Assembly: GCF_000372845.1 (NCBI RefSeq)
Contig: NZ_KB889963.1
Coordinates: 1,236,146-1,300,145 of the forward strand
DNA length: 64,000 bases
Direction of reading: 5' to 3'
Source: Methylocystis rosea SV97
GTDB lineage: Bacteria > Pseudomonadota > Alphaproteobacteria > Rhizobiales > Beijerinckiaceae
Positions 1-64,000 of this stretch are shown here, one piece after another. A model generated the notes under the pieces. It was not told the origin of the DNA. It made no database searches and saw only the letters and a list, made by a program, of their open reading frames with translations. Every line of letters begins with the position of its first letter. The stretch's first letter is position 1. The position numbers were made by a program, and so were the translations under genes.

Positions 1-1
1 C

Positions 2-1081
2 TGGACGCCGCAGGCGCTGCGCGACTTCTGCGCCGAGCTTGGCGAGACGACCTTCGTCGGCTCCAGCGGCCGGGTTTTTCCGGCAAGTTTCAAGGCCTCG
101 CCGCTGCTGCGCGCCTGGCTGCGGCGGCTGTCGCGGCTTGGCGTCACGATCGTGACCCGCCATGACTTCGCGGGTTTCGCCGAATCGGGCGCGCTGCGCC
201 TGATCGGCCCGGATGGCGAATTCACCCGCAAGGTCGACGCCCTGGTCCTGGCGCTCGGCGGCGCGTCCTGGCCGCGGCTCGGCTCCGACGGCGCCTGGGC
301 GGCGCGGCTTGGCGCGCAGGGCGTGCGCGTTACGCCGCTCGCCGCCGCCAACAGCGGCGCCCTGATCGAGTGGAGCGCGATCTTTCGCGACGATTTCGAA
401 GGCCAGCCGATCAAGACGGCGTTGCTGCGCCATGGCGCGTCTACGGCGCGCGGCGATGTCGTCGTCACGCGCGCCGGACTCGAAGGCGGCCCGGTTTACG
501 CGCTCTCCTCGCAGCTGCGCGACGTCACGCAAAAACACGGCCCGACGACGCTGTCGATCGATCTGCGGCCCGACACCAGCCTCGAATGCCTGACGCGCAA
601 GCTGTCGCGTCGCCCGCAGAAACAGTCGCATGCAAATTTTCTGCGCAAGGCCGGGTTCTCGAAAGTCGAGATCGGGCTCTTGCGCGAGGGGCGCGGGGAG
701 GGCCTGCCGCGCGATGCGGAAACGCTCGCCGGGCTCATCAAGAATGCGCCGCTCACCGTCACGGGCGTCGGCGGTCTTGAGCGCGCCATCTCGACCGCCG
801 GCGGCGTCTCCTTCGACGAGCTCGACGAAAATTTGATGCTCAAGAAGCTGCCGGGCGTTTTTGTCGCCGGCGAGATGCTCGACTATGACGCGCCGACCGG
901 CGGCTACCTGTTGCAGGCGGCCTTCGCCACCGGACTGGCGGCCGGCCGCGGCGCCGCCCGCTATCTCGGCCTTTCGCAGGATCAATCGATCGCGCCGTCC
1001 GCGCCCGATCAGACGGGCTTATCGCCCCGCCAGTCGCCAAATGGGCGCGATCCGGAAGCGTCGAACAAATACAGCCTGTAG
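2..1081 (+). CDS. HI0933/BaiN-like flavoprotein, 5'-truncated by window edge
   Basis: The frame is open from base 2 with no start in view, so the N-terminal FAD-binding Rossmann segment lies outside the window. About 359 residues are visible. The visible part has GSSGRVFP and FKASPLLRAWL near the start and a C-terminal GGYLLQAAFATGLAAG segment that closes the FAD site. This pattern fits the TIGR03862 branch of the HI0933/BaiN family of NAD(P)/FAD-dependent oxidoreductases. The substrate is not known for this branch. The 3' end overlaps the convergent DUF411 gene by 73 bases. Confidence 0.85.
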   Translation, partial: WTPQALRDFCAELGETTFVGSSGRVFPASFKASPLLRAWLRRLSRLGVTIVTRHDFAGFAESGALRLIGPDGEFTRKVDALVLALGGASWPRLGSDGAWAARLGAQGVRVTPLAAANSGALIEWSAIFRDDFEGQPIKTALLRHGASTARGDVVVTRAGLEGGPVYALSSQLRDVTQKHGPTTLSIDLRPDTSLECLTRKLSRRPQKQSHANFLRKAGFSKVEIGLLREGRGEGLPRDAETLAGLIKNAPLTVTGVGGLERAISTAGGVSFDELDENLMLKKLPGVFVAGEMLDYDAPTGGYLLQAAFATGLAAGRGAARYLGLSQDQSIAPSAPDQTGLSPRQSPNGRDPEASNKYSL

Positions 1082-1479
1082 ACCTCCGCTGCGCCGCCCT
1101 CCATGCCCGGCGATCCGGCCGGCATGCCGGGGGCGGCGAGGCCGACGGCTTTCGGCCGCTCCTTCAAGAGCCGCGCGACCGCCTGCGGGGGAACATGGCC
1201 CTCGACGATGTAGCCGTCGATCTCGGCCGTGTGGCAGGAGGACAGCGGCTCAGGCACGCCGAGGCGCTTCTTCACCGATGGCATATCGGCTTCGACGATC
1301 TCCTCGACGACATAGCCGGCCTGGCGCATGCGCGCGCTCCACGCGCCGCAGCATCCGCAGGTCGGGCTCTTATGCATCACGACCTTCGTCGCGCCTTCGG
1401 CGCGCGCCCATCCGGGGATAAGCGCCGCGACGGCGGCGAGCCGCAGCGTCTCGCGTCGGGTGAAGGGGTTATTCGCCAT
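1009..1479 (-). CDS. DUF411 periplasmic metal-binding protein
   Basis: This 156-residue protein begins with a twin-arginine-like N-terminus (TRRETLRLAAVAAL) followed by a hydrophobic stretch and an Ala-rich cleavage region, so export is likely. The mature part has the DUF411 hallmarks: C41-G-C43-C44, C82-H83-T and EGH95VP. DUF411 proteins are often found in copper and other metal-resistance settings and are presumed to bind metal; no other metal gene is adjacent here. I chose the ATG at 1479 because it places the Tat motif at the N-terminus; the open frame extends 41 codons further upstream without a plausible leader. It is convergent with the flavoprotein. Confidence 0.85.
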   Translation of the reverse strand: MANNPFTRRETLRLAAVAALIPGWARAEGATKVVMHKSPTCGCCGAWSARMRQAGYVVEEIVEADMPSVKKRLGVPEPLSSCHTAEIDGYIVEGHVPPQAVARLLKERPKAVGLAAPGMPAGSPGMEGGAAEVYRLYLFDASGSRPFGDWRGDKPV

Positions 1480-1646
1480 GAGCGTCGGTCCTTGTCTCGC
1501 GCGCTCCATGCGCGCCCGTTCGGAAGGCGGGCGCATCGTCGGAACGGCATTCGCGCGAAGTCGCTTGCGGTAGTATGTCGTTGTCGCCGGCAAAAGCGGC
1601 AAGACGTCGCCCGAACGAACCCAGCGCTTACCATCGGAAGGGGTGC

Positions 1647-2831
1647 ATGAGCCAATCCGCCGCCAGCCCGCAAAACGCCGACGACCTGCTCAGCGAATTC
1701 TCGCTTCTTGGCGGCCCCCTTCAGAGGCTGGGAAGGCGACTCGGCCTCGTCCGTCCGGGGCCGAATACGCTCCCCCTGGGGATCGCCCTCGGGCTGGTCC
1801 CCTGGATCGTCCTCGTCGCCTTGGCGGCGCTTGAAGGCGATCGCGGAAAGTTCTTTACGCTCTCGGTCATCGGCGGGCACATTCGGTTGCTGGCGGTCAT
1901 TCCGCTGCTGTTCTTTTGCGAAACCACGTTTGATCGGCAAGCGAGGGAGTTTCTCTCGACCCTTCTGCGTTCCGGCGTGGCGTCGAGAACTACTCTACCA
2001 GCCTTACAGGCTGAAGTTCGAAGCCTCGCCCGCTGGAGCAATTCCTGGATTCCGGATGCGACCTCGCTCGCGGCGACAGTGCTGATGTTTCTTTTCGCGG
2101 CGCAGCTTCATCTGTCTGGAAAGACCGCGTCGCCCGAATCAGGCCGAGCCTTGGCCCTCATGCCGCTTGCGGGCTTGTGGTACTGGATGGTCTGTCTGCC
2201 GCTCTTTCGCTTTCTGGCGTTTCGCTGGGTTTGGCGGCTCGCGATCTGGTGGCGATTCCTGTGGCGCTTGGCTCGAATGGAGCTTCACCTGACGCCGACG
2301 CATCCCGACGGGGTTGGGGGCCTCGGATATCTCGAAGTCGTCCAAACCCATCTGGCGCCTCTGGCGTTCGCCATCTCTCTGCTTGTCGCCGCCGGTTTCG
2401 CCGAAGAAATGTCGGCCGGCGCGTCGTTTGACCCGATCTATCTGGCGACGGCCATCATTGTGATCATCGACATCGTGCTGTTTCTCGGTCCGCCCTGTTT
2501 CTTCGCCTTCAAGCTAATGGAATGCAGAGAACGGGGACTGCGCGACTACACTGTGCTTGCCGCGCGATACGTCGAGGATTTCGAGCGCAAATGGTTTGGT
2601 GAAGCGTCTCCTGACCGAGAGCCTTTGCTGGGGACGCCGGACCTGCAATCGCTTGCCGATCTCGGCAATAGCGTCGGCGTTGTGCGAAATATGCGCCTGG
2701 CGCCTGTCAGCATTCGCCTGCTGGCGATCATTCTCGCCGCTGCGCTGCTGCCGATGCCGCCACTCTTCTTGTTCAAATATCCTGTCGCCGAGATGGCTCA
2801 AAAGCTCTTCATGAAACTGACGGGACTCTGA
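1647..2831 (+). CDS. Polytopic membrane protein of unknown function
   Basis: I do not recognise this 394-residue protein. It has about seven hydrophobic segments, near residues 43-62, 77-92, 135-155, 165-200, 240-260, 275-300 and at the C-terminus, with Trp/Arg-rich loops such as FRWVWRLAIWWRFLW. The segment TPTHPDGVGGLGYL sits between two membrane spans and recurs in uncharacterised bacterial membrane proteins. The ATG at 1647 has GGAAGGGG upstream and is preferred over the in-frame start 24 codons earlier. It stands alone, divergent from the DUF411 gene and upstream of the creatininase-family gene. Confidence 0.7.
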   Translation: MSQSAASPQNADDLLSEFSLLGGPLQRLGRRLGLVRPGPNTLPLGIALGLVPWIVLVALAALEGDRGKFFTLSVIGGHIRLLAVIPLLFFCETTFDRQAREFLSTLLRSGVASRTTLPALQAEVRSLARWSNSWIPDATSLAATVLMFLFAAQLHLSGKTASPESGRALALMPLAGLWYWMVCLPLFRFLAFRWVWRLAIWWRFLWRLARMELHLTPTHPDGVGGLGYLEVVQTHLAPLAFAISLLVAAGFAEEMSAGASFDPIYLATAIIVIIDIVLFLGPPCFFAFKLMECRERGLRDYTVLAARYVEDFERKWFGEASPDREPLLGTPDLQSLADLGNSVGVVRNMRLAPVSIRLLAIILAAALLPMPPLFLFKYPVAEMAQKLFMKLTGL

Positions 2832-2888
2832 CGAACATTAAGGCGTTCCGTTGGGCGCGCCGCATTCCCCTCGGGAGGCAAGACGCAT

Positions 2889-3704
2889 ATGCTGCGCGCC
2901 ATGCTCCAGTCGCCCTTCTGGTCCGAGCTCTCGATGCGCGACATGCGCGCGCATGACATGTCGCGCGTCATCGCCGTTCTGCCGATCGCTGCGGTGGAGC
3001 AGCACGGGCCGCATCTGCCGCTTGGCGTCGACGCGATGATCATGGAGGGATGCGTCGAGCGTGTCGCGGCGCGCTTGCCCGAAGACCTCGAAGCGGTTTT
3101 TCTGCCGATCCAGAGCGTCGGCGTGTCGACCGAGCATCGCGACTTCCCCGGCACGCTGACGCTGACGAATGAGACCGCGTCGCGCGTCCTCCTCGAGATC
3201 GCAGAGGGCGTCCTGCGCACCGGCGTGAGAAAGCTGGTGATTCTCAATTCGCATGGCGGCAATTCCGCGCTCATTTCGCAGGCGGCGCTTGATCTGCGCG
3301 CCCGTTTCGGCGCGCTGGCGGTCATCGTCTCCTGGGCGCGTTTCGGCTATCCGGATGGACTGTTCTCTGCGGGGGAGCTGCGCCACGGGATTCATGGCGG
3401 CGAAATCGAAACGTCGCTCATGCTCGCTTTCCGGCCGGAACTCGTCGACATGGCGCGCGCCAAGAACTTCCCGCCGGCGACGCTCGACTTCGAGCGCGAT
3501 TTCGCCTGGTTGCGCGCCGACCGCCCCGCGGGGTTCGGCTGGATGGCGCAGGACCTCTCGCCTGCGGGCGCCATGGGCGACGCGTCCAAAGCCAGCGCCG
3601 AGAAAGGCGAAGCGGTGGCGGATTATTGGGCGACGGCTTTCGTTGAATTGTTGCGCGACGTCGAGGCGTTCGACCCCACGCGGCTCAAGAGCATGGACGA
3701 CTGA
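2889..3704 (+). CDS. Creatininase-family amidohydrolase
   Basis: The 271-residue protein carries the metal-site signatures of the creatininase family: E37-x-H39-G-P-H-LP, D48, the N121-SHGGN126 loop, and HGIHGGE173. Members hydrolyse cyclic or linear amides (creatinine, formamides) or act in cofactor maturation such as MftE. Length matches the family. Nothing nearby suggests creatinine use, so the substrate is open. It ends 3 bases before the convergent opgD-like gene. Confidence 0.85.
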   Translation: MLRAMLQSPFWSELSMRDMRAHDMSRVIAVLPIAAVEQHGPHLPLGVDAMIMEGCVERVAARLPEDLEAVFLPIQSVGVSTEHRDFPGTLTLTNETASRVLLEIAEGVLRTGVRKLVILNSHGGNSALISQAALDLRARFGALAVIVSWARFGYPDGLFSAGELRHGIHGGEIETSLMLAFRPELVDMARAKNFPPATLDFERDFAWLRADRPAGFGWMAQDLSPAGAMGDASKASAEKGEAVADYWATAFVELLRDVEAFDPTRLKSMDD

Positions 3705-3707
3705 GCG

Positions 3708-5276
3708 TTACGCCGCCGGGGCTGTCCACGGATAGGTCCAGGTCTCGGTCAGCGTCCGCCCGTGCGCGCGTAAAAACAGCCGAAGATCGGCGGTCTGGCC
3801 CGGTTGCACCGAAACGTCGAAGAGCGCCCGCAGTCCGCCGATATGCGCGTTGGCCACGACGCTGGCGCGCAACACGCGCCCGGCGTTCGTTGTCGCCACC
3901 GCTTCGACCTGACCCGGATCGACCACGTAATAGGCGAGATCGCCGCCGGCGAAATCGACGATGAAACGATGTGCGTCGGGATCAAGAGGTTCGGCCGAGC
4001 CAAGCGCCCGCGCCGGCGCCTCGAAGGTGTTGACGACCATGCCGTTGGGCGCGAGCTGCGGCATGTCGAGCCCGGCGGTGATACGATAGGCGTAAACGAA
4101 GGGCGCGCCGGGCTCAGGCGACTTTGCCGGCGTCCAGCTCGCGACGATATTGTCGTTGGTTTCGTCACGCGTCGGCAGTTCGAGCAGTTCGACGCGGCCT
4201 TCGCCCCAGTCGCCGATAGGCTCGACGAAATAGCTCGGGCGGTTTTCATAGGCGAGATCAAGATCCTGATAGGATTCGAACGTTCTGTCGCGCTGCAGCA
4301 GCCCAAAGCCGCGATTGTTGTTGTCGAGAAAGGACGAGATCCGCGTTCGCGGCGGATTGGTGAGCGGACGCCACAGCCATTCGCCGGCGCCGGTGCGGAT
4401 CAAGAGCCCGTCGGAATCGTGCAATTCCGTGCGAAAGCCGTCGCGCACATCCCGGTCGTTTTCGCCGGTCAGATACATCGACGTGAGCGGCGCGAGGCCA
4501 AGCTTCATCCCCGCACGCCGCGGAAAAAGCGTCGCCTGGATTTCGAGCGCGCTCTCCTGTCCAGCGAAGAGATCGAATCTGAAGGCTCCTGTCGCAGCCT
4601 CGCCGTCGAGCAGCGCATAGAGCGTCGCGTGATTGCTGCCCTTCTCCGGCGTTTCGATCCAGAATTCGCGGAAGAACGGAAAGCTCTCATGCTCGGAGCC
4701 GGTCTCGACGCAAAGCGCTCGCGCGGAAAGCCCATATTTCTGATCGCGGCCGAGAAAGCGGAAATAGCTCGCGCCGAGGAAGGAGATCACCTCGTCGTGA
4801 ACATGAGGCTCGTTGACCGGGAAATGCAGGCGAAAGCCGGCGAAGCCGGTGTTGACCGGGGGAGCCTTTTCGACCTTGAGGCGACCATAGTCGAAGAGCG
4901 CCGGCGAATAGGGAATCGGCGTCGCGATGCCGTCGCGGATCATATTCACCGTCATCGGGCGACGATAGAGAAAGCCGAGATGGAACGTCTCTAGCCGGAA
5001 GCCGCCGTCCGCGCCCGCAAAAATATCATGCTCGCGCTTGAAGCGAATCCCTCGCCATGTGTCGAAGTCCAAAGCGTCGAAGGGATCCGGCAGACGCGGC
5101 GGAACCACAGCGTCGAAGGGCGCCAGCGCCAGGTCGTGCGCCCGCTGCACGACGTTCTCAAAGCCGAACCGCGGCTTGGGAACGTCTGAGGCCGCCAGCG
5201 CCGGGACTTTGAGGGCAAATTGCGCGCCTATTGCAGAGAGCGCCCCGGCGAATTGGCGCCGTGTTATTCGCGTCAT
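3708..5276 (-). CDS. opgD: Periplasmic glucan biosynthesis protein, OpgD/MdoD type
   Basis: This 522-residue protein belongs to the MdoG/OpgG family, which shapes osmoregulated periplasmic glucans. The N-terminus TRITRRQFAGALSAIG is a twin-arginine signal, which fits OpgD (Tat-exported) better than OpgG (Sec-exported). Family segments include FGFENVVQRAHDLA, TWRGIRF and RFLGRDQKYGLSARAL. The beta-sandwich domain accounts for most of the length, with an Ig-like C-terminal domain. The partner glucosyltransferase opgH is not in the window. The upstream 650 bases are shared with the divergent decarboxylase gene. Confidence 0.88.
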   Translation of the reverse strand: MTRITRRQFAGALSAIGAQFALKVPALAASDVPKPRFGFENVVQRAHDLALAPFDAVVPPRLPDPFDALDFDTWRGIRFKREHDIFAGADGGFRLETFHLGFLYRRPMTVNMIRDGIATPIPYSPALFDYGRLKVEKAPPVNTGFAGFRLHFPVNEPHVHDEVISFLGASYFRFLGRDQKYGLSARALCVETGSEHESFPFFREFWIETPEKGSNHATLYALLDGEAATGAFRFDLFAGQESALEIQATLFPRRAGMKLGLAPLTSMYLTGENDRDVRDGFRTELHDSDGLLIRTGAGEWLWRPLTNPPRTRISSFLDNNNRGFGLLQRDRTFESYQDLDLAYENRPSYFVEPIGDWGEGRVELLELPTRDETNDNIVASWTPAKSPEPGAPFVYAYRITAGLDMPQLAPNGMVVNTFEAPARALGSAEPLDPDAHRFIVDFAGGDLAYYVVDPGQVEAVATTNAGRVLRASVVANAHIGGLRALFDVSVQPGQTADLRLFLRAHGRTLTETWTYPWTAPAA

Positions 5277-5927
5277 TCCCGCGTCCGAACCAAGGTCTTG
5301 CCTTCACTATTTGACTGCTGCTCTAGCCCCATCGTCTCGCTTGCGCAAGAAGCCGGCGGCTCAACGTGGGCTCGCGCGACCAAGATGCATCACCCGCTGA
5401 AAAAATAATCGCATGGGGCAAAAACCGCTTGTCACAGCGGCAAAAGCGCGTATCTAAGTCCTTGCCCAAATCGCACGTGCCTGTGGTCGTGTGTCGGTAG
5501 GCGGGGATCCGGACAAGAGGCCGGTCAACCGCCAGCGTAAAACCGGCAGCCGGAGGCGAACCGGCGAACTCCGTCTCTGCGGAGGATCGCGACTTAAAGC
5601 AACGACGGACCGGGCTTTTTCGTCTCTGTCGACCCTCCAAAGGTCGGCGTACCGAAGAGGCTTGTCTTTCTTGCCGGGCGTGCGGATCGGGATTCTCCCC
5701 TTCCAATCGATGGCTGTACCCGCGGAAGCGTGCGCGCTCAGGCGTGCATCATTTCGCATCGGTCCAGTCAACGGCGCATCAACCAGCCGTGTGAGCGCTT
5801 GCGCTCGCGTGGCCTTGGACAGCTAAACCCAACGTTCGTCGCGTCTCCATCGCGCGCGGGCGAACGGAGCGGCGTGTCCGTTGACGCTCAACGATCTGGG
5901 CGCGGTTCGCCGCGCAAGGGGGCCACA
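5277..5927 (+). other. Long intergenic leader before the ornithine/lysine decarboxylase gene
   Basis: This 651-base stretch holds no convincing gene. The part from about 5457 to 5927 would be transcribed as a leader of the decarboxylase mRNA if the promoter at 5429-5456 is real. It contains short hairpins, for example GACC/GGTC around 5629-5646, and GC-rich blocks. A conserved RNA motif named speF has been reported upstream of alphaproteobacterial ornithine decarboxylase genes, so this is the expected position for it. I could not align the motif by eye, so identity is inferred from context only. Confidence 0.4.
5429..5456 (+). promoter_or_regulatory. Candidate sigma-70 promoter for the decarboxylase leader
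   Basis: TTGTCA at 5429-5434 and TATCTA at 5451-5456 are separated by 16 bases. They would start transcription near 5463, some 465 bases before the decarboxylase ATG. Spacing is one base short of ideal; this is a visual match only. Confidence 0.4.
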
Positions 5928-7073
5928 ATGACCGACCGTATTCTCGATTTCCTCGCCGAGCGCCGACGCAATGGGCGCGACAACGGACCTTGCCTCGTCG
6001 TCGATCTCGACGTCGTGCGCGAAAACTATGTCGGCTTCGCCAAGGCGTTGCCGGATACGCGCGTCTTCTATGCCGTGAAAGCCAATCCGGCGCCGGAAGT
6101 GCTCTCGCTCCTCGCCTCGCTCGGCTCGTGCTTCGACACGGCGTCCGTCGTCGAGATCGAGCAGGTCCTCGCCGCCGGCGCGACGCCGGATCGCATCAGC
6201 TTCGGCAATACGATCAAGAAGGAGCGTGACGTCGCGCGCGCCTATGCGCTCGGCGTGCGGCTCTTTGCGGTCGACTGCGAGGCGGAAGTCGAAAAGATCG
6301 CGCGCGTCGCGCCCGGCTCCAAAGTGTTCTGCCGCATTCTTTGCGACGGCTCGGGCGCCGAATGGCCTTTGTCGCGCAAGTTCGGCTGCGTCCCCGAGAT
6401 GGCGACGGGCGTGCTCGAACATGCGCATCGCCTCGGGCTCAACGCCTATGGCGTTTCCTTCCATGTCGGCTCGCAGCAGACCAATCCGCGCATGTGGGAC
6501 GCCGCGCTGAAGTCGGCGTCGGAGATCTTCCGCGAACTCGCGGAGCGCGGAATCAATCTGCAGATGGTCAATCTCGGCGGCGGCTTCCCGACGAAATATC
6601 TCAAGAACGTGCCGGCGGTGAAGCAATATGGCGCCGCGATCTTCCGCGCGCTGTCGAAGCATTTCGGCAACCGCATTCCGGAGACGATCATCGAGCCAGG
6701 CCGCGGCATGGTTGGCAACGCCGGGCTGATCGAAGCGGAAGTCGTGCTGATCTCGAAGAAGTCGGAGGAGGACAGCGAGATTCGCTGGGTCTATCTCGAC
6801 ATCGGCAAGTTCAACGGCCTCGCCGAGACGACCGACGAGATGATCCGCTATCCGATCCGCACGCCGGCGGACGGCGCGCCGACGAGTCCCTGCGTCGTCG
6901 CGGGTCCAAGCTGCGACAGCGTCGACGTGCTCTACGAGAAGCAGCCCTATCAGCTGCCGATCTCGCTCGAGATCGGCGCGAAAGTGCTGATCGAAGGAAC
7001 CGGGGCCTATACGACGACCTATTCCGCCGTGGGCTTCAACGGCTTCCCGCCGCTCGAGACGCATGTGATCTGA
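5928..7073 (+). CDS. Type III PLP-dependent ornithine/lysine decarboxylase
   Basis: The 381-residue protein is a fold-type III (alanine-racemase-like) decarboxylase making putrescine or cadaverine. Key residues are visible: K51 in FYAVKANP forms the PLP Schiff base, H179 in FHVGSQ stacks on PLP, GGG at 217-219 and EPGR at 256-259 bind phosphate, and C329-D330 in PSCDSVDVLY complete the site across the dimer. Many alphaproteobacterial members of this short eukaryote-like type accept both ornithine and lysine. The ATG at 5928 follows an AAGGGGG tract; longer in-frame starts lack conserved sequence. A long leader precedes it. Confidence 0.93.
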   Translation: MTDRILDFLAERRRNGRDNGPCLVVDLDVVRENYVGFAKALPDTRVFYAVKANPAPEVLSLLASLGSCFDTASVVEIEQVLAAGATPDRISFGNTIKKERDVARAYALGVRLFAVDCEAEVEKIARVAPGSKVFCRILCDGSGAEWPLSRKFGCVPEMATGVLEHAHRLGLNAYGVSFHVGSQQTNPRMWDAALKSASEIFRELAERGINLQMVNLGGGFPTKYLKNVPAVKQYGAAIFRALSKHFGNRIPETIIEPGRGMVGNAGLIEAEVVLISKKSEEDSEIRWVYLDIGKFNGLAETTDEMIRYPIRTPADGAPTSPCVVAGPSCDSVDVLYEKQPYQLPISLEIGAKVLIEGTGAYTTTYSAVGFNGFPPLETHVI

Positions 7074-7080
7074 GCCGGCG

Positions 7081-7230
7081 CTCACCCACTCCCGCTGCAA
7101 ACCGGGTGTTCCCGGTTTGCACAGATAGCGCTGAAGTCGGCGACAGCCGACTTCAGTTCGGGAGAGGGTGTCACGCGGAACGCGTGACGGGTGAGGGCCC
7201 TCAATCCTTCTCCCGCAAGCGGGAGAAGGA
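7081..7230. repeat. Nested palindromic intergenic element
   Basis: Four near-contiguous perfect hairpins lie here: TGCAAACCGGG/CCCGGTTTGCA (7096-7121), CTGAAGTCGGC/GCCGACTTCAG (7131-7156), TCACGCG/CGCGTGA (7171-7187) and CCTTCTCCCGC/GCGGGAGAAGG (7206-7229). An outer pair CTCACCC (7081-7087) and GGGTGAG (7189-7195) encloses the first three. No coding capacity is evident. Related CCCTCTCCCGC-type hairpins occur at 11321-11362 and 58976-59026, so this is a dispersed family of REP/MITE-like palindromes. Confidence 0.75.
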
Positions 7231-7317
7231 TTCGCCTCACACTACTGTCAGTCCCGTTCGGCGGGCGCGTCATGCGCCAGGCGCGAGGGTCGCTTGTCCT
7301 TCTTAAGGGAGGAAAAG

Positions 7318-7914
7318 ATGGCCTTTGAACTTGCATCCCCCAATCACGTCCACGCGTCGCGCGTCGCGCCGGCAGCGCTTGTCGACCTTGCGCCGTTCGA
7401 GATTCGCGATGAAGCGCCGAGCGACCTTGCCGCGCGCGAAGCTTTGCTCGACGACGCCTTCGGTCCCGTGCGGTTCTTGAAGACCTGCCAGCGGCTGCGC
7501 GACGGATCGGCGCCGGCGCCGGGCCTCGCGCTGGTCGCGACCGACGGCGTCGGCGCGCTCATCGGCACGCTGCGGCTTTGGCCGGTTCTCGCCGGCGGGC
7601 GTGCGGCGCTGCTGCTGGGTCCGCTCGCCGTCGCGGCGCGTTCGCGTTCGCTCGGCGTCGGCGGCGCGTTGATTCGCGAGTCGCTCGTGCGCGCGGCCGA
7701 CTTCGGCCATCGCGCCGTGCTGCTCGTCGGCGACGCCCCTTATTATGCGCGCTTCGGTTTCGAGCGGCGATTCACCGAGCGGCTGACGATGCCGGGCCCG
7801 GTCGAGCGCGCGCGCTTTCTCGGAGTGGAGCTTGTCGACGGCGCGCTATCGGCCGCGCGCGGACGCGTCGTTCCCGCCGCCGCGCCTGCCATCACCCTGC
7901 CGCAGGCGGCTTAG
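7318..7914 (+). CDS. GNAT-family N-acetyltransferase
   Basis: This 198-residue protein has a GNAT fold: the acetyl-CoA-binding motif A region is seen in LGPLAVAARSRSLGVGGALI, and YYARFGFER near residue 145 is the typical beta-5/alpha-4 end of YhbS-like acetyltransferases. Substrate is not predictable. A strong ribosome site (AAGGGAGGAAAAG) directly precedes the ATG at 7318, so upstream in-frame starts are rejected. A dispersed repeat begins within its stop codon. Confidence 0.85.
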   Translation: MAFELASPNHVHASRVAPAALVDLAPFEIRDEAPSDLAAREALLDDAFGPVRFLKTCQRLRDGSAPAPGLALVATDGVGALIGTLRLWPVLAGGRAALLLGPLAVAARSRSLGVGGALIRESLVRAADFGHRAVLLVGDAPYYARFGFERRFTERLTMPGPVERARFLGVELVDGALSAARGRVVPAAAPAITLPQAA

Positions 7915-8023
7915 AGCGCTTCCCGATCACATGGAACATGTGATCGATAAGGAATCGCTCAAATAAGGAATGTTGGAGCAGGTTCTCATCGAAAAAGTCT
8001 GTCAACTTTTTCGGAACCTGCTC
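7913..8023. repeat. Dispersed repeat family A, copy 1
   Basis: About 110 bases, beginning AGCGCTTCCCGATCACATGG and ending in CGGAACCTGCTC. It contains the palindrome ATCACATGGAACATGTGAT, then GATAAGGAATCGCTCAA, and an arm GAGCAGGTTC pairing with GAACCTGCTC around GAAAAAGTC/ACTTTTTC. It lies between the convergent GNAT and PAP2 genes and includes the end of the GNAT stop codon. Two further copies are at 8751-8864 and 13348-13458. Confidence 0.85.
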
Positions 8024-8028
8024 GACGC

Positions 8029-8640
8029 TCACCAATAGGCGAGAATGCCGCGCGCGAGCGGGTAGGAGAGGCCGGCGCCGAGCGCGACGCCGGCCGCGAC
8101 GTCGCTCGGATAGTGGTGCGCCGTCGCGATTCGCGACCAGGCCATCGACAGCAGAAGAAGGCCGGCCGATAGCGTCGTCGCCGGCCAGGCGATGACGATG
8201 GGCGCGAGCACGCCGGTGAGCGTCATGGCGTGGCCGCTGGGGAAGGAGTGATCGTCGAGCGTCTTCAACAGCGACGGCAGCCGCGCGTCGACATGGAACG
8301 GACGCCTGCGGCCGAAGCGACGCTTGATGATCGGATAGAGCATATGCAGCAGCGCGGCGTTCAATCCCGCCAGCGCCGCGACATGCAGCCCATGCCAACC
8401 GAGGCCGACGAGGACGATGGGCGCGAGGATCAGATAGATCCAACCATTGCCGAGCTTGCTGATCGCGACGGCGAGGAATCTGCCGATCGCGGAGCGCGCC
8501 GTTCGTGAGAAAAGATGAACCGCCGCGAGATCAAGGTCGAGGAGACGTTGGCCCCAAGTGGCGGCGACGCCGATGTCTGCTTGCGGCTCTGATGACGCGT
8601 CTCGCGTCAGCTTCGCCAGCTGGTCCGATGTGAACGCCAT
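8029..8640 (-). CDS. PAP2-superfamily membrane phosphatase
   Basis: The 203-residue protein has the three acid phosphatase motifs of the PAP2 superfamily: K106RRFGRRRP (C1), S132FPSGH137 (C2) and S169RIATAHHYPSD (C3, with the nucleophilic His). Four to five hydrophobic segments place it in the inner membrane. Family members dephosphorylate phosphatidic acid, undecaprenyl diphosphate or related lipids; the exact lipid here is unknown. Flanked on both sides by family A repeats. Confidence 0.88.
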   Translation of the reverse strand: MAFTSDQLAKLTRDASSEPQADIGVAATWGQRLLDLDLAAVHLFSRTARSAIGRFLAVAISKLGNGWIYLILAPIVLVGLGWHGLHVAALAGLNAALLHMLYPIIKRRFGRRRPFHVDARLPSLLKTLDDHSFPSGHAMTLTGVLAPIVIAWPATTLSAGLLLLSMAWSRIATAHHYPSDVAAGVALGAGLSYPLARGILAYW

Positions 8641-8750
8641 GACGCAACGCTACGCGACGCACGCTTCGGTTTCGCGACGCGGAGGCTGCGTTTCGGTGAC
8701 GTTGGGGTAGAGGTTGCGTGACGTTTATGTGATGATTTGATGACGCAGCA

Positions 8751-8864
8751 AGAGCGCCTCCCGATCACATGGAATCATGTGATCGATAAGGAATCGCTCA
8801 AAATCAAAACGTCCGAGCAGGTTCTCTCCCGAAAAAGTCTGTCAACGTTTTCGGAACCTGCTCT
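8751..8864. repeat. Dispersed repeat family A, copy 2
   Basis: This copy begins AGAGCGCCTCCCGATCACATG and contains the perfect palindrome ATCACATGGAATCATGTGAT-like core, GATAAGGAATCGCTCAA, and terminal GAGCAGGTTC/GAACCTGCTC arms. It is the same element as at 7913 and 13348, with scattered substitutions. It abuts the stop codon of the downstream minus-strand gene. Confidence 0.85.
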
Positions 8865-9381
8865 AGGCCGGCGCGTGTTTCGCGAACGCGCTGCGAAACA
8901 CCGCGTCGAAAGCGTCGGCGTCGACGTCGACCGTTTCGATCTCCACGCCGTCTTCGGCGACGCCGGAAAAGCGATATTGCGGGTCTGAAAACTCGAGACC
9001 TTCCTCGTCTTCGGCGCTCTCGTAAGGCAGCGCGATCTCGACCATCAACTGTCGCTTCAGCGACAGAGCGCGGCCGACCACCGCGTCGATGCGGCCGTCA
9101 TCACTGCTGAAATACCCGTCGAGGATAATCAGGCAGACGTCGGCGTTTGGCGCCTCGTCCTCCAGCCATTGCAGCGCGGCCTCGACGCTTTCGGCGACAT
9201 CGATCTTGCCTGCCTCGCTCACGACGAATTGTTGCGGCTGGGCGACGCCGTCGTCGGACCGCGCCACGCCGAAGGGCGTCAGCATGCGTCCGCGAGCCAG
9301 CGTCGTGACGGCTTTAGCGAAGGCCTCGCCGGCCAATGCCGCGATGGGTTCGTTCCGAGTCGATTCTGCGCCAGCGCTCAT
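8863..9381 (-). CDS. Conserved-looking hypothetical protein, acidic
   Basis: I do not recognise this 172-residue acidic protein. It has no signal peptide or membrane segment. Residues about 70-125 (ALQWLEDEAPNADVCLIILD and onward) look like an alpha/beta core; the C-terminal part is rich in Asp and Val. A strong ribosome site GGAGGAAAATGTC precedes the ATG at 9381, supporting that it is expressed. It follows the aminopeptidase gene on the same strand by 66 bases and may be cotranscribed. Confidence 0.65.
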   Translation of the reverse strand: MSAGAESTRNEPIAALAGEAFAKAVTTLARGRMLTPFGVARSDDGVAQPQQFVVSEAGKIDVAESVEAALQWLEDEAPNADVCLIILDGYFSSDDGRIDAVVGRALSLKRQLMVEIALPYESAEDEEGLEFSDPQYRFSGVAEDGVEIETVDVDADAFDAVFRSAFAKHAPA

Positions 9382-9447
9382 GACATTTTCCTCCGAGCGA
9401 GCGGAGTCTGAGGATCAACAGATCAACGTCATCCGTTTCGAGATTCA

Positions 9448-11262
9448 TCATATCGACGTCGTCGCCTCTCGCAGCCATTTGCGTGTCTTTGCGTCCACAA
9501 GCGGCGATAGGATTTTGCGCACCCGGGCGTGATAGGCGTTGAGCCAGATGATTTCTTCCGGCGACAGCAATTTTGGTTCGACGCAATTCAAATCGAAAGG
9601 CGCAAGCGTGATGGTCTCGAAACCATACATCTGACGTTCCGCGCCTTTGATCTCGCGCCTTTCGACGATGACGAGATTTTCGAGCCTGATTCCATATTCG
9701 CCGGCGCGGTAGTAGCCGGGCTCGTTCGAGAGGATCATGCCCGGCTGCAGGGGCGTCGTCCCGAGCTTCGAGATGCGCTGCGGCCCTTCATGCACCGAGA
9801 GGTAAGCGCCGACGCCGTGGCCCGTCCCATGATCGAAGTCGAGCCCTGCCTCCCACAGCGCGCGGCGTGCGAAAGCATCCAATTGCGCGCCCGAGACGCC
9901 CTTGGGAAAGACGGCGCGGGCGATGGCGATGTGGCCTTTGAGCACGCGCGTGAAATGTTCGCGCAATTGTTTCGACGCCGGGCCGACGACCACGGTGCGC
10001 GTCACGTCGGTCGTGCCGTCGAGATATTGCGCGCCGGAATCGACGAGATAGACGCCGCGACCGATCTTGAGATTGCTCGTTTCCGTCACCCGATAATGCG
10101 GGATCGCCGCATGTTCGCCGAACGCCGAGATCGTCGGAAAGGAGATGTCGCGCAGGTCGCCGTTCTCGCGGCGGAAGGTTTCGAGCGCTTCCGCCGCGGA
10201 GATTTCCGTCAATCCGCCCTTCGGCGCGGCTTCGGAGAACCAGGCGAGGAATCGCGTCAGCGCCGCGCCGTCGCGGATATGAGCTTCGCGTGCGCCCTCA
10301 AGCTCCCTTTCATTCTTGATCGCTTTCGGCAGCGTCGCCGGATCGTCGGCGAGACGCGGCTTGCCGCCGGCCGCGCGCAAGGTTTCGACGAGTTTCGCCG
10401 GCGCCGTCGCGGAATCAAAGAGAATGCTCGCGCCGCTCTTGCCGAACTGCACGAGATCCTCGATGAGGCTTTCAGGCGTCTTCAGCGTCAGAAATTTTTC
10501 AAGCGCCGCGCGCACCTTCGGCGCGAGCTTCGCCTCGTCGACATAGAGCGCAGGCGCGCCGTCCTTCGGCAGCAGCGCGAAGCACAGCGCGATCGGCGTA
10601 TGCGCCACATCGGCGCCGCGAATGTTGAACGCCCAGCAGATCGCATGCGGATCGGACATCAACGCCGCGTCCGCATCTTTCAGCGCGGCGCGCAGCTTCT
10701 TGATCTTCGCGCCGGCGCTCTCGCCGGCGTAACGCGCCGGATGAATCGCCACCGCGCCTATCGGCTCGGCCGGCCGGTCAATCCAAAGCGCATCGATCGG
10801 ATTGGCGTCGAGCGGAACGAGTTCGATCTTCTTTTCCGCGAGAATTTTCCCGAAGCGTTCGATCTGCGCGCTGGTGTGCACCCAGGGGTCATAACCGATG
10901 CGCGCGCCTTCGCGCGCCTGTCCGCCGAGCCAGACGGCGGGCGTCGTTTCGGCGATGTCGAGCGGCTTGAAGAGCTTCGCGTCGATCTCGCCGCGCACCT
11001 GAATGACATAGCGGCCATCGACGAAGAGCGCGGCCTCTTTCTCCAGCACGACGGCGAAGCCGGCCGAACCGGTGAAGCCTGTCAGCCAGGCGAGGCGCTC
11101 CGCGCATTTGGGCACATATTCGTTTTGATGGACGTCGGCGCGCGGAACGAGAAAGCCGTCGAGTCCTTGCCGTTTCAGCTCAGTGCGCAGCGCCGTGAGG
11201 CGCGCCGCACTGTCGCCGCGCATGGCGTCGTCGACGAATGTCTGGAATTTTGCTTCGAACAT
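9448..11262 (-). CDS. pepP: M24B Xaa-Pro aminopeptidase
   Basis: This 604-residue protein is a three-domain aminopeptidase P: two creatinase-like N-terminal domains followed by a pita-bread M24 domain. Metal-binding segments are visible: VDSGAQYLDGTTDVTRT (two Asp ligands), the HGTGHGVGAYLSVHE His region, LSNEPGYY (Glu) and IRLENL (Glu). It removes N-terminal residues preceding proline in cytoplasmic peptides. The 600-residue size matches the long APP1-like type, not the short E. coli PepP. The start at 11262 gives MFEAKFQTFVDD. Confidence 0.9.
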   Translation of the reverse strand: MFEAKFQTFVDDAMRGDSAARLTALRTELKRQGLDGFLVPRADVHQNEYVPKCAERLAWLTGFTGSAGFAVVLEKEAALFVDGRYVIQVRGEIDAKLFKPLDIAETTPAVWLGGQAREGARIGYDPWVHTSAQIERFGKILAEKKIELVPLDANPIDALWIDRPAEPIGAVAIHPARYAGESAGAKIKKLRAALKDADAALMSDPHAICWAFNIRGADVAHTPIALCFALLPKDGAPALYVDEAKLAPKVRAALEKFLTLKTPESLIEDLVQFGKSGASILFDSATAPAKLVETLRAAGGKPRLADDPATLPKAIKNERELEGAREAHIRDGAALTRFLAWFSEAAPKGGLTEISAAEALETFRRENGDLRDISFPTISAFGEHAAIPHYRVTETSNLKIGRGVYLVDSGAQYLDGTTDVTRTVVVGPASKQLREHFTRVLKGHIAIARAVFPKGVSGAQLDAFARRALWEAGLDFDHGTGHGVGAYLSVHEGPQRISKLGTTPLQPGMILSNEPGYYRAGEYGIRLENLVIVERREIKGAERQMYGFETITLAPFDLNCVEPKLLSPEEIIWLNAYHARVRKILSPLVDAKTRKWLREATTSI

Positions 11263-11320
11263 GGAGCAAAGCTAGTCGCGCGCCTGCCACAGGGCAATGC
11301 TTTGCGCGCGCCTTTCCCCA

Positions 11321-11362
11321 CCCCATCCCTCTCCCGCTTTAAAGGGGAAAGGGCAGGGAGGG
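11321..11362. repeat. Palindromic intergenic repeat
   Basis: A pyrimidine-rich block (CCCATCCCTCTCCCGCTTTA) faces an AAAGGGGAAAGGGCAGGGAGG block, forming an imperfect hairpin. It contains the stop codon of prmA, so the last residues of that protein are repeat-encoded. Similar to 7206-7229 and 58976-59026. Confidence 0.5.
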
Positions 11363-12268
11363 TGAGCAGGACGCCCCGCCGCGCCTCAACACCAGAGTCG
11401 CCCAGCCGTCGATGTCGCCCCGCTCGGCCAGGAAAAAGCCCTGGGCGCGGTAGGCGTCGAGCACGCCGCGCACGTCGCGCGCCAGCAGTCCCGAAAGCAC
11501 CAGCTCCGCGTCAGCCGTCGCGGCGCCGGCGATCTCCGGCGCAAGCAGGCGCAGAGGCTTCGCCAGGATGTTGGCGAAGATCAGATCGTATTGGCCTTGC
11601 AGCGACGCGTGGCGGAGCCCGGTCGCGACGACCGGGCGAACATCGGCCCCGGCGCCATTGGCGCGGGCGTTGGCCGAGGCTGTCGCCACGGCGACGGGAT
11701 CGATATCGCCGCAGGCGACGCGCTGGTGAAAGAGCCGCGCGGCGGCGATCGCCAGAACGCCGGTGCCGGTTCCGACATCAAGAATGCGGCGTGGGCGCCG
11801 GCGCTTGGCGGTTCTCTCGAGCGCTCTAAGGCAACCCAGCGTCGTGCCGTGATGGCCGGTGCCGAAAGCGAGCGCCGCCTCGATCTCGACGCCGATGTCG
11901 TTCGCGCGCCGCCGGCTCCGATCATGAGCGCCATGCACCAGCACGCGGCCGGCGCGGACGGGGGCCAATCCGGCAAGAGCGTTCTCCACCCAGTCCTGCT
12001 CGGCGATTGTCGAAAAGCGCGCCGCCCGCGCCGTTTCGGCGTCGGCGGCGGCCTCGATCAGGGCAAGGATCTGCCCTTCGTCGGGCGCGGTCGCGAAATA
12101 GACCTCGACGGACCATTGGGGGCCGTCATCCACCTCGAAGGCGGCGGCGGCGGTCTGTGTCGGCTCGAAGGTTTCGACGATGAGGTCGGCGACGGCGCGG
12201 GCGCGTTTTTCGTCGCAATCGAGGCGCAGCATGTGGCTGGCGTTATTGGGGGGAAGGCCTTCAAGCAT
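11339..12268 (-). CDS. prmA: Ribosomal protein L11 methyltransferase
   Basis: The 309-residue protein matches PrmA, which trimethylates ribosomal protein L11. The SAM-binding motif I is DVGTGTGVLAIAAARL, preceded by FGTGHHGTT, and the family catalytic segment is FANILAKPLRLLAP. The N-terminal region (RLDCDEKRARAVADLI) fits the substrate-recognition domain. I chose ATG 12268; a GTG at 12283 is also possible. The C-terminal CSPSLPFPL is read through a palindromic repeat and is probably not conserved. Confidence 0.9.
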   Translation of the reverse strand: MLEGLPPNNASHMLRLDCDEKRARAVADLIVETFEPTQTAAAAFEVDDGPQWSVEVYFATAPDEGQILALIEAAADAETARAARFSTIAEQDWVENALAGLAPVRAGRVLVHGAHDRSRRRANDIGVEIEAALAFGTGHHGTTLGCLRALERTAKRRRPRRILDVGTGTGVLAIAAARLFHQRVACGDIDPVAVATASANARANGAGADVRPVVATGLRHASLQGQYDLIFANILAKPLRLLAPEIAGAATADAELVLSGLLARDVRGVLDAYRAQGFFLAERGDIDGWATLVLRRGGASCSPSLPFPL

Positions 12269-12370
12269 GCGCGCGCTTACCACGGCCGGGGCGCGCGCGT
12301 CACCTTTCGCTGGGCGCCAGCCGCCTGTATTGTCGCGCTAGAGGCTGGTTCCAACGAGTTGAAGGCGTGA

Positions 12371-13348
12371 ATGACCGAAAGACTTTCGATTTGTCTGATC
12401 GGCCCCAAGAAGGGCGGCAAGTCGTCGCTGCTCGCCTCGCTCGTCGACTGCGTCGCGCAAAGCGCCTTTGGCTATTCGCCGCGCCTGCGCCCCGCGCTGC
12501 AGCCCATCACCGAGGCGGAATATTTCGCCGAGAGCGCTGAGCCGAAGAAAGCCAATCTGCTGTCGGTCGAACAGGGCGACTATGAGCGGCTGCGGCGCGA
12601 ATTCGCCGAGGGCGGCCTCGCCACCGACACGCTCGACACCTACGAATATCGCTTCCGCCTGACGGTCAACGGAGAAGCCCCGCCGGCGGCGGTGCTCCGG
12701 GGTCCCTGGCTCCTGGAGATCATCGACTCGGCGGGGGAGATCGCCGTGCCGCCGGACGGCGCCGAAGTCGCCATTCTCAATGACGTCAAAGCCAAGCTCG
12801 CCAGGCAGATGCTTGAGGCGGACGCGATCGTGATCGTGCTGCCGCTGGTGCGGCTCGAGGATTCCGGCTGGTCGGGCAATCTCGCGCGCCTCATCGACCG
12901 ATTGGCGCTGGCGCCTGAGAAAAAGCTCAAGCGGCTCGTCGTCGTTTTCTCTCAATATGAGCGCTTGTTCGCGCGCCTCGGGCCGAGCGCCTTCACCTAT
13001 GCCTGCGATCCGGCGGTGGCGCTGCACGCCTTGCGCAAATCGCTGCGCGCGGCACAATGGCTGGATCGGCTGCGGGCTCTGGAGGCGCCGAACGGCGGCG
13101 CATCGGTGCGCTTCACGGTCTGCTCGGCCTATGGCTTCGTCAAGCGCTTTCAGAATCCCAACATCGATCCGCATCAGCCTGGCGAGCGCCGGTTTCGTCG
13201 CGCGGGCCTCGAAGGCGCCCGCGCCTATAATGAATATTGGCGGCCGTTTCTCACCGCCGAGCCGTTTCTATACGCCGCGCTTGGCCTCGACAGCGCCTTC
13301 ACCTTCTCCTATGCGCAGCTCGACGCGCGCATCGAGGAGATCGCCTGA
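12371..13348 (+). CDS. TRAFAC-like GTPase of unknown role
   Basis: This 325-residue protein has a clear P-loop, G11-PKKG-G16-K17-S18-S19, right at the N-terminus after a hydrophobic strand. A DxxG-type motif, IIDSAGE at 117-123, follows a long insert of about 90 residues. The expected NKxD position holds a degenerate VVFSQYERL (192-199), and CSAYGF (251-256) fits the G5 loop. This architecture fits prokaryotic TRAFAC-clade GTPases found in GTPase-associated conflict-type systems, but I cannot assign a named family. It is divergent from prmA and upstream of the GAP1-like gene, with a family A repeat between them. Confidence 0.6.
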   Translation: MTERLSICLIGPKKGGKSSLLASLVDCVAQSAFGYSPRLRPALQPITEAEYFAESAEPKKANLLSVEQGDYERLRREFAEGGLATDTLDTYEYRFRLTVNGEAPPAAVLRGPWLLEIIDSAGEIAVPPDGAEVAILNDVKAKLARQMLEADAIVIVLPLVRLEDSGWSGNLARLIDRLALAPEKKLKRLVVVFSQYERLFARLGPSAFTYACDPAVALHALRKSLRAAQWLDRLRALEAPNGGASVRFTVCSAYGFVKRFQNPNIDPHQPGERRFRRAGLEGARAYNEYWRPFLTAEPFLYAALGLDSAFTFSYAQLDARIEEIA

Positions 13349-13458
13349 AGCGCATTCCGGTCACATGGAATCATGTGATCGATAAGGAATCGCTCAAATC
13401 AAAATATTGGAGCAGGTCCTCATCGAAAAAGTCTCTCAACTTTTTCGGGACCTGCTCT
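13348..13458. repeat. Dispersed repeat family A, copy 3
   Basis: This copy starts AGCGCATTCCGGTCACATGG, has TCACATGGAATCATGTGAT-type symmetry, GATAAGGAATCGCTCAA, and GAGCAGGTCC/GGACCTGCTC arms. The two arms carry matching changes (GGTCC with GGACC, where the other copies have GGTTC with GAACC), which supports selection on pairing. It separates the GTPase and GAP1-like genes. Confidence 0.85.
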
Positions 13459-13538
13459 AAAGCGAATTTTCGTCAATTCTTGCTTAAGGCTCTGCGCATA
13501 GGGTGATCGCGCGGATTTCCCGCGCGAAAGGACGCGCG

Positions 13539-14360
13539 ATGCGCATAGCTGCGCCGAATGGCGACGAAACGGCCGAGATCTCTCTCGAAAGGCTGCATTA
13601 TGGGAAGCTCGCTTTTGGCGCGACGCTGCGCGTGCCGGCGACCGCGGGCTATGGCGTGACCTTGCGCAGTTGCAATCTGCAGCCGGCCGACGACCGGCTG
13701 CTTTCGCCGCCGCGTCTGATGGCGCTTCGCCGCTTCGAGCCCGATCTTGTCGATCCTGCGTCTCGACGACGCGGCTCCTTCATCGCGCGGGTCGCCCCGG
13801 AGCCCAATTCTCGGCGCGCGATTTTTCTGCGCGCCCGCTTCCGGCCCGAAGACGGCGAAAGCGGCCATGGACGCCTCTATCAGCAGAGCGCCGTATGGAG
13901 CGTGAGCGCGGCGGACTGGCGCCAACATCCGGCGGCGCTGCTCGCCATGGCGGACTCCGAGCTCGACGCGCTACCGGATCTGGTGACCGAAGACGAGGCG
14001 ACGCGCTACAACGCCGCGCCGGCGCGTTACCTCGTTCGCTTCATCGATCCGCGGGACGTTTGGAGCGCGCTCGAAGATGCGCTGAAAGCGACCCATTGGG
14101 CGACGCCAACGCTCGAATTTCTGGCGCGGGGCGCCGAAACGGGCAAAGACGCGACGCTGACCTTTGGCGCCGACGATTTTGCGAGCGAAACCGAGTTTCT
14201 CGGAGCCGTCGGCCTCGCGCTGCAGTTTTTGCCGTCGAGCTATCCCCGCTGGCGCGAGATCAGCGTCGTTTCCGGTCTGCTTCACGCGCCGCAGGGTCTT
14301 TGCCTGCGCTACCTTCCGTCGCTACGCGCGGCAGCGCGCGCAACTCCCGTCGCCGCCTAA
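13539..14360 (+). CDS. GAP1-like GTPase-associated protein (tentative)
   Basis: This 273-residue soluble protein is not clearly recognisable. Its start, LERLHYGKLAFG then GYGVTLRSCNLQPADDRLL, resembles the N-terminal pattern of GTPase-associated protein 1 (GAP1-N), where a Tyr-Gly motif is followed by a Ser-x-x-Leu strand and an Asp-rich helix. The middle contains GRLYQQSAVWSVSAADWRQH. Its position next to a TRAFAC-like GTPase supports the idea, but this is inference. The ATG at 13539 follows GAAAGGACG; an upstream GTG at 13503 is less likely. It overlaps the convergent coiled-coil gene by 4 bases. Confidence 0.5.
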   Translation: MRIAAPNGDETAEISLERLHYGKLAFGATLRVPATAGYGVTLRSCNLQPADDRLLSPPRLMALRRFEPDLVDPASRRRGSFIARVAPEPNSRRAIFLRARFRPEDGESGHGRLYQQSAVWSVSAADWRQHPAALLAMADSELDALPDLVTEDEATRYNAAPARYLVRFIDPRDVWSALEDALKATHWATPTLEFLARGAETGKDATLTFGADDFASETEFLGAVGLALQFLPSSYPRWREISVVSGLLHAPQGLCLRYLPSLRAAARATPVAA

Positions 14361-16564
14361 CCGGGCGCACGCCTGTCCATCGGACTCGGTTCAGCGATCA
14401 GATAGCGTTCGAGCGCGCCGGAGCGCCGCCGTGGCAGGTTCGCGGCGGCGGCGTCCGCGTAATAGGCGCGGGGGCCGCTGGCGATGACGCCGTCGGCAGC
14501 GTAATGCAAGGCGCGGGCGGAGCGCGGCTTCAGCGCCGCGAACAGCCGCGCCTCAATCTGCCCGACGGTGATATTGTCGACGAGATAGGCGCCTTTGCGG
14601 TCGACGTGAGCGATTTCGTCGCGCACGAGTCGATTGAGGATGGCCATGATATTGTCGCGCACATTGGGCGGCAGCGCCGACATTGCTTCGGCGTCAGGGT
14701 CGATCTCGCTCATGTCGCCGTGAACCGGCCGCGCCGCGCGTAGCACTGCTTTCATCGCACGGATGTCGACGGGCTGCTCCTCGTCGTCGGAAAGATCGAT
14801 CGGCGCTGCGAACTGACGCCGCTCGCGCGCCTCATAGCCGCGTTTGAAAATCTCCGACAGGAATTTCATGATGAACAGAAAGGCGTCCTGCGCCATCGCG
14901 ACGCCGATCGCCATCGTCGAATCGGGGGTGAAGCTCCAGAAGGCTTCGCGCGCCAGTTCGAATTTATTGCGCTCGGAACTGTGCGTGCGCAGATAGGCGT
15001 CGCTTTTTTTCAAAAGCTCGCGCACCTCGTCGTCTGTCAGCCCAGCCGCCTTGCCGGAGACGACGCAGGCGTCGACGAGGGTTTTGGCGTCGTTGAAGCC
15101 GTTTGCCGCGGCGCCCCTGTCAGACGCCGGCGCCGAGCGGATCTTGGCGACAATCGCTGAGAGTTCGTCGCGCAGCCCGGCTTCCAGCCCGCATTTTTTA
15201 TCAAAGGCCGCGCGCGCGGCGATCGTGTCGTCGCGCGCCGAGAGCAGATCGCGCGCCTCCCCCTGCGGTTCGCAGGTGAAGTCGGGCGGCACGCTTCCCG
15301 GCAGCGCATTGGATTGCCGAGCCGCCGCGAGAATCGGTTCGCATAGGGGCTTCGCTTCGCGCACGGCGCGCCATGTCGGCTCGAGGCGCAGCTGGTCGCG
15401 CAGCGCGGCGAGATCGCGCAACGTCGCGTCAAGATCGAGCGCGGCTTCGCCCTTCGGCATCGGCTTGCCGGAAGCGGCGCTCGCGGTCTCGGCCTTCTGC
15501 TTTAGCGTGATCGTCTGAGCGTTGAGCGCGTCGCGCCGCTTCACCGCGTTGGCGCGTTCGTTCGCGGGGCCCGCGAGCGTCTGCCTGAGCGCCGACACGC
15601 GTCGCATCGCTTCGGCCGCCTTCTCCTGATGCGCGCGGCAATTGGGACCGCAGGTCGCGCCCAGCCCATCGAGTCCGTGCGCGGCGTCGACGGCGAGCTG
15701 TTCTTCCTGACGCGCGGCGGCGGCCATCGACGTCATCTCGTCCTGCTTCGCTTTAATGATGACGTCGAGCTCGGCGATGCTGCGCTCAAGCGCTTCGATG
15801 TCGCGTCGCGCATCCTCGAGCTGACGCGTCGCCGCTTGCGCGCTTTCCATTTCCAGCGCGGCCTGGCTCGCGGCCTGCGCGATGACCGCCTGCTGCGCCT
15901 CCTGCCGCTTACGAATGGCGTCGCGCAGGGCCGGCCCGGCCTGGCGCGCGGTGTTTATAAGGCCGTCGATCGAATCGAGATAGGCCTTGTAGCTGGGCGT
16001 CGCGGCGATGCGCGCCGAGGCCGCTTCGTAAGCGGCGGCGATGTCTTTCGTCGCCGGCAGCAGAACTTCCGTCGCAAGCTCCATCGGCTGCAGCTCGGCG
16101 ACGATCTTGCGGGAGGAGAGCTTGAAGATGTTGTTGTAGTAGTAGGTGAATGAAAAAAAGGCGGAGATCGAGAAGACGAAGGCGAAGACCAGCGCCGTCA
16201 CGCCGGTCTTGATGATCATGCGTTCGCGGGCCATGCGCCGCCGCGCGATCAGCGCCGCCAGATCGACGCCGAGCGACCAGGATGTCGCAGCGAGCATGGT
16301 GAGGACGGCGGTCGTCGCGATCAGCGTGCCCGCGATCCCGATCACGTCTCCGGGCTCTCGCTGCATGATGTCGATCATGCCGGACGAGGTTGTGTAGAAG
16401 ACCCAGCCCAGAACGGGCAGGGCGGCGGCCATTCCGACACGGCCGAGGTTGAGATCGCCGCTCCACAGGCGCGACAGCGGCGAAATCAGAGCGTCGAAAA
16501 GACCGAAGCGCCGCTGCGGGGCCGAGGCGTCGACGACGCGCGCCTGCTGCGCAGAGACGGTCAT
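14357..16564 (-). CDS. Large membrane-anchored coiled-coil protein
   Basis: I do not recognise this 735-residue protein. It has three hydrophobic segments near residues 43-62, 74-100 and 117-140, then a long Ala/Glu/Gln/Arg-rich helical region (about 190-480) of coiled-coil character, a probable fourth membrane segment near 565-590, and a soluble C-terminal domain of about 140 residues rich in charged residues. The region near residue 310 has a Cys pair (TCGPNC) and two more Cys occur later, which suits a periplasmic loop with disulfides. The layout recalls bacterial membrane-spanning coiled-coil scaffolds. It is convergent with the GTPase-associated gene. Confidence 0.6.
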   Translation of the reverse strand: MTVSAQQARVVDASAPQRRFGLFDALISPLSRLWSGDLNLGRVGMAAALPVLGWVFYTTSSGMIDIMQREPGDVIGIAGTLIATTAVLTMLAATSWSLGVDLAALIARRRMARERMIIKTGVTALVFAFVFSISAFFSFTYYYNNIFKLSSRKIVAELQPMELATEVLLPATKDIAAAYEAASARIAATPSYKAYLDSIDGLINTARQAGPALRDAIRKRQEAQQAVIAQAASQAALEMESAQAATRQLEDARRDIEALERSIAELDVIIKAKQDEMTSMAAAARQEEQLAVDAAHGLDGLGATCGPNCRAHQEKAAEAMRRVSALRQTLAGPANERANAVKRRDALNAQTITLKQKAETASAASGKPMPKGEAALDLDATLRDLAALRDQLRLEPTWRAVREAKPLCEPILAAARQSNALPGSVPPDFTCEPQGEARDLLSARDDTIAARAAFDKKCGLEAGLRDELSAIVAKIRSAPASDRGAAANGFNDAKTLVDACVVSGKAAGLTDDEVRELLKKSDAYLRTHSSERNKFELAREAFWSFTPDSTMAIGVAMAQDAFLFIMKFLSEIFKRGYEARERRQFAAPIDLSDDEEQPVDIRAMKAVLRAARPVHGDMSEIDPDAEAMSALPPNVRDNIMAILNRLVRDEIAHVDRKGAYLVDNITVGQIEARLFAALKPRSARALHYAADGVIASGPRAYYADAAAANLPRRRSGALERYLIAEPSPMDRRAPG

Positions 16565-16891
16565 CGCGCGGACGCTCTCGACGCTGGAACCAGCCGGCTG
16601 CGCATGTCCGCTCCCTTAGAAAAAGCAATGTCGGGTTGGTGACGTTGACGGCGAATTGAGACGGATTTGCGCCTCGGCGCAAGGGCGGACCGCCGCTGCG
16701 GCGCAGCGTGTCGGCGGCGCTCCCGGCGGATGCGCGCCGCTTATCGGACCTGGGTTGGTGCGGCGCGGCGCCCCGCTTCCCCTTCCTGAACGATTCGTGC
16801 TAGACGGCGAGATTATTGTCTGCGGCTGGGCCGTTCGGCCGCGACTCGCGCTGACGGGCCTTGAACCCGTCAAGTCATCAAGGGGTCAGCC
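16565..16891. other. Divergent intergenic region before hpnH
   Basis: This 327-base gap separates two divergent genes and should hold both promoters. I see no gene and no repeat of the families described here, and no convincing promoter box. AAGGGGTC just before the GTG of hpnH is its ribosome site. Confidence 0.5.
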
Positions 16892-18043
16892 GTGGCCATT
16901 CCGTTCCGCTATATCGCAAAAATCGGCGCGTATCTCGTCAAGCAGCACCTCACGGGCGTGCGGCGTTATCCGCTCGTGCTCATGATGGAGCCGCTGTTCC
17001 GCTGCAATCTGGCCTGCGCCGGCTGCGGCAAGATCGATTACCCCGATCATATCCTCAACAAGCGGCTTTCGGTCGAGGACGCGCTGCGCTCGGTGGACGA
17101 ATGTGGCGCGCCGGTGGTGGTGGTCGCCGGCGGCGAGCCGCTTTTGCACAAGGATTTGCCGGAGATTGTCGAAGGCATCGTCGCGCGGCGTAAATTCGCG
17201 ATCGTCTGCACCAATGCTCTGCTGCTCGCCAAAAAAATCGACCACTTCAAGCCGAGCCCCTATTTCACCTGGTCGATCCATCTCGATGGCGACAAGGAGA
17301 TGCACGACCGCGCGGTCTGCCAGGACGGGGTCTATGAGCGCGCCGTCGAGGCGCTCAAACTCGCCAAGTCCAAGGGCTTCCGCGTCACCACCAACAGCAC
17401 CTTCTTTTCCGACGCCGATCCGGAGCGCGTCGCGAAATTCCTCGACGCGACGACGGCGCTCGGCGTCGACGGGATGACGCTTTCCCCGGGTTACGCTTAT
17501 GAGCGGGCGCCGGATCAGACTCACTTCCTCAATCGCACCCGCACCAAGGAATTGTTCCGCGCCATTCTGCGTCGCGGCCGGGGCGGGAAAGCCTGGGGAC
17601 TCACCCAGTCGACGCTGTTCATGAATTTCCTGGCCGGCAATGTGAGCTATCGCTGCACCCCCTGGGGGATGCCGCTGCGCACGGTGTTTGGCTGGCAGCG
17701 TCCCTGCTATCTGCTCGGCGAAGGCTATGTGCCGACGTTCAAGCAGCTGATGGAGGAGACCGACTGGGACGCCTACGGCGTCGGCAATTACGAGAAATGC
17801 GCCGACTGCATGGTGCACTCCGGCTTTGAGGCGACCGCCGTCGCCGATTCGGTTCGCCGGCCCTGGCGGGCGGCCGCCGTCGCGCTCTTTGGGGTGCGCA
17901 CCGAGGGGCCGATGGCGCCTGACGTCTCGCTGGAGAATCAGCGCCCGGCCGAATATGTCTATGACGAAAATATCGCCAGGCTTTCAGAGATCCGCGAGCA
18001 CGAGGCGCAGCAGCGGGCCGAGCAACGGTCCACAGCGGCTTAG
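16892..18043 (+). CDS. hpnH: Adenosylhopane synthase, radical SAM protein HpnH
   Basis: This 383-residue protein joins a 5'-deoxyadenosyl group to diploptene, giving adenosylhopane, the first step of extended (C35) hopanoids. The 4Fe-4S radical-SAM motif is C38-NLA-C42-AG-C45. Further hallmarks are VVAGGEPLLHKDLPEI (the GGEP SAM site), YFTWSIHLDGDKEMHD, and the C-terminal NYEKCADCMVH cluster-like segment. Length and sequence are typical of HpnH. It starts at a GTG, which gives MAIPFRYIAK, the usual N-terminus. Its last 60 bases overlap the convergent hpnG. Confidence 0.96.
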   Translation: MAIPFRYIAKIGAYLVKQHLTGVRRYPLVLMMEPLFRCNLACAGCGKIDYPDHILNKRLSVEDALRSVDECGAPVVVVAGGEPLLHKDLPEIVEGIVARRKFAIVCTNALLLAKKIDHFKPSPYFTWSIHLDGDKEMHDRAVCQDGVYERAVEALKLAKSKGFRVTTNSTFFSDADPERVAKFLDATTALGVDGMTLSPGYAYERAPDQTHFLNRTRTKELFRAILRRGRGGKAWGLTQSTLFMNFLAGNVSYRCTPWGMPLRTVFGWQRPCYLLGEGYVPTFKQLMEETDWDAYGVGNYEKCADCMVHSGFEATAVADSVRRPWRAAAVALFGVRTEGPMAPDVSLENQRPAEYVYDENIARLSEIREHEAQQRAEQRSTAA

Positions 18044-18715
18044 CGAGACGAAGGCGGCGCGGGAGTCGAGGCCCGCCCGAATCATGCCGCCAAGTTGATG
18101 CGGCCCGCGGATCAGTTCGCGGGCGACGCCGAGGGCGTGAATGTCGCCTTCAGGCGTCAGCGCTTTGGCGACGAGCGGCGGCAGCGCGCGCGCCGCCGGA
18201 TCGCTGATCGCGCGCAGCGCGACGAAAGGAATGTCGCGCCGCCGCGCGAATTCTTCGGCAAGATGCGATTCCATGTCGACCGCGACAGCTTGCGCGCCTT
18301 CGCGCAGCGCCGCCTTGGCGCCCGGGTTCATCGCTGGCTGGTCAACGCCGATGATGGGCCCCGGCGTAACCTTGCAGCCGGCGGCCGCGGCGCCTTTCAT
18401 CAGCACTGACGAGAGACGCGGATGGGTGTCGCGCCGCGCGTCGCCGCCGACGATGGCGTCGGCCACGACGACATGGCCCGGCCGCAGCGCGTAATCCAGT
18501 CCGCCCGCGAGTCCGAAGCTGACGACGGCGGAAAAATCAGTTCCGCCAAGCGCATCGAGCGCTTGCCGCAGGCGCCCGACATTCGCGCCGCTGCACAGCG
18601 TCGTGACGCCTTCGCCGGCGGCGCAGGCGGCCTCGCGCTTCATGCCGACGATGACGAGAATCGGCGCGAGGGCGCTCAGTTCGGCGGTTTTTCTACGGCC
18701 AGTCGCGCGCGCCAT
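17984..18715 (-). CDS. hpnG: Adenosylhopane nucleosidase HpnG
   Basis: This 243-residue purine-phosphorylase-family protein removes adenine from adenosylhopane to give ribosylhopane, directly after HpnH. Signatures are FGLAGGLDYALRPG, the PGPIIGVDQP strand and AVDMESHLAEEF, where the Met-Glu pair binds the ribose. Arrangement is unusual only in that it faces hpnH tail to tail and overlaps it. A good ribosome site, GGAGGAGCC, precedes the ATG at 18715. It lies 45 bases downstream of shc on the same strand and is probably cotranscribed with it. Confidence 0.92.
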   Translation of the reverse strand: MARATGRRKTAELSALAPILVIVGMKREAACAAGEGVTTLCSGANVGRLRQALDALGGTDFSAVVSFGLAGGLDYALRPGHVVVADAIVGGDARRDTHPRLSSVLMKGAAAAGCKVTPGPIIGVDQPAMNPGAKAALREGAQAVAVDMESHLAEEFARRRDIPFVALRAISDPAARALPPLVAKALTPEGDIHALGVARELIRGPHQLGGMIRAGLDSRAAFVSLSRCGPLLGPLLRLVLADL

Positions 18716-18760
18716 GGCTCCTCCGGCCGAGGCCGTATCAGCGTCATTGAAAGAATGTTT

Positions 18761-20734
18761 TTAGAGCCCGACCTGCACGCGCTTGCTGTTGGCGCGCCTC
18801 ATATTGCGATAGCGCGCGAGCGCCCAGAGCGGGAAAAATTTTCCATAGCCATGATAGCGCAGATAGAAGACGCGCGGAAAACCCGTCGCGGTAAATCGCG
18901 CCTCATTCCATAGGCCGGCGTCGTTCTGCGTCGATTGCAGATAGGCGATACCCCGCGCGACCGCCGGATGGTCGACGTCGCCCGCCGCCATCAGCCCGAG
19001 CAGCGCCCAGGCGGTTTGCGAGGCCGTCGAGGGGGATTTTTCATAGCCCTTGTAGTCGAGCTTGTAGCTCGCGAGGTCTTCGCCCCAGCCGCCATCTTCG
19101 TTCTGGATCGCCACAAGCCAGGCGACGGCGCGACGGTAAGCGTCATGGTCATGCGGCAGGCCGACGGCGTTGAGCGCGCACAGCGTCGACCAAGTCCCGT
19201 AAATGTAATTCGCGCCCCAGCGGCCGAACCAACTGCCGTCCTTTTCCTGTTCTTTGAGCAGATAATCGACGCCGCGCTTGAGACATTCGCTCGAGTCGAT
19301 CGTATCGCCGAGCTGCGCCAGCATGGACACGCAGCGCGCCGAAACGTCCGCCGTCGGCGGATCGAGCAGCGCGCCGTGATCGGCGAAGGGAATATGATTC
19401 AGATAATGGCATGTGTTGTCGGCGTCGAAGGCGCCCCAGCCGCCGTTCTTCGACTGCATGCCGATGATCCATTCCTTGGCGCGGGCGATGCGTTCGTCAT
19501 AGGGACGCGACGCGTCATTCGCCGTGAGGCGATCCATCGCCGTCACGACGACGGCCGTGTCGTCGACGTCCGGGTAATAGGCGTTGGCGTATTGAAACGC
19601 CCAGCCGCCGGGCCGAAGGTCGGGCCGCTGCGCCGCCCAGTCGCCCTTGACGTCGAGCACCTGCAAGGGCGCGAGCCATTCGCAGGCCTGGCGCGCCTGT
19701 TCGCGCGCGTCTTCGTCGCCCGTCTCAAGCAGCGTGTGGGCGGTCAGACAGGTGTCCCACACCGGCGAAACGCAGGGCTGGCAATAGGTTTCCGCGTCCT
19801 GCACGACGAGCAGCCGTTCGATCGCCTCACGCGCCTGTTTCTTACGCTCGTCGGCGTCCGGCACGCCGAGCACGTCATACATCAGCAGGCTGTTGACCAT
19901 GGACGGAAAGATGCCGCCCAGTCCGTCGACGCCGTTGAGGCGCTCGGTCGTCCAGTTCATGGCAAGTTCGATCGCGCGCTCGCGCGGGCCGTTGGGCATA
20001 TGCGGCTCGATCAGACGCAGAAGCTTGTCGATCTTTCCGAAAATATTCGCCCAAGGCCAGGTCTGGTGTTCGCCCTTCGGCCACACCTTCACCTCTTCCG
20101 GCGGCGTCGTGAAGAGTTCGGCGATGTGAATGTTCCTCGGGTTCTTGGCCCGGGGCTTTTTCGTCATCAGCACCAGCATCGGCACGAGAACGGTGCGGCC
20201 CCAATAGGAAATCTTGTCGAGGTGGAAGGGGAACCACTTCGGCAGCAGCATGATTTCGACCGGCATCACCGGCACGCCGCGCCATGGAATTTCGCCGTAA
20301 AGCGCCAGCAGCGCGCGCGTAAACACATTGCTCTTGGCGGCGCCGCCATAGGCGAGGATCGCCGCGCGCGCGCGCGCCATATGCGGCGCATCGACATCGT
20401 CGCCGATCATCTTGAGCGCGAAATAGGCTTTCACGCTGGAGCTGATGTGGAAAGGCCCGTCTTGATAGAGCGGCCAGCCGCCGTGATCGCCCTGACAGCG
20501 GCGCAGATAAACCGCGATCTTGCGCTCGAGTTCGGCGTCGACTGGCTCGGCGCGGAAATGGCGCATCAGCACATATTCAGCCGAAAGGCTGGTGTCGGCT
20601 TCGAGCTCGAAGCAGAAATGTCCATCGCCTTTGCCGAGCGACAGAAGCGCGCGCTTGGCGTTTTGAATGCTCGTCTCCAGCGCCTCGGTGGAAACGGCGG
20701 CGAAATTAGCGTCAATACGCGCGGCGACGTTCAT
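18761..20734 (-). CDS. shc: Squalene-hopene cyclase
   Basis: This 657-residue class II terpene cyclase (HpnF) turns squalene into hopene and diplopterol at the membrane. The catalytic DXDD acid is D389-V-D-D392. QW repeats are visible as QGDHGGW (81-87), MQSKNGGWG, QEKDGSWFGRWG, QNEDGGWGED and QNDAGLWNE. Length matches the family (630-720 residues). An AAAGGAATTG ribosome site precedes the ATG. A small XRE regulator sits 22 bases upstream on the same strand and hpnG follows, suggesting an XRE-shc-hpnG unit. Squalene would come from hpnC-D-E at 47-50 kb. Confidence 0.97.
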   Translation of the reverse strand: MNVAARIDANFAAVSTEALETSIQNAKRALLSLGKGDGHFCFELEADTSLSAEYVLMRHFRAEPVDAELERKIAVYLRRCQGDHGGWPLYQDGPFHISSSVKAYFALKMIGDDVDAPHMARARAAILAYGGAAKSNVFTRALLALYGEIPWRGVPVMPVEIMLLPKWFPFHLDKISYWGRTVLVPMLVLMTKKPRAKNPRNIHIAELFTTPPEEVKVWPKGEHQTWPWANIFGKIDKLLRLIEPHMPNGPRERAIELAMNWTTERLNGVDGLGGIFPSMVNSLLMYDVLGVPDADERKKQAREAIERLLVVQDAETYCQPCVSPVWDTCLTAHTLLETGDEDAREQARQACEWLAPLQVLDVKGDWAAQRPDLRPGGWAFQYANAYYPDVDDTAVVVTAMDRLTANDASRPYDERIARAKEWIIGMQSKNGGWGAFDADNTCHYLNHIPFADHGALLDPPTADVSARCVSMLAQLGDTIDSSECLKRGVDYLLKEQEKDGSWFGRWGANYIYGTWSTLCALNAVGLPHDHDAYRRAVAWLVAIQNEDGGWGEDLASYKLDYKGYEKSPSTASQTAWALLGLMAAGDVDHPAVARGIAYLQSTQNDAGLWNEARFTATGFPRVFYLRYHGYGKFFPLWALARYRNMRRANSKRVQVGL

Positions 20735-20756
20735 TACAATTCCTTTGTATGTGCGG

Positions 20757-21047
20757 TCACGCGATGCTCAGCGTCGCGGATTTGGCCGTCTCATGATGCG
20801 GCTTCACGACGATCTCGACGTCCTGCCCCAAGGCGACGAGAAATCGCATGAGCCGTTCCAGCGAAAACTGCCGGAAATCGCCGTGCAGCAGCTTCGACAC
20901 GTCCGGCTGCTTCACGCCGAAGAGTTTCGCGGCTTGCACCTGCTTCAACCCGCGCTCCTTGAGCAGCGCTTCGATCTTGCGAACGAGCTGCGCCTTGAGG
21001 AGGTGGTCGTCGGGCGCCGCCTTGGCGGCGGGAGAGTCTTCGGTCAT
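20757..21047 (-). CDS. XRE-family helix-turn-helix regulator, HigA-like
   Basis: This 96-residue protein has an XRE-type HTH from about residue 22 to 75. QVQAAKLFGVKQPDVSKLLHG is the helix-turn-helix core and FSLERLMRFLVALGQDVEI is the family C-terminal part. This subtype is usually the antitoxin of a HigBA-like pair, but no toxin gene flanks it. It sits immediately upstream of shc, so autoregulation would also affect hopanoid synthesis. A palindrome at 21100-21117, about 55 bases upstream of its ATG, could be the operator. Role inferred from position. Confidence 0.75.
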   Translation of the reverse strand: MTEDSPAAKAAPDDHLLKAQLVRKIEALLKERGLKQVQAAKLFGVKQPDVSKLLHGDFRQFSLERLMRFLVALGQDVEIVVKPHHETAKSATLSIA

Positions 21048-21099
21048 TTCGGGTTCGGGAAATGTGGTTGACGCCCATTTCGCGCCGATCAGCGTGAGC

Positions 21100-21117
21100 T
21101 ATAGTGAAATGACTATA
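21100..21117. promoter_or_regulatory. Candidate operator palindrome upstream of the XRE-shc unit
   Basis: TATAGT and ACTATA form a perfect inverted repeat with a 6-base spacer in an AT-rich island within otherwise GC-rich DNA. It lies between the divergent XRE and Rieske genes, where it could serve either. Binding by the XRE protein is inference. Confidence 0.4.
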
Positions 21118-21211
21118 TCGTCAAGCCGCGTCTGGCTCATCGATTGCTACAGGGGCGGGTGAGGGCGCCTGGCGCCGGTGCGGCGTGCGACTTTGTCCGA
21201 AAGGTGAGCCG

Positions 21212-21583
21212 ATGGACGAACTCTATGTGATTTGTCGGACAGACGAGATCGAGGACTCCGAGGCCACGGGATTCGTCCTGATGCGCGCCGAGGCGAGCGG
21301 CGACGCCGCCCCCTATCCGATCCTGATTACGCGCAAGGGCAACAACTTCTATGGCTTCGAGAACGCCTGCCCGCATGAAGGCGAGCGGCTCGACGTCAAT
21401 CCTGGCCAGTTCATGGACGAGGAAGGCAATTTCCTCGAATGCGGCAGGCATCATGCGCAGTTCGACATCGACACCGGCCACTGCTTCATCGGCCCCTGTC
21501 AGGGCCAACGGCTGACGCCGATCAAACTCGTCGTCGACGAGGGCGACGTCTGCCTCACCGGCGTGCTGCTCGCCGAAGAATGA
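21212..21583 (+). CDS. Rieske [2Fe-2S] ferredoxin-like protein
   Basis: This 123-residue soluble protein has a complete Rieske site: C53-P-H55 and C77-G-R-H80. It resembles small Rieske ferredoxins and nitrite reductase small subunits. The ATG at 21212 follows AAGGTGAG; the earlier GTG is rejected. A gene of unknown function follows 10 bases downstream and a helical protein after that, suggesting a small operon. No oxygenase subunit is adjacent, so the electron acceptor is unknown. Confidence 0.85.
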   Translation: MDELYVICRTDEIEDSEATGFVLMRAEASGDAAPYPILITRKGNNFYGFENACPHEGERLDVNPGQFMDEEGNFLECGRHHAQFDIDTGHCFIGPCQGQRLTPIKLVVDEGDVCLTGVLLAEE

Positions 21584-21593
21584 AAGGCGCTCT

Positions 21594-22346
21594 ATGACCG
21601 ATATGGCGGAACTGCAAAAACGTAAGCAACCGCTCAATCTCGCGATCGTCCACGGCGATCCCGACGCTTTCATCGCGAATTACCTGCCGTGGCTCGAGAT
21701 CACGAGTTTTATCACGGCGCTGCGCGCTGGCGACGTCGAGGTCCCCGCCGACGGCGCGACGCCGAAGCTGACGCCGCAGCAGATCAAAGGCGCGGCGGCG
21801 GTGAACTACGGGGGAGACGCGCTCTTCGCCTTTTGCATGGCGGCGGCGCTGAAGGGCGACAAGGCCGCCGTTGAAAAGATCGACGCGGCGCTCACCGAGC
21901 AGCTCGGCCCCGAGTATCCAGGGTCGACGGCGCTGTGGAGCTTTCGTTCGCCCATCGCCTCGCCGATGAGCCTTGAAGATCATGTCGGGCAGGCCGCGCA
22001 GAAAATGCTTGCAGGCGACATCCCGCCGCCGCCTATGCGCGCGCGCGAGAACTGGAACGCCGGCCTGCGTTTCTTCGAAAAGGCGCGCAAATCGAATTTC
22101 GTGAACGAGATCGTCTATCCGCTGGCGTTGTGGACGCGCGCCAAATGGACCGAGACGCTAGAGAAGGGCGTCGCCTTCATGGCCCATATCGAGGACAGCG
22201 TGCCGGTGTTGCAGGAATGCCTCGCCGAAACGCGCAATGACCAGGCTTTCATCGCCAATATGCTGCTGAAGATGGCCCCGGCGATCGAGACCGATCTTAC
22301 GGACGAGATGCAGGGTTTTCTGCGCTCGCTGTCGCGGCGGGTGTAG
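21594..22346 (+). CDS. Protein of unknown function in a Rieske operon
   Basis: I do not recognise this 250-residue protein. It has no signal peptide or membrane segment and is predicted to be mostly helical. Notable segments are IVHGDPDAFIANYLPWLEI, the Cys-containing LFAFCMAAALKGDKAAV and FRSPIASPMSLEDHVGQA. It starts 10 bases after the Rieske gene, so the two are probably cotranslated; it may be the partner or substrate-binding component for that ferredoxin. That is inference from position. Confidence 0.6.
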   Translation: MTDMAELQKRKQPLNLAIVHGDPDAFIANYLPWLEITSFITALRAGDVEVPADGATPKLTPQQIKGAAAVNYGGDALFAFCMAAALKGDKAAVEKIDAALTEQLGPEYPGSTALWSFRSPIASPMSLEDHVGQAAQKMLAGDIPPPPMRARENWNAGLRFFEKARKSNFVNEIVYPLALWTRAKWTETLEKGVAFMAHIEDSVPVLQECLAETRNDQAFIANMLLKMAPAIETDLTDEMQGFLRSLSRRV

Positions 22347-22466
22347 GCCGCGCCTTAGCGCCGCGACGATCGGTCGACTGAAAAAACCGCCAATGTTTTG
22401 CCGGGCGAAACGAAGTCTTAACCATCGGCCGCCGATGGTCGTTTGAACGGAGCGAGAGGAGTGAGC

Positions 22467-23108
22467 ATGGCTACGAACACGGAAGGCGAACGCGCACTGG
22501 CCGACCTCGAGGCCGGCAAGTTTTCTTTCCCGATGGTCGACTCCATCAGGGATCATATGAATCAGCTCGACGCCGAGCTGCAACGCGTCAGGACGGAGCT
22601 GCAGCGCGTCAATTCGCTGCATGAGGGCGCCGTCAACCAGCTCAGGCAGCAGGAGTTTACGATCCTGCGGCTCGAAGGAGAGCTGCGCAAGCTGAACGCC
22701 AGACTCTACGCTCTCCTGAAGGCCAATGTTCTGACGGAGATCGCCCTGCGCGAGACGAAGCGCGGCGCCGTGAAATTCGTCGAATTTCTTCCCGTCGCGC
22801 GCAAGCATGCCGAGGAAAGTTCGAAGGCGGCGCTGGCCTATCTCTCAACGATTGATCTTCAGGCCAAGGTCGAGGCGGTGAAGGCGCATCCGCTGACCGA
22901 GAAGACGCTTGCCGGGCTGGCGAATCTTGATCTGCGCGCCGAGTGGACGAAGCTGAAGACGCATCCACTGACGACAAAGGCTATGGGCGAGCTGCAGTCG
23001 GCACTTCTCAAGGCGAAGGAGAATCTGCCGGTCGTGCAGAAGCGGATCGCCGCGCTCGTTGAAAAAGCGACGGCTTATATTGCCGAGCTGCAAAAAAAGG
23101 CTGCGTAA
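22467..23108 (+). CDS. Predicted coiled-coil protein of unknown function
   Basis: This 213-residue protein is helical throughout. Residues about 25-80 (MNQLDAELQRVRTELQRV onward) have a clear heptad pattern. The second half holds two similar units, VEAVKAHPLTEKTLAGL and WTKLKTHPLTTKAMGEL, pointing to an internal repeat of about 37 residues. No membrane or signal segment is seen. The ATG at 22467 follows GAGAGGAGTGAGC. It is 120 bases after the preceding unknown gene on the same strand and may belong to that group. Confidence 0.6.
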   Translation: MATNTEGERALADLEAGKFSFPMVDSIRDHMNQLDAELQRVRTELQRVNSLHEGAVNQLRQQEFTILRLEGELRKLNARLYALLKANVLTEIALRETKRGAVKFVEFLPVARKHAEESSKAALAYLSTIDLQAKVEAVKAHPLTEKTLAGLANLDLRAEWTKLKTHPLTTKAMGELQSALLKAKENLPVVQKRIAALVEKATAYIAELQKKAA

Positions 23109-23174
23109 ATCCGACGCGGGGCAGGCGCAAAGCTGCGCCTGCTCGCTGGCCGCGCGACCTGACGGGCGCGGGAC

Positions 23175-23209
23175 TTGCGGCGCTACGGATTAAGTCCGCT
23201 GCGTCTACC
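23175..23209 (-). repeat. Partial tRNA-Leu copy (anticodon-arm fragment)
   Basis: These 35 bases match 23759-23795 of the tRNA-Leu gene in the same orientation. The fragment lacks two bases of the anticodon loop (GATTAAG for GATTTTAAG) and has a few substitutions. It cannot encode a functional tRNA. Together with the intact tRNA it brackets a Rieske ferredoxin gene. Confidence 0.75.
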
Positions 23210-23244
23210 TGAGCGCAAGTCTGTTACCTGAGCGAAAGTCTGTG
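23207..23244. repeat. Two-unit 19-base tandem repeat
   Basis: ACCTGAGCGCAAGTCTGTT is followed directly by ACCTGAGCGAAAGTCTGTG. The first unit begins at the end of the tRNA-Leu fragment. Confidence 0.8.
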
Positions 23245-23264
23245 CGCGCGACTGCAGTTTGCAA

Positions 23265-23609
23265 TCACGCGTGCGCGGGCGTGCGCGCGGGCTTGACCGG
23301 TCCGACGTCGACCTGAATCTCGTCGCCCTCGACGCGAAGCGCATAGGGGTGGAGCGCATTGCGGACGAGATGCGTCACGCATTTGCCGCTTGTGCTGTCG
23401 AACCCCCATTGGTGGTGCGGGCAGGTGACGGTCTGCCCGTTGAAGGTCGCCTCGCTCAGCGGCATGTCCGCATGCGGACAGCGCCCGCGATAGGCCTTGA
23501 GTTCGCCGCCGGTCGGCCAGACCAGAAGCACGCTCTTTTTGCCGGCGTGAAAGAGGCCCATGCCGCCTTCGCTCACGGCGCCGGTGTTACAGATCGCGGT
23601 GAACGCCAT
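23265..23609 (-). CDS. Rieske [2Fe-2S] ferredoxin, TmoC-like
   Basis: This 114-residue protein has the Rieske ligands C44-P-H46 and C63-P-H-H66, with the pattern RCPHADMPLSEA and VTCPHHQWGFD typical of the ferredoxin of toluene 4-monooxygenase-type systems. No di-iron hydroxylase or reductase is nearby, so it is an orphan. The ATG at 23609 is chosen; a TTG five codons upstream is possible. The C-terminal tail is Pro/Ala-rich. It lies between a tRNA-Leu fragment and the intact tRNA-Leu, a sign of past insertion. Confidence 0.85.
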   Translation of the reverse strand: MAFTAICNTGAVSEGGMGLFHAGKKSVLLVWPTGGELKAYRGRCPHADMPLSEATFNGQTVTCPHHQWGFDSTSGKCVTHLVRNALHPYALRVEGDEIQVDVGPVKPARTPAHA

Positions 23610-23723
23610 CGTGATCGCCTTCAAGATTCAACATTGACAGGCGATAGCAAGTTACGGACCAGCGAAACCCTGCGACTCGGCGACGCGCGAGGCGAAAAGA
23701 CAACGATCGCATAAGCATTTTTC

Positions 23724-23812
23724 TGGTGCGGGCGGCCGGAATCGAACCGGCACAGGCCTTGCGGCCCTACGGATTTTAAGTCCGTTGCGTCTACCAGTTT
23801 CGCCACGCCCGC
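23724..23812 (-). tRNA. tRNA-Leu (anticodon TAA)
   Basis: The reverse strand gives a full cloverleaf: acceptor GCGGGCG pairing with CGCCCGC, a D-arm with GGTAGAC, the anticodon loop CTTAAAA (TAA), a long variable arm GGGCCGCAAGGCCT typical of tRNA-Leu, the T-loop GTTCGATTC, and an encoded CCA end at 23724-23726. Total length is 89 bases. Confidence 0.95.
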
Positions 23813-23857
23813 GGAGCGCTCGTTTATAGGGGCGCGGACCCGACGCCGCCAAGCGGA

Positions 23858-24379
23858 TTATATGCGCCGTCGTCGCCGGCCCTCGGGCTTGGCGTTCGGC
23901 GCGCCGATCGGCGCCTGAAACGACAGGCCCGTGTCCCAGGGGAAGAAGATCCAGGTGTCCTGCGAGACTTCGGTGACGAAGGTGTCGACCATCGGCAGGC
24001 CCTGCGGCTTGGCGTAGACAGTGGCGAAATGCGCGTTCGCCAGCGTGTCCCGCACGGCTTTCGCCGTGGCGCCGGTGTCGACGAGATCGTCGATGATGAG
24101 CACTTCAGAGCTTGGCCGCGCCAGAATCGTGTCGGTCAGAGGCTTGAGCACCTGGATCTCGCCGCGCTCGGTTTCCTCGTGATAGCTGGCGACGCAGATG
24201 GTTTCGATGACCCTTATGCCGAGCTCGCGCGCCACGATCGCCGCGGGCACCAGACCGCCGCGCGTCACCGCCACAATCGCCGAGAATCCGCCGATAGAAG
24301 CGAGACGCCAGGCGAGCGCGCGCGCGTCGCGGTGAAAAATGTCCCAGGAGACCGGAAAGATCTTGTCGGACCCGTACAT
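23858..24379 (-). CDS. gpt: Xanthine-guanine phosphoribosyltransferase
   Basis: This 173-residue enzyme salvages xanthine and guanine to nucleotides using PRPP. The PRPP-binding motif is [14 protein letters not shown], with [18 protein letters not shown] upstream and WIFFPWD near the C-terminus, as in E. coli Gpt. The ATG at 24379 gives [13 protein letters not shown], which aligns with the Gpt N-terminus and has GGGAGG upstream; the GTG eight codons earlier is less likely. The C-terminal extension is Arg-rich. It lies 28 bases after the CinA-like gene on the same strand and is likely cotranscribed. Confidence 0.92.
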
Positions 24380-24407
24380 CAGCTTCAAGCCTCCCCCGGT
24401 CACGCCG

Positions 24408-25169
24408 TCAGCGCGCGGTTTCCTTCGCTAGCGATGCGATCATCGCACGGGCCGCCGCCGTCGCGCGGGCCAAGAGCGCCGCGTCGCGACTGCGCAGCAC
24501 AATCTGATTCCTGAATCCCGCGCTCGTAAAGGACGGATAGGAGCCAACGCTCACGCCCTCATGGCCGCGCGCGATCGCTTCCAAACCCTCGGCGTAGGCG
24601 CCTTCCGGAACGCCGTACGCCTCGACCGTCTCGACGAGCACCGGCGGGCCGGCCGCGAGCCGCGGGCCGACCACGTCCATCATATTCTGCATGATCATCG
24701 GCACGCCGGCCATAACGATGACATTGCCGATCCAGAATCCCGGCGCCTTGGAAATGGCGTTGAAAATCAGCTCCGCGCCTTTTGGAATGCGCGCCATCCG
24801 CCGGCGCGCCGGATTCAGCTCGCCTTCCGAAAAGCGCTCCCGAAGCAGCGCTATGGCGCGCGGATCCTCGCCGATGTCGACGCCAAAGGCGCGGGCGACC
24901 GCATCGGCGGTGATGTCGTCGTGGGTGGGACCAATGCCGCCGGTCGTGAAGACATAGGTGTAGCGGGCGCGCAGCGCATTCAGCGCCTCGACGATCGCCT
25001 CCGTCTCGTCGGGCACGATTCGCGCCTCGCGAAGATCGACGCCGATCTGCGCCAGATAATTCGCGATATAGCTTGTGTTCACATCCTGCGTGCGGCCGGA
25101 CAATATTTCATCGCCGATCACGAGAACCGCCGCGCTTGCCGGCCTGTCGCCCGCCGTTTCTTGCGCCAT
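24408..25169 (-). CDS. CinA-like molybdopterin-binding domain protein
   Basis: This 253-residue protein is the N-terminal MoaB/MogA-like domain of the CinA family, without the C-terminal deamidase domain. Signatures include [38 protein letters not shown] and [14 protein letters not shown]. Such stand-alone proteins are common in alphaproteobacteria and may act as ADP-ribose or nucleotide pyrophosphatases; the role here is not established. GGGAGG precedes the ATG. Confidence 0.88.
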
Positions 25170-25374
25170 TACCGGCCTCCCTGTCGCCGATTATGACCAT
25201 GGCGGCCGCGAACGCCAGCCCTGGCGCCGCCTCGTTATCGGCAAGGCCCCGACCAGGGCTGAGAAGGCCTTGCTGCGGCAATTGCAGTTCGGCTCGCCAG
25301 CCTTGCTTTGCCGCCTCAAACCATTACCTTGTCGAGCATACCCTTCGCCCAGGAAAGCCGAGCCGCCACGTTAC

Positions 25375-26211
25375 ATGACCTTTATCGAATCTCATCTCGC
25401 GCCCGCCGCGCGCAAAAGCGGACAGATCAAGCTGCACGGTCCTAATGATTTCGGGGGCATGCGCGCCGCTGGCAAGCTGACGGCGGAGGCGCTGGACATG
25501 CTGGTCGAACATGTCCAGCCGGGCGTGACGACGCAGGCGCTCGACGATCTGGTTTTCGACTTCGCCATGGCGCATGGCGCTTATCCCGCGCCGCTCGACT
25601 ATCGCGGCTACCGGAAGTCGATCTGCACCTCGATCAATCATGTCGTCTGCCATGGCGTGCCGGACAGCAAGCCGCTGCGCGAAGGCGACATCGTCAATAT
25701 CGACGTGACGTTCATCCTCGACGGCTGGCACGGCGACGCCAGCCGCATGTTCGCCGTCGGCGAAATCCCGCGGCGGGCGCAGCGGCTGATCGACGTGACC
25801 TATGAGGCGCTTGAGCGGGGCGTCGCCGCCGTGAAGCCTGGCGCGACGACCGGCGACATCGGCGCGGCGATTCAGCACTATGCCGAAAGCGAGCGCTGTT
25901 CGGTCGTGCGCGATTTTTGCGGCCACGGGCTCGGGCGCGTATTCCACGATGAGCCGAATATTCTGCACTATGGCGTGAAGGGCGAGGGCGTCGAGCTGCG
26001 GCCGGGCATGTTCTTCACCATTGAGCCGATGATCAATCTCGGCCGGTCGCAGGTGAAAATCCTGTCGGACGGCTGGACGGCCGTCACCCGCGACCGCTCG
26101 CTTTCCGCGCAGTTCGAACATTCGGTCGGCGTCACCGAAACGGGCGTGGAAGTCTTCACCAAATCGCCGGCGGGGCTCGACAATCCCTCTGCCGCGCGCG
26201 CCGACGCATGA
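25375..26211 (+). CDS. map: Methionine aminopeptidase, type I
   Basis: This 278-residue M24A peptidase removes the initiator methionine from nascent proteins. Metal ligands sit in [14 protein letters not shown] (two Asp), [14 protein letters not shown] (His), FTIEPMI (Glu) and QFEHSVGV (Glu region). The ATG at 25375 gives an N-terminus of usual length; upstream in-frame sequence is not conserved. Its TGA overlaps the radC start (ATGA), so the two genes are probably translationally coupled. Confidence 0.95.
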
Positions 26212-26933
26212 AGAAGGCGGCTGACGCCGCGACAAGCGACGGCTCAGGCCTGCGCGATTCTGCGCCTCATTTCCACGGTCACCGACAGCGTCTGCGCGAT
26301 CGCTTCATGGATGCAGGCGAAGCAGCGCTCGCCGATTACGAAATGCTTGAGCTGCTGTTGTTTCGCGCCATCGCGCGCCGCGACGTGAAGCCGCTCGCAA
26401 AGGCCTTGATCACGCGCTTTGGCTCCTTCGCCGAGACCGTCGCGGCGCGGCCGGAGCGGCTTCGCGAAGTCGGCGGTCTCAGCGAAGCGGCGATCGTCGA
26501 AATCAAGCTCGTCGAGGCTGCGGCGAAACGCCTGGCGCGCGGCGCCTTGCAGAAGCGTCCTGTGCTTTCCTCATTCATGGAGGTGCTCGACTATTGCCGG
26601 ACGGCGATGGCTTTCGCCGAGCGGGAGGAGTTTCGCATCCTGTTCCTCGACAAGCGCAACGCGCTGATCGCCGACGAGGTGCAGGGCGTCGGCACCATCG
26701 ACCATACGCCCGTCTATCCGCGCGAAATCGTCAGACGTGCGCTGGAGCTTGGCGCGAGCGCGCTCATCCTGGCGCATAACCATCCATCCGGAGATCCGAC
26801 GCCGTCGGCCGCGGACATACGCATGACGAAGGACATCGCCGCCATCGCGCAGCCGTTCGACATCACGGTCCACGACCACCTCATTGTTGGCCGTCATGGC
26901 CATGCGAGCTTCAGAGGGCTGAAGCTCATTTGA
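26208..26933 (+). CDS. radC: RadC-family JAB-domain protein
   Basis: This 241-residue protein has an N-terminal HhH-like region ([20 protein letters not shown]) and a C-terminal JAB/MPN metalloprotease-like domain with [14 protein letters not shown], the zinc-binding motif. Despite the name, a DNA-repair role for RadC is doubtful; the family function is unsettled. It overlaps map by 4 bases. Confidence 0.92.
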
Positions 26934-26994
26934 CGCGAAGTCCGTCCACAGGCGTCAGGATTGACGCGACACTTTCAAAAGCGGGCTGAGCGCA

Positions 26995-28383
26995 TTGTCC
27001 TATTTCGTCACGCCGCTGATCATCGCCACCGCGCTCTTCATGGAGCAGCTCGACGGCACCGTGCTCGCGACGGCGTTGCCGGCGATGGCCGCCGATCTTC
27101 ACGAAGATCCCGTGGCGCTGAAACTCGCGCTGACGTCCTATCTTTTATCGCTCGCGGTCTTCATTCCGCTTTCGGGCTGGGCGGCGGATCGCTTTGGCGC
27201 GCGGCGCGTCTTTCGCGCGGCGATCATCGTCTTCACCTTCGGCTCCATTCTCTGCGGCCTGTCCAATTCGCTCGCCGCGATCGTGACGTTTCGGATCGTG
27301 CAAGGCCTCGGCGGCGCGATGATGACGCCGGTCGGACGCCTCGTGCTGCTGCGCACCGCGCCGCGCCATGAACTTGTGCGCGCCATGGCCTATCTCACCA
27401 TTCCGGCGCTCATGGGCCCGATGATCGGTCCGCCGATCGGCGGCTTCATCGCGACCTATTTTCACTGGCGCTACATCTTCTGGATCAATGTCCCGATCGG
27501 CGCGCTCGGCGTCATGCTGGTCACGCGCTTTATTCCAGACATGCGCGAAGAATGGACGCCGCCGCTCGACATCGCCGGCGCGATCCTTTCAGGCGTCGGC
27601 CTCTCCTGCCTCGTCTTCGGCTTTACCATCGCGGGGCGCGGCTTCGCGCCGGCGCCGGTCGTGGTTTTGATCGTCGCGCTCGGGGCAGGGGCGCTCTTCG
27701 CTTATACGCGCCACGCCAAACGCACGCCCTATCCGATCGTCGACCTCGATCTCTTGAAGATCCCGACGTTCCGCGCGGCGGTCTTCGGCGGCTTTCTGTT
27801 TCGCATCGGACTTGGCGCCACGCCTTTCCTGCTGCCGCTGCTGCTGCAAGCGGGCTTCGGACTCTCCGCTTATGAAGCGGGACTTCTGACCTTCGTTTCG
27901 GCGGCCGGCGCGATGGCGATGAAGACGACCGCTCAGCCGATCCTGCGGATTTTCAGCTTTCGGCGGGTGCTGATCGTCAATGCGCTTATCTCCGCCGGCT
28001 TTCTCGCCTTCAACGCCACCTTTTCGGCGGCGACGCCGCACTTGGTCATCATGGGCGTGCTGCTCGTTGGCGGCTTCTTCCGCTCGCTCGAGTTTACGGC
28101 GCTCAACGCCATCGCCTACGCCGACGTCGATCAGGACGCCATGAGCCGCGCCACGAGCTTCGCCTCCGTCGCGCAGCAGTTGTCGCTGTCGACAGGCGTC
28201 GCGATTGGCGCGGCGGCGCTGGAGGCGACGCGCGCGCTGCGCGGCGGCGGCGCGCTGCAGGCGGCGGATTTCACGCCGGCTTTCATTGTCGTGGCGCTGA
28301 TCTCGACGCTTTCGGTGATGAGCTTCCTGCCGCTCGCGCCCAATGCGGGCGACGACCTGACCGGGCGCCGAAAACGCGTGTAA
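26995..28383 (+). CDS. MFS drug:H+ antiporter, DHA2-like
   Basis: This 462-residue membrane protein has the 14-helix DHA2 pattern: an N-terminal LDGTVLATALPAMA motif D1, the motif A loop GWAADRFGARRVFR, the motif C region GPMIGPPIGGF, and WRYIFWINVPIG. It probably exports a hydrophobic compound using the proton gradient. Start is a TTG at 26995, since an in-frame stop lies just upstream and no ATG is near. No regulator is adjacent. Confidence 0.88.
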   Translation: MSYFVTPLIIATALFMEQLDGTVLATALPAMAADLHEDPVALKLALTSYLLSLAVFIPLSGWAADRFGARRVFRAAIIVFTFGSILCGLSNSLAAIVTFRIVQGLGGAMMTPVGRLVLLRTAPRHELVRAMAYLTIPALMGPMIGPPIGGFIATYFHWRYIFWINVPIGALGVMLVTRFIPDMREEWTPPLDIAGAILSGVGLSCLVFGFTIAGRGFAPAPVVVLIVALGAGALFAYTRHAKRTPYPIVDLDLLKIPTFRAAVFGGFLFRIGLGATPFLLPLLLQAGFGLSAYEAGLLTFVSAAGAMAMKTTAQPILRIFSFRRVLIVNALISAGFLAFNATFSAATPHLVIMGVLLVGGFFRSLEFTALNAIAYADVDQDAMSRATSFASVAQQLSLSTGVAIGAAALEATRALRGGGALQAADFTPAFIVVALISTLSVMSFLPLAPNAGDDLTGRRKRV

Positions 28384-28458
28384 CCTCAGGGGGATCGACG
28401 GCGAAGAGCTCTTGTCGATGAGGATCGCGAGCGCCAAATCGACTGAAACGAGGACCTT

Positions 28459-29481
28459 ATGTCGAGCGCAGCCCAAGACTTTATCGCCGGACTCCCGAAG
28501 GCGGAGCTTCACCTTCATATCGAGGGGACGCTCGAGCCCGAAACGGCCTTCGCGCTCGCCGAGCGCAATGGCGTCAAGCTCCCGTACGCTTCGGTCGAGG
28601 CGATGCGCCGCTTATACGATTTTCAAAACCTCGCGGATTTTCTCGATCTTTATTATCAGGCGACGCAGGCGCTTTTGACCGAGCGAGACTTCTACGATCT
28701 GGCGCGTGCATATCTCGACCGCGCCCGCGGAGAGAACATCCGCCACGTCGAAATCTTCTTCGATCCGCAAGCGCATATGCGTCGCGGCGTTCCCTTCGGC
28801 CCGGTCGTGGAGGGATTGAGCGCAGCTCTGAACGACGCCGCGCGCGAGGGCGGGCCGACGTCGCGACTCATCATGTGCTTTCTGCGCGATCTCGACGAGG
28901 CTGACGCCATGGCCACGCTCGAAGCGGCGCGTCCCTGGCTCGATCGCATCACCGGTGTCGGACTGGATTCCGCAGAAGCCGGAAATCCGCCGGGCAAGTT
29001 TACCGAGGTCTATGAGCGCGCCCGTTCGCTTGGTCTGCGCGCCGTGGCCCATGCGGGCGAAGAGGGACCCGCCGCCTATGTCTCCGAAGCTCTGGATCGC
29101 TTGAAGGTCGAGCGCATCGATCACGGCGTTCACGCGATCGATGACGCGGCCCTAGTTCAGCGGCTCGCGCGCGAGCGGGTTCCGCTGACCGTCTGCCCGC
29201 TGTCGAATATACGCCTCTGCGTCTATCCCGATATGCGCGCGCATCCGATTCAGCGGCTCTTCGAAGCAGGCGTCGTCGTGACCGTCAACTCGGACGATCC
29301 GGCCTATTTTGGCGGCTATGTGAACGAGAACTACCGCGCGGTTCAGCAGGCTTTCACATTAGGAACAGCCGAACTGACGCAGCTCGCGAAAAACAGTTTC
29401 TCGGCGTCATTTCTTTCTGACGACGAAAAGCAAGAGAGGATCGCCGAGGTCGACGCCTATGCGCAAGCGCATGGCGCTTAA
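28459..29481 (+). CDS. add: Adenosine/adenine deaminase
   Basis: This 340-residue metal-dependent deaminase has AELHLHIEGTL (two His metal ligands), AHAGEEGP (His), IDHGVHAIDD and NSDDPAYFGGYVNENY. The last segment, with SDDPAYFGGY, is more typical of adenine deaminases of the adenosine-deaminase fold than of true adenosine deaminase, so adenine may be the preferred substrate. Together with gpt at 23.9 kb it supports purine salvage. ACGAGGACC precedes the ATG. Confidence 0.88.
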   Translation: MSSAAQDFIAGLPKAELHLHIEGTLEPETAFALAERNGVKLPYASVEAMRRLYDFQNLADFLDLYYQATQALLTERDFYDLARAYLDRARGENIRHVEIFFDPQAHMRRGVPFGPVVEGLSAALNDAAREGGPTSRLIMCFLRDLDEADAMATLEAARPWLDRITGVGLDSAEAGNPPGKFTEVYERARSLGLRAVAHAGEEGPAAYVSEALDRLKVERIDHGVHAIDDAALVQRLARERVPLTVCPLSNIRLCVYPDMRAHPIQRLFEAGVVVTVNSDDPAYFGGYVNENYRAVQQAFTLGTAELTQLAKNSFSASFLSDDEKQERIAEVDAYAQAHGA

Positions 29482-29490
29482 GCGCATCGC

Positions 29491-30189
29491 CTAGTCGCCG
29501 TGTCGCCCGCGAAAGCCTGTCGCCAGCACATAGAGCTCGGCCGAACCGGCGCGGCTCGCCGCCGGCTTGACGTGCCGCACCGTCGCGAAATCGCGCTTGA
29601 GGCGTGTGAGCAGCTGGCCTTCGGTTCCGCCTTGCAGCACCTTCGCGATGAAGAAGCCGCCTTCCGCCAAAACGTCGCACGCGAAATCAGCGGCAAGCTC
29701 GGCGAGAGCCACGATGCGCAGATGATCGGTCGCCCTGTGGCCAGTGGCGTTCGCGGCCATGTCCGACATCACGCCATCGGCGGCGCCGCCGAGCATGTTC
29801 TTGATGAATTCCGGCGCATCGGGATCGTTGAAATCCTTCACCGCGAATTCGACGCCGTCGACCGGCTCCATGTCGAGCAGATCGACCGCGACGACTTTGC
29901 CCTTCCCCTCTTTCGCCTTCACATGCGCGGCGGCGACCTGTGACCAGCCGCCGGGAGCGGCGCCAAGATCGACGATGCGGCCGCCCGGCTTAAAGAGATG
30001 ATAGCGATCATCCATCTCGATGAGCTTATAGGCGGCGCGTGAGCGGTAGCCCTCGCGCTTGGCGCGCGCGACATAAGGATCATTGAGCTGGCGCTCCAGC
30101 CAGAGCGTCGAGGAGAGCGACCGCTTGCGCGCGGTCTTGACCCGCGTCTTGAGCGATCGCCCGCCTTCGCGTCCCGACTCTTTCGTCAC
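29491..30189 (-). CDS. rlmE: 23S rRNA U2552 2'-O-methyltransferase
   Basis: This 232-residue protein is the FtsJ-type methyltransferase of 23S rRNA. The SAM site is [13 protein letters not shown], and the KDKE catalytic tetrad is represented by the Lys of [11 protein letters not shown], the Asp of VMSDMA, and the Lys of [10 protein letters not shown]. The basic N-terminal tail is about 25 residues longer than in E. coli, as in other alphaproteobacteria. Its GTG start overlaps the stop of the upstream ABC transporter gene (GTGA), so the two are an operon. Confidence 0.93.
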
Positions 30190-32285
30190 GCGTGCACCTT
30201 GTCGCGCGGGCTGAAGACGCCGCCGGGCGCCGGCTCCATGACGATGTCTCGATCATGGAAGGCGTGCAGAGTCGACCGGTGGCCGATCGAGACGATCGTC
30301 GTGCCGGGCAGCCGCTCGCGCATCATGGCGTAGATGTCTTCTTCGAGCTGCTCGTCGAGAGCCGACGTGGCTTCGTCGAGGAAAAGCCAATCCGGCTTGG
30401 CGAGAAGCGCGCGGGCGATTGCGACGCGCTGCTGCTCGCCGCCTGAAAGCCGCTGACCCCAGTTGTTTTCCTCGTCGAGGCGCTCGACGAAAGGCGCAAG
30501 CCGCGCCGCGCGCAGCGCCTCCTGCACTTCAGCGCGCGAGTAGTCGCCGACGTGGCCCGGATAGACGATCGCATCGGCGAGCGCGCCCATGGGGATGTAG
30601 GGCCGCTGCGGCGCCAGCATCACCTTCGCGCCGCGCGGCGTCAGCGCCTCGCCCGAAGCGTAAGGCCAGATGCCGGCGATGGCGCGAAACAGCGTCGACT
30701 TGCCGGAACCCGATGGGCCGGTAAGCAGCGCCGACTGGCCGGCGGCGAGCGTCAGGTCGTCGACCGTCACGATTTGGCGTCCGTCGGGCAAAGCAAGCGT
30801 CAGACCGCGCAGGCGAATATCAGCGCCGTCGGTCGGAGATACGATCTGCGTCGCAGACATCTGGCCACGCGCCGTGTCGATCGCGTGGTCGAAGGATGTC
30901 AGCCGGTCGAGCACGGACTTAAAATTGGCGAGCGAGGTGTAGTAGTTGATGAAGAAGGTCAGTGCGCTCTCCACCCGCCCGAAGGCGCTCGCCGTCTGCG
31001 TCATGACGCCGAGCTGAATGCGCCCGGCGAAATAGAACGGCGCCGTGATCACGTAAGGAATGATCGGCGACAGCTGTCCGTACGTCGAGGTGAACGCCAT
31101 CAGCTGCTTGCGCTTCTGCACGATCGCCAGATAGTTGACGATAATGCCGGCGAACCGCCGCAGCAGCGAACCGCGCTCGGCGGGCTCGCCGCCAAGCAGG
31201 GCGATCTGCTCGCTGTATTCGCGCATTCGCGCCAGGGAAAAGCGGAAATCCGCCTCGCGTCTCTGCCGATCGAAATAGAGCCCGGTGAGAGAGCGGCCGA
31301 TAAGATGCGTCACCAGCGTTCCCACCGCCGCATAGAGCAGCACAACCCAGAACAGGAAACCGGGAATATAAATGTCAGTTCCGGGCAGCGGATAATTGCC
31401 GGACAAATCCCACAGCACATAGGCGAAGGAGACAAGCGAACTCAAGGTGGCGATCAGCAGGATCGAATAGGAGTAGACGCCATAGCCTTCCTCCCCGCCG
31501 CTGATGAAGCGATTGACGTCTTCGGCGATGCGCTGGTCCGGATTGTCAGCGCCGCTCCCGGCGAGCGCCATACCGTAATGCGTATGCGCGCCGAGCCAGC
31601 GCTCGACATAGTGTTCCGTCAGCCAGCGACGCCAGCGGATGATCAGCATCGACTGCAGAACGAATTCGATGATCACCGAGGCGACGTAAACGAACGCCCA
31701 TGGCGTGAACACGTAAAGAAGCTGCCGCCAGAATTCCCCGGCGTTTTTCTCCTGAATGGCGTTGAACCAGTCGCGATTGAAGAAGGACAGGCGCACGGTG
31801 ATGCCGACCTGGCCCTGATTGAGCAGCACCAAGACGACCACCATGGCGATGGCGATCGCGCTCTCTCGCGCCGCAAAGGGTTGGAATGGCCACACGCGCC
31901 CTTCGCCACGGTCGCGCGAACTGAAGTAGAGATCGGCGATGCGCGTCATCTCCCGCACGACTGGAATGTGCGAGATCGCGTAGACAATGATCGAGAACAC
32001 CGCCACGGTGAGCGGCATGGTTTCGGGCGGCGCATAGTCTTTCAAAGACTCGGGCCACAGGCCTTCCGCCTGCGCCAGGCCGATGAGCCCGAAGACGATC
32101 GTCTCGGTTGAGAAGATGTACGCGAAGATTTTCAGGAAGCTCGACATGTCGGCGGCGCGCCACGTCGTATAGGCGCAGAGCGCCGTCGCGGCGACGAGAA
32201 CGAATAGGCTGGAGTCGCCCTTATGGACGCCGACCAGCGCAGTAAGCGCCGCGAAGATCGCGACCGCCACGCTCAATTTCTGCAT
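30186..32285 (-). CDS. SbmA/BacA-like ABC transporter, permease-ATPase fusion
   Basis: This 699-residue protein fuses a membrane domain of the SbmA/BacA (ABCD) type with an ABC ATPase. An extra N-terminal pair of hydrophobic segments precedes the main domain. [18 protein letters not shown] sequence ([14 protein letters not shown]) is a marker of this group. The ATPase has GPSGSGKST (Walker A), LSGGEQQR (signature) and [11 protein letters not shown] (Walker B). Relatives import peptides or are needed for very-long-chain fatty acid lipid A; substrate here is unknown. It leads the rlmE operon. Confidence 0.88.
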
Positions 32286-32367
32286 CTTTCACCTTGGATG
32301 TGAGAAGCCGCTCGGCTCGCCGCGACCGCGTCGCCGGCGATTGCCGTCTAGCCCCATGATAGAGGAG

Positions 32368-32700
32368 TCAGTCCTCTTCAGGAATGACCGCGTCGCCATT
32401 GACATGCGCGACAAGCACGGGCGAGGCCTTAAAGGTCAACACTCGGCGCGATGTTATCGTGGCCTCGACGCCGGTTTTGGGATTGCGGCCGATGCGCTCA
32501 CGCTTGGCGCGCACGTTAAAAGTCCCGAAGGAACGCAATTTTACGGATTCGCCGCGCAGCAAAGCTTCGCTGATCTCATCAAAAGTCGCGTCCAAGATCT
32601 TGCGGGCTTCGGAGCGGGACAGCGATGGGCAGCAGCCATAGACGGCCTCTCGCAGCGCCGCCCGCGTTAGGGTGCTGCCTGGAGCGGTTCTCCTTACCAT
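32368..32700 (-). CDS. ihfA: Integration host factor alpha-like HU-family protein
   Basis: This 110-residue protein is a HU/IHF-family DNA-bending protein. TLTRAALREAVY, VKLRSFGTFNVR and RIGRNPKTGVEATI match IHF-alpha, where the last is the DNA-intercalating arm (Asn-Pro-Lys-Thr). The ATG at 32700 is preferred; the open frame extends upstream but carries no conserved sequence. The acidic tail IPEED is typical. I call it ihfA-like; a subunit-beta or HU alternative is less likely. Confidence 0.85.
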   Translation of the reverse strand: MVRRTAPGSTLTRAALREAVYGCCPSLSRSEARKILDATFDEISEALLRGESVKLRSFGTFNVRAKRERIGRNPKTGVEATITSRRVLTFKASPVLVAHVNGDAVIPEED

Positions 32701-32911
32701 GCGAAAAGAGCGCCCAATGATCGTTCTGTCGGGACTGGGCTGAACACAACTCCCCCTCGAAGCTTCTGGCAATCGCAACATGGCAATAAATGGGCGCTGC
32801 GCCCGTGGCCGCATAGTACGCATAAACGACCGATATGCAAGGGCGATCACGTGTTCTACGTCCCGACCAAACGATCAAACTCTGACCTGCGCGCAGGCGA
32901 TAGCGGAACCC

Positions 32912-33736
32912 TCAAACGGCCAATTTCACCTTGTGCTGCGCCACCGGGATCATGGCGCGTATTTTACGAATGCGGTCGACGTCCACATAGGACGATACGA
33001 GGCCCGGCCCCTCGGAAGCTTTCGCGACGACTTGGCCCCACGGGTCGGCGATCAGAGAATTGCCGTACGTAAAGCGCGTCTCATGCCCGGCCTTATGCGC
33101 GCCCGTCTGCGCCGGCGCGCAGAGATAGGCCTGCATTTCGATCGCGCGCGCGCGGCACAGCACTTCCCAATGGTCCTTGCCGGTGACCAGCGTGAACGCC
33201 GCCGGCAGCGCGACGATATCCGCGCCCTTATCCGCGAGCGCCTGGAAGAGATATGAAAAGCGAAGGTCGTAGCAGATCGCGCAGCCGACGGTGACGCCCT
33301 CGCAATCATAGGTGACGACGGAGTCGCCCGGCTTAAACGCGGCGCTCTCGTGATATTTGGCGCCGTCCGGCGCCGTGATGTCGAACATGTGGATCTTACG
33401 GTAGCGCGCCACCTCCTCGCCCTCGCGGTTGAAGGCGACGCTGGTGTTGTGCAACCGCTCCTCGCCAGGCGCTTTTTCAAGAATGGACCCGGCGTGTATG
33501 AAGACCTTGTGCTCTCGCGCGAGCGCCTGGCACATTTCATAAGCGGGGCCGCCCGGCAGCTCCTCGGCGGCCGCCATCTTCTCGGCGCGCGAGCCGCCGA
33601 TGAAATCGAAGACCTCAGGAAGACAGATCCAGTCGGGACGCTCCTGAACCACGGCGCGCTCGATCAAAGCGCGGGCGTTGGCGAGGTTCAAGGCCTTATC
33701 GCCAACGGAATTCATCTGAACCAGAGTAACCTTCAT
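32912..33736 (-). CDS. Nitrilase-superfamily carbon-nitrogen hydrolase
   Basis: This 274-residue enzyme has the complete catalytic triad of the nitrilase superfamily: E41 in CLPEVFDF, K113 in RYRKIHMFD and C154 in CAICYDLRFS. It is closest to the Nit1/Nit2 branch, whose known members act as omega-amidases or deaminated-glutathione amidases. The role is therefore probably metabolite repair, but this is inference from the family. ATG 33736 gives the typical start MKVTLVQMNS. Confidence 0.88.
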   Translation of the reverse strand: MKVTLVQMNSVGDKALNLANARALIERAVVQERPDWICLPEVFDFIGGSRAEKMAAAEELPGGPAYEMCQALAREHKVFIHAGSILEKAPGEERLHNTSVAFNREGEEVARYRKIHMFDITAPDGAKYHESAAFKPGDSVVTYDCEGVTVGCAICYDLRFSYLFQALADKGADIVALPAAFTLVTGKDHWEVLCRARAIEMQAYLCAPAQTGAHKAGHETRFTYGNSLIADPWGQVVAKASEGPGLVSSYVDVDRIRKIRAMIPVAQHKVKLAV

Positions 33737-33848
33737 CGACCGCCCGATTGTTTCGCTGTTGCTCCCGCGACCCAAAGTCGCATCCTAACGAATAGCGCCG
33801 CCCGTTCATTATACGTCGCTGGCGCCGAAGGTATAGGTCGAATCGCGA

Positions 33849-34487
33849 TTAGCGCGATGTCGTCGATCGGTTGGGGCAAAAGCCGGCGCGCAACGCTGCA
33901 ATGCAAAATTCGACCATTTGCGCGCTGGTCGGCGTTGGGCGATCGGCGCATTCCACCATCAGCCGCGGGTGGCAGTAGCGAATACAGGCGGCATGCACCA
34001 GCCGCGCCGCGAGCTGCGCATCCCCCTTAGCGAATTCGCCGCTCTCCATGCCCGAGCGTATGACGTCCTCGAGCGCGGCGTCGATAAGATCGATGTGATC
34101 CGAGATGATCGGCCAATTCTCGTCGAGCGCCGCTTCCACCATGTCGTGGAGCTTGCGGTCGGCGACGTAGCGCTCGGCGTTCATCGCCTCATTGGACAGG
34201 ATGAGCGCGCGCAGCCGCTGTTCCGCCGAACCCGGCCCATGCGCGATGCTCTGCGCCGACTGCTCGACTTCGTTCATCAGATGGCGAGCGACTGCGCCGT
34301 TGATTTCCGACTTGGCGCCAAAGAAGCGATAGACGTTCGCCGGCGACATCCGCAATTCGCGGGCGATATCGGCGACCGTGGTCTTTTGGAAGCCGATCTC
34401 GCGGAAGAGCCGCTCTGCGGTGGCGATGATTCTCGCGCGCTGCTCGGTCTCGCGCGCGTTCTGCGCGCTAGCCCCCATCACGCTCAT
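33849..34487 (-). CDS. TetR-family repressor of the adjacent RND pump
   Basis: This 212-residue protein has a TetR N-terminal HTH: RARIIATAERLFREIGF, TTVADIARELRMSPANVYRFF, followed by a helical ligand-binding domain. The start ATG overlaps the stop of the RND gene (ATGA), so the three genes form one unit: adaptor, pump, repressor. Such last-gene repressors usually control their own operon; the palindrome at 38761-38784 is a likely operator. Confidence 0.9.
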   Translation of the reverse strand: MSVMGASAQNARETEQRARIIATAERLFREIGFQKTTVADIARELRMSPANVYRFFGAKSEINGAVARHLMNEVEQSAQSIAHGPGSAEQRLRALILSNEAMNAERYVADRKLHDMVEAALDENWPIISDHIDLIDAALEDVIRSGMESGEFAKGDAQLAARLVHAACIRYCHPRLMVECADRPTPTSAQMVEFCIAALRAGFCPNRSTTSR

Positions 34488-37400
34488 TCGGCCGCTCCCC
34501 TCGCAAGCCCGTCGGCCAGAGTCTGGGCCCGCGCGCCCTTGGCTTCGGCCAATCCCTCGCCAAGATGACGGCGGAACCATGTCGCGTAAAGCGCCGGCAG
34601 GAACAGAACGGTGAGAAAAGTGGCGACAAAAAGCCCGCCCATGATGGTCAGCGCCATCGGCCCCCAGAAGGCGGAGCCCGACAATGGAATCATGGCGAGA
34701 ATCGCAGCCAGCGCCGTCAGCGCGACGGGACGCACGCGCCGAATTGTCGCGCCGATGATCGCCTCTCGATATTTCTCGCCGCGCTCGAGATCTTGTCGCA
34801 CCTGATCGACGAGAATGATCGAATTGCGCATATCCATGCCCGAGAGCGCGATGAGGCCAAGCAGCGCAACGAAGCCGAACGGCGCGTGAGCGACATTGAG
34901 CGCGAGCGAGGCGCCGATGACGCCGAGCGGCGCGCTCACCATTACGAGGGCGACGCGCGTGAAGTTCTGCAGCTGGAACATTACGATCGTCAGCATGACA
35001 AGGCCGACGAGCGGAAAAACCGCAAAGATCGACGCGTTGCCCTTTTTCGATTCCTCGATCGCGCCGCCCATTTCGATGCGATAGCCGGGCGGAAGATGCT
35101 CGCGAATCTGCGCAAGCTGCGGCCAGATGCGCATCGTCGCATCCGGCGCCTGCACGCCGTCCTTGACGCCGGAGCGCACCGTGATGCTCATGTCGCGATT
35201 GCGCCGCCAGAAAATCGGCTCTTCGTGGTCGTAGACGACCTTCGCGACCTGAGAGACCGTCACCGCCTTGCCGTCGCGCGCATAGATCACCATGTCGCCG
35301 ATCCTCGAGAGATCGCCGCGCTCCTGAGGAATGGCGCGCGCGACCACTTCGACCTGATCGATCCCGTCGCGCAATGTCGTGATCGTCACGCCGGAAATCG
35401 CCAGACGCAGCCTGTTCGACACATCCTGCGGCGTCAGCCCGAGAAGCCGCGCGCGATCCTGATCGATGACCAGCCGCACGCGCGGCGTCTGCTCGTTCCA
35501 GTTGAGATGTGGATCGTCGACGCCCTCGTCGCCGCGCATGACGTCGCGCACCTGATAGGCGATGGCGCGGACGGTCGCGGGATCGGAGCCGACCACGCGA
35601 AACTGCACGGGAAATCCCACCGGCGGCCCGTAATAGAAGCGATCGACGCGCGCGCGCGCCTGCGGCAAAGCGCCATTGGCGATGGCGGTCTCCAGCTTCT
35701 TCTTCAAGCGTTCGCGCGCCGCGATGTCCTTGGCGACGATGACGATCTCGGAATAGGCTTCATTCGGGAGCTGCGGATTGAGGCCGAGCCAGAACCGCGG
35801 CGGCCCCTGTCCGACATAGCTCGTGTAGAGGGCCGCGTCCGGATCGTCCTTGAGGAGCGCCTCGGCCTGTTTCGCGGCCTCGAGCGACGCGCCGATGGAC
35901 GAACCTTCGGGAAGGCGCAACTGGAGGAAGAGCTCCAGGCGCTCTGCATAGGGGAAGAACTGCTTCGGCACGACGAAGAAGCCGAAAACAGCGAGCGCGA
36001 AAACGCCGACGACGCCTGCGATCACCACGCCGCGATAGTCGACCGCCCAGGTGACGACGGCGCGGAGCCAGCGATAAAAGGGCGTTCGGTAGATCTCGTC
36101 CGGATCGCGATGCGGATGCAGCTTGGCGAAATCGGGAAGAAGCTTCACGCCGAGATAGGGCGTGAACATCACCGCGACAAACCATGAGGCGATCAGCGCG
36201 ACGAGCAACACCCAGAACATCGAACCCGTATATTCGCCCACTCCGGAATTGGCGAAGCCGACCGGCAGGAAGCCCGCAGCGGTCACGAGCGTCCCCGTGA
36301 GCATCGGAAAGGCCGTCGACTCCCAGGCGAAGGTCGCAGCTTTGATCCGATTGAAGCCCTGCTCCATCTTCACCATCATCATCTCGACGGCGATGATCGC
36401 GTCATCGACAAGAAGACCGAGCGCAATGATCAGCGCGCCAAGCGAGATGCGCTGGAGATCGATGCCGAGCGGCCCCATGAAGATAAAAACGATGGCGAGC
36501 ACCAAAGGCACGGAGAGCGCGACGACGATGCCGGTCCGAAAGCCGAGCGAGAGAAAGCTCACGCCGAGCACGATCACCAGAGCTTCGAGGAACGAACGCG
36601 TGAATTCGCCGATCGCCTCCTCGACGACCTTCGGCTGATCGGCGACCTGGTCGATGTCAATGCCGATCGGCGTCTTGTCGCGTATCTCCTGGACCGCTGC
36701 GCCGACGTTCTCGCCGAATTTGAGGACGTTGGCGCCTTTTCCCATAACGACGCCGACGACGATCGCCGGCTGGCCCTTGAAGCGCGCGAGAAAACTCGGC
36801 GGGTCTTCGAAGCCGGCGTAGACATTGGCGATGTCGCCGAGGCGGATCACCTTGCCATTCGCTTCGATCGGAATCGCGGCGATCGCGTCGGCGCCCTTGA
36901 GATCGCTCGTCACCTGAACCCGCACGCGGTTCGACGAGGTCTCGAACACGCCGGCGTCGTTGATGGCGTTCTGCTTGGAGAGCGAATCGAAGACGGCCTG
37001 AGGCTGGATCGCCAGGCTCGCGAGCTTCGCCTCGCTGAATTCGACAAAGATGCGGCGTCCCTGATCGCCATAGACGTCGACTTTGATCACGTCCTGCACG
37101 GCGAGCAGTCGTTGGCGCAGCGTCTGGACCACCTTGTCGAGGACATGGTAGTCGGCGCCGTCGCCTGTCACCGCATACATCACCGTGTCGACGTCGCCAT
37201 ATTCGTCGTTCACTTGCGGGCCGCGCACGCCGGCGGGCAGCGTCGGCGCGATGTCGTCGAGCTTTTTGCGCAACTGATAGAAGAGCTGCGGCACGTCCTT
37301 TGGCGGCGTCGTGTCCTTGAAGGTCACCTGCATCGCCAGAAAGCCGGGCTTGGTGTAGCTCTCGATCTTGTCGAGGAAGGGCAGCTCCTGAAGCTTCTTC

Positions 37401-37612
37401 TCCATCAGATCCGCGACCTGATCGCGTATCTCGGTAGCTGTCGCGCCTGGCCATGAGGCCGTCACGACGGCGACCTTGATGGTGAATGACGGATCCTCGG
37501 CGCGTCCCAGCCGCATGTATGAATAGACGCCGGTCAGACTGATCGCGATCATCAGAAACAGCATCAGCGTCGGCCGTTGGACGGCCCAGCGCGAAAGGTT
37601 TACGCCAGCCAT
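34484..37612 (-). CDS. RND efflux permease, HAE1-like
   Basis: This 1042-residue inner-membrane pump has the RND layout of 12 helices and two large periplasmic loops. The N-terminal helix follows LSRWAVQRPTLMLF; the proton-relay pair is in LGLLVDDAIIAVEMM in TM4. The sequence resembles the TriC/VexF-like subgroup of tripartite multidrug pumps. The adaptor gene lies upstream with a 10-base gap. No outer-membrane channel gene is in the window, so a shared TolC-like channel is expected. Confidence 0.93.
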   Translation of the reverse strand: MAGVNLSRWAVQRPTLMLFLMIAISLTGVYSYMRLGRAEDPSFTIKVAVVTASWPGATATEIRDQVADLMEKKLQELPFLDKIESYTKPGFLAMQVTFKDTTPPKDVPQLFYQLRKKLDDIAPTLPAGVRGPQVNDEYGDVDTVMYAVTGDGADYHVLDKVVQTLRQRLLAVQDVIKVDVYGDQGRRIFVEFSEAKLASLAIQPQAVFDSLSKQNAINDAGVFETSSNRVRVQVTSDLKGADAIAAIPIEANGKVIRLGDIANVYAGFEDPPSFLARFKGQPAIVVGVVMGKGANVLKFGENVGAAVQEIRDKTPIGIDIDQVADQPKVVEEAIGEFTRSFLEALVIVLGVSFLSLGFRTGIVVALSVPLVLAIVFIFMGPLGIDLQRISLGALIIALGLLVDDAIIAVEMMMVKMEQGFNRIKAATFAWESTAFPMLTGTLVTAAGFLPVGFANSGVGEYTGSMFWVLLVALIASWFVAVMFTPYLGVKLLPDFAKLHPHRDPDEIYRTPFYRWLRAVVTWAVDYRGVVIAGVVGVFALAVFGFFVVPKQFFPYAERLELFLQLRLPEGSSIGASLEAAKQAEALLKDDPDAALYTSYVGQGPPRFWLGLNPQLPNEAYSEIVIVAKDIAARERLKKKLETAIANGALPQARARVDRFYYGPPVGFPVQFRVVGSDPATVRAIAYQVRDVMRGDEGVDDPHLNWNEQTPRVRLVIDQDRARLLGLTPQDVSNRLRLAISGVTITTLRDGIDQVEVVARAIPQERGDLSRIGDMVIYARDGKAVTVSQVAKVVYDHEEPIFWRRNRDMSITVRSGVKDGVQAPDATMRIWPQLAQIREHLPPGYRIEMGGAIEESKKGNASIFAVFPLVGLVMLTIVMFQLQNFTRVALVMVSAPLGVIGASLALNVAHAPFGFVALLGLIALSGMDMRNSIILVDQVRQDLERGEKYREAIIGATIRRVRPVALTALAAILAMIPLSGSAFWGPMALTIMGGLFVATFLTVLFLPALYATWFRRHLGEGLAEAKGARAQTLADGLARGAAE

Positions 37613-37622
37613 GGCCAGACCC

Positions 37623-38720
37623 TCAAAGCGATTGCCGCGAGATCACGCGGACTTTTGTATTGGGATCGAGCTTGTGGACGCCGAGAACGACGATGTTGTC
37701 GCCGTCCTTGACGCCGCCAGAGACAAGCGCGGCGTCGGCTTCGAGGCGCACCAATGTCACCGGGACGAGCTGCAAGTTCCCTTCGCCGTCAACCTTCCAG
37801 AGGGAAGGGCCTGTCCCCTGATTGTAGATCGCCGAGAGCGGCACGCTGACGACGGGCTGCGCATCCGAAGCGGAAATGTGCAGCGTCGCGCTCATTCCGA
37901 GCGCGACGGCGGCATCGGGATTGAGGATAGAGAAGCGCGCCGCGAAAGTGCGCGTGACCGGATCGGCGGCGGGGCTCAGTTCGCGCAGCTTGGCGCGATA
38001 GACCGCGCCGGGCTTCGACCAGAGCGTCAAGGTCGCCTCGCCCTTTCCAGCCGCCGCGGCGAACGCCTCCGGCAAGGAGACGGCGGCTTCCAGTTCGCCG
38101 GCATGGGCGATGCGCACGGCAGGCTGCCCCGCCGCGACCACTTGCCCGGAATCGACGAGCGTTTGCGTGACGACGCCGTCCGCCCCGGCGCGCAGCATGG
38201 CGTAGTCCAGCGCGTTGCGGGCGAGTTCGACCGCGCGTTCGGCCCGTCGGAACCGCCCGCGCGCTTCCTCGCCGCCCGAGCGCGCGCGATCGAGCGCCGC
38301 CTGGGCGGTCCAGCCCTTGGCGCGCAGTTCGGCGGCGCGCCGTTCATCGGCGACGGCCTGAGTTTGCGCCACCCGCGCCGCGGCGAATTCGGCGTCGGAC
38401 TGCTCCTTCTGCAGCCGCAGATCCTGCTCGTCGAGCGCCGCGATCGGGTCGCCAGCCTTCACCCGCTGGCCAACTTCGACAAAGCGTTTGACCACCTTCC
38501 CGCCGATGCGAAAACCTTGGTCGGACTCGACCCGGGGACGAATGGTGGCGACAAATTCGCGCGCTTGCGACTGCGCGGCGTAGCGCGCCGGCGCGACGAG
38601 CACCGGCCGCTCGGAGCGCTCGCTCTCTTCGGCGGACCGTTCGCCCTTGCCGTCACAGCCGGCGAGCGCCGCAGTGAGAACTGCGGCGAGCGCATAAAGC
38701 CTCGAGCGATAGCTGAGCAT
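37623..38720 (-). CDS. RND periplasmic adaptor (membrane fusion) lipoprotein
   Basis: This 365-residue protein is the adaptor of the pump. The N-terminus LAAVLTAALAGC22 is a lipobox signal, so it is probably a lipoprotein on the inner membrane. It shows the barrel-sandwich lipoyl halves (GGKVVKRFVEVGQRVKAGDP and ADGVVTQTLVDSGQVVAAGQ), an alpha-hairpin in between, and a beta-barrel. The ATG at 38720 is chosen because it gives the signal; an earlier in-frame start is unlikely. Confidence 0.92.
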   Translation of the reverse strand: MLSYRSRLYALAAVLTAALAGCDGKGERSAEESERSERPVLVAPARYAAQSQAREFVATIRPRVESDQGFRIGGKVVKRFVEVGQRVKAGDPIAALDEQDLRLQKEQSDAEFAAARVAQTQAVADERRAAELRAKGWTAQAALDRARSGGEEARGRFRRAERAVELARNALDYAMLRAGADGVVTQTLVDSGQVVAAGQPAVRIAHAGELEAAVSLPEAFAAAAGKGEATLTLWSKPGAVYRAKLRELSPAADPVTRTFAARFSILNPDAAVALGMSATLHISASDAQPVVSVPLSAIYNQGTGPSLWKVDGEGNLQLVPVTLVRLEADAALVSGGVKDGDNIVVLGVHKLDPNTKVRVISRQSL

Positions 38721-38760
38721 TGAACTCCGTCCATTGACGCCAGAGCCGCGTCTAGTTCTT

Positions 38761-38784
38761 CTGACGAGTTTCAATAATCGTCAG
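38761..38784. promoter_or_regulatory. Candidate TetR operator
   Basis: CTGACGA (38761-38767) and TCGTCAG (38778-38784) form a perfect inverted repeat with a 10-base spacer, 41 bases upstream of the adaptor start. A further CGTCAG follows directly. Position and symmetry suit the operator of the TetR repressor encoded at the end of this operon. Confidence 0.5.
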
Positions 38785-38899
38785 TCGTCAGCAATTGGTC
38801 AACAGGCAAGACAAATTTTGTTGAAGCGAAATCTTGTTCCAGGCGCTGGCTAAACCGGCCTGGTCCGTTACTGGACGCGCCGCAGCGCAGACCGGACGC

Positions 38900-38928
38900 C
38901 TTGTCGCATGGAAATGATTCTTCTATAT
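38900..38928 (+). promoter_or_regulatory. Candidate RpoH (heat-shock) promoter of dnaK
   Basis: CTTG (38900-38903) and CTATAT (38923-38928) are spaced as in alphaproteobacterial sigma-32 promoters, whose consensus has CTTG at -35 and a CYTAT-type -10. A leader of about 145 bases would follow. Confidence 0.55.
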
Positions 38929-39079
38929 GCGGCCTGCTCTTGCGGCCGGGTGAGCGCAACACAATCTTGGGAGAGCTAAGCGTGAAGGATCGCGCGGCGG
39001 GCTCATGGCGAGCCGCCGTCCTTCGCCTTTTGAACCGGACCGCTTCGGGGTCCGGCGTTCACCAGCGAAAGGAAACGAT

Positions 39080-40978
39080 ATGGGCAAAATTATCGGCATC
39101 GACCTCGGCACGACCAATTCCTGCGTGGCCGTCATGGAAGGGTCGAGCCCCAAGGTGATTGAAAACGCCGAAGGCGCTCGGACGACGCCTTCGATTGTCG
39201 CCTTCACCGATGACGGCGAGCGCCTCGTCGGCCAACCCGCCAAACGTCAGGCGGTGACGAATCCCGACAAGACCTTTTTCGCCATCAAGCGGCTGATCGG
39301 CCGCACCTATGACGACCCGATGACCAAGAAGGACATGGGTCTCGTCCCCTATAAGATCGTCAAGGCGAATAATGGCGACGCCTGGGTCGAGGCTTCGGGC
39401 AAGCAATATTCGCCCTCTCAGATTTCCGCCTTCATTCTGCAAAAGATGAAGGAGACGGCCGAGGCCTTTCTCGGCCAGACGGTCACCCAAGCCGTCATCA
39501 CCGTCCCCGCCTACTTCAACGACGCTCAGCGCCAGGCCACCAAGGACGCCGGCAAGATCGCCGGCCTTGAAGTGCTGCGCATCATCAACGAGCCCACGGC
39601 GGCGGCGCTCGCTTATGGCCTCGACAAGAAGCAGTCGGGCACGATCGCGGTTTATGACCTCGGCGGCGGCACGTTCGACGTGTCGATCCTGGAGATCGGC
39701 GACGGCGTCTTCGAGGTGAAGTCGACGAACGGCGACACGTTCCTTGGCGGCGAAGACTTCGACATGCGCCTCGTCGAATATCTCGCGGCCGAGTTCAAGA
39801 AAGAGCAGGGCATCGACCTCACGAAGGACAAGCTCGCTCTGCAGCGCCTCAAGGAGGCCGCCGAAAAGGCCAAGATCGAACTTTCGTCGGCGACGCAGAC
39901 CGAAATCAATCTGCCGTACATCACCGCCGACGCTACGGGCCCCAAACATCTGACGCTGAAGCTCACGCGCGCGAAATTCGAAGCGCTCGTCGACGATCTT
40001 ATTCAGCGCACGGTGGAGCCCTGCCGCAAGGCGTTGAAGGACGCCGGACTGTCGGCGGCCGACATCGGCGAAGTGGTGCTTGTGGGCGGCATGACCCGTA
40101 TGCCCAAAGTGCAGGAGGTCGTGAAGCAGTTCTTCGGCAAGGAGCCGCACAAGGGCGTCAACCCTGACGAAGTCGTCGCCATCGGCGCCGCGGTGCAGGC
40201 AGGCGTGCTGCAGGGCGACGTGAAGGACGTGCTGCTGCTCGACGTGACGCCGCTGTCGCTGGGCATCGAGACGCTCGGCGGCGTGTTCACGCGCCTCATC
40301 GACCGGAACACGACGATCCCCACCAAGAAGAGCCAGGTGTTCTCGACGGCCGAAGACAATCAGACCGCCGTCACCATCCGGGTCTTCCAGGGCGAACGCG
40401 AGATGGCGGCGAACAACAAGCTGCTCGGCCAGTTCGACCTCGTCGGCATTCCGCCGGCGCCGCGTGGCATGCCGCAAGTGGAAGTGACCTTCGACATCGA
40501 CGCGAACGGCATCGTCAACGTCACGGCGAAAGACAAGGCGACCAACAAAGAACAGCAGATCCGCATCCAGGCGTCTGGCGGCCTCAGCGACACCGACATC
40601 GACAAAATGGTCAAGGACGCCGAGGAGCACGCTGCGGAGGACAAAATCCGCCGCGAACTCGTCGACGCCAAGAACCATGGCGAGGCCGCGGTTCACGCTG
40701 CGGAGAAATCCGTCGCCGAATTCGGCGACAAGGTTTCGGCCGCGGACAAGAGCGCCATCGAAGCCGCTATCGCCGCGCTGAAGAGCGCCGTCGAGGGCGA
40801 CGACGCGGACGCGATCAAGGCCAGGACGAACGAATTGAGTCAGGCCTCGATGAAGCTCGGCGAGGCGATGTATAAGGCGCAGCAGGCGGACGCCTCAGGG
40901 ACGGGCGCGTCCGAGGAGGCGCCCAAGGACGACGTGATCGACGCGGAGTTCAAGGACGTCGGCGACGATAAGAAGTAA
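39080..40978 (+). CDS. dnaK: Chaperone DnaK (Hsp70)
   Basis: This 632-residue protein is the main Hsp70. The nucleotide domain opens with [16 protein letters not shown] and has the phosphate-2 motif [13 protein letters not shown]; the linker is [13 protein letters not shown]. The C-terminus is [10 protein letters not shown]. The ATG at 39080 has GAAAGGAAACG upstream; a longer in-frame start is rejected. dnaJ follows after a hairpin terminator-like structure. grpE is not in the window. Confidence 0.98.
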
Positions 40979-41018
40979 GCCGGGACTGGCCATAGCCGCT
41001 TCGATGCGGTAGCGAAAC

Positions 41019-41048
41019 GGGAACCCGGCGCGAATACGCCGGGTTCCC
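41019..41048 (+). terminator. Hairpin between dnaK and dnaJ
   Basis: GGGAACCCGGC (41019-41029) pairs perfectly with GCCGGGTTCCC (41038-41048) around an 8-base loop. The following TTGCGTT gives only a weak T-tract, so it may attenuate rather than end transcription and so lower dnaJ relative to dnaK. Confidence 0.6.
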
Positions 41049-41103
41049 TTGCGTTCATGTGATCGCGGCCAGGCCCGCCGCCGCGCACCATCAGAAATCA
41101 AGC

Positions 41104-42216
41104 ATGTCCAAACGCGACTACTACGAAGTTCTGGGCGTAAGCCGCACGGTCACGGAAGTCGAATTGAAGATCGCCTTCCGTAAGGCGGCGATGCAGTGTC
41201 ATCCCGATCGGCACCCTGGCGACAAACAGGCGGAAGCGCGTTTCAAGGAATTGAACGAAGCCTATCAGTGTCTGTGCGATCAGCAGAAGCGCGCCGCCTA
41301 TGACCGTTTCGGCCATGCCGCCTTTGAGCAGGGCGGCGGCTTCGGCGCCGGCGAGGGCTTCGGCGCCTCCATGGCCGATATTTTCGAGGATCTGTTCGGC
41401 GACGTGATGGGGCGGCGCAGCCGCTCGGGCGGCCGCGAGCGGGGCTCGGATCTGCGCTACAACATGGAGATCACCCTCGACGAGGCCTATCACGGCAAGG
41501 CCGCCTCGCTGAAAATCCCGACCTCGGCGACCTGCGAGCCCTGCTCGGGAACAGGCGCGAAAAAGGGCTCCAAGCCCAAGACCTGCGCGACCTGCGGCGG
41601 CATGGGACGGGTGCGCGCGCAGCAGGGCTTTTTCGCAATCGAGCGCACCTGTCCGACCTGCCAGGGGCGCGGCGAGACGATCGAAAATCCTTGCCCCGCT
41701 TGCGCCGGCGCCGGGCGCAAGACGATCGAACGCTCGCTGTCCGTCAATGTGCCGCCGGGCGTCGAGGACGGCACGCGCATCCGGCTCGCCGGCGAAGGCG
41801 AGGCGGGCCTCCGCGGCGGTCCGCCCGGCGACCTCTATATCTTCCTGTCGGTGAAGCCGCATCCGTTCTTCCAGCGCGATGGAGCGGATCTCTATTGCCG
41901 CGTGCCGATCTCGATGGTGCGTGCGGCGCTTGGCGGCGAGATCAAGGTCCATGCGCTCGACGGCTCCGAGGTGAAGCTCAAAATTCCCGAGGGCGCGCAG
42001 TCCGGACGCCAGCTCAAGGCCAAGGGCAAGGGCATGCCGGTGCTGCGCGGGCGCGACCAAGGCGACCTGCATGTGCAGATCAGCGTCGAGACGCCGCAAA
42101 AGCTCACCAAGCGCCAGAAAGAGCTCCTCGCTGAATTCGAGGAGGAGTCTTCGCACGACACGCATCCCGAAGAGACAGGCTTTTTCGCGCGGATGAAGGA
42201 TCTGTTCGGCGGTTAG
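41104..42216 (+). CDS. dnaJ: Co-chaperone DnaJ (Hsp40)
   Basis: This 370-residue protein has the J-domain with HPD in CHPDRHPGD, a Gly-rich linker ([13 protein letters not shown]), and four zinc-binding repeats: [24 protein letters not shown] and CPACAGAG. The C-terminal peptide-binding domains complete a class A DnaJ. ATG 41104 gives [11 protein letters not shown], the standard N-terminus. It stimulates the ATPase of DnaK encoded just upstream. Confidence 0.97.
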
Positions 42217-42339
42217 GCGGCAGAGAGTTCTATGACGCCGCGTTGTTTTTGACGCGCGCCTCTCCTATCATCGGCCCAACGGCCCTCCGATCGCGGGGGC
42301 CGTTTGCGCGTTTCATCGCGCCGGTCGGGAGGGGCTCCG

Positions 42340-42984
42340 TTGCCGCACAAAATGCAGAAAGCCAGTGGGCGCGCGAGGCTCGTCGATAACGCGCGCTTCA
42401 TCCGTCAATGGATCGAAAACCCGCGCCTCATCGGCGCCGTTTCGCCGTCCGGACGCGCGCTCGCCAAGACGATGGCTGGCTTCGTCGAACTGGATCGAGA
42501 GGGCCACATCGTCGAACTCGGGCCCGGCACCGGTCCTGTCACTCAGGCGCTGCTCGCGCGCGGAATCGCGCCCGAGCGCCTCGTCCTCGTCGAATATGAG
42601 AGCCGTTTCTGCCATCTGCTGTCGGAACGCTTTCCTGGCGTCAACATCGTGCAAGGCGACGCCTATGGCCTCAAGGCGACTCTCGACGGCAAGGTGCCTG
42701 GGAAGATCGCCACCGTCGTCTCCAGCCTGCCGCTCCTGGTGCGGCCGGAGCGCGATCGGGTCGAGCTGTTGAACCAGGCCTTCGAACTGATGGGCGACGA
42801 GGGGCTCTTCATCCAGTTCACTTATGGCCTGACCAAATCGCCGATGCCCATGCACGCCAACGGCGTCAACGGCGCCTATGTCGGGAAGGGATCGCCGCCG
42901 GTCGTGCTCAACATTCCGCCCGCGCGCGTCTGGCGCTATCGCAAGGCGGGTTACGCCGGCTTCGCCGGAAAGCGTAAGGCGTGA
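42340..42984 (+). CDS. pmtA: Phospholipid N-methyltransferase, PmtA-like
   Basis: This 214-residue class I SAM methyltransferase has motif I IVELGPGTGPVTQALL and PSGRALAKTM upstream, typical of the rhizobial PmtA type that converts phosphatidylethanolamine to phosphatidylcholine. Its place right after dnaK-dnaJ and before pyrF is the arrangement known from rhizobia. I place the start at TTG 42340, 7 bases after GGGAGG; an ATG at 42352 is possible but badly spaced. Substrate is inferred from family and order. An rRNA methyltransferase (KsgA-like) fit is weaker. Confidence 0.75.
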   Translation: MPHKMQKASGRARLVDNARFIRQWIENPRLIGAVSPSGRALAKTMAGFVELDREGHIVELGPGTGPVTQALLARGIAPERLVLVEYESRFCHLLSERFPGVNIVQGDAYGLKATLDGKVPGKIATVVSSLPLLVRPERDRVELLNQAFELMGDEGLFIQFTYGLTKSPMPMHANGVNGAYVGKGSPPVVLNIPPARVWRYRKAGYAGFAGKRKA

Positions 42985-43336
42985 AGGCGCGGGAGCGACC
43001 GATCGAAAAAACATTATAAAATTGTGGACAAGACCCGGCTGATCGGAAAGCTCTGGCAGACGCTACGGAGTGCATTTTATGGAACCCTAAGGGGGTTAAG
43101 AGACCGTGGGTTACTCATCAGCACTCCTGACGAGGATGGGCGTCTCCTTTGGACGATATCGCAGAAAGGCTAGTCTGAGCGCGTAATTTCAAAGCAGTAA
43201 ATGCTTGCTTTATGACTCTGGCTAATGCAGAACTCGGCTTCGAATCTGCCTCGCAGCGCTCGCGTCAAGCCACAATCGCGTGGATTCAGCGTATCCCGCG
43301 TTTAATCCGAGAGGCAGGTCGCCTGGAGCGCAAGAG
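42985..43336. other. Left edge of AT-richer inserted segment
   Basis: Base composition shifts visibly from GC-rich to AT-richer soon after the pmtA stop, around 43000-43020 (AAAAAACATTATAAAATTG). No integrase, transposase or recognisable gene lies here. A short AACCC/GGGTT-type hairpin is near 43084-43099. It is the 5' flank of the divergent pyrF and probably contains its promoter. Confidence 0.5.
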
Positions 43337-44104
43337 ATGTCAGCCGTGGCCGAATTGATTCGACCCGATACGAATTTTGTTGCAGATGAGCAACTCCAAG
43401 AAGCTCGTCGGCGCCTAATCGTCGCTCTGGATTTTGACACCGTAGAGTCGGCAAGAGAACTCGTCGAAGCTCTTGGGGATGAAGTCGAATTCTACAAGGT
43501 GGGGCTTGGGCTTCAACTTGCTGGAGGCGACCAATTCGCGCGTTGGCTTAAAGATCTGAAAAAAAAGGTCTTTCTAGATTACAAATATTATGACATCGGC
43601 GAAACAATTAAGCGGGCTGTTTCGCAGGCGGCTGAATTCGGGGTGGATTTCCTCACGGTTCACGGCGTTAGCGGCATCCTAGAAAGCGCCGTTGCAGGCC
43701 GCGGGAATTCCGACCTGAAAATTCTTTCCGTTACTGTGCTTACTAGCATGGACGCCAAAGATATTCAGGAGATGGGATTCCCTACGTCCATGTCTGTGGA
43801 GGAGTTGGTTGTTCATCGCGCTCGAAATGCCTTCAAGGCTGGTGTGGATGGAGTGATCGCATCTGCCCATGAAGTTGAAAAACTCAAGAACGAATTTGAA
43901 GATAGGCTCATGGTAGTCACCCCAGGTATACGCCCGCTCGGAGCGTCTCTGGACGACCAAAAGCGTATCGCGACGCCTTTCGCAGCGGTTCGATCTGGGG
44001 CAGACTATCTAGTGATCGGTCGGCCTATCACTAAAGCAAGAAACCCCGTCGAATCTGCGCACGAGATCGTGGTCGAGATGGCAAGCGCTTTAGCGGCTGA
44101 CTAA
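43337..44104 (+). CDS. pyrF: Orotidine 5'-phosphate decarboxylase, divergent copy
   Basis: This 255-residue enzyme makes UMP from OMP. Active-site residues are intact: K54 in [11 protein letters not shown], the D81-x-K83-x-x-D86 triad in [12 protein letters not shown], and the phosphate loop [12 protein letters not shown] near the end. The gene has clearly AT-richer codons than its neighbours (for example TTTCTAGATTACAAATAT), unlike dnaJ or hpnB. A native-type pyrF C-terminus survives at 45452-45586. So this seems to be an imported gene that replaced the resident one. ATG 43337 gives a normal start. Confidence 0.9.
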
Positions 44105-44173
44105 CCCTGCCAATAACCAACGCCACTAACCAAGTTCCGATAGGAATAATCTAGCGGCTGCGCCGCCGAACCT

Positions 44174-44262
44174 GACTCTGGTACCCAGAAGGGTAGAGTC
44201 GTGGGGGGCAATCCCAGGGGAAACGCTGCAAATCGTTCCTTGCCCGGCCAGCCGTCCCCACG
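44174..44262. other. Strongly structured intergenic segment between pyrF and P63C gene
   Basis: Two structures are stacked: a hairpin GACTCT (44174-44179)/AGAGTC (44195-44200) with inner ACCC/GGGT, and a larger stem CGTGGGG (44200-44206)/CCCCACG (44256-44262) with an inner GGGCAA/TTGCCC pairing. It lies between convergent genes. No T-tract follows, so a simple intrinsic terminator is not certain; a structured RNA or element end is possible. Confidence 0.5.
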
Positions 44263-44266
44263 AGGC

Positions 44267-45313
44267 TCAAGCGCAGGGCGCGTCTGAGCCTTCGTCCTCT
44301 TTAGGGGGTGGCAGTCCGAACAAGTCGCCGGGGCCTGGCGGGAATTTTTTCGTAAAAAGCTTCGCGAACTCCTCCCAAGTGTCTGACACGCTCAATAGCG
44401 TCGTGACTGACACAATTTGCTTCTCGAGGTGCGGGTGCCCGACTTCCTTGGTTAGCAATTGATGGTGAAGGTGCCTGCGACGTTTTTTTGTTGGATCGTA
44501 CGGGTTGCGCCGCTCAAGCTCGTGAACAACGCCGGGCGGCAGGGGGTCGTAAATCAAGGCCTTTGTCAGCTTCCCGATGTACGCGTTGCGAGCGTTGCTG
44601 CCTGGTTTGTATTGCCAGCCCCGGACCTTGTGCAACTCTTCGTAAAAGGAATCTGGAAAGCGCTTGGCCCAAGGAAGAAGCTCTGGTGAGATATACGCTG
44701 CAAGGATCTTCTGGAGCTCATCGCGTGCGCGAAACTTCTGATAGCCTGTGGCCTCATCAACAAGCGCGATCAAGCCGACATCGGCCAATGCACGCATCAA
44801 TGTCTCGGCACGCTGCGCTTTGTCGAGTTGCTGCTTTTGGAGGGCCTTCGCCTCGCGCGCCCGAAGCCAGACTTCGCAAACGGCACGAAGAATGCGGGCG
44901 TCGTAGCCAATTACAGTCCGCTTGCCATCTTGGTACTGGATCGGCTGAAGAGGCCCTTCAAGTAAGGCGTTGTCGATAAATGGTTTTAGCTGGCTCGGAG
45001 CGATAAATAGCGGCAAAAGGCCCCCAGCCTCTTGAGAGGCGCGTTTCAGCCTTTTTGACGCGCCGCTGCGCTCGCCAAGGATCGCATATGTAATTCCATT
45101 TTCCGTAAGAACTCGGCGCCCATCACTTAACACTGCACAAGGAATGTTCGCCTCACCGAGTTCCAGCACCCCAGGATATTCGACTTTTGGCAGAGATGCT
45201 GCCGCAAGAGCCCGCGCCTTCCCGCCTTCGGCCGCGATCCTGCTGCGTTCCTCTTGGCTCAGTTTATCGGCGCGGGCCTTCCCGCCTTTGCTCTGCTTGT
45301 TATCGATTGTCAT
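44267..45313 (-). CDS. P63C-domain protein, mobile-element associated
   Basis: This 348-residue protein has the C-terminal P63C domain: LLPWAKRFPDSFYEELHKVRG, the GKLTKALIYDPLPPGVVHEL segment, and KKRRRHLHHQLLTKEVGHP. The N-terminal part begins with a Lys-rich GGKARA repeat. P63C proteins are found mostly on prophages and mobile elements and their function is unknown. Codons are AT-richer than the chromosome norm. ATG 45313 follows AAGGGG; it is the only other gene in this inserted segment. Confidence 0.8.
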   Translation of the reverse strand: MTIDNKQSKGGKARADKLSQEERSRIAAEGGKARALAAASLPKVEYPGVLELGEANIPCAVLSDGRRVLTENGITYAILGERSGASKRLKRASQEAGGLLPLFIAPSQLKPFIDNALLEGPLQPIQYQDGKRTVIGYDARILRAVCEVWLRAREAKALQKQQLDKAQRAETLMRALADVGLIALVDEATGYQKFRARDELQKILAAYISPELLPWAKRFPDSFYEELHKVRGWQYKPGSNARNAYIGKLTKALIYDPLPPGVVHELERRNPYDPTKKRRRHLHHQLLTKEVGHPHLEKQIVSVTTLLSVSDTWEEFAKLFTKKFPPGPGDLFGLPPPKEDEGSDAPCA

Positions 45314-45451
45314 CAAGGGGCCCCTTTAGAATCGTATGAGCGAGCATATAGCTTGCTCAGGGCCGACATAGCAAGCTGTCTGGCGTATATCCCCGCTCTT
45401 AGCTTTCTAGTCGCTTGAATGGGGCGTCCTTGCATCAGCTACATAAGAGTG

Positions 45452-45586
45452 CAGAAGCGCGTCATGACGCCGCGACAGGCGATCGCCGCCTCGGCGGACT
45501 ATATTGTCGTCGGAAGGCCGATCACGCGGGCGGCCGACCCCGCAGCGGCCGCCGAGGCGATCGGCTGCGAGATGGACGGCGCCTGA
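45452..45586 (+). pseudogene. pyrF: C-terminal remnant of native pyrF
   Basis: Forty-four codons plus stop read [20 protein letters not shown], then [17 protein letters not shown] and a short tail. This is the conserved end of orotidine 5'-phosphate decarboxylase, with GC-rich chromosomal codon use. No matching upstream part exists; sequence before 45448 changes character abruptly. The intact foreign pyrF carries the corresponding DQKRIATP at about 43956-43979. The breakpoint is thus within the DQKR-encoding bases. Confidence 0.85.
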
Positions 45587-45600
45587 CAGGAGGTCGCGGC

Positions 45601-45807
45601 ATGCCCTACGCCAGCAACGCCGACCTGCCTGAAAATCTCCAGCACATCCTTCCTGAGCACGCGCAGGATATTTATCGCGAAGCCTTCAATCACGCCTTCG
45701 ACGCCCACCGCGGCGACCCGCGGCAGGAAGAGACGGCGCACCGCATCGCCTGGGCCGCCGTGAAGCGAGGCTACGTCAAGACCGAGGCGGGCTGGACAAG
45801 GCGATAG
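45601..45807 (+). CDS. ChaB-family protein
   Basis: This 68-residue protein is a ChaB-family member: LPENLQHILPEHAQDIYREA and ETAHRIAWAAVKRGYVK cover almost the whole family pattern. ChaB was named for a cation transport regulator in E. coli but its function is poorly defined. A strong ribosome site CAGGAGG precedes the ATG. It lies just after the pyrF remnant, which was probably its original upstream neighbour. Confidence 0.9.
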   Translation: MPYASNADLPENLQHILPEHAQDIYREAFNHAFDAHRGDPRQEETAHRIAWAAVKRGYVKTEAGWTRR

Positions 45808-45889
45808 GAAGGATCGGAAGGCGCGCTGGCCTGCCTTGAGCGTGAGTGCTAAAACTCGGGTGTTACCGAATCCTTACCCCGATTCGCCC

Positions 45890-47107
45890 ATGCTCGCGAT
45901 TGTCATCTCCGCCCTCGGGCTGTTCGTTTGGCTCTATCTGATCGCGCTTCGCGGCGGGTTCTGGCGTCTGACCGAACATGACCGGAACCTGGGCGGTCAC
46001 GCCGCGGTCCCGGCGACCCATGTCGTGGCGATCGTTCCGGCTCGAAACGAAGCCGATGTCATCGACAAAAGCCTGGCGTCGCTGTTCGCGCAACAGTTCC
46101 ATGGCCGCTTTGAGGTTGTTCTCGTTGATGACGAGAGCGACGACGGCACCGCCCAGGCGGCCCGGCGCTGCGCGGCCGCCAATGGCGCTTCGAGCCGCCT
46201 GACGGTTCTCTCCTCGCGCGGACCAGATGCGGGCTGGACGGGAAAGCTCGCGGCGATGCAGCGCGGGTTCGATTACGTGCGGAGCTTGCCGATCGACCCG
46301 GATTTCGTGCTGTTTTGTGACGCGGACATCGAATTTTCGCCGCATGTGCTCGCCCGCCTCGCTTCGGGCGCGACGGCGCGTGGCGCCGTCCTGACCTCGC
46401 TCATGGTCAAGCTTCGCTGCGAAAGCCTCGCGGAGCGCTGGTTCGTTCCCGCCTTTATTTTCTATTTCCAGAAGCTTTACCCGTTCCGCAACATCAATGA
46501 TCCGGATCACCCCGCGGCAGGCGCCGCGGGAGGGGTCATGCTGCTGCGGCCTGAGGCGCTCGCGACCGCAGGCGGCCTGCGGGCCATTCGCGGCGCGCTG
46601 ATCGACGATTGCGCGCTCGGCGCGCTGATGAAGGCGCAAGGTCCGATCTGGCTGGGTCTGACCGAAGACGTCCACAGCCTGCGCGCCTATCCGCGCCTTG
46701 CCGATATTTCGCGAATGGTCGTGCGGTCCGCCTACGCGCAGCTCAGCTATTCCCCCTGGCGTCTCGCCGGCGCGCTCATCGGCATGGCGGCCGCCTACCT
46801 AGCGCCGCCCTATCTGGCGCTGTTCGGCGAATCGCCGGCGCGCGAGACGGCGCTCGTCTCATGGCTCCTGATGGCGCAGGCCTATATGCCGACACTGCGC
46901 TTTTACGGCCTGTCGCGGTGGCGCGCCTTTGCTTTGCCAGGCGTCGCGGCATGCTATACGTGGTTTACGGTTGAATCGGCTTGGCGGCACCTAAGCGGCC
47001 GCGGCGGCGAATGGAAAGGCCGCTATCAGGCGCCGCGCGCGCAAAAGTCGGCGCAGCGCTTCGAAACGCCCGGCGAGATCGAGGCGAACCGCCACATCGA
47101 GGTATAG
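45890..47107 (+). CDS. hpnB: Hopene-associated glycosyltransferase HpnB
   Basis: This 405-residue membrane glycosyltransferase of family 2 has an N-terminal anchor (MLAIVISALGLFVWLYLIAL), a GT-A core with VLVDDESDDGT and FCDADIEF (metal-binding DxD), and C-terminal membrane segments. It matches HpnB, which is found in hopanoid loci and presumed to glycosylate hopanoids. ATG 45890 places the anchor at the start; TTG 45836 is possible. It leads the hpnB-C-D-E series. Confidence 0.9.
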   Translation: MLAIVISALGLFVWLYLIALRGGFWRLTEHDRNLGGHAAVPATHVVAIVPARNEADVIDKSLASLFAQQFHGRFEVVLVDDESDDGTAQAARRCAAANGASSRLTVLSSRGPDAGWTGKLAAMQRGFDYVRSLPIDPDFVLFCDADIEFSPHVLARLASGATARGAVLTSLMVKLRCESLAERWFVPAFIFYFQKLYPFRNINDPDHPAAGAAGGVMLLRPEALATAGGLRAIRGALIDDCALGALMKAQGPIWLGLTEDVHSLRAYPRLADISRMVVRSAYAQLSYSPWRLAGALIGMAAAYLAPPYLALFGESPARETALVSWLLMAQAYMPTLRFYGLSRWRAFALPGVAACYTWFTVESAWRHLSGRGGEWKGRYQAPRAQKSAQRFETPGEIEANRHIEV

Positions 47108-47144
47108 GGCGCGCCAGCGCCGTGGAGCGGCAAGACGGCGTCAT

Positions 47145-48047
47145 ATGGATATTGCGCAGACGAGTTCGGGAAAGACCCATCGCGACGAGAATTTCCCTGT
47201 CGCCTCCTTTCTGATTGCGCCGCGGCATCGCGCGCCGATTCTGGCGTTCTATGAGTTCGTTCGCGCCGCCGACGACATCGCCGACCACCCGACGCTTTCC
47301 GCGCAAGAGAAGCTCGATCTGCTGGACGCGCTTGACGCCGCCCTGATCGGAGAGGCCGGAGAGGATGCGGAGGTGGCGCGTCGCCTGCGCGAGACCTGCC
47401 GGGAGCGCCGCCTCGATCCGCAGCATGCGCGCGATCTGATCCTCGCCTTCAAGCGCGACGTGACGCAATCGCGTTACCGCGACTGGGACGATCTCATCGA
47501 TTACTGCCGCTATTCGGCCATGCCCGTCGGACGCTTCGTCTGCGATCTTCACGGCGAGAACCCCGCCCGGGTCTGGCCGGCCAACGACGCGCTCTGCGCG
47601 GCGCTGCAAATCATCAATCACCTGCAGGATTGCGGCAAGGACTACCGCAACCTCGACCGGGTCTATCTGCCGCAGGACGCGCTCGCGGCGCATGGCGCGA
47701 CCGTCGAGATGCTCGCGCAGGAAAGCGCGTCGCCCCCGCTCCTGGCGACGATCCGCGACCTCAACGAGAAGACCGGGCGTCTGCTCGCGCAGTCGCGTCC
47801 CTTCGCCGATCTGATCGACGACGTGCGGCTCGCCATGGAGATCGGCGCCATCCAGACATTGGCCGAACAGCTCGTTGCGCGCCTTGCGGTCGCCGACCCG
47901 CTTCGCGACAAGGTTCACGACGGCAAGTTCAGCTTTGCGCTCAAAGGCGCGGCGGGCGCGCTGGGCGCGCTTCTTCGCCGCATTTCGCGTCCGCGCCGCG
48001 CAGATTCCGGCACCCTCCCGAGCACGCGCCCAGGGGCGCGCCAATGA
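47145..48047 (+). CDS. hpnC: Hydroxysqualene synthase HpnC
   Basis: This 300-residue squalene/phytoene-synthase-family protein converts presqualene diphosphate to hydroxysqualene. The first Asp-rich motif is AADDIAD (D43, D44, D47) and the second is NHLQDCGKDYRN. The N-terminal HRDENFPVASFL is a HpnC marker. Its stop overlaps the hpnD start by an ATGA, so translation is coupled. Confidence 0.92.
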   Translation: MDIAQTSSGKTHRDENFPVASFLIAPRHRAPILAFYEFVRAADDIADHPTLSAQEKLDLLDALDAALIGEAGEDAEVARRLRETCRERRLDPQHARDLILAFKRDVTQSRYRDWDDLIDYCRYSAMPVGRFVCDLHGENPARVWPANDALCAALQIINHLQDCGKDYRNLDRVYLPQDALAAHGATVEMLAQESASPPLLATIRDLNEKTGRLLAQSRPFADLIDDVRLAMEIGAIQTLAEQLVARLAVADPLRDKVHDGKFSFALKGAAGALGALLRRISRPRRADSGTLPSTRPGARQ

Positions 48048-48919
48048 CCATGGACGCGCTTGCCGATTCCACGACGCTGCGCACGCGCGCTATCGCGACC
48101 AGAAGCTCCTTCTATCTCGCGATGCGCATCCTCGAGCCGCCGCGCCGCGATGCGATGTTCGCCATTTACGCCTTCTGTCGCGCCGTTGACGACATCGCCG
48201 ACGACGAGGGCGACCGCGCCGTGCGCCGCGCCGCGCTCGGCCAGTGGCGCGCCGACCTCGATGAGCTTTACGCCGGCCGCATCCGCGCGCGCGTCAGCTT
48301 TCTCTCCGAACCCGTCCGCCGTTTCCGGCTGGAGCGCGCCGATTTCGAGTCGGTGATCGAAGGCATGGCCATGGACGTCGAGGAGGATATTTGCGCGCCC
48401 GACTGGGAAAAGCTTGAGCTCTATTGCGACCGAGTCGCGAGCGCCGTGGGACGGCTGTCGGTGCGCGCTTTCGGTCTCGCGGAGGAGGAGCCGGGCGCCG
48501 AATGCGATTTGCCGACGGGGCCGAAACTGCTCGCCTACCACCTCGGGCGCGCATTGCAGCTCACCAACATTTTGCGCGATCTCGACGAGGACGCCGCGCG
48601 GGGGCGGCTGTATTTGCCACGAGAGGCGCTTGAGTCCGCGGGGGTCATGAGCTTCGCGCCGCACGCCGTGCTGTCGCATCCTTCGCTCGAAGAGGTGTGC
48701 ACGCCGGTCCTCAGCCGCGCCCGCGAACATTATGACCAGGCGGATCTGGTGATGGCGGGGCTGCCCAAGCGCGCGGTGAAAGCGCCCTATCTCATGGCCG
48801 CCGGCTATCGTTCGATCCTCGACAATCTCGCCGCTCGCGGCTTTTCGGCGCCGCGCGCGCCGGTGCGGGCGTCGCGTCTCAAGCTCGTCAGCGCCTTCCT
48901 GCGACACGCCTTCACGTGA
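48044..48919 (+). CDS. hpnD: Presqualene diphosphate synthase HpnD
   Basis: This 291-residue enzyme condenses two farnesyl diphosphates to presqualene diphosphate. Asp-rich motifs are AVDDIADDE (D49, D50, D53) and LTNILRDLDEDAARGRLYLP. It has the typical SSFYLAMRILEPPRR N-terminal helix. It overlaps hpnC upstream (ATGA) and hpnE downstream (GTGA), so the three make one coupled unit. Confidence 0.95.
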   Translation: MTMDALADSTTLRTRAIATRSSFYLAMRILEPPRRDAMFAIYAFCRAVDDIADDEGDRAVRRAALGQWRADLDELYAGRIRARVSFLSEPVRRFRLERADFESVIEGMAMDVEEDICAPDWEKLELYCDRVASAVGRLSVRAFGLAEEEPGAECDLPTGPKLLAYHLGRALQLTNILRDLDEDAARGRLYLPREALESAGVMSFAPHAVLSHPSLEEVCTPVLSRAREHYDQADLVMAGLPKRAVKAPYLMAAGYRSILDNLAARGFSAPRAPVRASRLKLVSAFLRHAFT

Positions 48920-50163
48920 GCGAAACGGTTCATGTCGTCGGCGCGGGCCTCGCGGGGCTCGCCTGCGCGCTGCGTCTTGCCGGCGCCGGTCGCCGCGTCG
49001 CGCTTTACGAAGCCGCGCGCATGGCCGGCGGACGCTGCCGCTCCTATTTCGACGCGTCGCTCGGCCTGACGATCGACAACGGCAATCATTTGCTGCTCTC
49101 GGGCAATCAAGCCGCGCGCGACTATGCGAAGCGCATCGGCGCGAGCGAGGCGCTCGTTGGACCCAGCGAATGCGCCTTCGACTTTCTCGACGCGCGCACG
49201 GCTGAGCGTTGGACGCTGCGCCCGAACGCCTCGCGCATTCCCTGGTGGGTGTTTGTCGCCAACCGCCGCGTCCCCGGCACGGGGCCGCTCGACTATCTCG
49301 GCGCCGGCAAGCTTCTCTTTGCGAAGGACGGCGCGACCATCGGCGACACCATGCGCTGCCACGGCGCGCTGTGGGAGAAGCTTTGGCGCCCGGTTCTGCT
49401 TTCCGCTTTGAACACCGAGCCTGAAGAGGCGTCCGCCACGCTCGCAGGCGCCGTGCTGCGAGAGACGCTCGCGGCGGGCGGCGACGCCTGCCGCCCCATG
49501 GTCGCCAAAGGCGGCCTCGGCGACGCCTTCATCGAGCCGGCGCTGCGCACGCTTCGCGCCAAAGGCGTCGAGCCGCGCTTCGGGGCGCGCCTGCGCGACA
49601 TCGCTCTCGACGAGTCTCGCGTCGCTGCGCTGCGTTTCGGCGACGCGGAAGTGACGCTTGAAAAAGGCGACGCGATTGTCCTCGCGACGCCGCCGTGGAT
49701 CGCGCAGGAGCTTCTCCCCGGTCTCGTCGCGCCGGACGATTTTCGCGCGATCCTCAATGCGCATTTCAAGATCGCGCCGCCGCCGGGCCAGCCGCTGCTT
49801 CTTGGCATGATCGGCACGCTCACCGAATGGCTCTTCGCCTTCGACGATCGCCTGTCGGTGACGATCAGCGGCGCCGACCGCCTGATCGACGAGTCGCGCG
49901 ACGCGCTTGCGCAAAAAATCTGGGCGGAGGTCTCCGCTGCGACCGGCCTGCCGGCGGCGCTGCCGCCCTGGCAGATCGTGAAGGAGAAGCGCGCCACCTT
50001 CGCCGCGACGCCGGCGCAGGAGAAGCGCCGGCCCGATGCGAAGACGCGCTGGGACAATCTTTGGCTTGCCGGCGACTGGACGAATACCGGCCTGCCGGCG
50101 ACGATCGAGGGCTCGATACGATCGGGGGATCGAGCGGCGGAACTGGCGACGATGGCCAATTGA
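48916..50163 (+). CDS. hpnE: Hydroxysqualene dehydroxylase HpnE
   Basis: This 415-residue FAD-dependent enzyme of the amine-oxidase/desaturase fold reduces hydroxysqualene to squalene. The dinucleotide motif is VVGAGLAGLACALRLAGAG, and the C-terminal FAD segment is WLAGDWTNTGLPATIEGS. It begins with a GTG that overlaps the hpnD stop. Its product feeds the cyclase at 18.8-20.7 kb. Confidence 0.93.
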   Translation: MSETVHVVGAGLAGLACALRLAGAGRRVALYEAARMAGGRCRSYFDASLGLTIDNGNHLLLSGNQAARDYAKRIGASEALVGPSECAFDFLDARTAERWTLRPNASRIPWWVFVANRRVPGTGPLDYLGAGKLLFAKDGATIGDTMRCHGALWEKLWRPVLLSALNTEPEEASATLAGAVLRETLAAGGDACRPMVAKGGLGDAFIEPALRTLRAKGVEPRFGARLRDIALDESRVAALRFGDAEVTLEKGDAIVLATPPWIAQELLPGLVAPDDFRAILNAHFKIAPPPGQPLLLGMIGTLTEWLFAFDDRLSVTISGADRLIDESRDALAQKIWAEVSAATGLPAALPPWQIVKEKRATFAATPAQEKRRPDAKTRWDNLWLAGDWTNTGLPATIEGSIRSGDRAAELATMAN

Positions 50164-50181
50164 ATGTGACCCTTCGTGAAT

Positions 50182-50205
50182 GGCGCAAGGAAGCGCGCTT
50201 GCGCC
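50182..50205. terminator. Hairpin between hpnE and permease
   Basis: GGCGCAAG and CTTGCGCC form an 8-base perfect stem with an 8-base loop between the convergent hpnE and APC permease genes. There is no T-tract, so it may only be a mild stop. Confidence 0.4.
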
Positions 50206-50220
50206 TCATCAATGCGAAAT

Positions 50221-51645
50221 TTACCTGCGGTCTTGCGCCGCGTTGACGCCCTGCGCCAGCCGGCTGCGATGGCGGCTGTAGAGAAAATAGATGGCGAGGC
50301 CGATCGCCATCCAGATCGCGAAGCGCTCCCAGGCCACCGTCGGCAGGCGTGACAACAGCCACAGCGAGAAGCCGATGCCGACGAGCGGCGTGAAGGGGAC
50401 GAAAGGCGCGCGAAAGCTGCGCGGCACGTCCGGGCGGGTGCGGCGCAGCACGATGATCGCCGAACAGATGACGACGAAGGCGGAGAGCGTGCCGATGTTC
50501 ACCAGCTCCGCCACTTCCTTGATCGGATAGAGCGCGGCGACGAGCGCGGTCAGCGCGCCGGCGATTAGCGTCGGCCGGTAGGGCGTCTGAAAGCGCGGAT
50601 GCAGCCTCGCGAACCAGGCCGGGAGCAGACCGTCGCGGCTCATGGCGAACCAGATGCGGGCGCAGGCGAGGAGAAAAGCGAGCATCACGCTGGCGATGCC
50701 CGCGACCGCCGCAAGCGAGACGACGAAAGCGACCCAGGGCAGGCCGAGCGACGCGAAAGCGGTCGCGACCGGCGCCGGATTGTCGAGCGTGTCGTAGCGC
50801 ACGATTCCGGTGAGCACGAGCGACATGGCGATGTAGAGCGTCAGCGCCACGACAAGCGACAGAAGGACGGCGCGCGGCACGTCGCGCTGCGGCGCGCGGG
50901 CTTCTTCGGCGGCGGTCGTCAGCGTGTCGTAGCCGAACACGGCGAAGAACACGACCGCGGCGCCCTGCGCCACGCCGGAAAAGCCGAAGGGCATAAAGGG
51001 CGACCAGTTCTCGACGCGCACATAGGGAATGCCCGCCACGATCACCAACAGCGCCGCGGCGATTTTGACGATCACCATCGCGGTGTTGAAGCGCGCGCCA
51101 AGCTCCACGCGCAGCGTCAACAGGCCGGCGACGCCAAGCGCGCCGAGCGCGGCGAAAAGATCGACGACGCGGCCGGCGCCGGTTCCCGGCGCGCCGCTCG
51201 CCCATTCAGGAAGCGCGAGGCCGAATTGCGCGAGCAGCGCCTGCAAATAGGCCGACCAGCCGATCGCCACCACGGCGACGACCAGCGCGTATTCGAGGAG
51301 AAGGTCCCAGCCGATGATCCAGGCGGCGAGTTCGCCCAGCACGGCGTAGGCATATGTGTAGGCGCTGCCGGCGACGGGAATCATGCCGGCGAATTCGGCA
51401 TAGGAGAGCGCCGCCGCGGCGCTCGCGACGCCGGCGATCAGGAAGGAGAGGGCGACGCCAGGGCCGGCCTGAGTCGCCGCCACCACGCCGGTCAGCACGA
51501 AAATGCCGACGCCGATGAGCCCGCCAAGGCCGATGCCGGTGAGTTGCCAGACCCCCAGCACGCGACGGAATCCGCCCGGCTGGTCGGCTTCGGCTTGCAG
51601 CGATTCGATGGATTTGGCGCGCAGCAGCGAGGAGGAAAGCTTCAT
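50221..51645 (-). CDS. APC-family amino acid permease
   Basis: This 474-residue membrane protein is a cationic-amino-acid-transporter-like APC permease. It begins with the helix-1 loop GIGLGGLIGVGIFVLTG and has the YAEFAGMIPVAGSAYTY segment characteristic of the CAT/YhdG group. About 12 transmembrane segments follow. The probable substrate is an amino acid, but which is not clear. Start is the ATG at 51645. A terminator hairpin lies upstream at 51741-51761. Confidence 0.9.
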   Translation of the reverse strand: MKLSSSLLRAKSIESLQAEADQPGGFRRVLGVWQLTGIGLGGLIGVGIFVLTGVVAATQAGPGVALSFLIAGVASAAAALSYAEFAGMIPVAGSAYTYAYAVLGELAAWIIGWDLLLEYALVVAVVAIGWSAYLQALLAQFGLALPEWASGAPGTGAGRVVDLFAALGALGVAGLLTLRVELGARFNTAMVIVKIAAALLVIVAGIPYVRVENWSPFMPFGFSGVAQGAAVVFFAVFGYDTLTTAAEEARAPQRDVPRAVLLSLVVALTLYIAMSLVLTGIVRYDTLDNPAPVATAFASLGLPWVAFVVSLAAVAGIASVMLAFLLACARIWFAMSRDGLLPAWFARLHPRFQTPYRPTLIAGALTALVAALYPIKEVAELVNIGTLSAFVVICSAIIVLRRTRPDVPRSFRAPFVPFTPLVGIGFSLWLLSRLPTVAWERFAIWMAIGLAIYFLYSRHRSRLAQGVNAAQDRR

Positions 51646-51735
51646 CAAAATGGCCCGTCGGCGGGCGTGTCCGCCACGACGTCCATAGGCGATCCCGGCG
51701 GCGCTGTCATTGCGGCCGGGGCGTCATGCAGGCGC

Positions 51736-51768
51736 AAAAAAGAGCGGCCAGCGGCCGCTCTTTCGTTT
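51736..51768. terminator. Bidirectional intrinsic terminator
   Basis: AGAGCGGCC (51741-51749) and GGCCGCTCT (51753-51761) form a perfect 9-base stem with a 3-base loop, flanked by AAAAA on the left and TTTCGTTTT on the right. It ends the SmbP-like transcript on the minus strand. Confidence 0.8.
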
Positions 51769-51776
51769 TGTCAGGC

Positions 51777-51806
51777 GACCTATTTCTTGGCGACCTATTT
51801 CTTGGC
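51777..51806. repeat. Tandem 15-base duplication at the SmbP-like gene end
   Basis: CGACCTATTTCTTGG is repeated twice head to tail. On the minus strand each unit encodes Ala-Lys-Lys-stop in the same frame, so the second copy lies after the first stop and does not change the protein. Confidence 0.85.
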
Positions 51807-52133
51807 GGCCTCGAGATGCGTCAGCGCCTCTTCGGCGTGTTTCGTCGCGACGTCGGCATGCTTCTGCTTGCCGTGGTCGATGGCCATTTCAAGATGCGAA
51901 ACGCCCTGTTTGGTATGCTCGTTCGGCTTCTCGGCCTCGGACGCCTTGGCGTGCTTCAAGCCTTCTTCCGCATGCATCGTCAGCGCCTCGGCCTTTCCCT
52001 GCTTGCCTTCGCTGATCGCCTGTTTGGTGTGGGTGATGGCTTCACCCAGATGATCTTCCGCATAGGCCAACCGAGGGGCGAAAAAGGCCGCGAGGGATAG
52101 AGCCAAAGCGGTTGCAAAAATTCTGCGATTCAT
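51795..52133 (-). CDS. SmbP-like small metal-binding protein
   Basis: This 112-residue exported protein has a Sec signal (ALALSLAAFFAPRLAYA, cleavage after AYA) and a His-rich, four-helix-like mature part with regular His at HLGEAITHTKQ, MHAEEGLKHAK, HTKQGVSHLEMAIDHG and HAEEALTHLEAAKK. This is the pattern of SmbP, a periplasmic metal-binding protein first described in Nitrosomonas. It may buffer copper or other metals. GAGGAGACG precedes the ATG. The last codons and stop are duplicated in tandem downstream. Confidence 0.85.
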   Translation of the reverse strand: MNRRIFATALALSLAAFFAPRLAYAEDHLGEAITHTKQAISEGKQGKAEALTMHAEEGLKHAKASEAEKPNEHTKQGVSHLEMAIDHGKQKHADVATKHAEEALTHLEAAKK

Positions 52134-52230
52134 GGACGTCTCCTCAATTGTTTCGCCGCATGACGTAAATATGGTCGCTTTCGCTCTAGTATCGAGGTCC
52201 TGTCCGGCATTCTCGACGTCGCGGGAGCCA

Positions 52231-52632
52231 TCACTGCCGGTCGGCGGCGAAAAGCTCGCAACTCTCGCCGAATTCCGCCAGGCCGCCCTCAAGAAATGAG
52301 GCGAGAAGCGGCACGCCAAGAAGATAGGCCGATGTCGAGCCTTCGTGCCGGGCCCGCGCTTGCGCGACAGCCTCGTTCCATTCGCTCGCGGCGAAATCGC
52401 CGCGGCCCACCCACATCAGCGCAACGAGTTCAACCTGCTCGTCGATGTCCATGGCTTCGATAAAGGAGGCAACCTCATCGCGCGTGGTGGAGAACGCGTC
52501 CTCCGTCAACACGCTGACGAAACCGTCATCCGTGGCGTTTGAGGCGTCCGCCTCGATTCCCTCATCTTCGCTTTCAAGCTCACGCGCCTTGACGACGACG
52601 AAACAGACTTTGTCCGTATTGATGGTCGGCAT
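52231..52632 (-). CDS. DUF3775 domain protein
   Basis: This 133-residue acidic protein matches the DUF3775 family: INTDKVCFVVVKARELE, then a central DEVASFIEAMDIDEQVELVALMWVGRGDF segment split here as DEVASFIEAMDIDEQ and ELVALMWVGRGDF, and YLLGVPLLASFLEGGLAEFG. It has no signal or membrane segment. Function of the family is unknown. The ATG at 52632 has GGAG upstream. It is divergent from alanine dehydrogenase. Confidence 0.8.
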   Translation of the reverse strand: MPTINTDKVCFVVVKARELESEDEGIEADASNATDDGFVSVLTEDAFSTTRDEVASFIEAMDIDEQVELVALMWVGRGDFAASEWNEAVAQARARHEGSTSAYLLGVPLLASFLEGGLAEFGESCELFAADRQ

Positions 52633-52756
52633 TTCTTGCACTCCGCCGTTTTGAAACTCGCTTGACCTTCGCCCTTGTTTTGAAAGGCCACCCTTTGCAT
52701 ATATTCCCCACAGGCGAGATGTTTACCCGAGTCGACGCCGTATTTTGGAGCCGGAA

Positions 52757-53887
52757 ATGCGTGTCGGCGCGCCGAAAGAAACCAAGGACAATGAATATCG
52801 CGTCGGCCTGACGCCGTCTTCGGTCGCCGAGCTTGCCCATGCGGGACAGGAAGTCTTCATCGAGCGCGGCGCAGGCGAGGGCGCGGATCTATCGGACTCG
52901 GATTACGCCGCCGCGGGCGCGAAGCTCGTCGATGGTCCTGAAGCGCTCTTTGCCGCCGCGCAATTGATCGTCAAGGTGAAGGAGCCGCAGCGGCGCGAGA
53001 TTGCTTACTTGCGGCCGGACCATGTGCTCTTCACCTATTTCCATCTCGCCGCGGACGCTGAACTCACGCGCGAACTCATGGCGAGCGGCGCCCATTGCAT
53101 CGCCTATGAGACGGTCACGGCGCCCGGCGGCGGATTGCCGCTGCTTGCGCCGATGTCCGAAATCGCCGGCCGGCTCGCCCCGCAAATTGGCGCGCATTTT
53201 CTGGAAAAGCAGGCGGGCGGCCGCGGCGTTCTGCTCGCGGGCGCGCCCGGCGTGCCGCCAGCTGACGTTCTCGTTCTTGGCGCGGGCAGCGTCGGCGCGC
53301 AGGCGACGGCGATTGCGCTCGGCATGGGCGCGAGCGTGCTTGTCGCCGACCGCAACCCCGACGCGCTGCGGCGTCTCGAAACGCGTTTCGGTTTCGCGGC
53401 GCGCACCATCTATTCGACCCGCGCCGCGATCGCCGAATCGGTGAAGCGCGCCGATCTCGTCATCTGCGCGGCGCTCGCGCCAGGCGCCAGGGCGCCGATC
53501 CTGATCACGCGGGATATGCTGTCGACGATGAAGCGTGGCGCCGTGATTGTCGATGTCGCGATTGATCAGGGCGGCAGCTGCGAGACGTCACGGCCGACGA
53601 GCCATTCCGACCCGACCTATGTCGTTGACGGGGTCGTGCATTATTGCGTCACCAACATGCCCGGAGTTACGCCGCGCACGGCGACGTTCGCGCTCAATAA
53701 CGCCACATTGCCCTTCGTGCTGGCGCTCGCCAACAAGGGGTGGCGTCGCGCCATCGAGGACGACCCGCATCTTCGCGCGGGGCTGGAAATTTCCTCTGGT
53801 CGCATTCTGTCGCCGCCGGTCGCCGCCGCGCATGGCCTGCCGCTGTCGCCGCAGCTCATGGCGCTGGACAGCGCCGGCGCCGCATAG
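52757..53887 (+). CDS. ald: Alanine dehydrogenase
   Basis: This 376-residue enzyme interconverts alanine and pyruvate plus ammonia with NAD. The start MRVGAPKETKDNEYRVGLTP is the family signature. The NAD site is VLVLGAGSVGAQA, and DVAIDQGGSCETSRPTSH and NMPGVTPRTATFALNNATLP are conserved. Length matches (about 370). GGAGCCGGAA precedes the ATG. Confidence 0.96.
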   Translation: MRVGAPKETKDNEYRVGLTPSSVAELAHAGQEVFIERGAGEGADLSDSDYAAAGAKLVDGPEALFAAAQLIVKVKEPQRREIAYLRPDHVLFTYFHLAADAELTRELMASGAHCIAYETVTAPGGGLPLLAPMSEIAGRLAPQIGAHFLEKQAGGRGVLLAGAPGVPPADVLVLGAGSVGAQATAIALGMGASVLVADRNPDALRRLETRFGFAARTIYSTRAAIAESVKRADLVICAALAPGARAPILITRDMLSTMKRGAVIVDVAIDQGGSCETSRPTSHSDPTYVVDGVVHYCVTNMPGVTPRTATFALNNATLPFVLALANKGWRRAIEDDPHLRAGLEISSGRILSPPVAAAHGLPLSPQLMALDSAGAA

Positions 53888-54132
53888 CATCCTGCTGAAT
53901 GACGTCAGCCATTCGGGTCCGTGCGACCTTTTCGCACAATCGACCCTGGAGAGCGGTTGCTCAGGGGAGCAATTCGGCATTGCTTTGTAATAATTCGAGC
54001 TTATGTCGCCGGGCGCGTCGTCTCGCGCCAGGCCGGCAGAGCTTTTCTCATCAGCGCGCAATTGTTAGACCAGAGCGACGCGGCGTTTGCGGAGCGGCGC
54101 GCCCCATCATTCGAAAACAGCAGGTTTAGGGC

Positions 54133-56151
54133 ATGAGCGCGAACCAGGACCAGGATCCCGCCGCCAACCGGAAACGAGGGGCCACGGCGGAAAAGGTCTC
54201 CGCGCTCGGCAAGTCCGAAACGCCGGTGAAGCCGTCCCGCAAGGTCAAAAACAAGGCTAAGAAAAACACTCCGGCGAAAAAGCCTTCCGCGCCCAGCGCT
54301 CCGAAGCAAAAGGCCGCGCCCGCGCCCGCGCCGCCTAATGGCGCAGGCGCGCCCCCGCCGCGTCCCAATCTCGAGAAATTCGTCCAGCTCGACATCGAAG
54401 CGATCGCCGACAATATGGCGCAGCTCGTGGACCAGGCCCGTAAGGCGTTGGCCGCGGCGATTGGCGGGGTCAATCCCGATGAGGCGCGCAGCGAACTCGC
54501 CGCCAACGTCGCCGACGCCACCAAGACCCTGGGCGCCGTCGCCGAATATTGGCTGTCGAAACCCGAGCGCGCCGCCGTCGCCCAGGCCGATCTTTACAAG
54601 GGGTTGAGCGAAATCTGGCGGCAGACGCTTCGCCGCTACGGCGGGGAGGACGTCGCCCCCATCGTGCCCTCGGATCGCGCCGACAAGCGCTTCTCCGGGC
54701 CCGAATGGAACGAGAACCCCTTCTTCGACTGGCTGCGGCAATCCTATCTGCTCGCGTCGCGCTGGGCGGGCGACATGGTCGAGAGCGCCGAGGGTCTCGA
54801 CCCGCAGACAAAGGCCAGGGCGGTCTTTTATACGCGGCTGATCTCCAGCGCGATTTCGCCATCGAACTTCGTGCCGACCAATCCGGAACTGTTGCGCGCG
54901 ACGATGGACGCGAAGGGCGAGAATCTGGTCCGCGGCTTGAAGATGCTGGCGGAAGACATTTCCGCAGGCGGCGGCGTGTTGAAGATCCGCCAGAGCGCGG
55001 ACCAGAAATTCGAACTGGGCGTCGATATGGCGAATACGCCCGGCAAGGTGATCTGGCGCAATGACGTGATGGAGCTCATTCAATATGAGCCCACGACGGC
55101 GGAAGTTTATGCGCGGCCGCTACTCATTACGCCCCCTTGGATCAACAAATTCTATGTGCTCGATCTCAACCCCGAGAAAAGTTTCGTTCGCTGGGCCGTT
55201 GAGCAAGGCTTCACGGTCTTCATCATCTCCTGGGTCAATCCCGACGAGACCAAGGCCACGAAGGGCTTTGAGGCCTATATGCACGAGGGCGTGCTGACCG
55301 CGCTCGACGTGATCGAGAAGGCGACGGGCGAACGCAAGGTCACGGCGGCGGGCTATTGCGTTGGCGGCACGCTGCTCGCCCTGACGCTCGCCTATATGGC
55401 GGCGACCGGCGATGATCGCATCGACAGCGTCACCCTGTTTGCGACGCAGGTCGATTTCTCGGACGCTGGCGATCTACAGATCTTCGTCGACGAGGCGCGG
55501 CTCGCGGCGCTCGACGAAAGCATGGCGCGCACCGGCTATCTCGAAGGCTATAAGATGGCCAACGCCTTCAATATGCTGCGGCCGAACGAACTCATCTGGA
55601 ATTATGTCGTCAACAATTACATGAAGGGGGTCGAGCCCGCCGCTTTCGATCTCTTGTACTGGAATTCCGATTCGACGCGCATTCCGCGGGCCAATCACTC
55701 CTTCTACCTGCGCAGCTGCTATCTCGAAAATCGTCTCGCCCGCGGCGAGATGGTCATCGACGACGTTCGGCTCAATTTGCGTCAGGTGAAGGCGCCGGTC
55801 TTTGAGATTGCGACCAAGGAGGATCATATCGCGCCGGCGCAATCCGTGTTCCGCGGCGCGAGATTCTTCGGCGGCGACGTAACCTTCGTGCTCGGCGGGT
55901 CGGGCCATATCGCTGGGATCATCAACCCGCCCTCCAAAGACAAATATCAATATTGGACGGGCGGTCCCGCGAAGGGCTCTTTCGAGGAATGGATCAAGAA
56001 AGCCAAGGAGACCAAGGGCTCCTGGTGGCCGCACTGGTTGGGCTGGGTGACCGCGCAGGCGCCCAAGAAAGTCCCCGCGCGCCAGCCCGGCGGCGGCAAG
56101 CTCAAGATCATCTGCGACGCGCCCGGCGAATATGTGCGGGTGCGGGGATAA
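54133..56151 (+). CDS. phaC: Class I poly(3-hydroxyalkanoate) synthase PhaC
   Basis: This 672-residue enzyme polymerises hydroxyacyl-CoA. The lipase-like box GYCVGG carries the nucleophilic Cys, and the distal catalytic His is in GGSGHIAGIINPP. It also has WINKFYVLDLNPEKSF. Residues 12-76 form an unusual Lys/Pro/Ala-rich tail (PSRKVKNKAKKNTPAKKPSA), not seen in Ralstonia PhaC. phaA and phaB are elsewhere. Ribosome site is weak. Confidence 0.94.
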   Translation: MSANQDQDPAANRKRGATAEKVSALGKSETPVKPSRKVKNKAKKNTPAKKPSAPSAPKQKAAPAPAPPNGAGAPPPRPNLEKFVQLDIEAIADNMAQLVDQARKALAAAIGGVNPDEARSELAANVADATKTLGAVAEYWLSKPERAAVAQADLYKGLSEIWRQTLRRYGGEDVAPIVPSDRADKRFSGPEWNENPFFDWLRQSYLLASRWAGDMVESAEGLDPQTKARAVFYTRLISSAISPSNFVPTNPELLRATMDAKGENLVRGLKMLAEDISAGGGVLKIRQSADQKFELGVDMANTPGKVIWRNDVMELIQYEPTTAEVYARPLLITPPWINKFYVLDLNPEKSFVRWAVEQGFTVFIISWVNPDETKATKGFEAYMHEGVLTALDVIEKATGERKVTAAGYCVGGTLLALTLAYMAATGDDRIDSVTLFATQVDFSDAGDLQIFVDEARLAALDESMARTGYLEGYKMANAFNMLRPNELIWNYVVNNYMKGVEPAAFDLLYWNSDSTRIPRANHSFYLRSCYLENRLARGEMVIDDVRLNLRQVKAPVFEIATKEDHIAPAQSVFRGARFFGGDVTFVLGGSGHIAGIINPPSKDKYQYWTGGPAKGSFEEWIKKAKETKGSWWPHWLGWVTAQAPKKVPARQPGGGKLKIICDAPGEYVRVRG

Positions 56152-56220
56152 GCCTGCTTCTTTTGAGTGAATGCATTTTTTTTGTGGGGTAGCAATTCGA
56201 TTTGAACAGGGAGCGTCGGC

Positions 56221-57003
56221 ATGTCCACAAAAGACACTGTCGAACTTTGGAGATCAATCTTCGAGCTGCTCAAGAGTCTCGCGCTGGTCTTCATCGTCGT
56301 TTCTTTTTTCGTCTTTCCGCAGATCGTGCATCGCGCGTTGACGGGCATCGGAGTCGCTGAATTCGACCTGTGGGGCTTCAAGGGCAAGACTGCTCTTGCG
56401 AAGGTCGCCGTAGATCTGCAGGAGTCGCAAGTCGTGCAAAGCGAACTTGCGCAAAAGCTCAGAACATCCGACGAAAAGCTCAAAATTCTGGCGGCTCAGA
56501 ATGAGGAACTACGACAGCGCCAGCCTTCGCGCGGGCTCGGAGGAAGGTCGGGACCTTATGCGGGCGAGAGTCCTTCGCTGGTGGACGAGGGCGTCCGCGC
56601 AATCCTTGCGCAGAACGGCGACGCGCTGAAACGGGCTGCCGATTTTCAAGCACAGGCCGATAAGGCGTTGTCGCAGAACTCGGCCGCGATCTTTTCGGCG
56701 AAGGAGCTAACGGCGCGCGGCGACTCGCGTTGGATCGTGATTTTTGGCTCCGATGTCACAGAGGACGCCGCGCGCGCCGAAGTGAAGCGGGCGACCGCGC
56801 AAGGATTCGACAACGCTTATATTTGCCTGAAGCGCGGGCGCTATCGCAGCGTCATCGAGTTCAGCGCGCTAGAGGCGGCCACCGCAGCGCTGCCGAAGAT
56901 CCGGTCGTTGAGCGAGACTGCGCGCGACGCTTATGTCGTCAATCTCGGCTCCTGGTGTCCCAGACTCGAAAAGCGCGACGCCGGCTTCATCGAGTGCTCG
57001 TGA
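56221..57003 (+). CDS. Single-pass membrane protein with coiled coil
   Basis: I do not recognise this 260-residue protein. It has one membrane segment (LLKSLALVFIVVSFFVFPQIV, residues 16-36), a short coiled coil near 65-100, and a C-terminal region with WIVIFGSDVTEDAARAEV and a pattern of alternating beta strands and helix that recalls a SPOR fold. This would place a peptidoglycan-binding-like domain outside the membrane, but the match is weak. GGGAGCG precedes the ATG. Confidence 0.6.
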   Translation: MSTKDTVELWRSIFELLKSLALVFIVVSFFVFPQIVHRALTGIGVAEFDLWGFKGKTALAKVAVDLQESQVVQSELAQKLRTSDEKLKILAAQNEELRQRQPSRGLGGRSGPYAGESPSLVDEGVRAILAQNGDALKRAADFQAQADKALSQNSAAIFSAKELTARGDSRWIVIFGSDVTEDAARAEVKRATAQGFDNAYICLKRGRYRSVIEFSALEAATAALPKIRSLSETARDAYVVNLGSWCPRLEKRDAGFIECS

Positions 57004-57005
57004 CG

Positions 57006-58103
57006 TCAAACTCCGGGAAGAACCCCGATTCTCTCCAAGAACCAGTAGACGCCCGCAATCGCGATCAGCGCCGAGGCCACGTAGACGAGCTTTTCGCTGC
57101 GCTTGCCGCCTGTCTGCTTGTCGATCAGGAACAGGATCGGCATGACCGCGAAGACGATGGCGATCTGGCCGAGTTCGACGCCGATGTTGAAAGCGGCGAG
57201 CGCGGGCACGACCCCGCCCTGGGGCACGCCCATCTCGGTCAACGCCGAAGCGAAGCCGAAGCCGTGGATGAAGCCGAATAAGAACGTGTTGCGCCAGCGG
57301 TTGTCGACGTCGCGCGAGAAATAATTCTCCACAGCGACGAAAACGATCGAGGCGGCGATCAGCGCTTCGACCAAGGTCGAGGGCAGCGTGAAGATATTTA
57401 GCGCCGCCAGCGACAGCGTGATCGAATGCGAAATGGTGAAGGCGGTGACGATCTTGACGACCGGCCAAATGCGGGTAGCCCACAGAATGAGGGCGAACAG
57501 GAAGCACAAATGATCGTAGCCGGTGACGATGTGTTCGACGCCGGCTTTGAGAAACTTCCACATCAGCTGTGCGGTGGTCTCCATCGGCTTTGACAGATCG
57601 AGCGGAGGATCGTCGGGGTAGAGCATGGTCTGGCCGGCGTTTTCGCTCCCCTCGAGCGTGACGAGATGCTTTCCCTTTGCGCCCTGCGCGGCGAGGAGCT
57701 TCGTCGCGTCATAGAAGAGCGTGCCGGTCGTTGCGCCGCAGTCGAAGCGCACGACGATGAGCGCGCTGTCCTGGTTGGTGGGGTCTTCGCCGGACTTTTC
57801 GACATTGGCGATGCAGGCGCGGCCTGTCGCATCGCGCATCGCGACACGTTTTTGGACAAATTTGCCGATTTCGGCTTCGAGCGCGCCGGGCGTCGAGAGG
57901 TCGACGCTGGCGCGTTCGCTCATCGTGTCCTGAAACATGCGCTCAAGATCGGTGGCGAGAAAGCCGACCTCGACGGTATAGGTTCGATTGTCCTTGGGAA
58001 GGATTTTACCTGTCGAAATATCGGGCGTATGGGCCATAGCCGGAGCCGCGAGGCCGACGCACAACAAGATTACGGCGGCGACTATCCTGAAAACCCCGGT
58101 CAT
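57006..58103 (-). CDS. HupE/UreJ-family membrane protein
   Basis: This 365-residue protein has a Sec signal (IVAAVILLCVGLAAPAMA), a periplasmic N-terminal domain of about 160 residues, and a C-terminal membrane domain with AGVEHIVTGYDHLCFLFALI and FGFIHGFGFASALTEMG. These His-rich motifs mark the HupE/UreJ_2 family, linked with nickel or cobalt uptake. No hydrogenase or urease gene is near, so the metal role is inferred. ATG 58103 follows GAAGGGAGCG. Confidence 0.85.
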   Translation of the reverse strand: MTGVFRIVAAVILLCVGLAAPAMAHTPDISTGKILPKDNRTYTVEVGFLATDLERMFQDTMSERASVDLSTPGALEAEIGKFVQKRVAMRDATGRACIANVEKSGEDPTNQDSALIVVRFDCGATTGTLFYDATKLLAAQGAKGKHLVTLEGSENAGQTMLYPDDPPLDLSKPMETTAQLMWKFLKAGVEHIVTGYDHLCFLFALILWATRIWPVVKIVTAFTISHSITLSLAALNIFTLPSTLVEALIAASIVFVAVENYFSRDVDNRWRNTFLFGFIHGFGFASALTEMGVPQGGVVPALAAFNIGVELGQIAIVFAVMPILFLIDKQTGGKRSEKLVYVASALIAIAGVYWFLERIGVLPGV

Positions 58104-58288
58104 ACGCGCTCCCTTCGTTCGTGGCCGCGCAACATGCCAAACGCCGCTGCGCTGGACAAGACAGCGGAAGCGGGAGCGTTCTGCCGGCGGCGCCTCGGCG
58201 CCCGCCATGCGTAGGCTTCGCGCCGCGCGGCCGTTGCGGCCGGGAAGCGCCGGGCCGGCGCTCGCGTGAGATTCTGAGCTGGTGGGAT

Positions 58289-58373
58289 TGGTGGGGGAAG
58301 TAGGACTCGAACCTACGAAGGCTTAGCCAGCGGATTTACAGTCCGCCCCCTTTGCCGCTCGGGACATTCCCCC
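58289..58373 (-). tRNA. tRNA-Tyr (anticodon GTA)
   Basis: The reverse strand folds into a cloverleaf: acceptor GGGGGAA with TTCCCCC, anticodon loop CTGTAAA (GTA), a long variable arm typical of bacterial tRNA-Tyr, T-loop GTTCGAGTC and encoded CCA at 58289-58291. Length is 85 bases. Confidence 0.95.
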
Positions 58374-58564
58374 ATCGTCTCGCAAAGAGACGGCGGCCGC
58401 GATGAAGCGGCCGATGCAGCGGCATATGCGGCCCCTGCGGCGCAGTGTCAACCTTAAACTCCCCGGCAGGCCGGGGGCGAGGCTGAGCCCCGCTCGAGCG
58501 CGAATTTGCTCCCCGATGGGACGCCAGAACTCGCGCAGAGGCCTTGCGACGCGAATGCAGGCGC

Positions 58565-58963
58565 TCAAGCTGGCGAATCGGCGGCGGCCGCGCCGGCGGT
58601 CAGCTGCGCCAGCTCGACGTCGGAGAAAAGCCGCGAACGCGTCAGGAACCGCAGCCCCGTGCCATTGTCGAGCGAGAACATGCCCCCTTGGCCCGGCACC
58701 ACGTCGATGACGAGCTGCGTATGTTTCCAGTAATCGAATTGCGCCGCGCCGATGTAGAAGGGCGCGCCGCCGATCTCGCCGAGCAGAACGTCGCCGTCGC
58801 CGACGAGGAATTCCCCTTGCGGATAGCACATCGGCGCCGAGCCGTCGCAGCAGCCGCCCGATTGGTGGAAGAGGACCGCGCCATGTTCGCCGCGCAGCTG
58901 CGCGATGAGATCCAGCGCCCCCTGCGTCGCGATGACTCTCGCGGGTTTGACTGTCGTCGTCAT
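58565..58963 (-). CDS. DUF779 protein
   Basis: This 132-residue protein has the DUF779 hallmarks LFHQSGGCCDGSAPMC and FYIGAAQFDYWKHTQL. DUF779 genes are usually found next to acetaldehyde dehydrogenase genes, as here. The Cys pair suggests metal binding. A strong ribosome site, GGGAGGGGCG, precedes the ATG. It follows the aldehyde dehydrogenase gene on the same strand, with a palindromic repeat in between. Confidence 0.9.
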   Translation of the reverse strand: MTTTVKPARVIATQGALDLIAQLRGEHGAVLFHQSGGCCDGSAPMCYPQGEFLVGDGDVLLGEIGGAPFYIGAAQFDYWKHTQLVIDVVPGQGGMFSLDNGTGLRFLTRSRLFSDVELAQLTAGAAAADSPA

Positions 58964-58975
58964 CGCCCCTCCCTG

Positions 58976-59026
58976 TCCCTCCCCCCACTCCCTCTCCCGC
59001 GAAGCGGGGGAGGGCTGGGGAGGGGG
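58976..59026. repeat. GC-rich palindromic repeat
   Basis: CCCCCACTCCCTCTCCCGC faces GCGGGGGAGGGCTGGGGAGGG with a central GAA loop. Same type of CCTCTCCCGC palindrome as 7206-7229 and 11321-11362. It lies between the dehydrogenase and DUF779 genes and could affect relative expression. Confidence 0.6.
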
Positions 59027-60544
59027 TTAAAAGAACCCCAGCTTCTTTTCGCTGTAGCTCACCAGCATGTTCTTCGTCTGCTGATAGTGATCGAGCATCA
59101 TCCTGTGATTCTCGCGGCCGATGCCTGACTGCTTGTAGCCGCCGAAAGCCGCATGCGCCGGATAGGCGTGGTAGCAGTTCACCCAGACGCGCCCCGCCTG
59201 AATGGCGCGGCCGAAGCGATAGCAGCGGTTGGCCTCGCGGCTCCACACGCCGGCGCCAAGGCCGTAGAGCGTATCATTGGCAATGGCCAAGGCCTCGTCG
59301 TCGTCCTTGAAGGTCGTCACCGACACGACGGGCCCAAAAATCTCCTCCTGGAACACGCGCATCCGATTATGGCCTTCGAGCACGGTCGGCTTCACATAGA
59401 AGCCGCCGGCGAGTTCGCCCGCGAGCGAATTGCGCTCGCCGCCGGCCAGCACCTTCGCGCCCTCCTGTTTGCCGATGTCGATATAGCTGAGAATCTTTTC
59501 GAGCTGCTCGGAAGAGGCCTGCGCGCCGATCATGGTTTCGGGGTCGAGCGGATTGCCCTGCTTGATCTCGCCGACGCGCTTCAAGGCGCGCTCCATGAAG
59601 CGATCGTAGATCTTCTCATGCACCAGCGCGCGGCTGGGGCAGGTGCAGACCTCGCCCTGATTGAGCGCGAACATGACGAAGCCCTCGATCGCCTTGTCGA
59701 GATAGTCGTCGTCCTCGCGGGCGACGTCCTCGAAGAAGATGTTGGGCGACTTGCCGCCAAGCTCCAGCGTTACCGGAATGAGGTTCTGGCTGGCGTATTG
59801 CATGATGAGCCGGCCGGTTGTCGTCTCGCCGGTAAAGGCGATCTTGGCGATCCGGTTCGACGAGGCGAGCGGTTTGCCGGCCTCCAGCCCAAAGCCGTTG
59901 ACGATGTTGAGCACGCCCTTGGGAAGAAGCTCGCCGATAAGCTCCGCCCAGACGAGAATGCTTGCGGGCGTCTGCTCGGCCGGCTTGATGACGACGCAAT
60001 TTCCGGCGGCGAGCGCCGGCGCAAGCTTCCAAACGGCCATCAGAATCGGGAAGTTCCAGGGGATGATCTGGCCGACGACGCCGAGCGGCTCATGGAAATG
60101 ATAGGCGATGGTGTCGTGGTCGATTTCCGAGATGCCCCCTTCCTGGGCGCGAATGGCGCCGGCGAAATAGCGGAAGTGATCGATCGCGAGCGGAATGTCG
60201 GCGGCGCTCGTCTCGCGGATCGGCTTGCCATTGTCCCAGGTTTCGGCGGCGGCGAGGAGACCGAGATTGGCCTCCATCACATCGGCGATGCGGTTGAGGA
60301 TGATGGCGCGTTCCGTCGGGCTCGTCTTGCCCCAGGCGTCTTTGGCGGCATGGGCGGCGTCGAGCGCGGCCTCGACGTCGTCCTTGTCGGACCGCGCGAT
60401 CTCGCAAACCTTCTGGCCGGTGATCGGCGAGACATTGTCGAAGACGCGGCCGGACTTCGCGTCCGCCCATGCGCCATTGATGAAATTGCCGTAGCGCGGT
60501 TTGAACGGCGGTTTGAGCGCGGCGAAAGTTTCATGCTTGGTCAT
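59027..60544 (-). CDS. NAD-dependent aldehyde dehydrogenase, acetaldehyde type
   Basis: This 505-residue aldehyde dehydrogenase has the catalytic Cys in [14 protein letters not shown], the Glu in [12 protein letters not shown], and [17 protein letters not shown] in the cofactor domain. Its end, [15 protein letters not shown], is the signature of the ExaC/AcoD acetaldehyde dehydrogenase subgroup, which pairs with DUF779. It may oxidise acetaldehyde or other short aldehydes. GAGGAACG precedes the ATG. Confidence 0.92.
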
Positions 60545-60656
60545 GGGGCGTTCCTCGCGTTTCCGCAGCGGCGGTTTTTTCTTTGAGAAGGTAGTTGGAG
60601 CGCGGCGTTACGCCAAGTGCCCTGCGCCAAAGCGCCAAGTGCCCGAGCCGAGTTGT

Positions 60657-61286
60657 CTAGTCCAGACGCGCCTTCGCCAGCGCCTGGAACGCCCGGGCGC
60701 GATGCGACAGCGCCTGCGAGCCATCGCCGGGCAGCGCATGTTTTTCCGCCGACATCATCTCGCCGAAGGTCTTGTCGAGCCCATCCGGCCTAAAGATCGG
60801 ATCATAGCCGAAGCCCTTCTCGCCCTTGGGCGGAAAGACCAGAACCCCGTCCACCCGGCCCTCGAACTGCTCGACATGCCCGTCGGGCCAGACGACGGCG
60901 AGCGCGCAGGTAAAATGCGCGCGATAGGGCGGCGCGGCGCCGCGCGCCTCGAGCTCGCGCTCGACGCGGACGCAGGCGGCCTTGAAGTCGCGGTCCTCCC
61001 CCGCCCAGCGCGCCGAATAGACGCCGGGGGCGCCGTCGAGAGCGTCGACGCAGAGACCGGAGTCGTCCGCGAAAGCGGGCAGGCCCGAGGCCATGGCGGC
61101 GGCGCGCGCCTTTAAAAGCGCGTTGCCGGCGAAGCTCTGTTCGGTCTCTTCGGGCTCCTCGAGGCCGAGTTCTCCGGCGGAAACCGCCTCGACGCCATGC
61201 GGCTCGAGCAATTGCCTGAGTTCCCAAAGTTTCCCGGGATTATGCGTGGCGATGACGAGCCTGCCGGCGATTTTGCGCGGATCCAT
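60657..61286 (-). CDS. rdgB: XTP/dITP pyrophosphatase RdgB
   Basis: This 209-residue HAM1-family enzyme removes non-canonical purine triphosphates. Signatures are [17 protein letters not shown], the [20 protein letters not shown] active site and [23 protein letters not shown] 61286 has GGGAGGAAATC upstream. It is divergent from the sigma-54 regulator across a 280-base gap. Confidence 0.94.
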
Positions 61287-61566
61287 CAGATTTCCTCCCG
61301 CCGCGCGGCGCCTGGCGCGCCGGCGGGGCGTCGCCATAGCGCTGATATCTCCATAACTTGCAGCGATTTGCCGCCAAATCGCCAAGATCGCCCTCTGGGG
61401 GTCTTGGTCGACGGGTCGGAAGGCGCTACAAAGTTTTGTCTTGGCGCGGTTAACCCCGCCTTTACTATGCTTGGCAACGATTGAGGAGCCGCCGAGACGG
61501 TTCCGGACGCGCCAAGCGCGACGCGGCGATTTCGCCGCTCGATTATCCCGGAATGCAAGGGAAGAA

Positions 61567-63069
61567 ATGACCTCGACCGTTCTCATTGCCGACGACGATC
61601 CCGTTCAGCGTCGTCTGCTGGAAGCTATGACGCGGCGATTTGGTTACGAGACCGAGACCGTCGAAAGCGGCGAACAGGCGATCGCGCGGCTGACGCAGCC
61701 TGGCGCCAAGCCCATAGCGCTGCTCATTCTGGACCTCGTCATGCCTGACCTCGACGGCATGGGCGTGCTCACCCGGATGCGCGACATGAAGCTCGCGACG
61801 CCGGTGATCGTGCAGACCGCGCATGGATCGATCGAGGCGGTCATTTCCGCGATGCGCGCCGGCGCTCATGACTTTGTGGTTAAGCCGGTCGGCGCGGAAC
61901 GTCTGCAAATATCGATCAAGAACGCGCTCTCCGCCGATGCGCTCGCCGACGAGGTGCGCCGCATTAGCCGCCGGGCGCAGGGCGCGCTGACATTCAAGGA
62001 CCTCGTCTCGCGCAGCGACGACATGGAGCGCGTGATCCGGCTCGGCCAGCGCGCGGCTCATTCCTCCATTCCGGTGTTGCTCGAAGGCGAGTCGGGCGTC
62101 GGCAAGGAGATCGTGGCGCGCGCCATCCAGGGCGCGTCGGATCGCAAAGGCAAGCCCTTCGTCACCGTCAACTGCGGCGCATTGCCGGCCAATCTCGTCG
62201 AATCGATTCTCTTCGGCCATGAGAAGGGCGCCTTCACCGGCGCCACCGAGAAGCACAGCGGCAAATTCGTTGAGGCGAACGGGGGGACGCTGTTTCTCGA
62301 CGAGATCGGCGAGCTGCCGCTCGACATTCAGGTGAAGTTGCTGCGCGCGCTGCAGGAAGGCGAAATCGATCCCGTCGGCGCCAAGCGCGCGATCCGGGTC
62401 GATATTCGACTGATCTCGGCGACCAATCAAAATCTCATCGATCTCGTCAAACGCGGGCTGTTTCGCGAGGACCTTTTCTATCGCCTCAACGTCTTCCCGA
62501 TCAACATTCCGCCGCTGCGCGGTCGCCGCGAGGACGTCGCCGATCTCGCCAGGCGGTTTGCGGCGCGCTTCGCCGCCGAGGAAGGCCGCAACATCCGCGG
62601 CGTGACGTCGGAAGCGCTGTCGCTGCTGACGAGCTATGACTGGCCGGGCAACGTCCGCCAGTTGGAGAACGCCGTCTTTCGCGCCGTCGTGCTCGCCGAC
62701 GGCGACGAGCTGACGGTCGCCGAATTTCCGCAGATCGCCGCCCATGTCGAAGGCTATGAAGTGCGCGTGCCGCCCGCGCCCGCGCCGGGAGCGCCCGGGA
62801 CGGCGCCGCGCGAACGCGAGATCGTCCGCGTCGAGATCCGCGATCCGAATGCGATGTCGCTGATTGGATCGAACGGCGAAATGCGCACGCTCGAGGACAT
62901 CGAGACCGCGACGATCCGCTTCGCCTTGACGCATTACCGCGGCCAGATGTCGGAAATTGCGCGACGGCTCGGGATCGGCCGCTCGACGCTCTATCGGAAG
63001 ATGAAGGAATATGGACTCGAAGAAGGGACGGAAAGCGAACCCGAGCCATCGGGAACGCTGGTCGCTTAG
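61567..63069 (+). CDS. Sigma-54-dependent response regulator, NtrC family
   Basis: This 500-residue protein has a receiver domain (phospho-acceptor D56 in [10 protein letters not shown]), an AAA+ domain with GESGVGKE, the sigma-54 contact GAFTGA and [12 protein letters not shown], then a Fis-like HTH ([19 protein letters not shown]). It activates sigma-54 promoters upon phosphorylation. A partner kinase is not in the window. Target genes are unknown. The ATG at 61567 follows AAGGGAAGA. Confidence 0.93.
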
Positions 63070-63105
63070 TCGCGGAGCGCAAACTTCCGTCAGTGCGAGG
63101 GTTTC

Positions 63106-63582
63106 ATGACACTATTCGACATCGAAGCGACAACGATCGACGGCCAGCCGAAGAAGCTTGCCGATTACGCCGGCAAGGCCATGCTGATCGTCAATGTCGC
63201 GAGCCGATGCGGATTCACGCCGCAATACGCCGGGCTCGAAGCGCTGTACCGCAAATTCGCCGATCGGGGATTTGTCGTCTTGGGCTTTCCCTGCAATCAG
63301 TTTGGCGCGCAGGAGCCGGGCTCCGAGAAGGAGATCGCATCGTTCTGTTCGGCGAATTACGACGTCACCTTTCCACTGTTCGGCAAGGTCGACGTCAATG
63401 GAGAAAAAGCGCATCCGCTCTATCGCCTGCTCAAGCGCGAGGCGCCGGGAATTCTCGGATCCGAAGCGATCAAATGGAACTTCACGAAATTTCTCGTCGA
63501 CCGCGAGGGGCATGTCGTGAAGCGTTACGCGCCGACCGACACGCCCGAGCAGATCGCGAAGGACGTTGAGGCGCTGCTGTGA
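63106..63582 (+). CDS. Glutathione peroxidase (Cys type)
   Basis: This 158-residue enzyme reduces hydroperoxides. The peroxidatic C35 is in NVASRCGFTPQYAGLE; the conserved Gln and Trp are in GFPCNQFGAQEPGS and KWNFTKFLVD. Physiological donor may be thioredoxin or glutathione. It overlaps the next gene's GTG by 4 bases. Confidence 0.94.
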   Translation: MTLFDIEATTIDGQPKKLADYAGKAMLIVNVASRCGFTPQYAGLEALYRKFADRGFVVLGFPCNQFGAQEPGSEKEIASFCSANYDVTFPLFGKVDVNGEKAHPLYRLLKREAPGILGSEAIKWNFTKFLVDREGHVVKRYAPTDTPEQIAKDVEALL

Positions 63583-63860
63583 CCGCCATCGACGCGCGCA
63601 TGATTGAAGACGGCGATCCGCTCGTCTTCGAGGTGACGGCGCGCGATCAGGGAAGCGAGACGCAGCATCGCGTCACGCTCTCGCGAAAGGATCTACTGCG
63701 GCTCGGCGGCGGCGCCGATGCGCAAAAATTTATAGACGCCGCGTTCCGCTTTCTGCTCGACCGCGAAGCAAAGGAGAGCATTCTCGCGCGCTTCGACATG
63801 AGCGTCGTCGCTGGCTATTTCCCGGAGTTCGAGCAAAAGCTGCCGGAATATCTTGCTTGA
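63579..63860 (+). CDS. Small protein coupled to glutathione peroxidase
   Basis: I do not recognise this 93-residue protein. It begins at a GTG overlapping the peroxidase stop (GTGA) and so is translationally coupled. It has a beta-rich first half (LVFEVTARDQGSETQHRVTL) and a helical second half with AAFRFLLDREAKESILARFD. No signal peptide is seen. Confidence 0.65.
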   Translation: MTAIDARMIEDGDPLVFEVTARDQGSETQHRVTLSRKDLLRLGGGADAQKFIDAAFRFLLDREAKESILARFDMSVVAGYFPEFEQKLPEYLA

Positions 63861-63898
63861 AGCGTCATGCGGATTCCGGCTGATCCGTTCGCTTGGGC

Positions 63899-64000
63899 CG
63901 TGTCATTCCCGGCAGGCCGAAGGCCTGACCGGGAATCCAGAGCCGATCCAGAAAACTGGTCTTGCTCTGGATTCCCGATCGCGCGCTACGCGCGCGTCGG
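63899..64000. repeat. Dispersed palindromic repeat, cut by window edge
   Basis: ATTCCCGG...CCGGGAAT around GCAGGCCGAAGGCCTGA forms one hairpin, then CCAGAGC and a later GCTCTGG pair across, followed by CGCGCG...CGCGCG symmetry. It is noncoding, follows the small gene and runs off the right end. It differs in sequence from family A. Confidence 0.6.

Follow-up and report, generated by a model that had tools for sequence, protein, structure and literature searches.

Xenologous gene displacement in situ refers to a diverged orthologue of external origin taking over the locus of a resident core gene. Prophages and islands that enter genes such as icd or tRNA genes use integrases and restore only the 3′ end of the interrupted gene. 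IS1595-family members with passenger genes were reportedly termed 'transporter IS' by Siguier et al. in 2009. Synthetic home-and-rescue gene drives use a homing nuclease and a rescue copy that is recoded at the target site. PMC7968924 describes such drives as inserts that disrupt a needed gene and carry a rescuing copy. For the IS1595 family, PMC8101967, PMC3129680 and PMC7986276 describe a transposase with a Zn-ribbon and a DDE domain, an 8-bp target duplication and short inverted ends, and elements with passenger genes are already known from the same sources (PMC3129680, PMC7986276, PMC8101967).

The locus presented here belongs to Methylocystis rosea SV97 (genome G000) and lies in a window of 64,000 nucleotides, this being the whole stretch of DNA that was analysed. 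The first-pass annotation had described an intact, AT-richer pyrF at 43337, a P63C gene and a 44-codon in-frame native remnant of pyrF at 45452, and profile searches and GC content confirm all three. The features of the locus are the following:

42304..42984, + strand: pmtA-like methyltransferase, left flank, outside the element and source of the flank tree (NF045881, 140 bits, below the cut-off of 250)
42981..43005, + strand: native pyrF 5′ stub, codons 1-8 (VKARERPI), cut by a deletion; aligned with the start of the G036 native pyrF
43006..43186, + strand: 3′ remnant of LEP (left-end gene of the transposon), truncated and frame-broken
43187..43336, + strand: leader of the carried pyrF, with a sliding identity of 80-90% to G036
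43337..44104, + strand: carried xenologous pyrF, 255 aa, DxKxxDI motif kept
44105..44266, strand undefined: scar where the transposase and HTH genes were lost, from the alignment with G036
44267..45316, - strand: P63C-domain cargo gene (PF10546, E 2e-33; phrog_2384)
45427..45451, + strand: right terminal inverted repeat of the transposon, last 5 bases degraded, ~20 of 25 bases matching the G036 end by eye
45452..45459, + strand: target site CAGAAGCG, native codons Q-K-R, right copy of a presumed duplication whose left copy would have been deleted
45452..45586, + strand: 44-codon C-terminal remnant of the native pyrF, with its stop
45601..45807, + strand: chaB, right flank, outside the element (PF06150)

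The 255-aa PyrF encoded at 43337-44104 scores above the NCBIfam pyrF cut-off (254.5 bits vs. 193), and the remnant at 45452-45586 corresponds, in frame, to positions 185-221 of the OMPdecase profile (E 2.3e-9). These two were the only PyrF matches in a search of the whole 3.9-Mb genome, the AT-rich copy being its sole complete PyrF. Between 43001 and 45500 the GC content is 51-57%, down from ~65%, and the GC3 of the inserted pyrF is 0.51, compared with 0.81 for pmtA and 0.84 for dnaK. The insert is bordered on the left by native codons 1-8 (42981-43004), in a stub that overlaps the pmtA stop as it does in G036, and on the right by the native Q-K-R codons at 45452. The earlier observation that the remnant begins at residues also present in the intact copy holds as well, with the remnant starting at the Q-K-R codons and the carried copy keeping the 8-bp site; the first base of the remnant is also the first of this site, which is duplicated around the G036 element. 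This position, together with the transposon end next to it, goes beyond chance. The window form of the 8-mer is present at 14 of the 22 native Methylocystis pyrF sites that could be read (24 loci were taken, two of them without a readable motif). Five bases ahead of the remnant, at 45430-45446, TTGCATCAGCTACATAA is an exact 17-base match to the transposon end repeat. Among 39 genomes of the genus this 17-mer has six exact matches, every one at the end of an element of the same family, and allowing up to two mismatches gave 20 matches vs. 7 with a reversed control. The LEP remnant matches the intact 173-aa LEP of G036 with 75% and 87% identity in two frames (tblastn) and at ~80% on the DNA level. 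The P63C gene matches that of the G023 element at 58% and is oriented inward from the right end, as it is there.

No Rfam family was found in the window between 42900 and 45700 up to E 1. An RNA element in the pyrF leader was considered and rejected, the weak RNase P match in G036 (E 0.046) being attributable to chance; in a narrower Rfam search of G036, RNase P was not among the matches listed, and a different weak match, snR75 (E 0.084), appeared. No sigma-70-like promoter was found upstream of the carried pyrF, where one site occurs on the opposite strand vs. 1.5 expected.

The intact form of the element was found in Methylocystis sp. B8 (G036), of the same genus, which among the 60 relatives searched had three PyrF matches, consisting of a complete copy and the N-terminal and C-terminal parts of a native one. 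The complete PyrF, 65% identical to that of the window, is encoded in an IS1595-family transposon of 3,618 bp located inside the native pyrF. This transposon has inverted ends of 25 bp as read by eye (CGGTATTATG...CATAATACCG; 24 of 24 when scored) and is flanked by an exact 8-bp target duplication, CAAAAGCG, at the Q-K-R codons of pyrF; the occurrence of CGCTTTTG on either side, as an 8-bp target duplication, is as in the IS1595 family. Its ORFs encode the 173-aa LEP, the xenologous PyrF, an IS1595-family transposase, a small HTH-like protein with only weak Pfam matches, and a further 173-aa protein. The transposase is of the DDE_Tnp_IS1595 and Zn-ribbon type (PF12762, E 2.4e-40; PF12760, E 2.2e-10; NF033547 over its cut-off), the terminal inverted repeats are short, and the passengers between them, pyrF and the further 173-aa ORF, make the element a transporter IS. 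Removing the element and one target copy gives a native pyrF ORF of 230 codons, identical without gaps at 216 of 230 positions to the uninterrupted pyrF of the sister genome G035. On the basis of the inverted ends, the 8-bp duplication and the DDE transposase, G036 is a case of transposition into what appears to have been a working pyrF. The ends, the duplication and the empty site support the first-pass reading that an element inserted at the 3′ region of pyrF and supplied a full substitute, and at the same place relatives have one ordinary uninterrupted pyrF, rather than an AT-rich pyrF without the remnant.

The window has no match to the G036 transposase (tblastn, to E 1e-3) and thus no such transposase of its own, while a transposase on the far-end side comes after pyrF or other cargo in G036, G023 and G017. 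With one end-sequence match in the G000 genome, the left end is absent in the window and the right end is degraded. After the window pyrF, positions 44134-44158 match the HTH gene of G036 over 25 bases with one gap and one mismatch, which marks the loss of the transposase. The window copy is a decayed relative of the G036-type element, a remnant rather than an active transposon. One deletion removed the left end of the element together with native codons ~9-186 and the 5′ portion of LEP, another removed the transposase, and the xenologous pyrF remained as the resident gene. The suggestion that the resident 5′ part was lost later therefore stands for codons ~9-186 and fails for codons 1-8, which are still at 42981-43004.

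The carried PyrFs make up a clade of five (100/98) in a PyrF tree of 62 rows, separate from every native included, and the PyrF of the insert does not cluster with those native to Methylocystis, in agreement with the foreign origin first supposed for it. This 62-row tree, the second one built, omits G1084, a long branch that had joined the foreign pair in the first tree, together with the partial native row of G036, three of 13 congeners in genus g174 and one of nine in genus g176. The xenolog was found in five of the 397 family genomes (G000, G036, G522, G657 and G439), spread over four genera. The DNA of the carried-pyrF leader is present in two of 39 genomes of the genus, and the three other genera have the xenolog in one of 15, one of 10 and one of two genomes. 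Their congeners have PyrF matches at the level of an ordinary PyrF (45-50% identity), those included in the tree grouping with natives, and one of the 15 congeners in one genus has no PyrF match. In all five genomes, with G657 just 77% complete, the xenolog is the only complete PyrF found; G036 additionally retains the two native pieces. In G657 and G522 the xenolog is immediately downstream of pmtA, which is the native place, and in G657 its GC3 is 0.51 compared with 0.76 and 0.75 for its neighbours; in G439 it comes after a tRNA-His gene. Since neither a transposon end nor a native pyrF remnant was seen at the G522, G657 and G439 loci, these may be finished replacements or arrivals via another route. 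Queries with the xenolog returned 47 plasmid records, all below 60% identity, and no match in viral contigs; genome_contigs, searched with narrow patterns, gave two loci, one being that of G036 and the other lying in a Rickettsiales MAG at 44%. With a limit of E 1e-66, the order sample (397 genomes) gave nine matches besides the window and the class sample (385) gave one, all at 49-54%.

The account that best explains the whole, and very probably the right one, is the insertion of a pyrF-carrying IS1595-family element, followed by rescue, dependence and decay, with a maintained pairing of cargo and site. An IS1595-family cargo transposon with its own pyrF entered the conserved Q-K-R codons of the native pyrF, splitting the gene at once. 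pyrF is presumably needed in the host. The carried copy would have supplied orotidine-5′-phosphate decarboxylase, so that pyrimidine synthesis continued, and because the carried enzyme would thereby rescue the cell, the insertion is expected to have been tolerated. The carried and native PyrF share ~49% amino-acid identity, which should hinder repair by recombination. From then on the host would depend on the element, whose pyrF could no longer be lost. The conserved DxKxxDI active-site motif and the signs of purifying selection fit a functional rescue copy and host dependence; the carried enzyme is thus probably functional, and dependence is presumably what keeps the element where it is. A pyrF cargo and a pyrF site would form a maintained pair and not an accident. 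Judged by sequence, a disrupted needed gene and a carried rescuing copy are both present, as in a home-and-rescue system. In both G000 and G036 the carried copy retains the 8-bp site, as CAAAAGCG, and is thus not recoded against re-insertion.

Relatives of the transposase at E 1e-80 or better amounted to 61 matches in 48 of the 397 family genomes. The 46 of these in retrieved stretches, with six IMG/VR loci, gave 52 copies, 42 of which had boundaries defined by matching ends (18-24 of 24 bases) together with exact 8-bp duplications; the other ten are at contig ends or have no matching ends. Most delimited elements have the transposase, the small HTH gene and LEP in common, with variable cargo, part of which gives hits to models for methyltransferase, RmrA and other defence functions. 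A single glycosyltransferase (GT2) gene family, as grouped by BLAST, is interrupted in 24 of the 42, at 21 loci given three side-by-side pairs, and the duplications are at D-Y-P codons in 17 of the 24 (by eye) and elsewhere in the gene in seven. Clustering also gave three insertions in dprA and two in comM/yifB; a profile match confirmed the assignment for one dprA and one comM/yifB case. Of six one-sided pieces of target genes compared with Pfam, L054 (GT2), L132, L136, L123 and L131 were matched, and L113, an N-terminal piece assigned to GT2 by BLAST clustering, gave no Pfam family. A clear homologue of its own target is carried by the pyrF element alone (1/42), and no PyrF is encoded at the other retrieved element loci; cargo-target pairing as a rule for the whole family was accordingly rejected. 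A weak cargo-target match at L140:9395 (37.5% over 64 residues, E 9e-6), in an ORF whose frame is unconfirmed as coding, was not counted. Targeting by an RNA guide was also rejected as a rule, as across the 42 elements the own site was no better a match to the element interior than the sites of other elements (mean fraction of sites scoring at least equal of 0.79, 0.71 and 0.64 for 8, 16 and 24 bases), with single outliers in L142 at 8 bases and in G036 at 24 bases, the cargo of the latter being homologous to its target.

An old, site-preferring transposon lineage that pairs a diverged pyrF and its own leader with a pyrF target, as a natural home-and-rescue system, is put forward tentatively, as a reading somewhat more apt to be wrong than right. 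If it holds, each successful insertion would be harmless at once and then irreversible, and the foreign PyrF lineage would spread as sole PyrF over several genera. A rival that comes near to an even chance holds that pyrF was an ordinary passenger that became indispensable only after landing in pyrF, a coincidence kept by selection with no evolved link between cargo and target, the observed cases being those in which the cargo could then no longer be lost. This rival accepts the same anatomy and disputes the maintained-pair clause alone. It draws on the great variety of cargo in the family (30 Pfam families at E 1e-4 among 93 scanned cargo ORFs with a length of at least 120 aa), on target preferences that are strong without relation to cargo, as for GT2 (24/42), on the negative guide-sequence test and on the target site being kept in the carried copies. 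Against it, none of the five genomes has an intact ordinary pyrF beside the xenolog; the ~36% divergence of the carried PyrFs makes the pyrF-carrying lineage look old; and both pyrF carriers are at the same site, with 2/2 in pyrF vs. 0/41 of the other elements (nominal Fisher p ~0.001 in a tiny sample, with two pyrF insertions that have visible transposon parts, one of them intact).

The PmtA of G000 shares ~99% identity with the PmtA of six genomes whose pyrF is uninterrupted and 93% with that of G036; the native pyrF portion of G036 has its nearest match in G035 (94%). The flank comparison was confined to genomes with a returned locus (30 loci), and the PmtA tree, built from 27 of 30 sources (three have no PmtA), needs at least two changes, with G000 and G036 placed among different uninterrupted genomes. 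The carried PyrFs of the two are not sisters in the 62-row tree, as within the xenolog clade that of G000 groups with the three other-genus copies (99/93), apart from G036. With ~36% amino-acid divergence between them (64% identical) and codon-position identities of 71/80/38%, both carried pyrFs appear to have been long under purifying selection. LEP and the leader are 80-90% alike in G000 and G036, identity is lower in the body of pyrF, down to ~50-60%, and the right-hand cargo differs. From the flank and PyrF trees, the site appears to have been entered twice, in separate insertions, and a single old insertion with many losses is unlikely. Such an insertion, placed in the ancestor of a 13-genome PmtA clade and lost from the 11 others by recombination with an intact pyrF, would be in keeping with the common 8-bp site and the related LEP and leader; it is improbable in view of the two or more changes in the PmtA tree with insertions among uninterrupted genomes, carried PyrFs 64% identical where PmtA is 93%, the grouping of the G000 PyrF with copies of other genera and the unlike right-hand cargo.

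Displacement of pyrF in situ, by homologous recombination via shared flanks and with the transposon sequence acquired independently, has a slim probability. The xenologs of G657 and G522, directly downstream of pmtA and without remnants, would suit it; in G036, transposition is shown by the target duplication, the terminal repeats and the interrupted native gene, and the window has the same right end, site and LEP remnant as G036. Least probable is an integrase-driven island with the 3′ end of pyrF as its attachment site, like phages in icd or tRNA genes, as the first-pass annotation had implied in calling pyrF an integration site: the 3′ location and the intact replacement gene agree with it, but no tyrosine or serine integrase domain occurs in the eight element ORFs (three in the window, five in G036), the C-terminus was not rebuilt since a whole gene was brought, and the 8-bp duplication, inverted ends and DDE transposase, which refute it for G036, identify the agent as a DDE transposon of the IS1595 family.

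In the open literature, subscription papers being outside the scope, no paper on a transposon replacing the gene it breaks was among the matches listed, and no papers were returned for IS1595 with pyrF or for Methylocystis with pyrF and transposase. Within that literature, passenger-bearing IS1595 elements are known and the replacement of the interrupted gene itself appears to be the new aspect. The case shows how a core biosynthetic gene can give way to a distant orthologue, and the vehicle is still there to be seen: a transposon disrupts the resident gene and carries in its substitute. Here a small transposon would make itself indispensable with no toxin-antitoxin pair involved, and rescue-type gene drives would have a counterpart in nature; the strong preference of the family for a few conserved genes makes target choice testable.

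Compared with the IS1595 family, the G036 element has the same Zn-ribbon/DDE_Tnp_IS1595 transposase, 8-bp duplication, short inverted ends and passengers; it differs in bringing a replacement of the very gene it interrupts and in having a LEP gene that starts within the end repeat. As in xenologous displacement, pyrF is replaced in its place by a diverged outside orthologue; however, the vehicle is visible here, and it was the insertion of a transposon, not recombination in the flanks, that disrupted the resident pyrF. Like prophages and islands in genes, the element enters a needed gene and its own sequence would make the insertion harmless, whereas here the agent is a DDE transposon and a whole gene is supplied, with ~49% amino-acid identity to the native one. 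With respect to synthetic home-and-rescue drives, the pyrF element is bacterial and natural, with no homing nuclease seen and a rescue copy that is not recoded, yet like them it disrupts a needed gene and carries a putative rescuing copy of it.

The IS1595-type cargo transposons have a strong target preference, as 24 of the 42 delimited elements (copies bounded by matching ends and 8-bp duplications, with a transposase related to that of the pyrF-carrying transposon of Methylocystis sp. B8) interrupt a GT2 glycosyltransferase gene, repeatedly the same one, and these are spread over several genera of the host family. Most of these insertions lie at D-Y-P codons, with the element in either orientation. 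Other targets among the 42 include dprA (three elements) and comM/yifB (two). Examples within the GT2 gene are the following:
L054:2145-6535, inserted element
L113:7972-11496, inserted element
L146:8345-11690, inserted element

Besides the decayed copy in the window, the M. rosea SV97 genome carries another member of the family, which is complete, measures 4,734 bp and lies inside the GT2 gene (G000:C1:2950758-2955491, corresponding to L107:7259-11992). Its transposase, 76% identical to that of strain B8, might act in trans.

For the pyrF carried by the decayed element in the window, positions 43187-43409, which include the non-coding leader and the first codons, share 76-90% identity with their counterpart in the pyrF-carrying element of strain B8 (stretch L033), decreasing to about 50-60% over the remainder of the gene.

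Two elements sit a few bases from a parS-like palindrome:
L119, just past 11813, TTTCACGTGAAA
L123, just ahead of 3817, a variant of the L119 palindrome

Near the transposase and the small HTH gene, several elements contain a short stretch that is tRNA-like and reminiscent of the 3' end of tmRNA, and a similar motif is also present in L107, L111, L120, L124, and L138; a reversed-motif control gave no matches. Such sequences, and the tRNA genes within transposons, include:
L033:5869-5941, tmRNA-3'-end-like
L054:3366-3441, tmRNA-3'-end-like
L113:8515-8588 and 8618-8688, two tmRNA-3'-end-like sequences
L136:10909-10985, odd tRNA gene without called anticodon
L138:11259-11330, likewise
L105:6535-6623, complete tRNA-Thr-like gene
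Against the Rfam tmRNA model, the tmRNA-like sequences that were scored reached 17-38 bits, below the gathering score.
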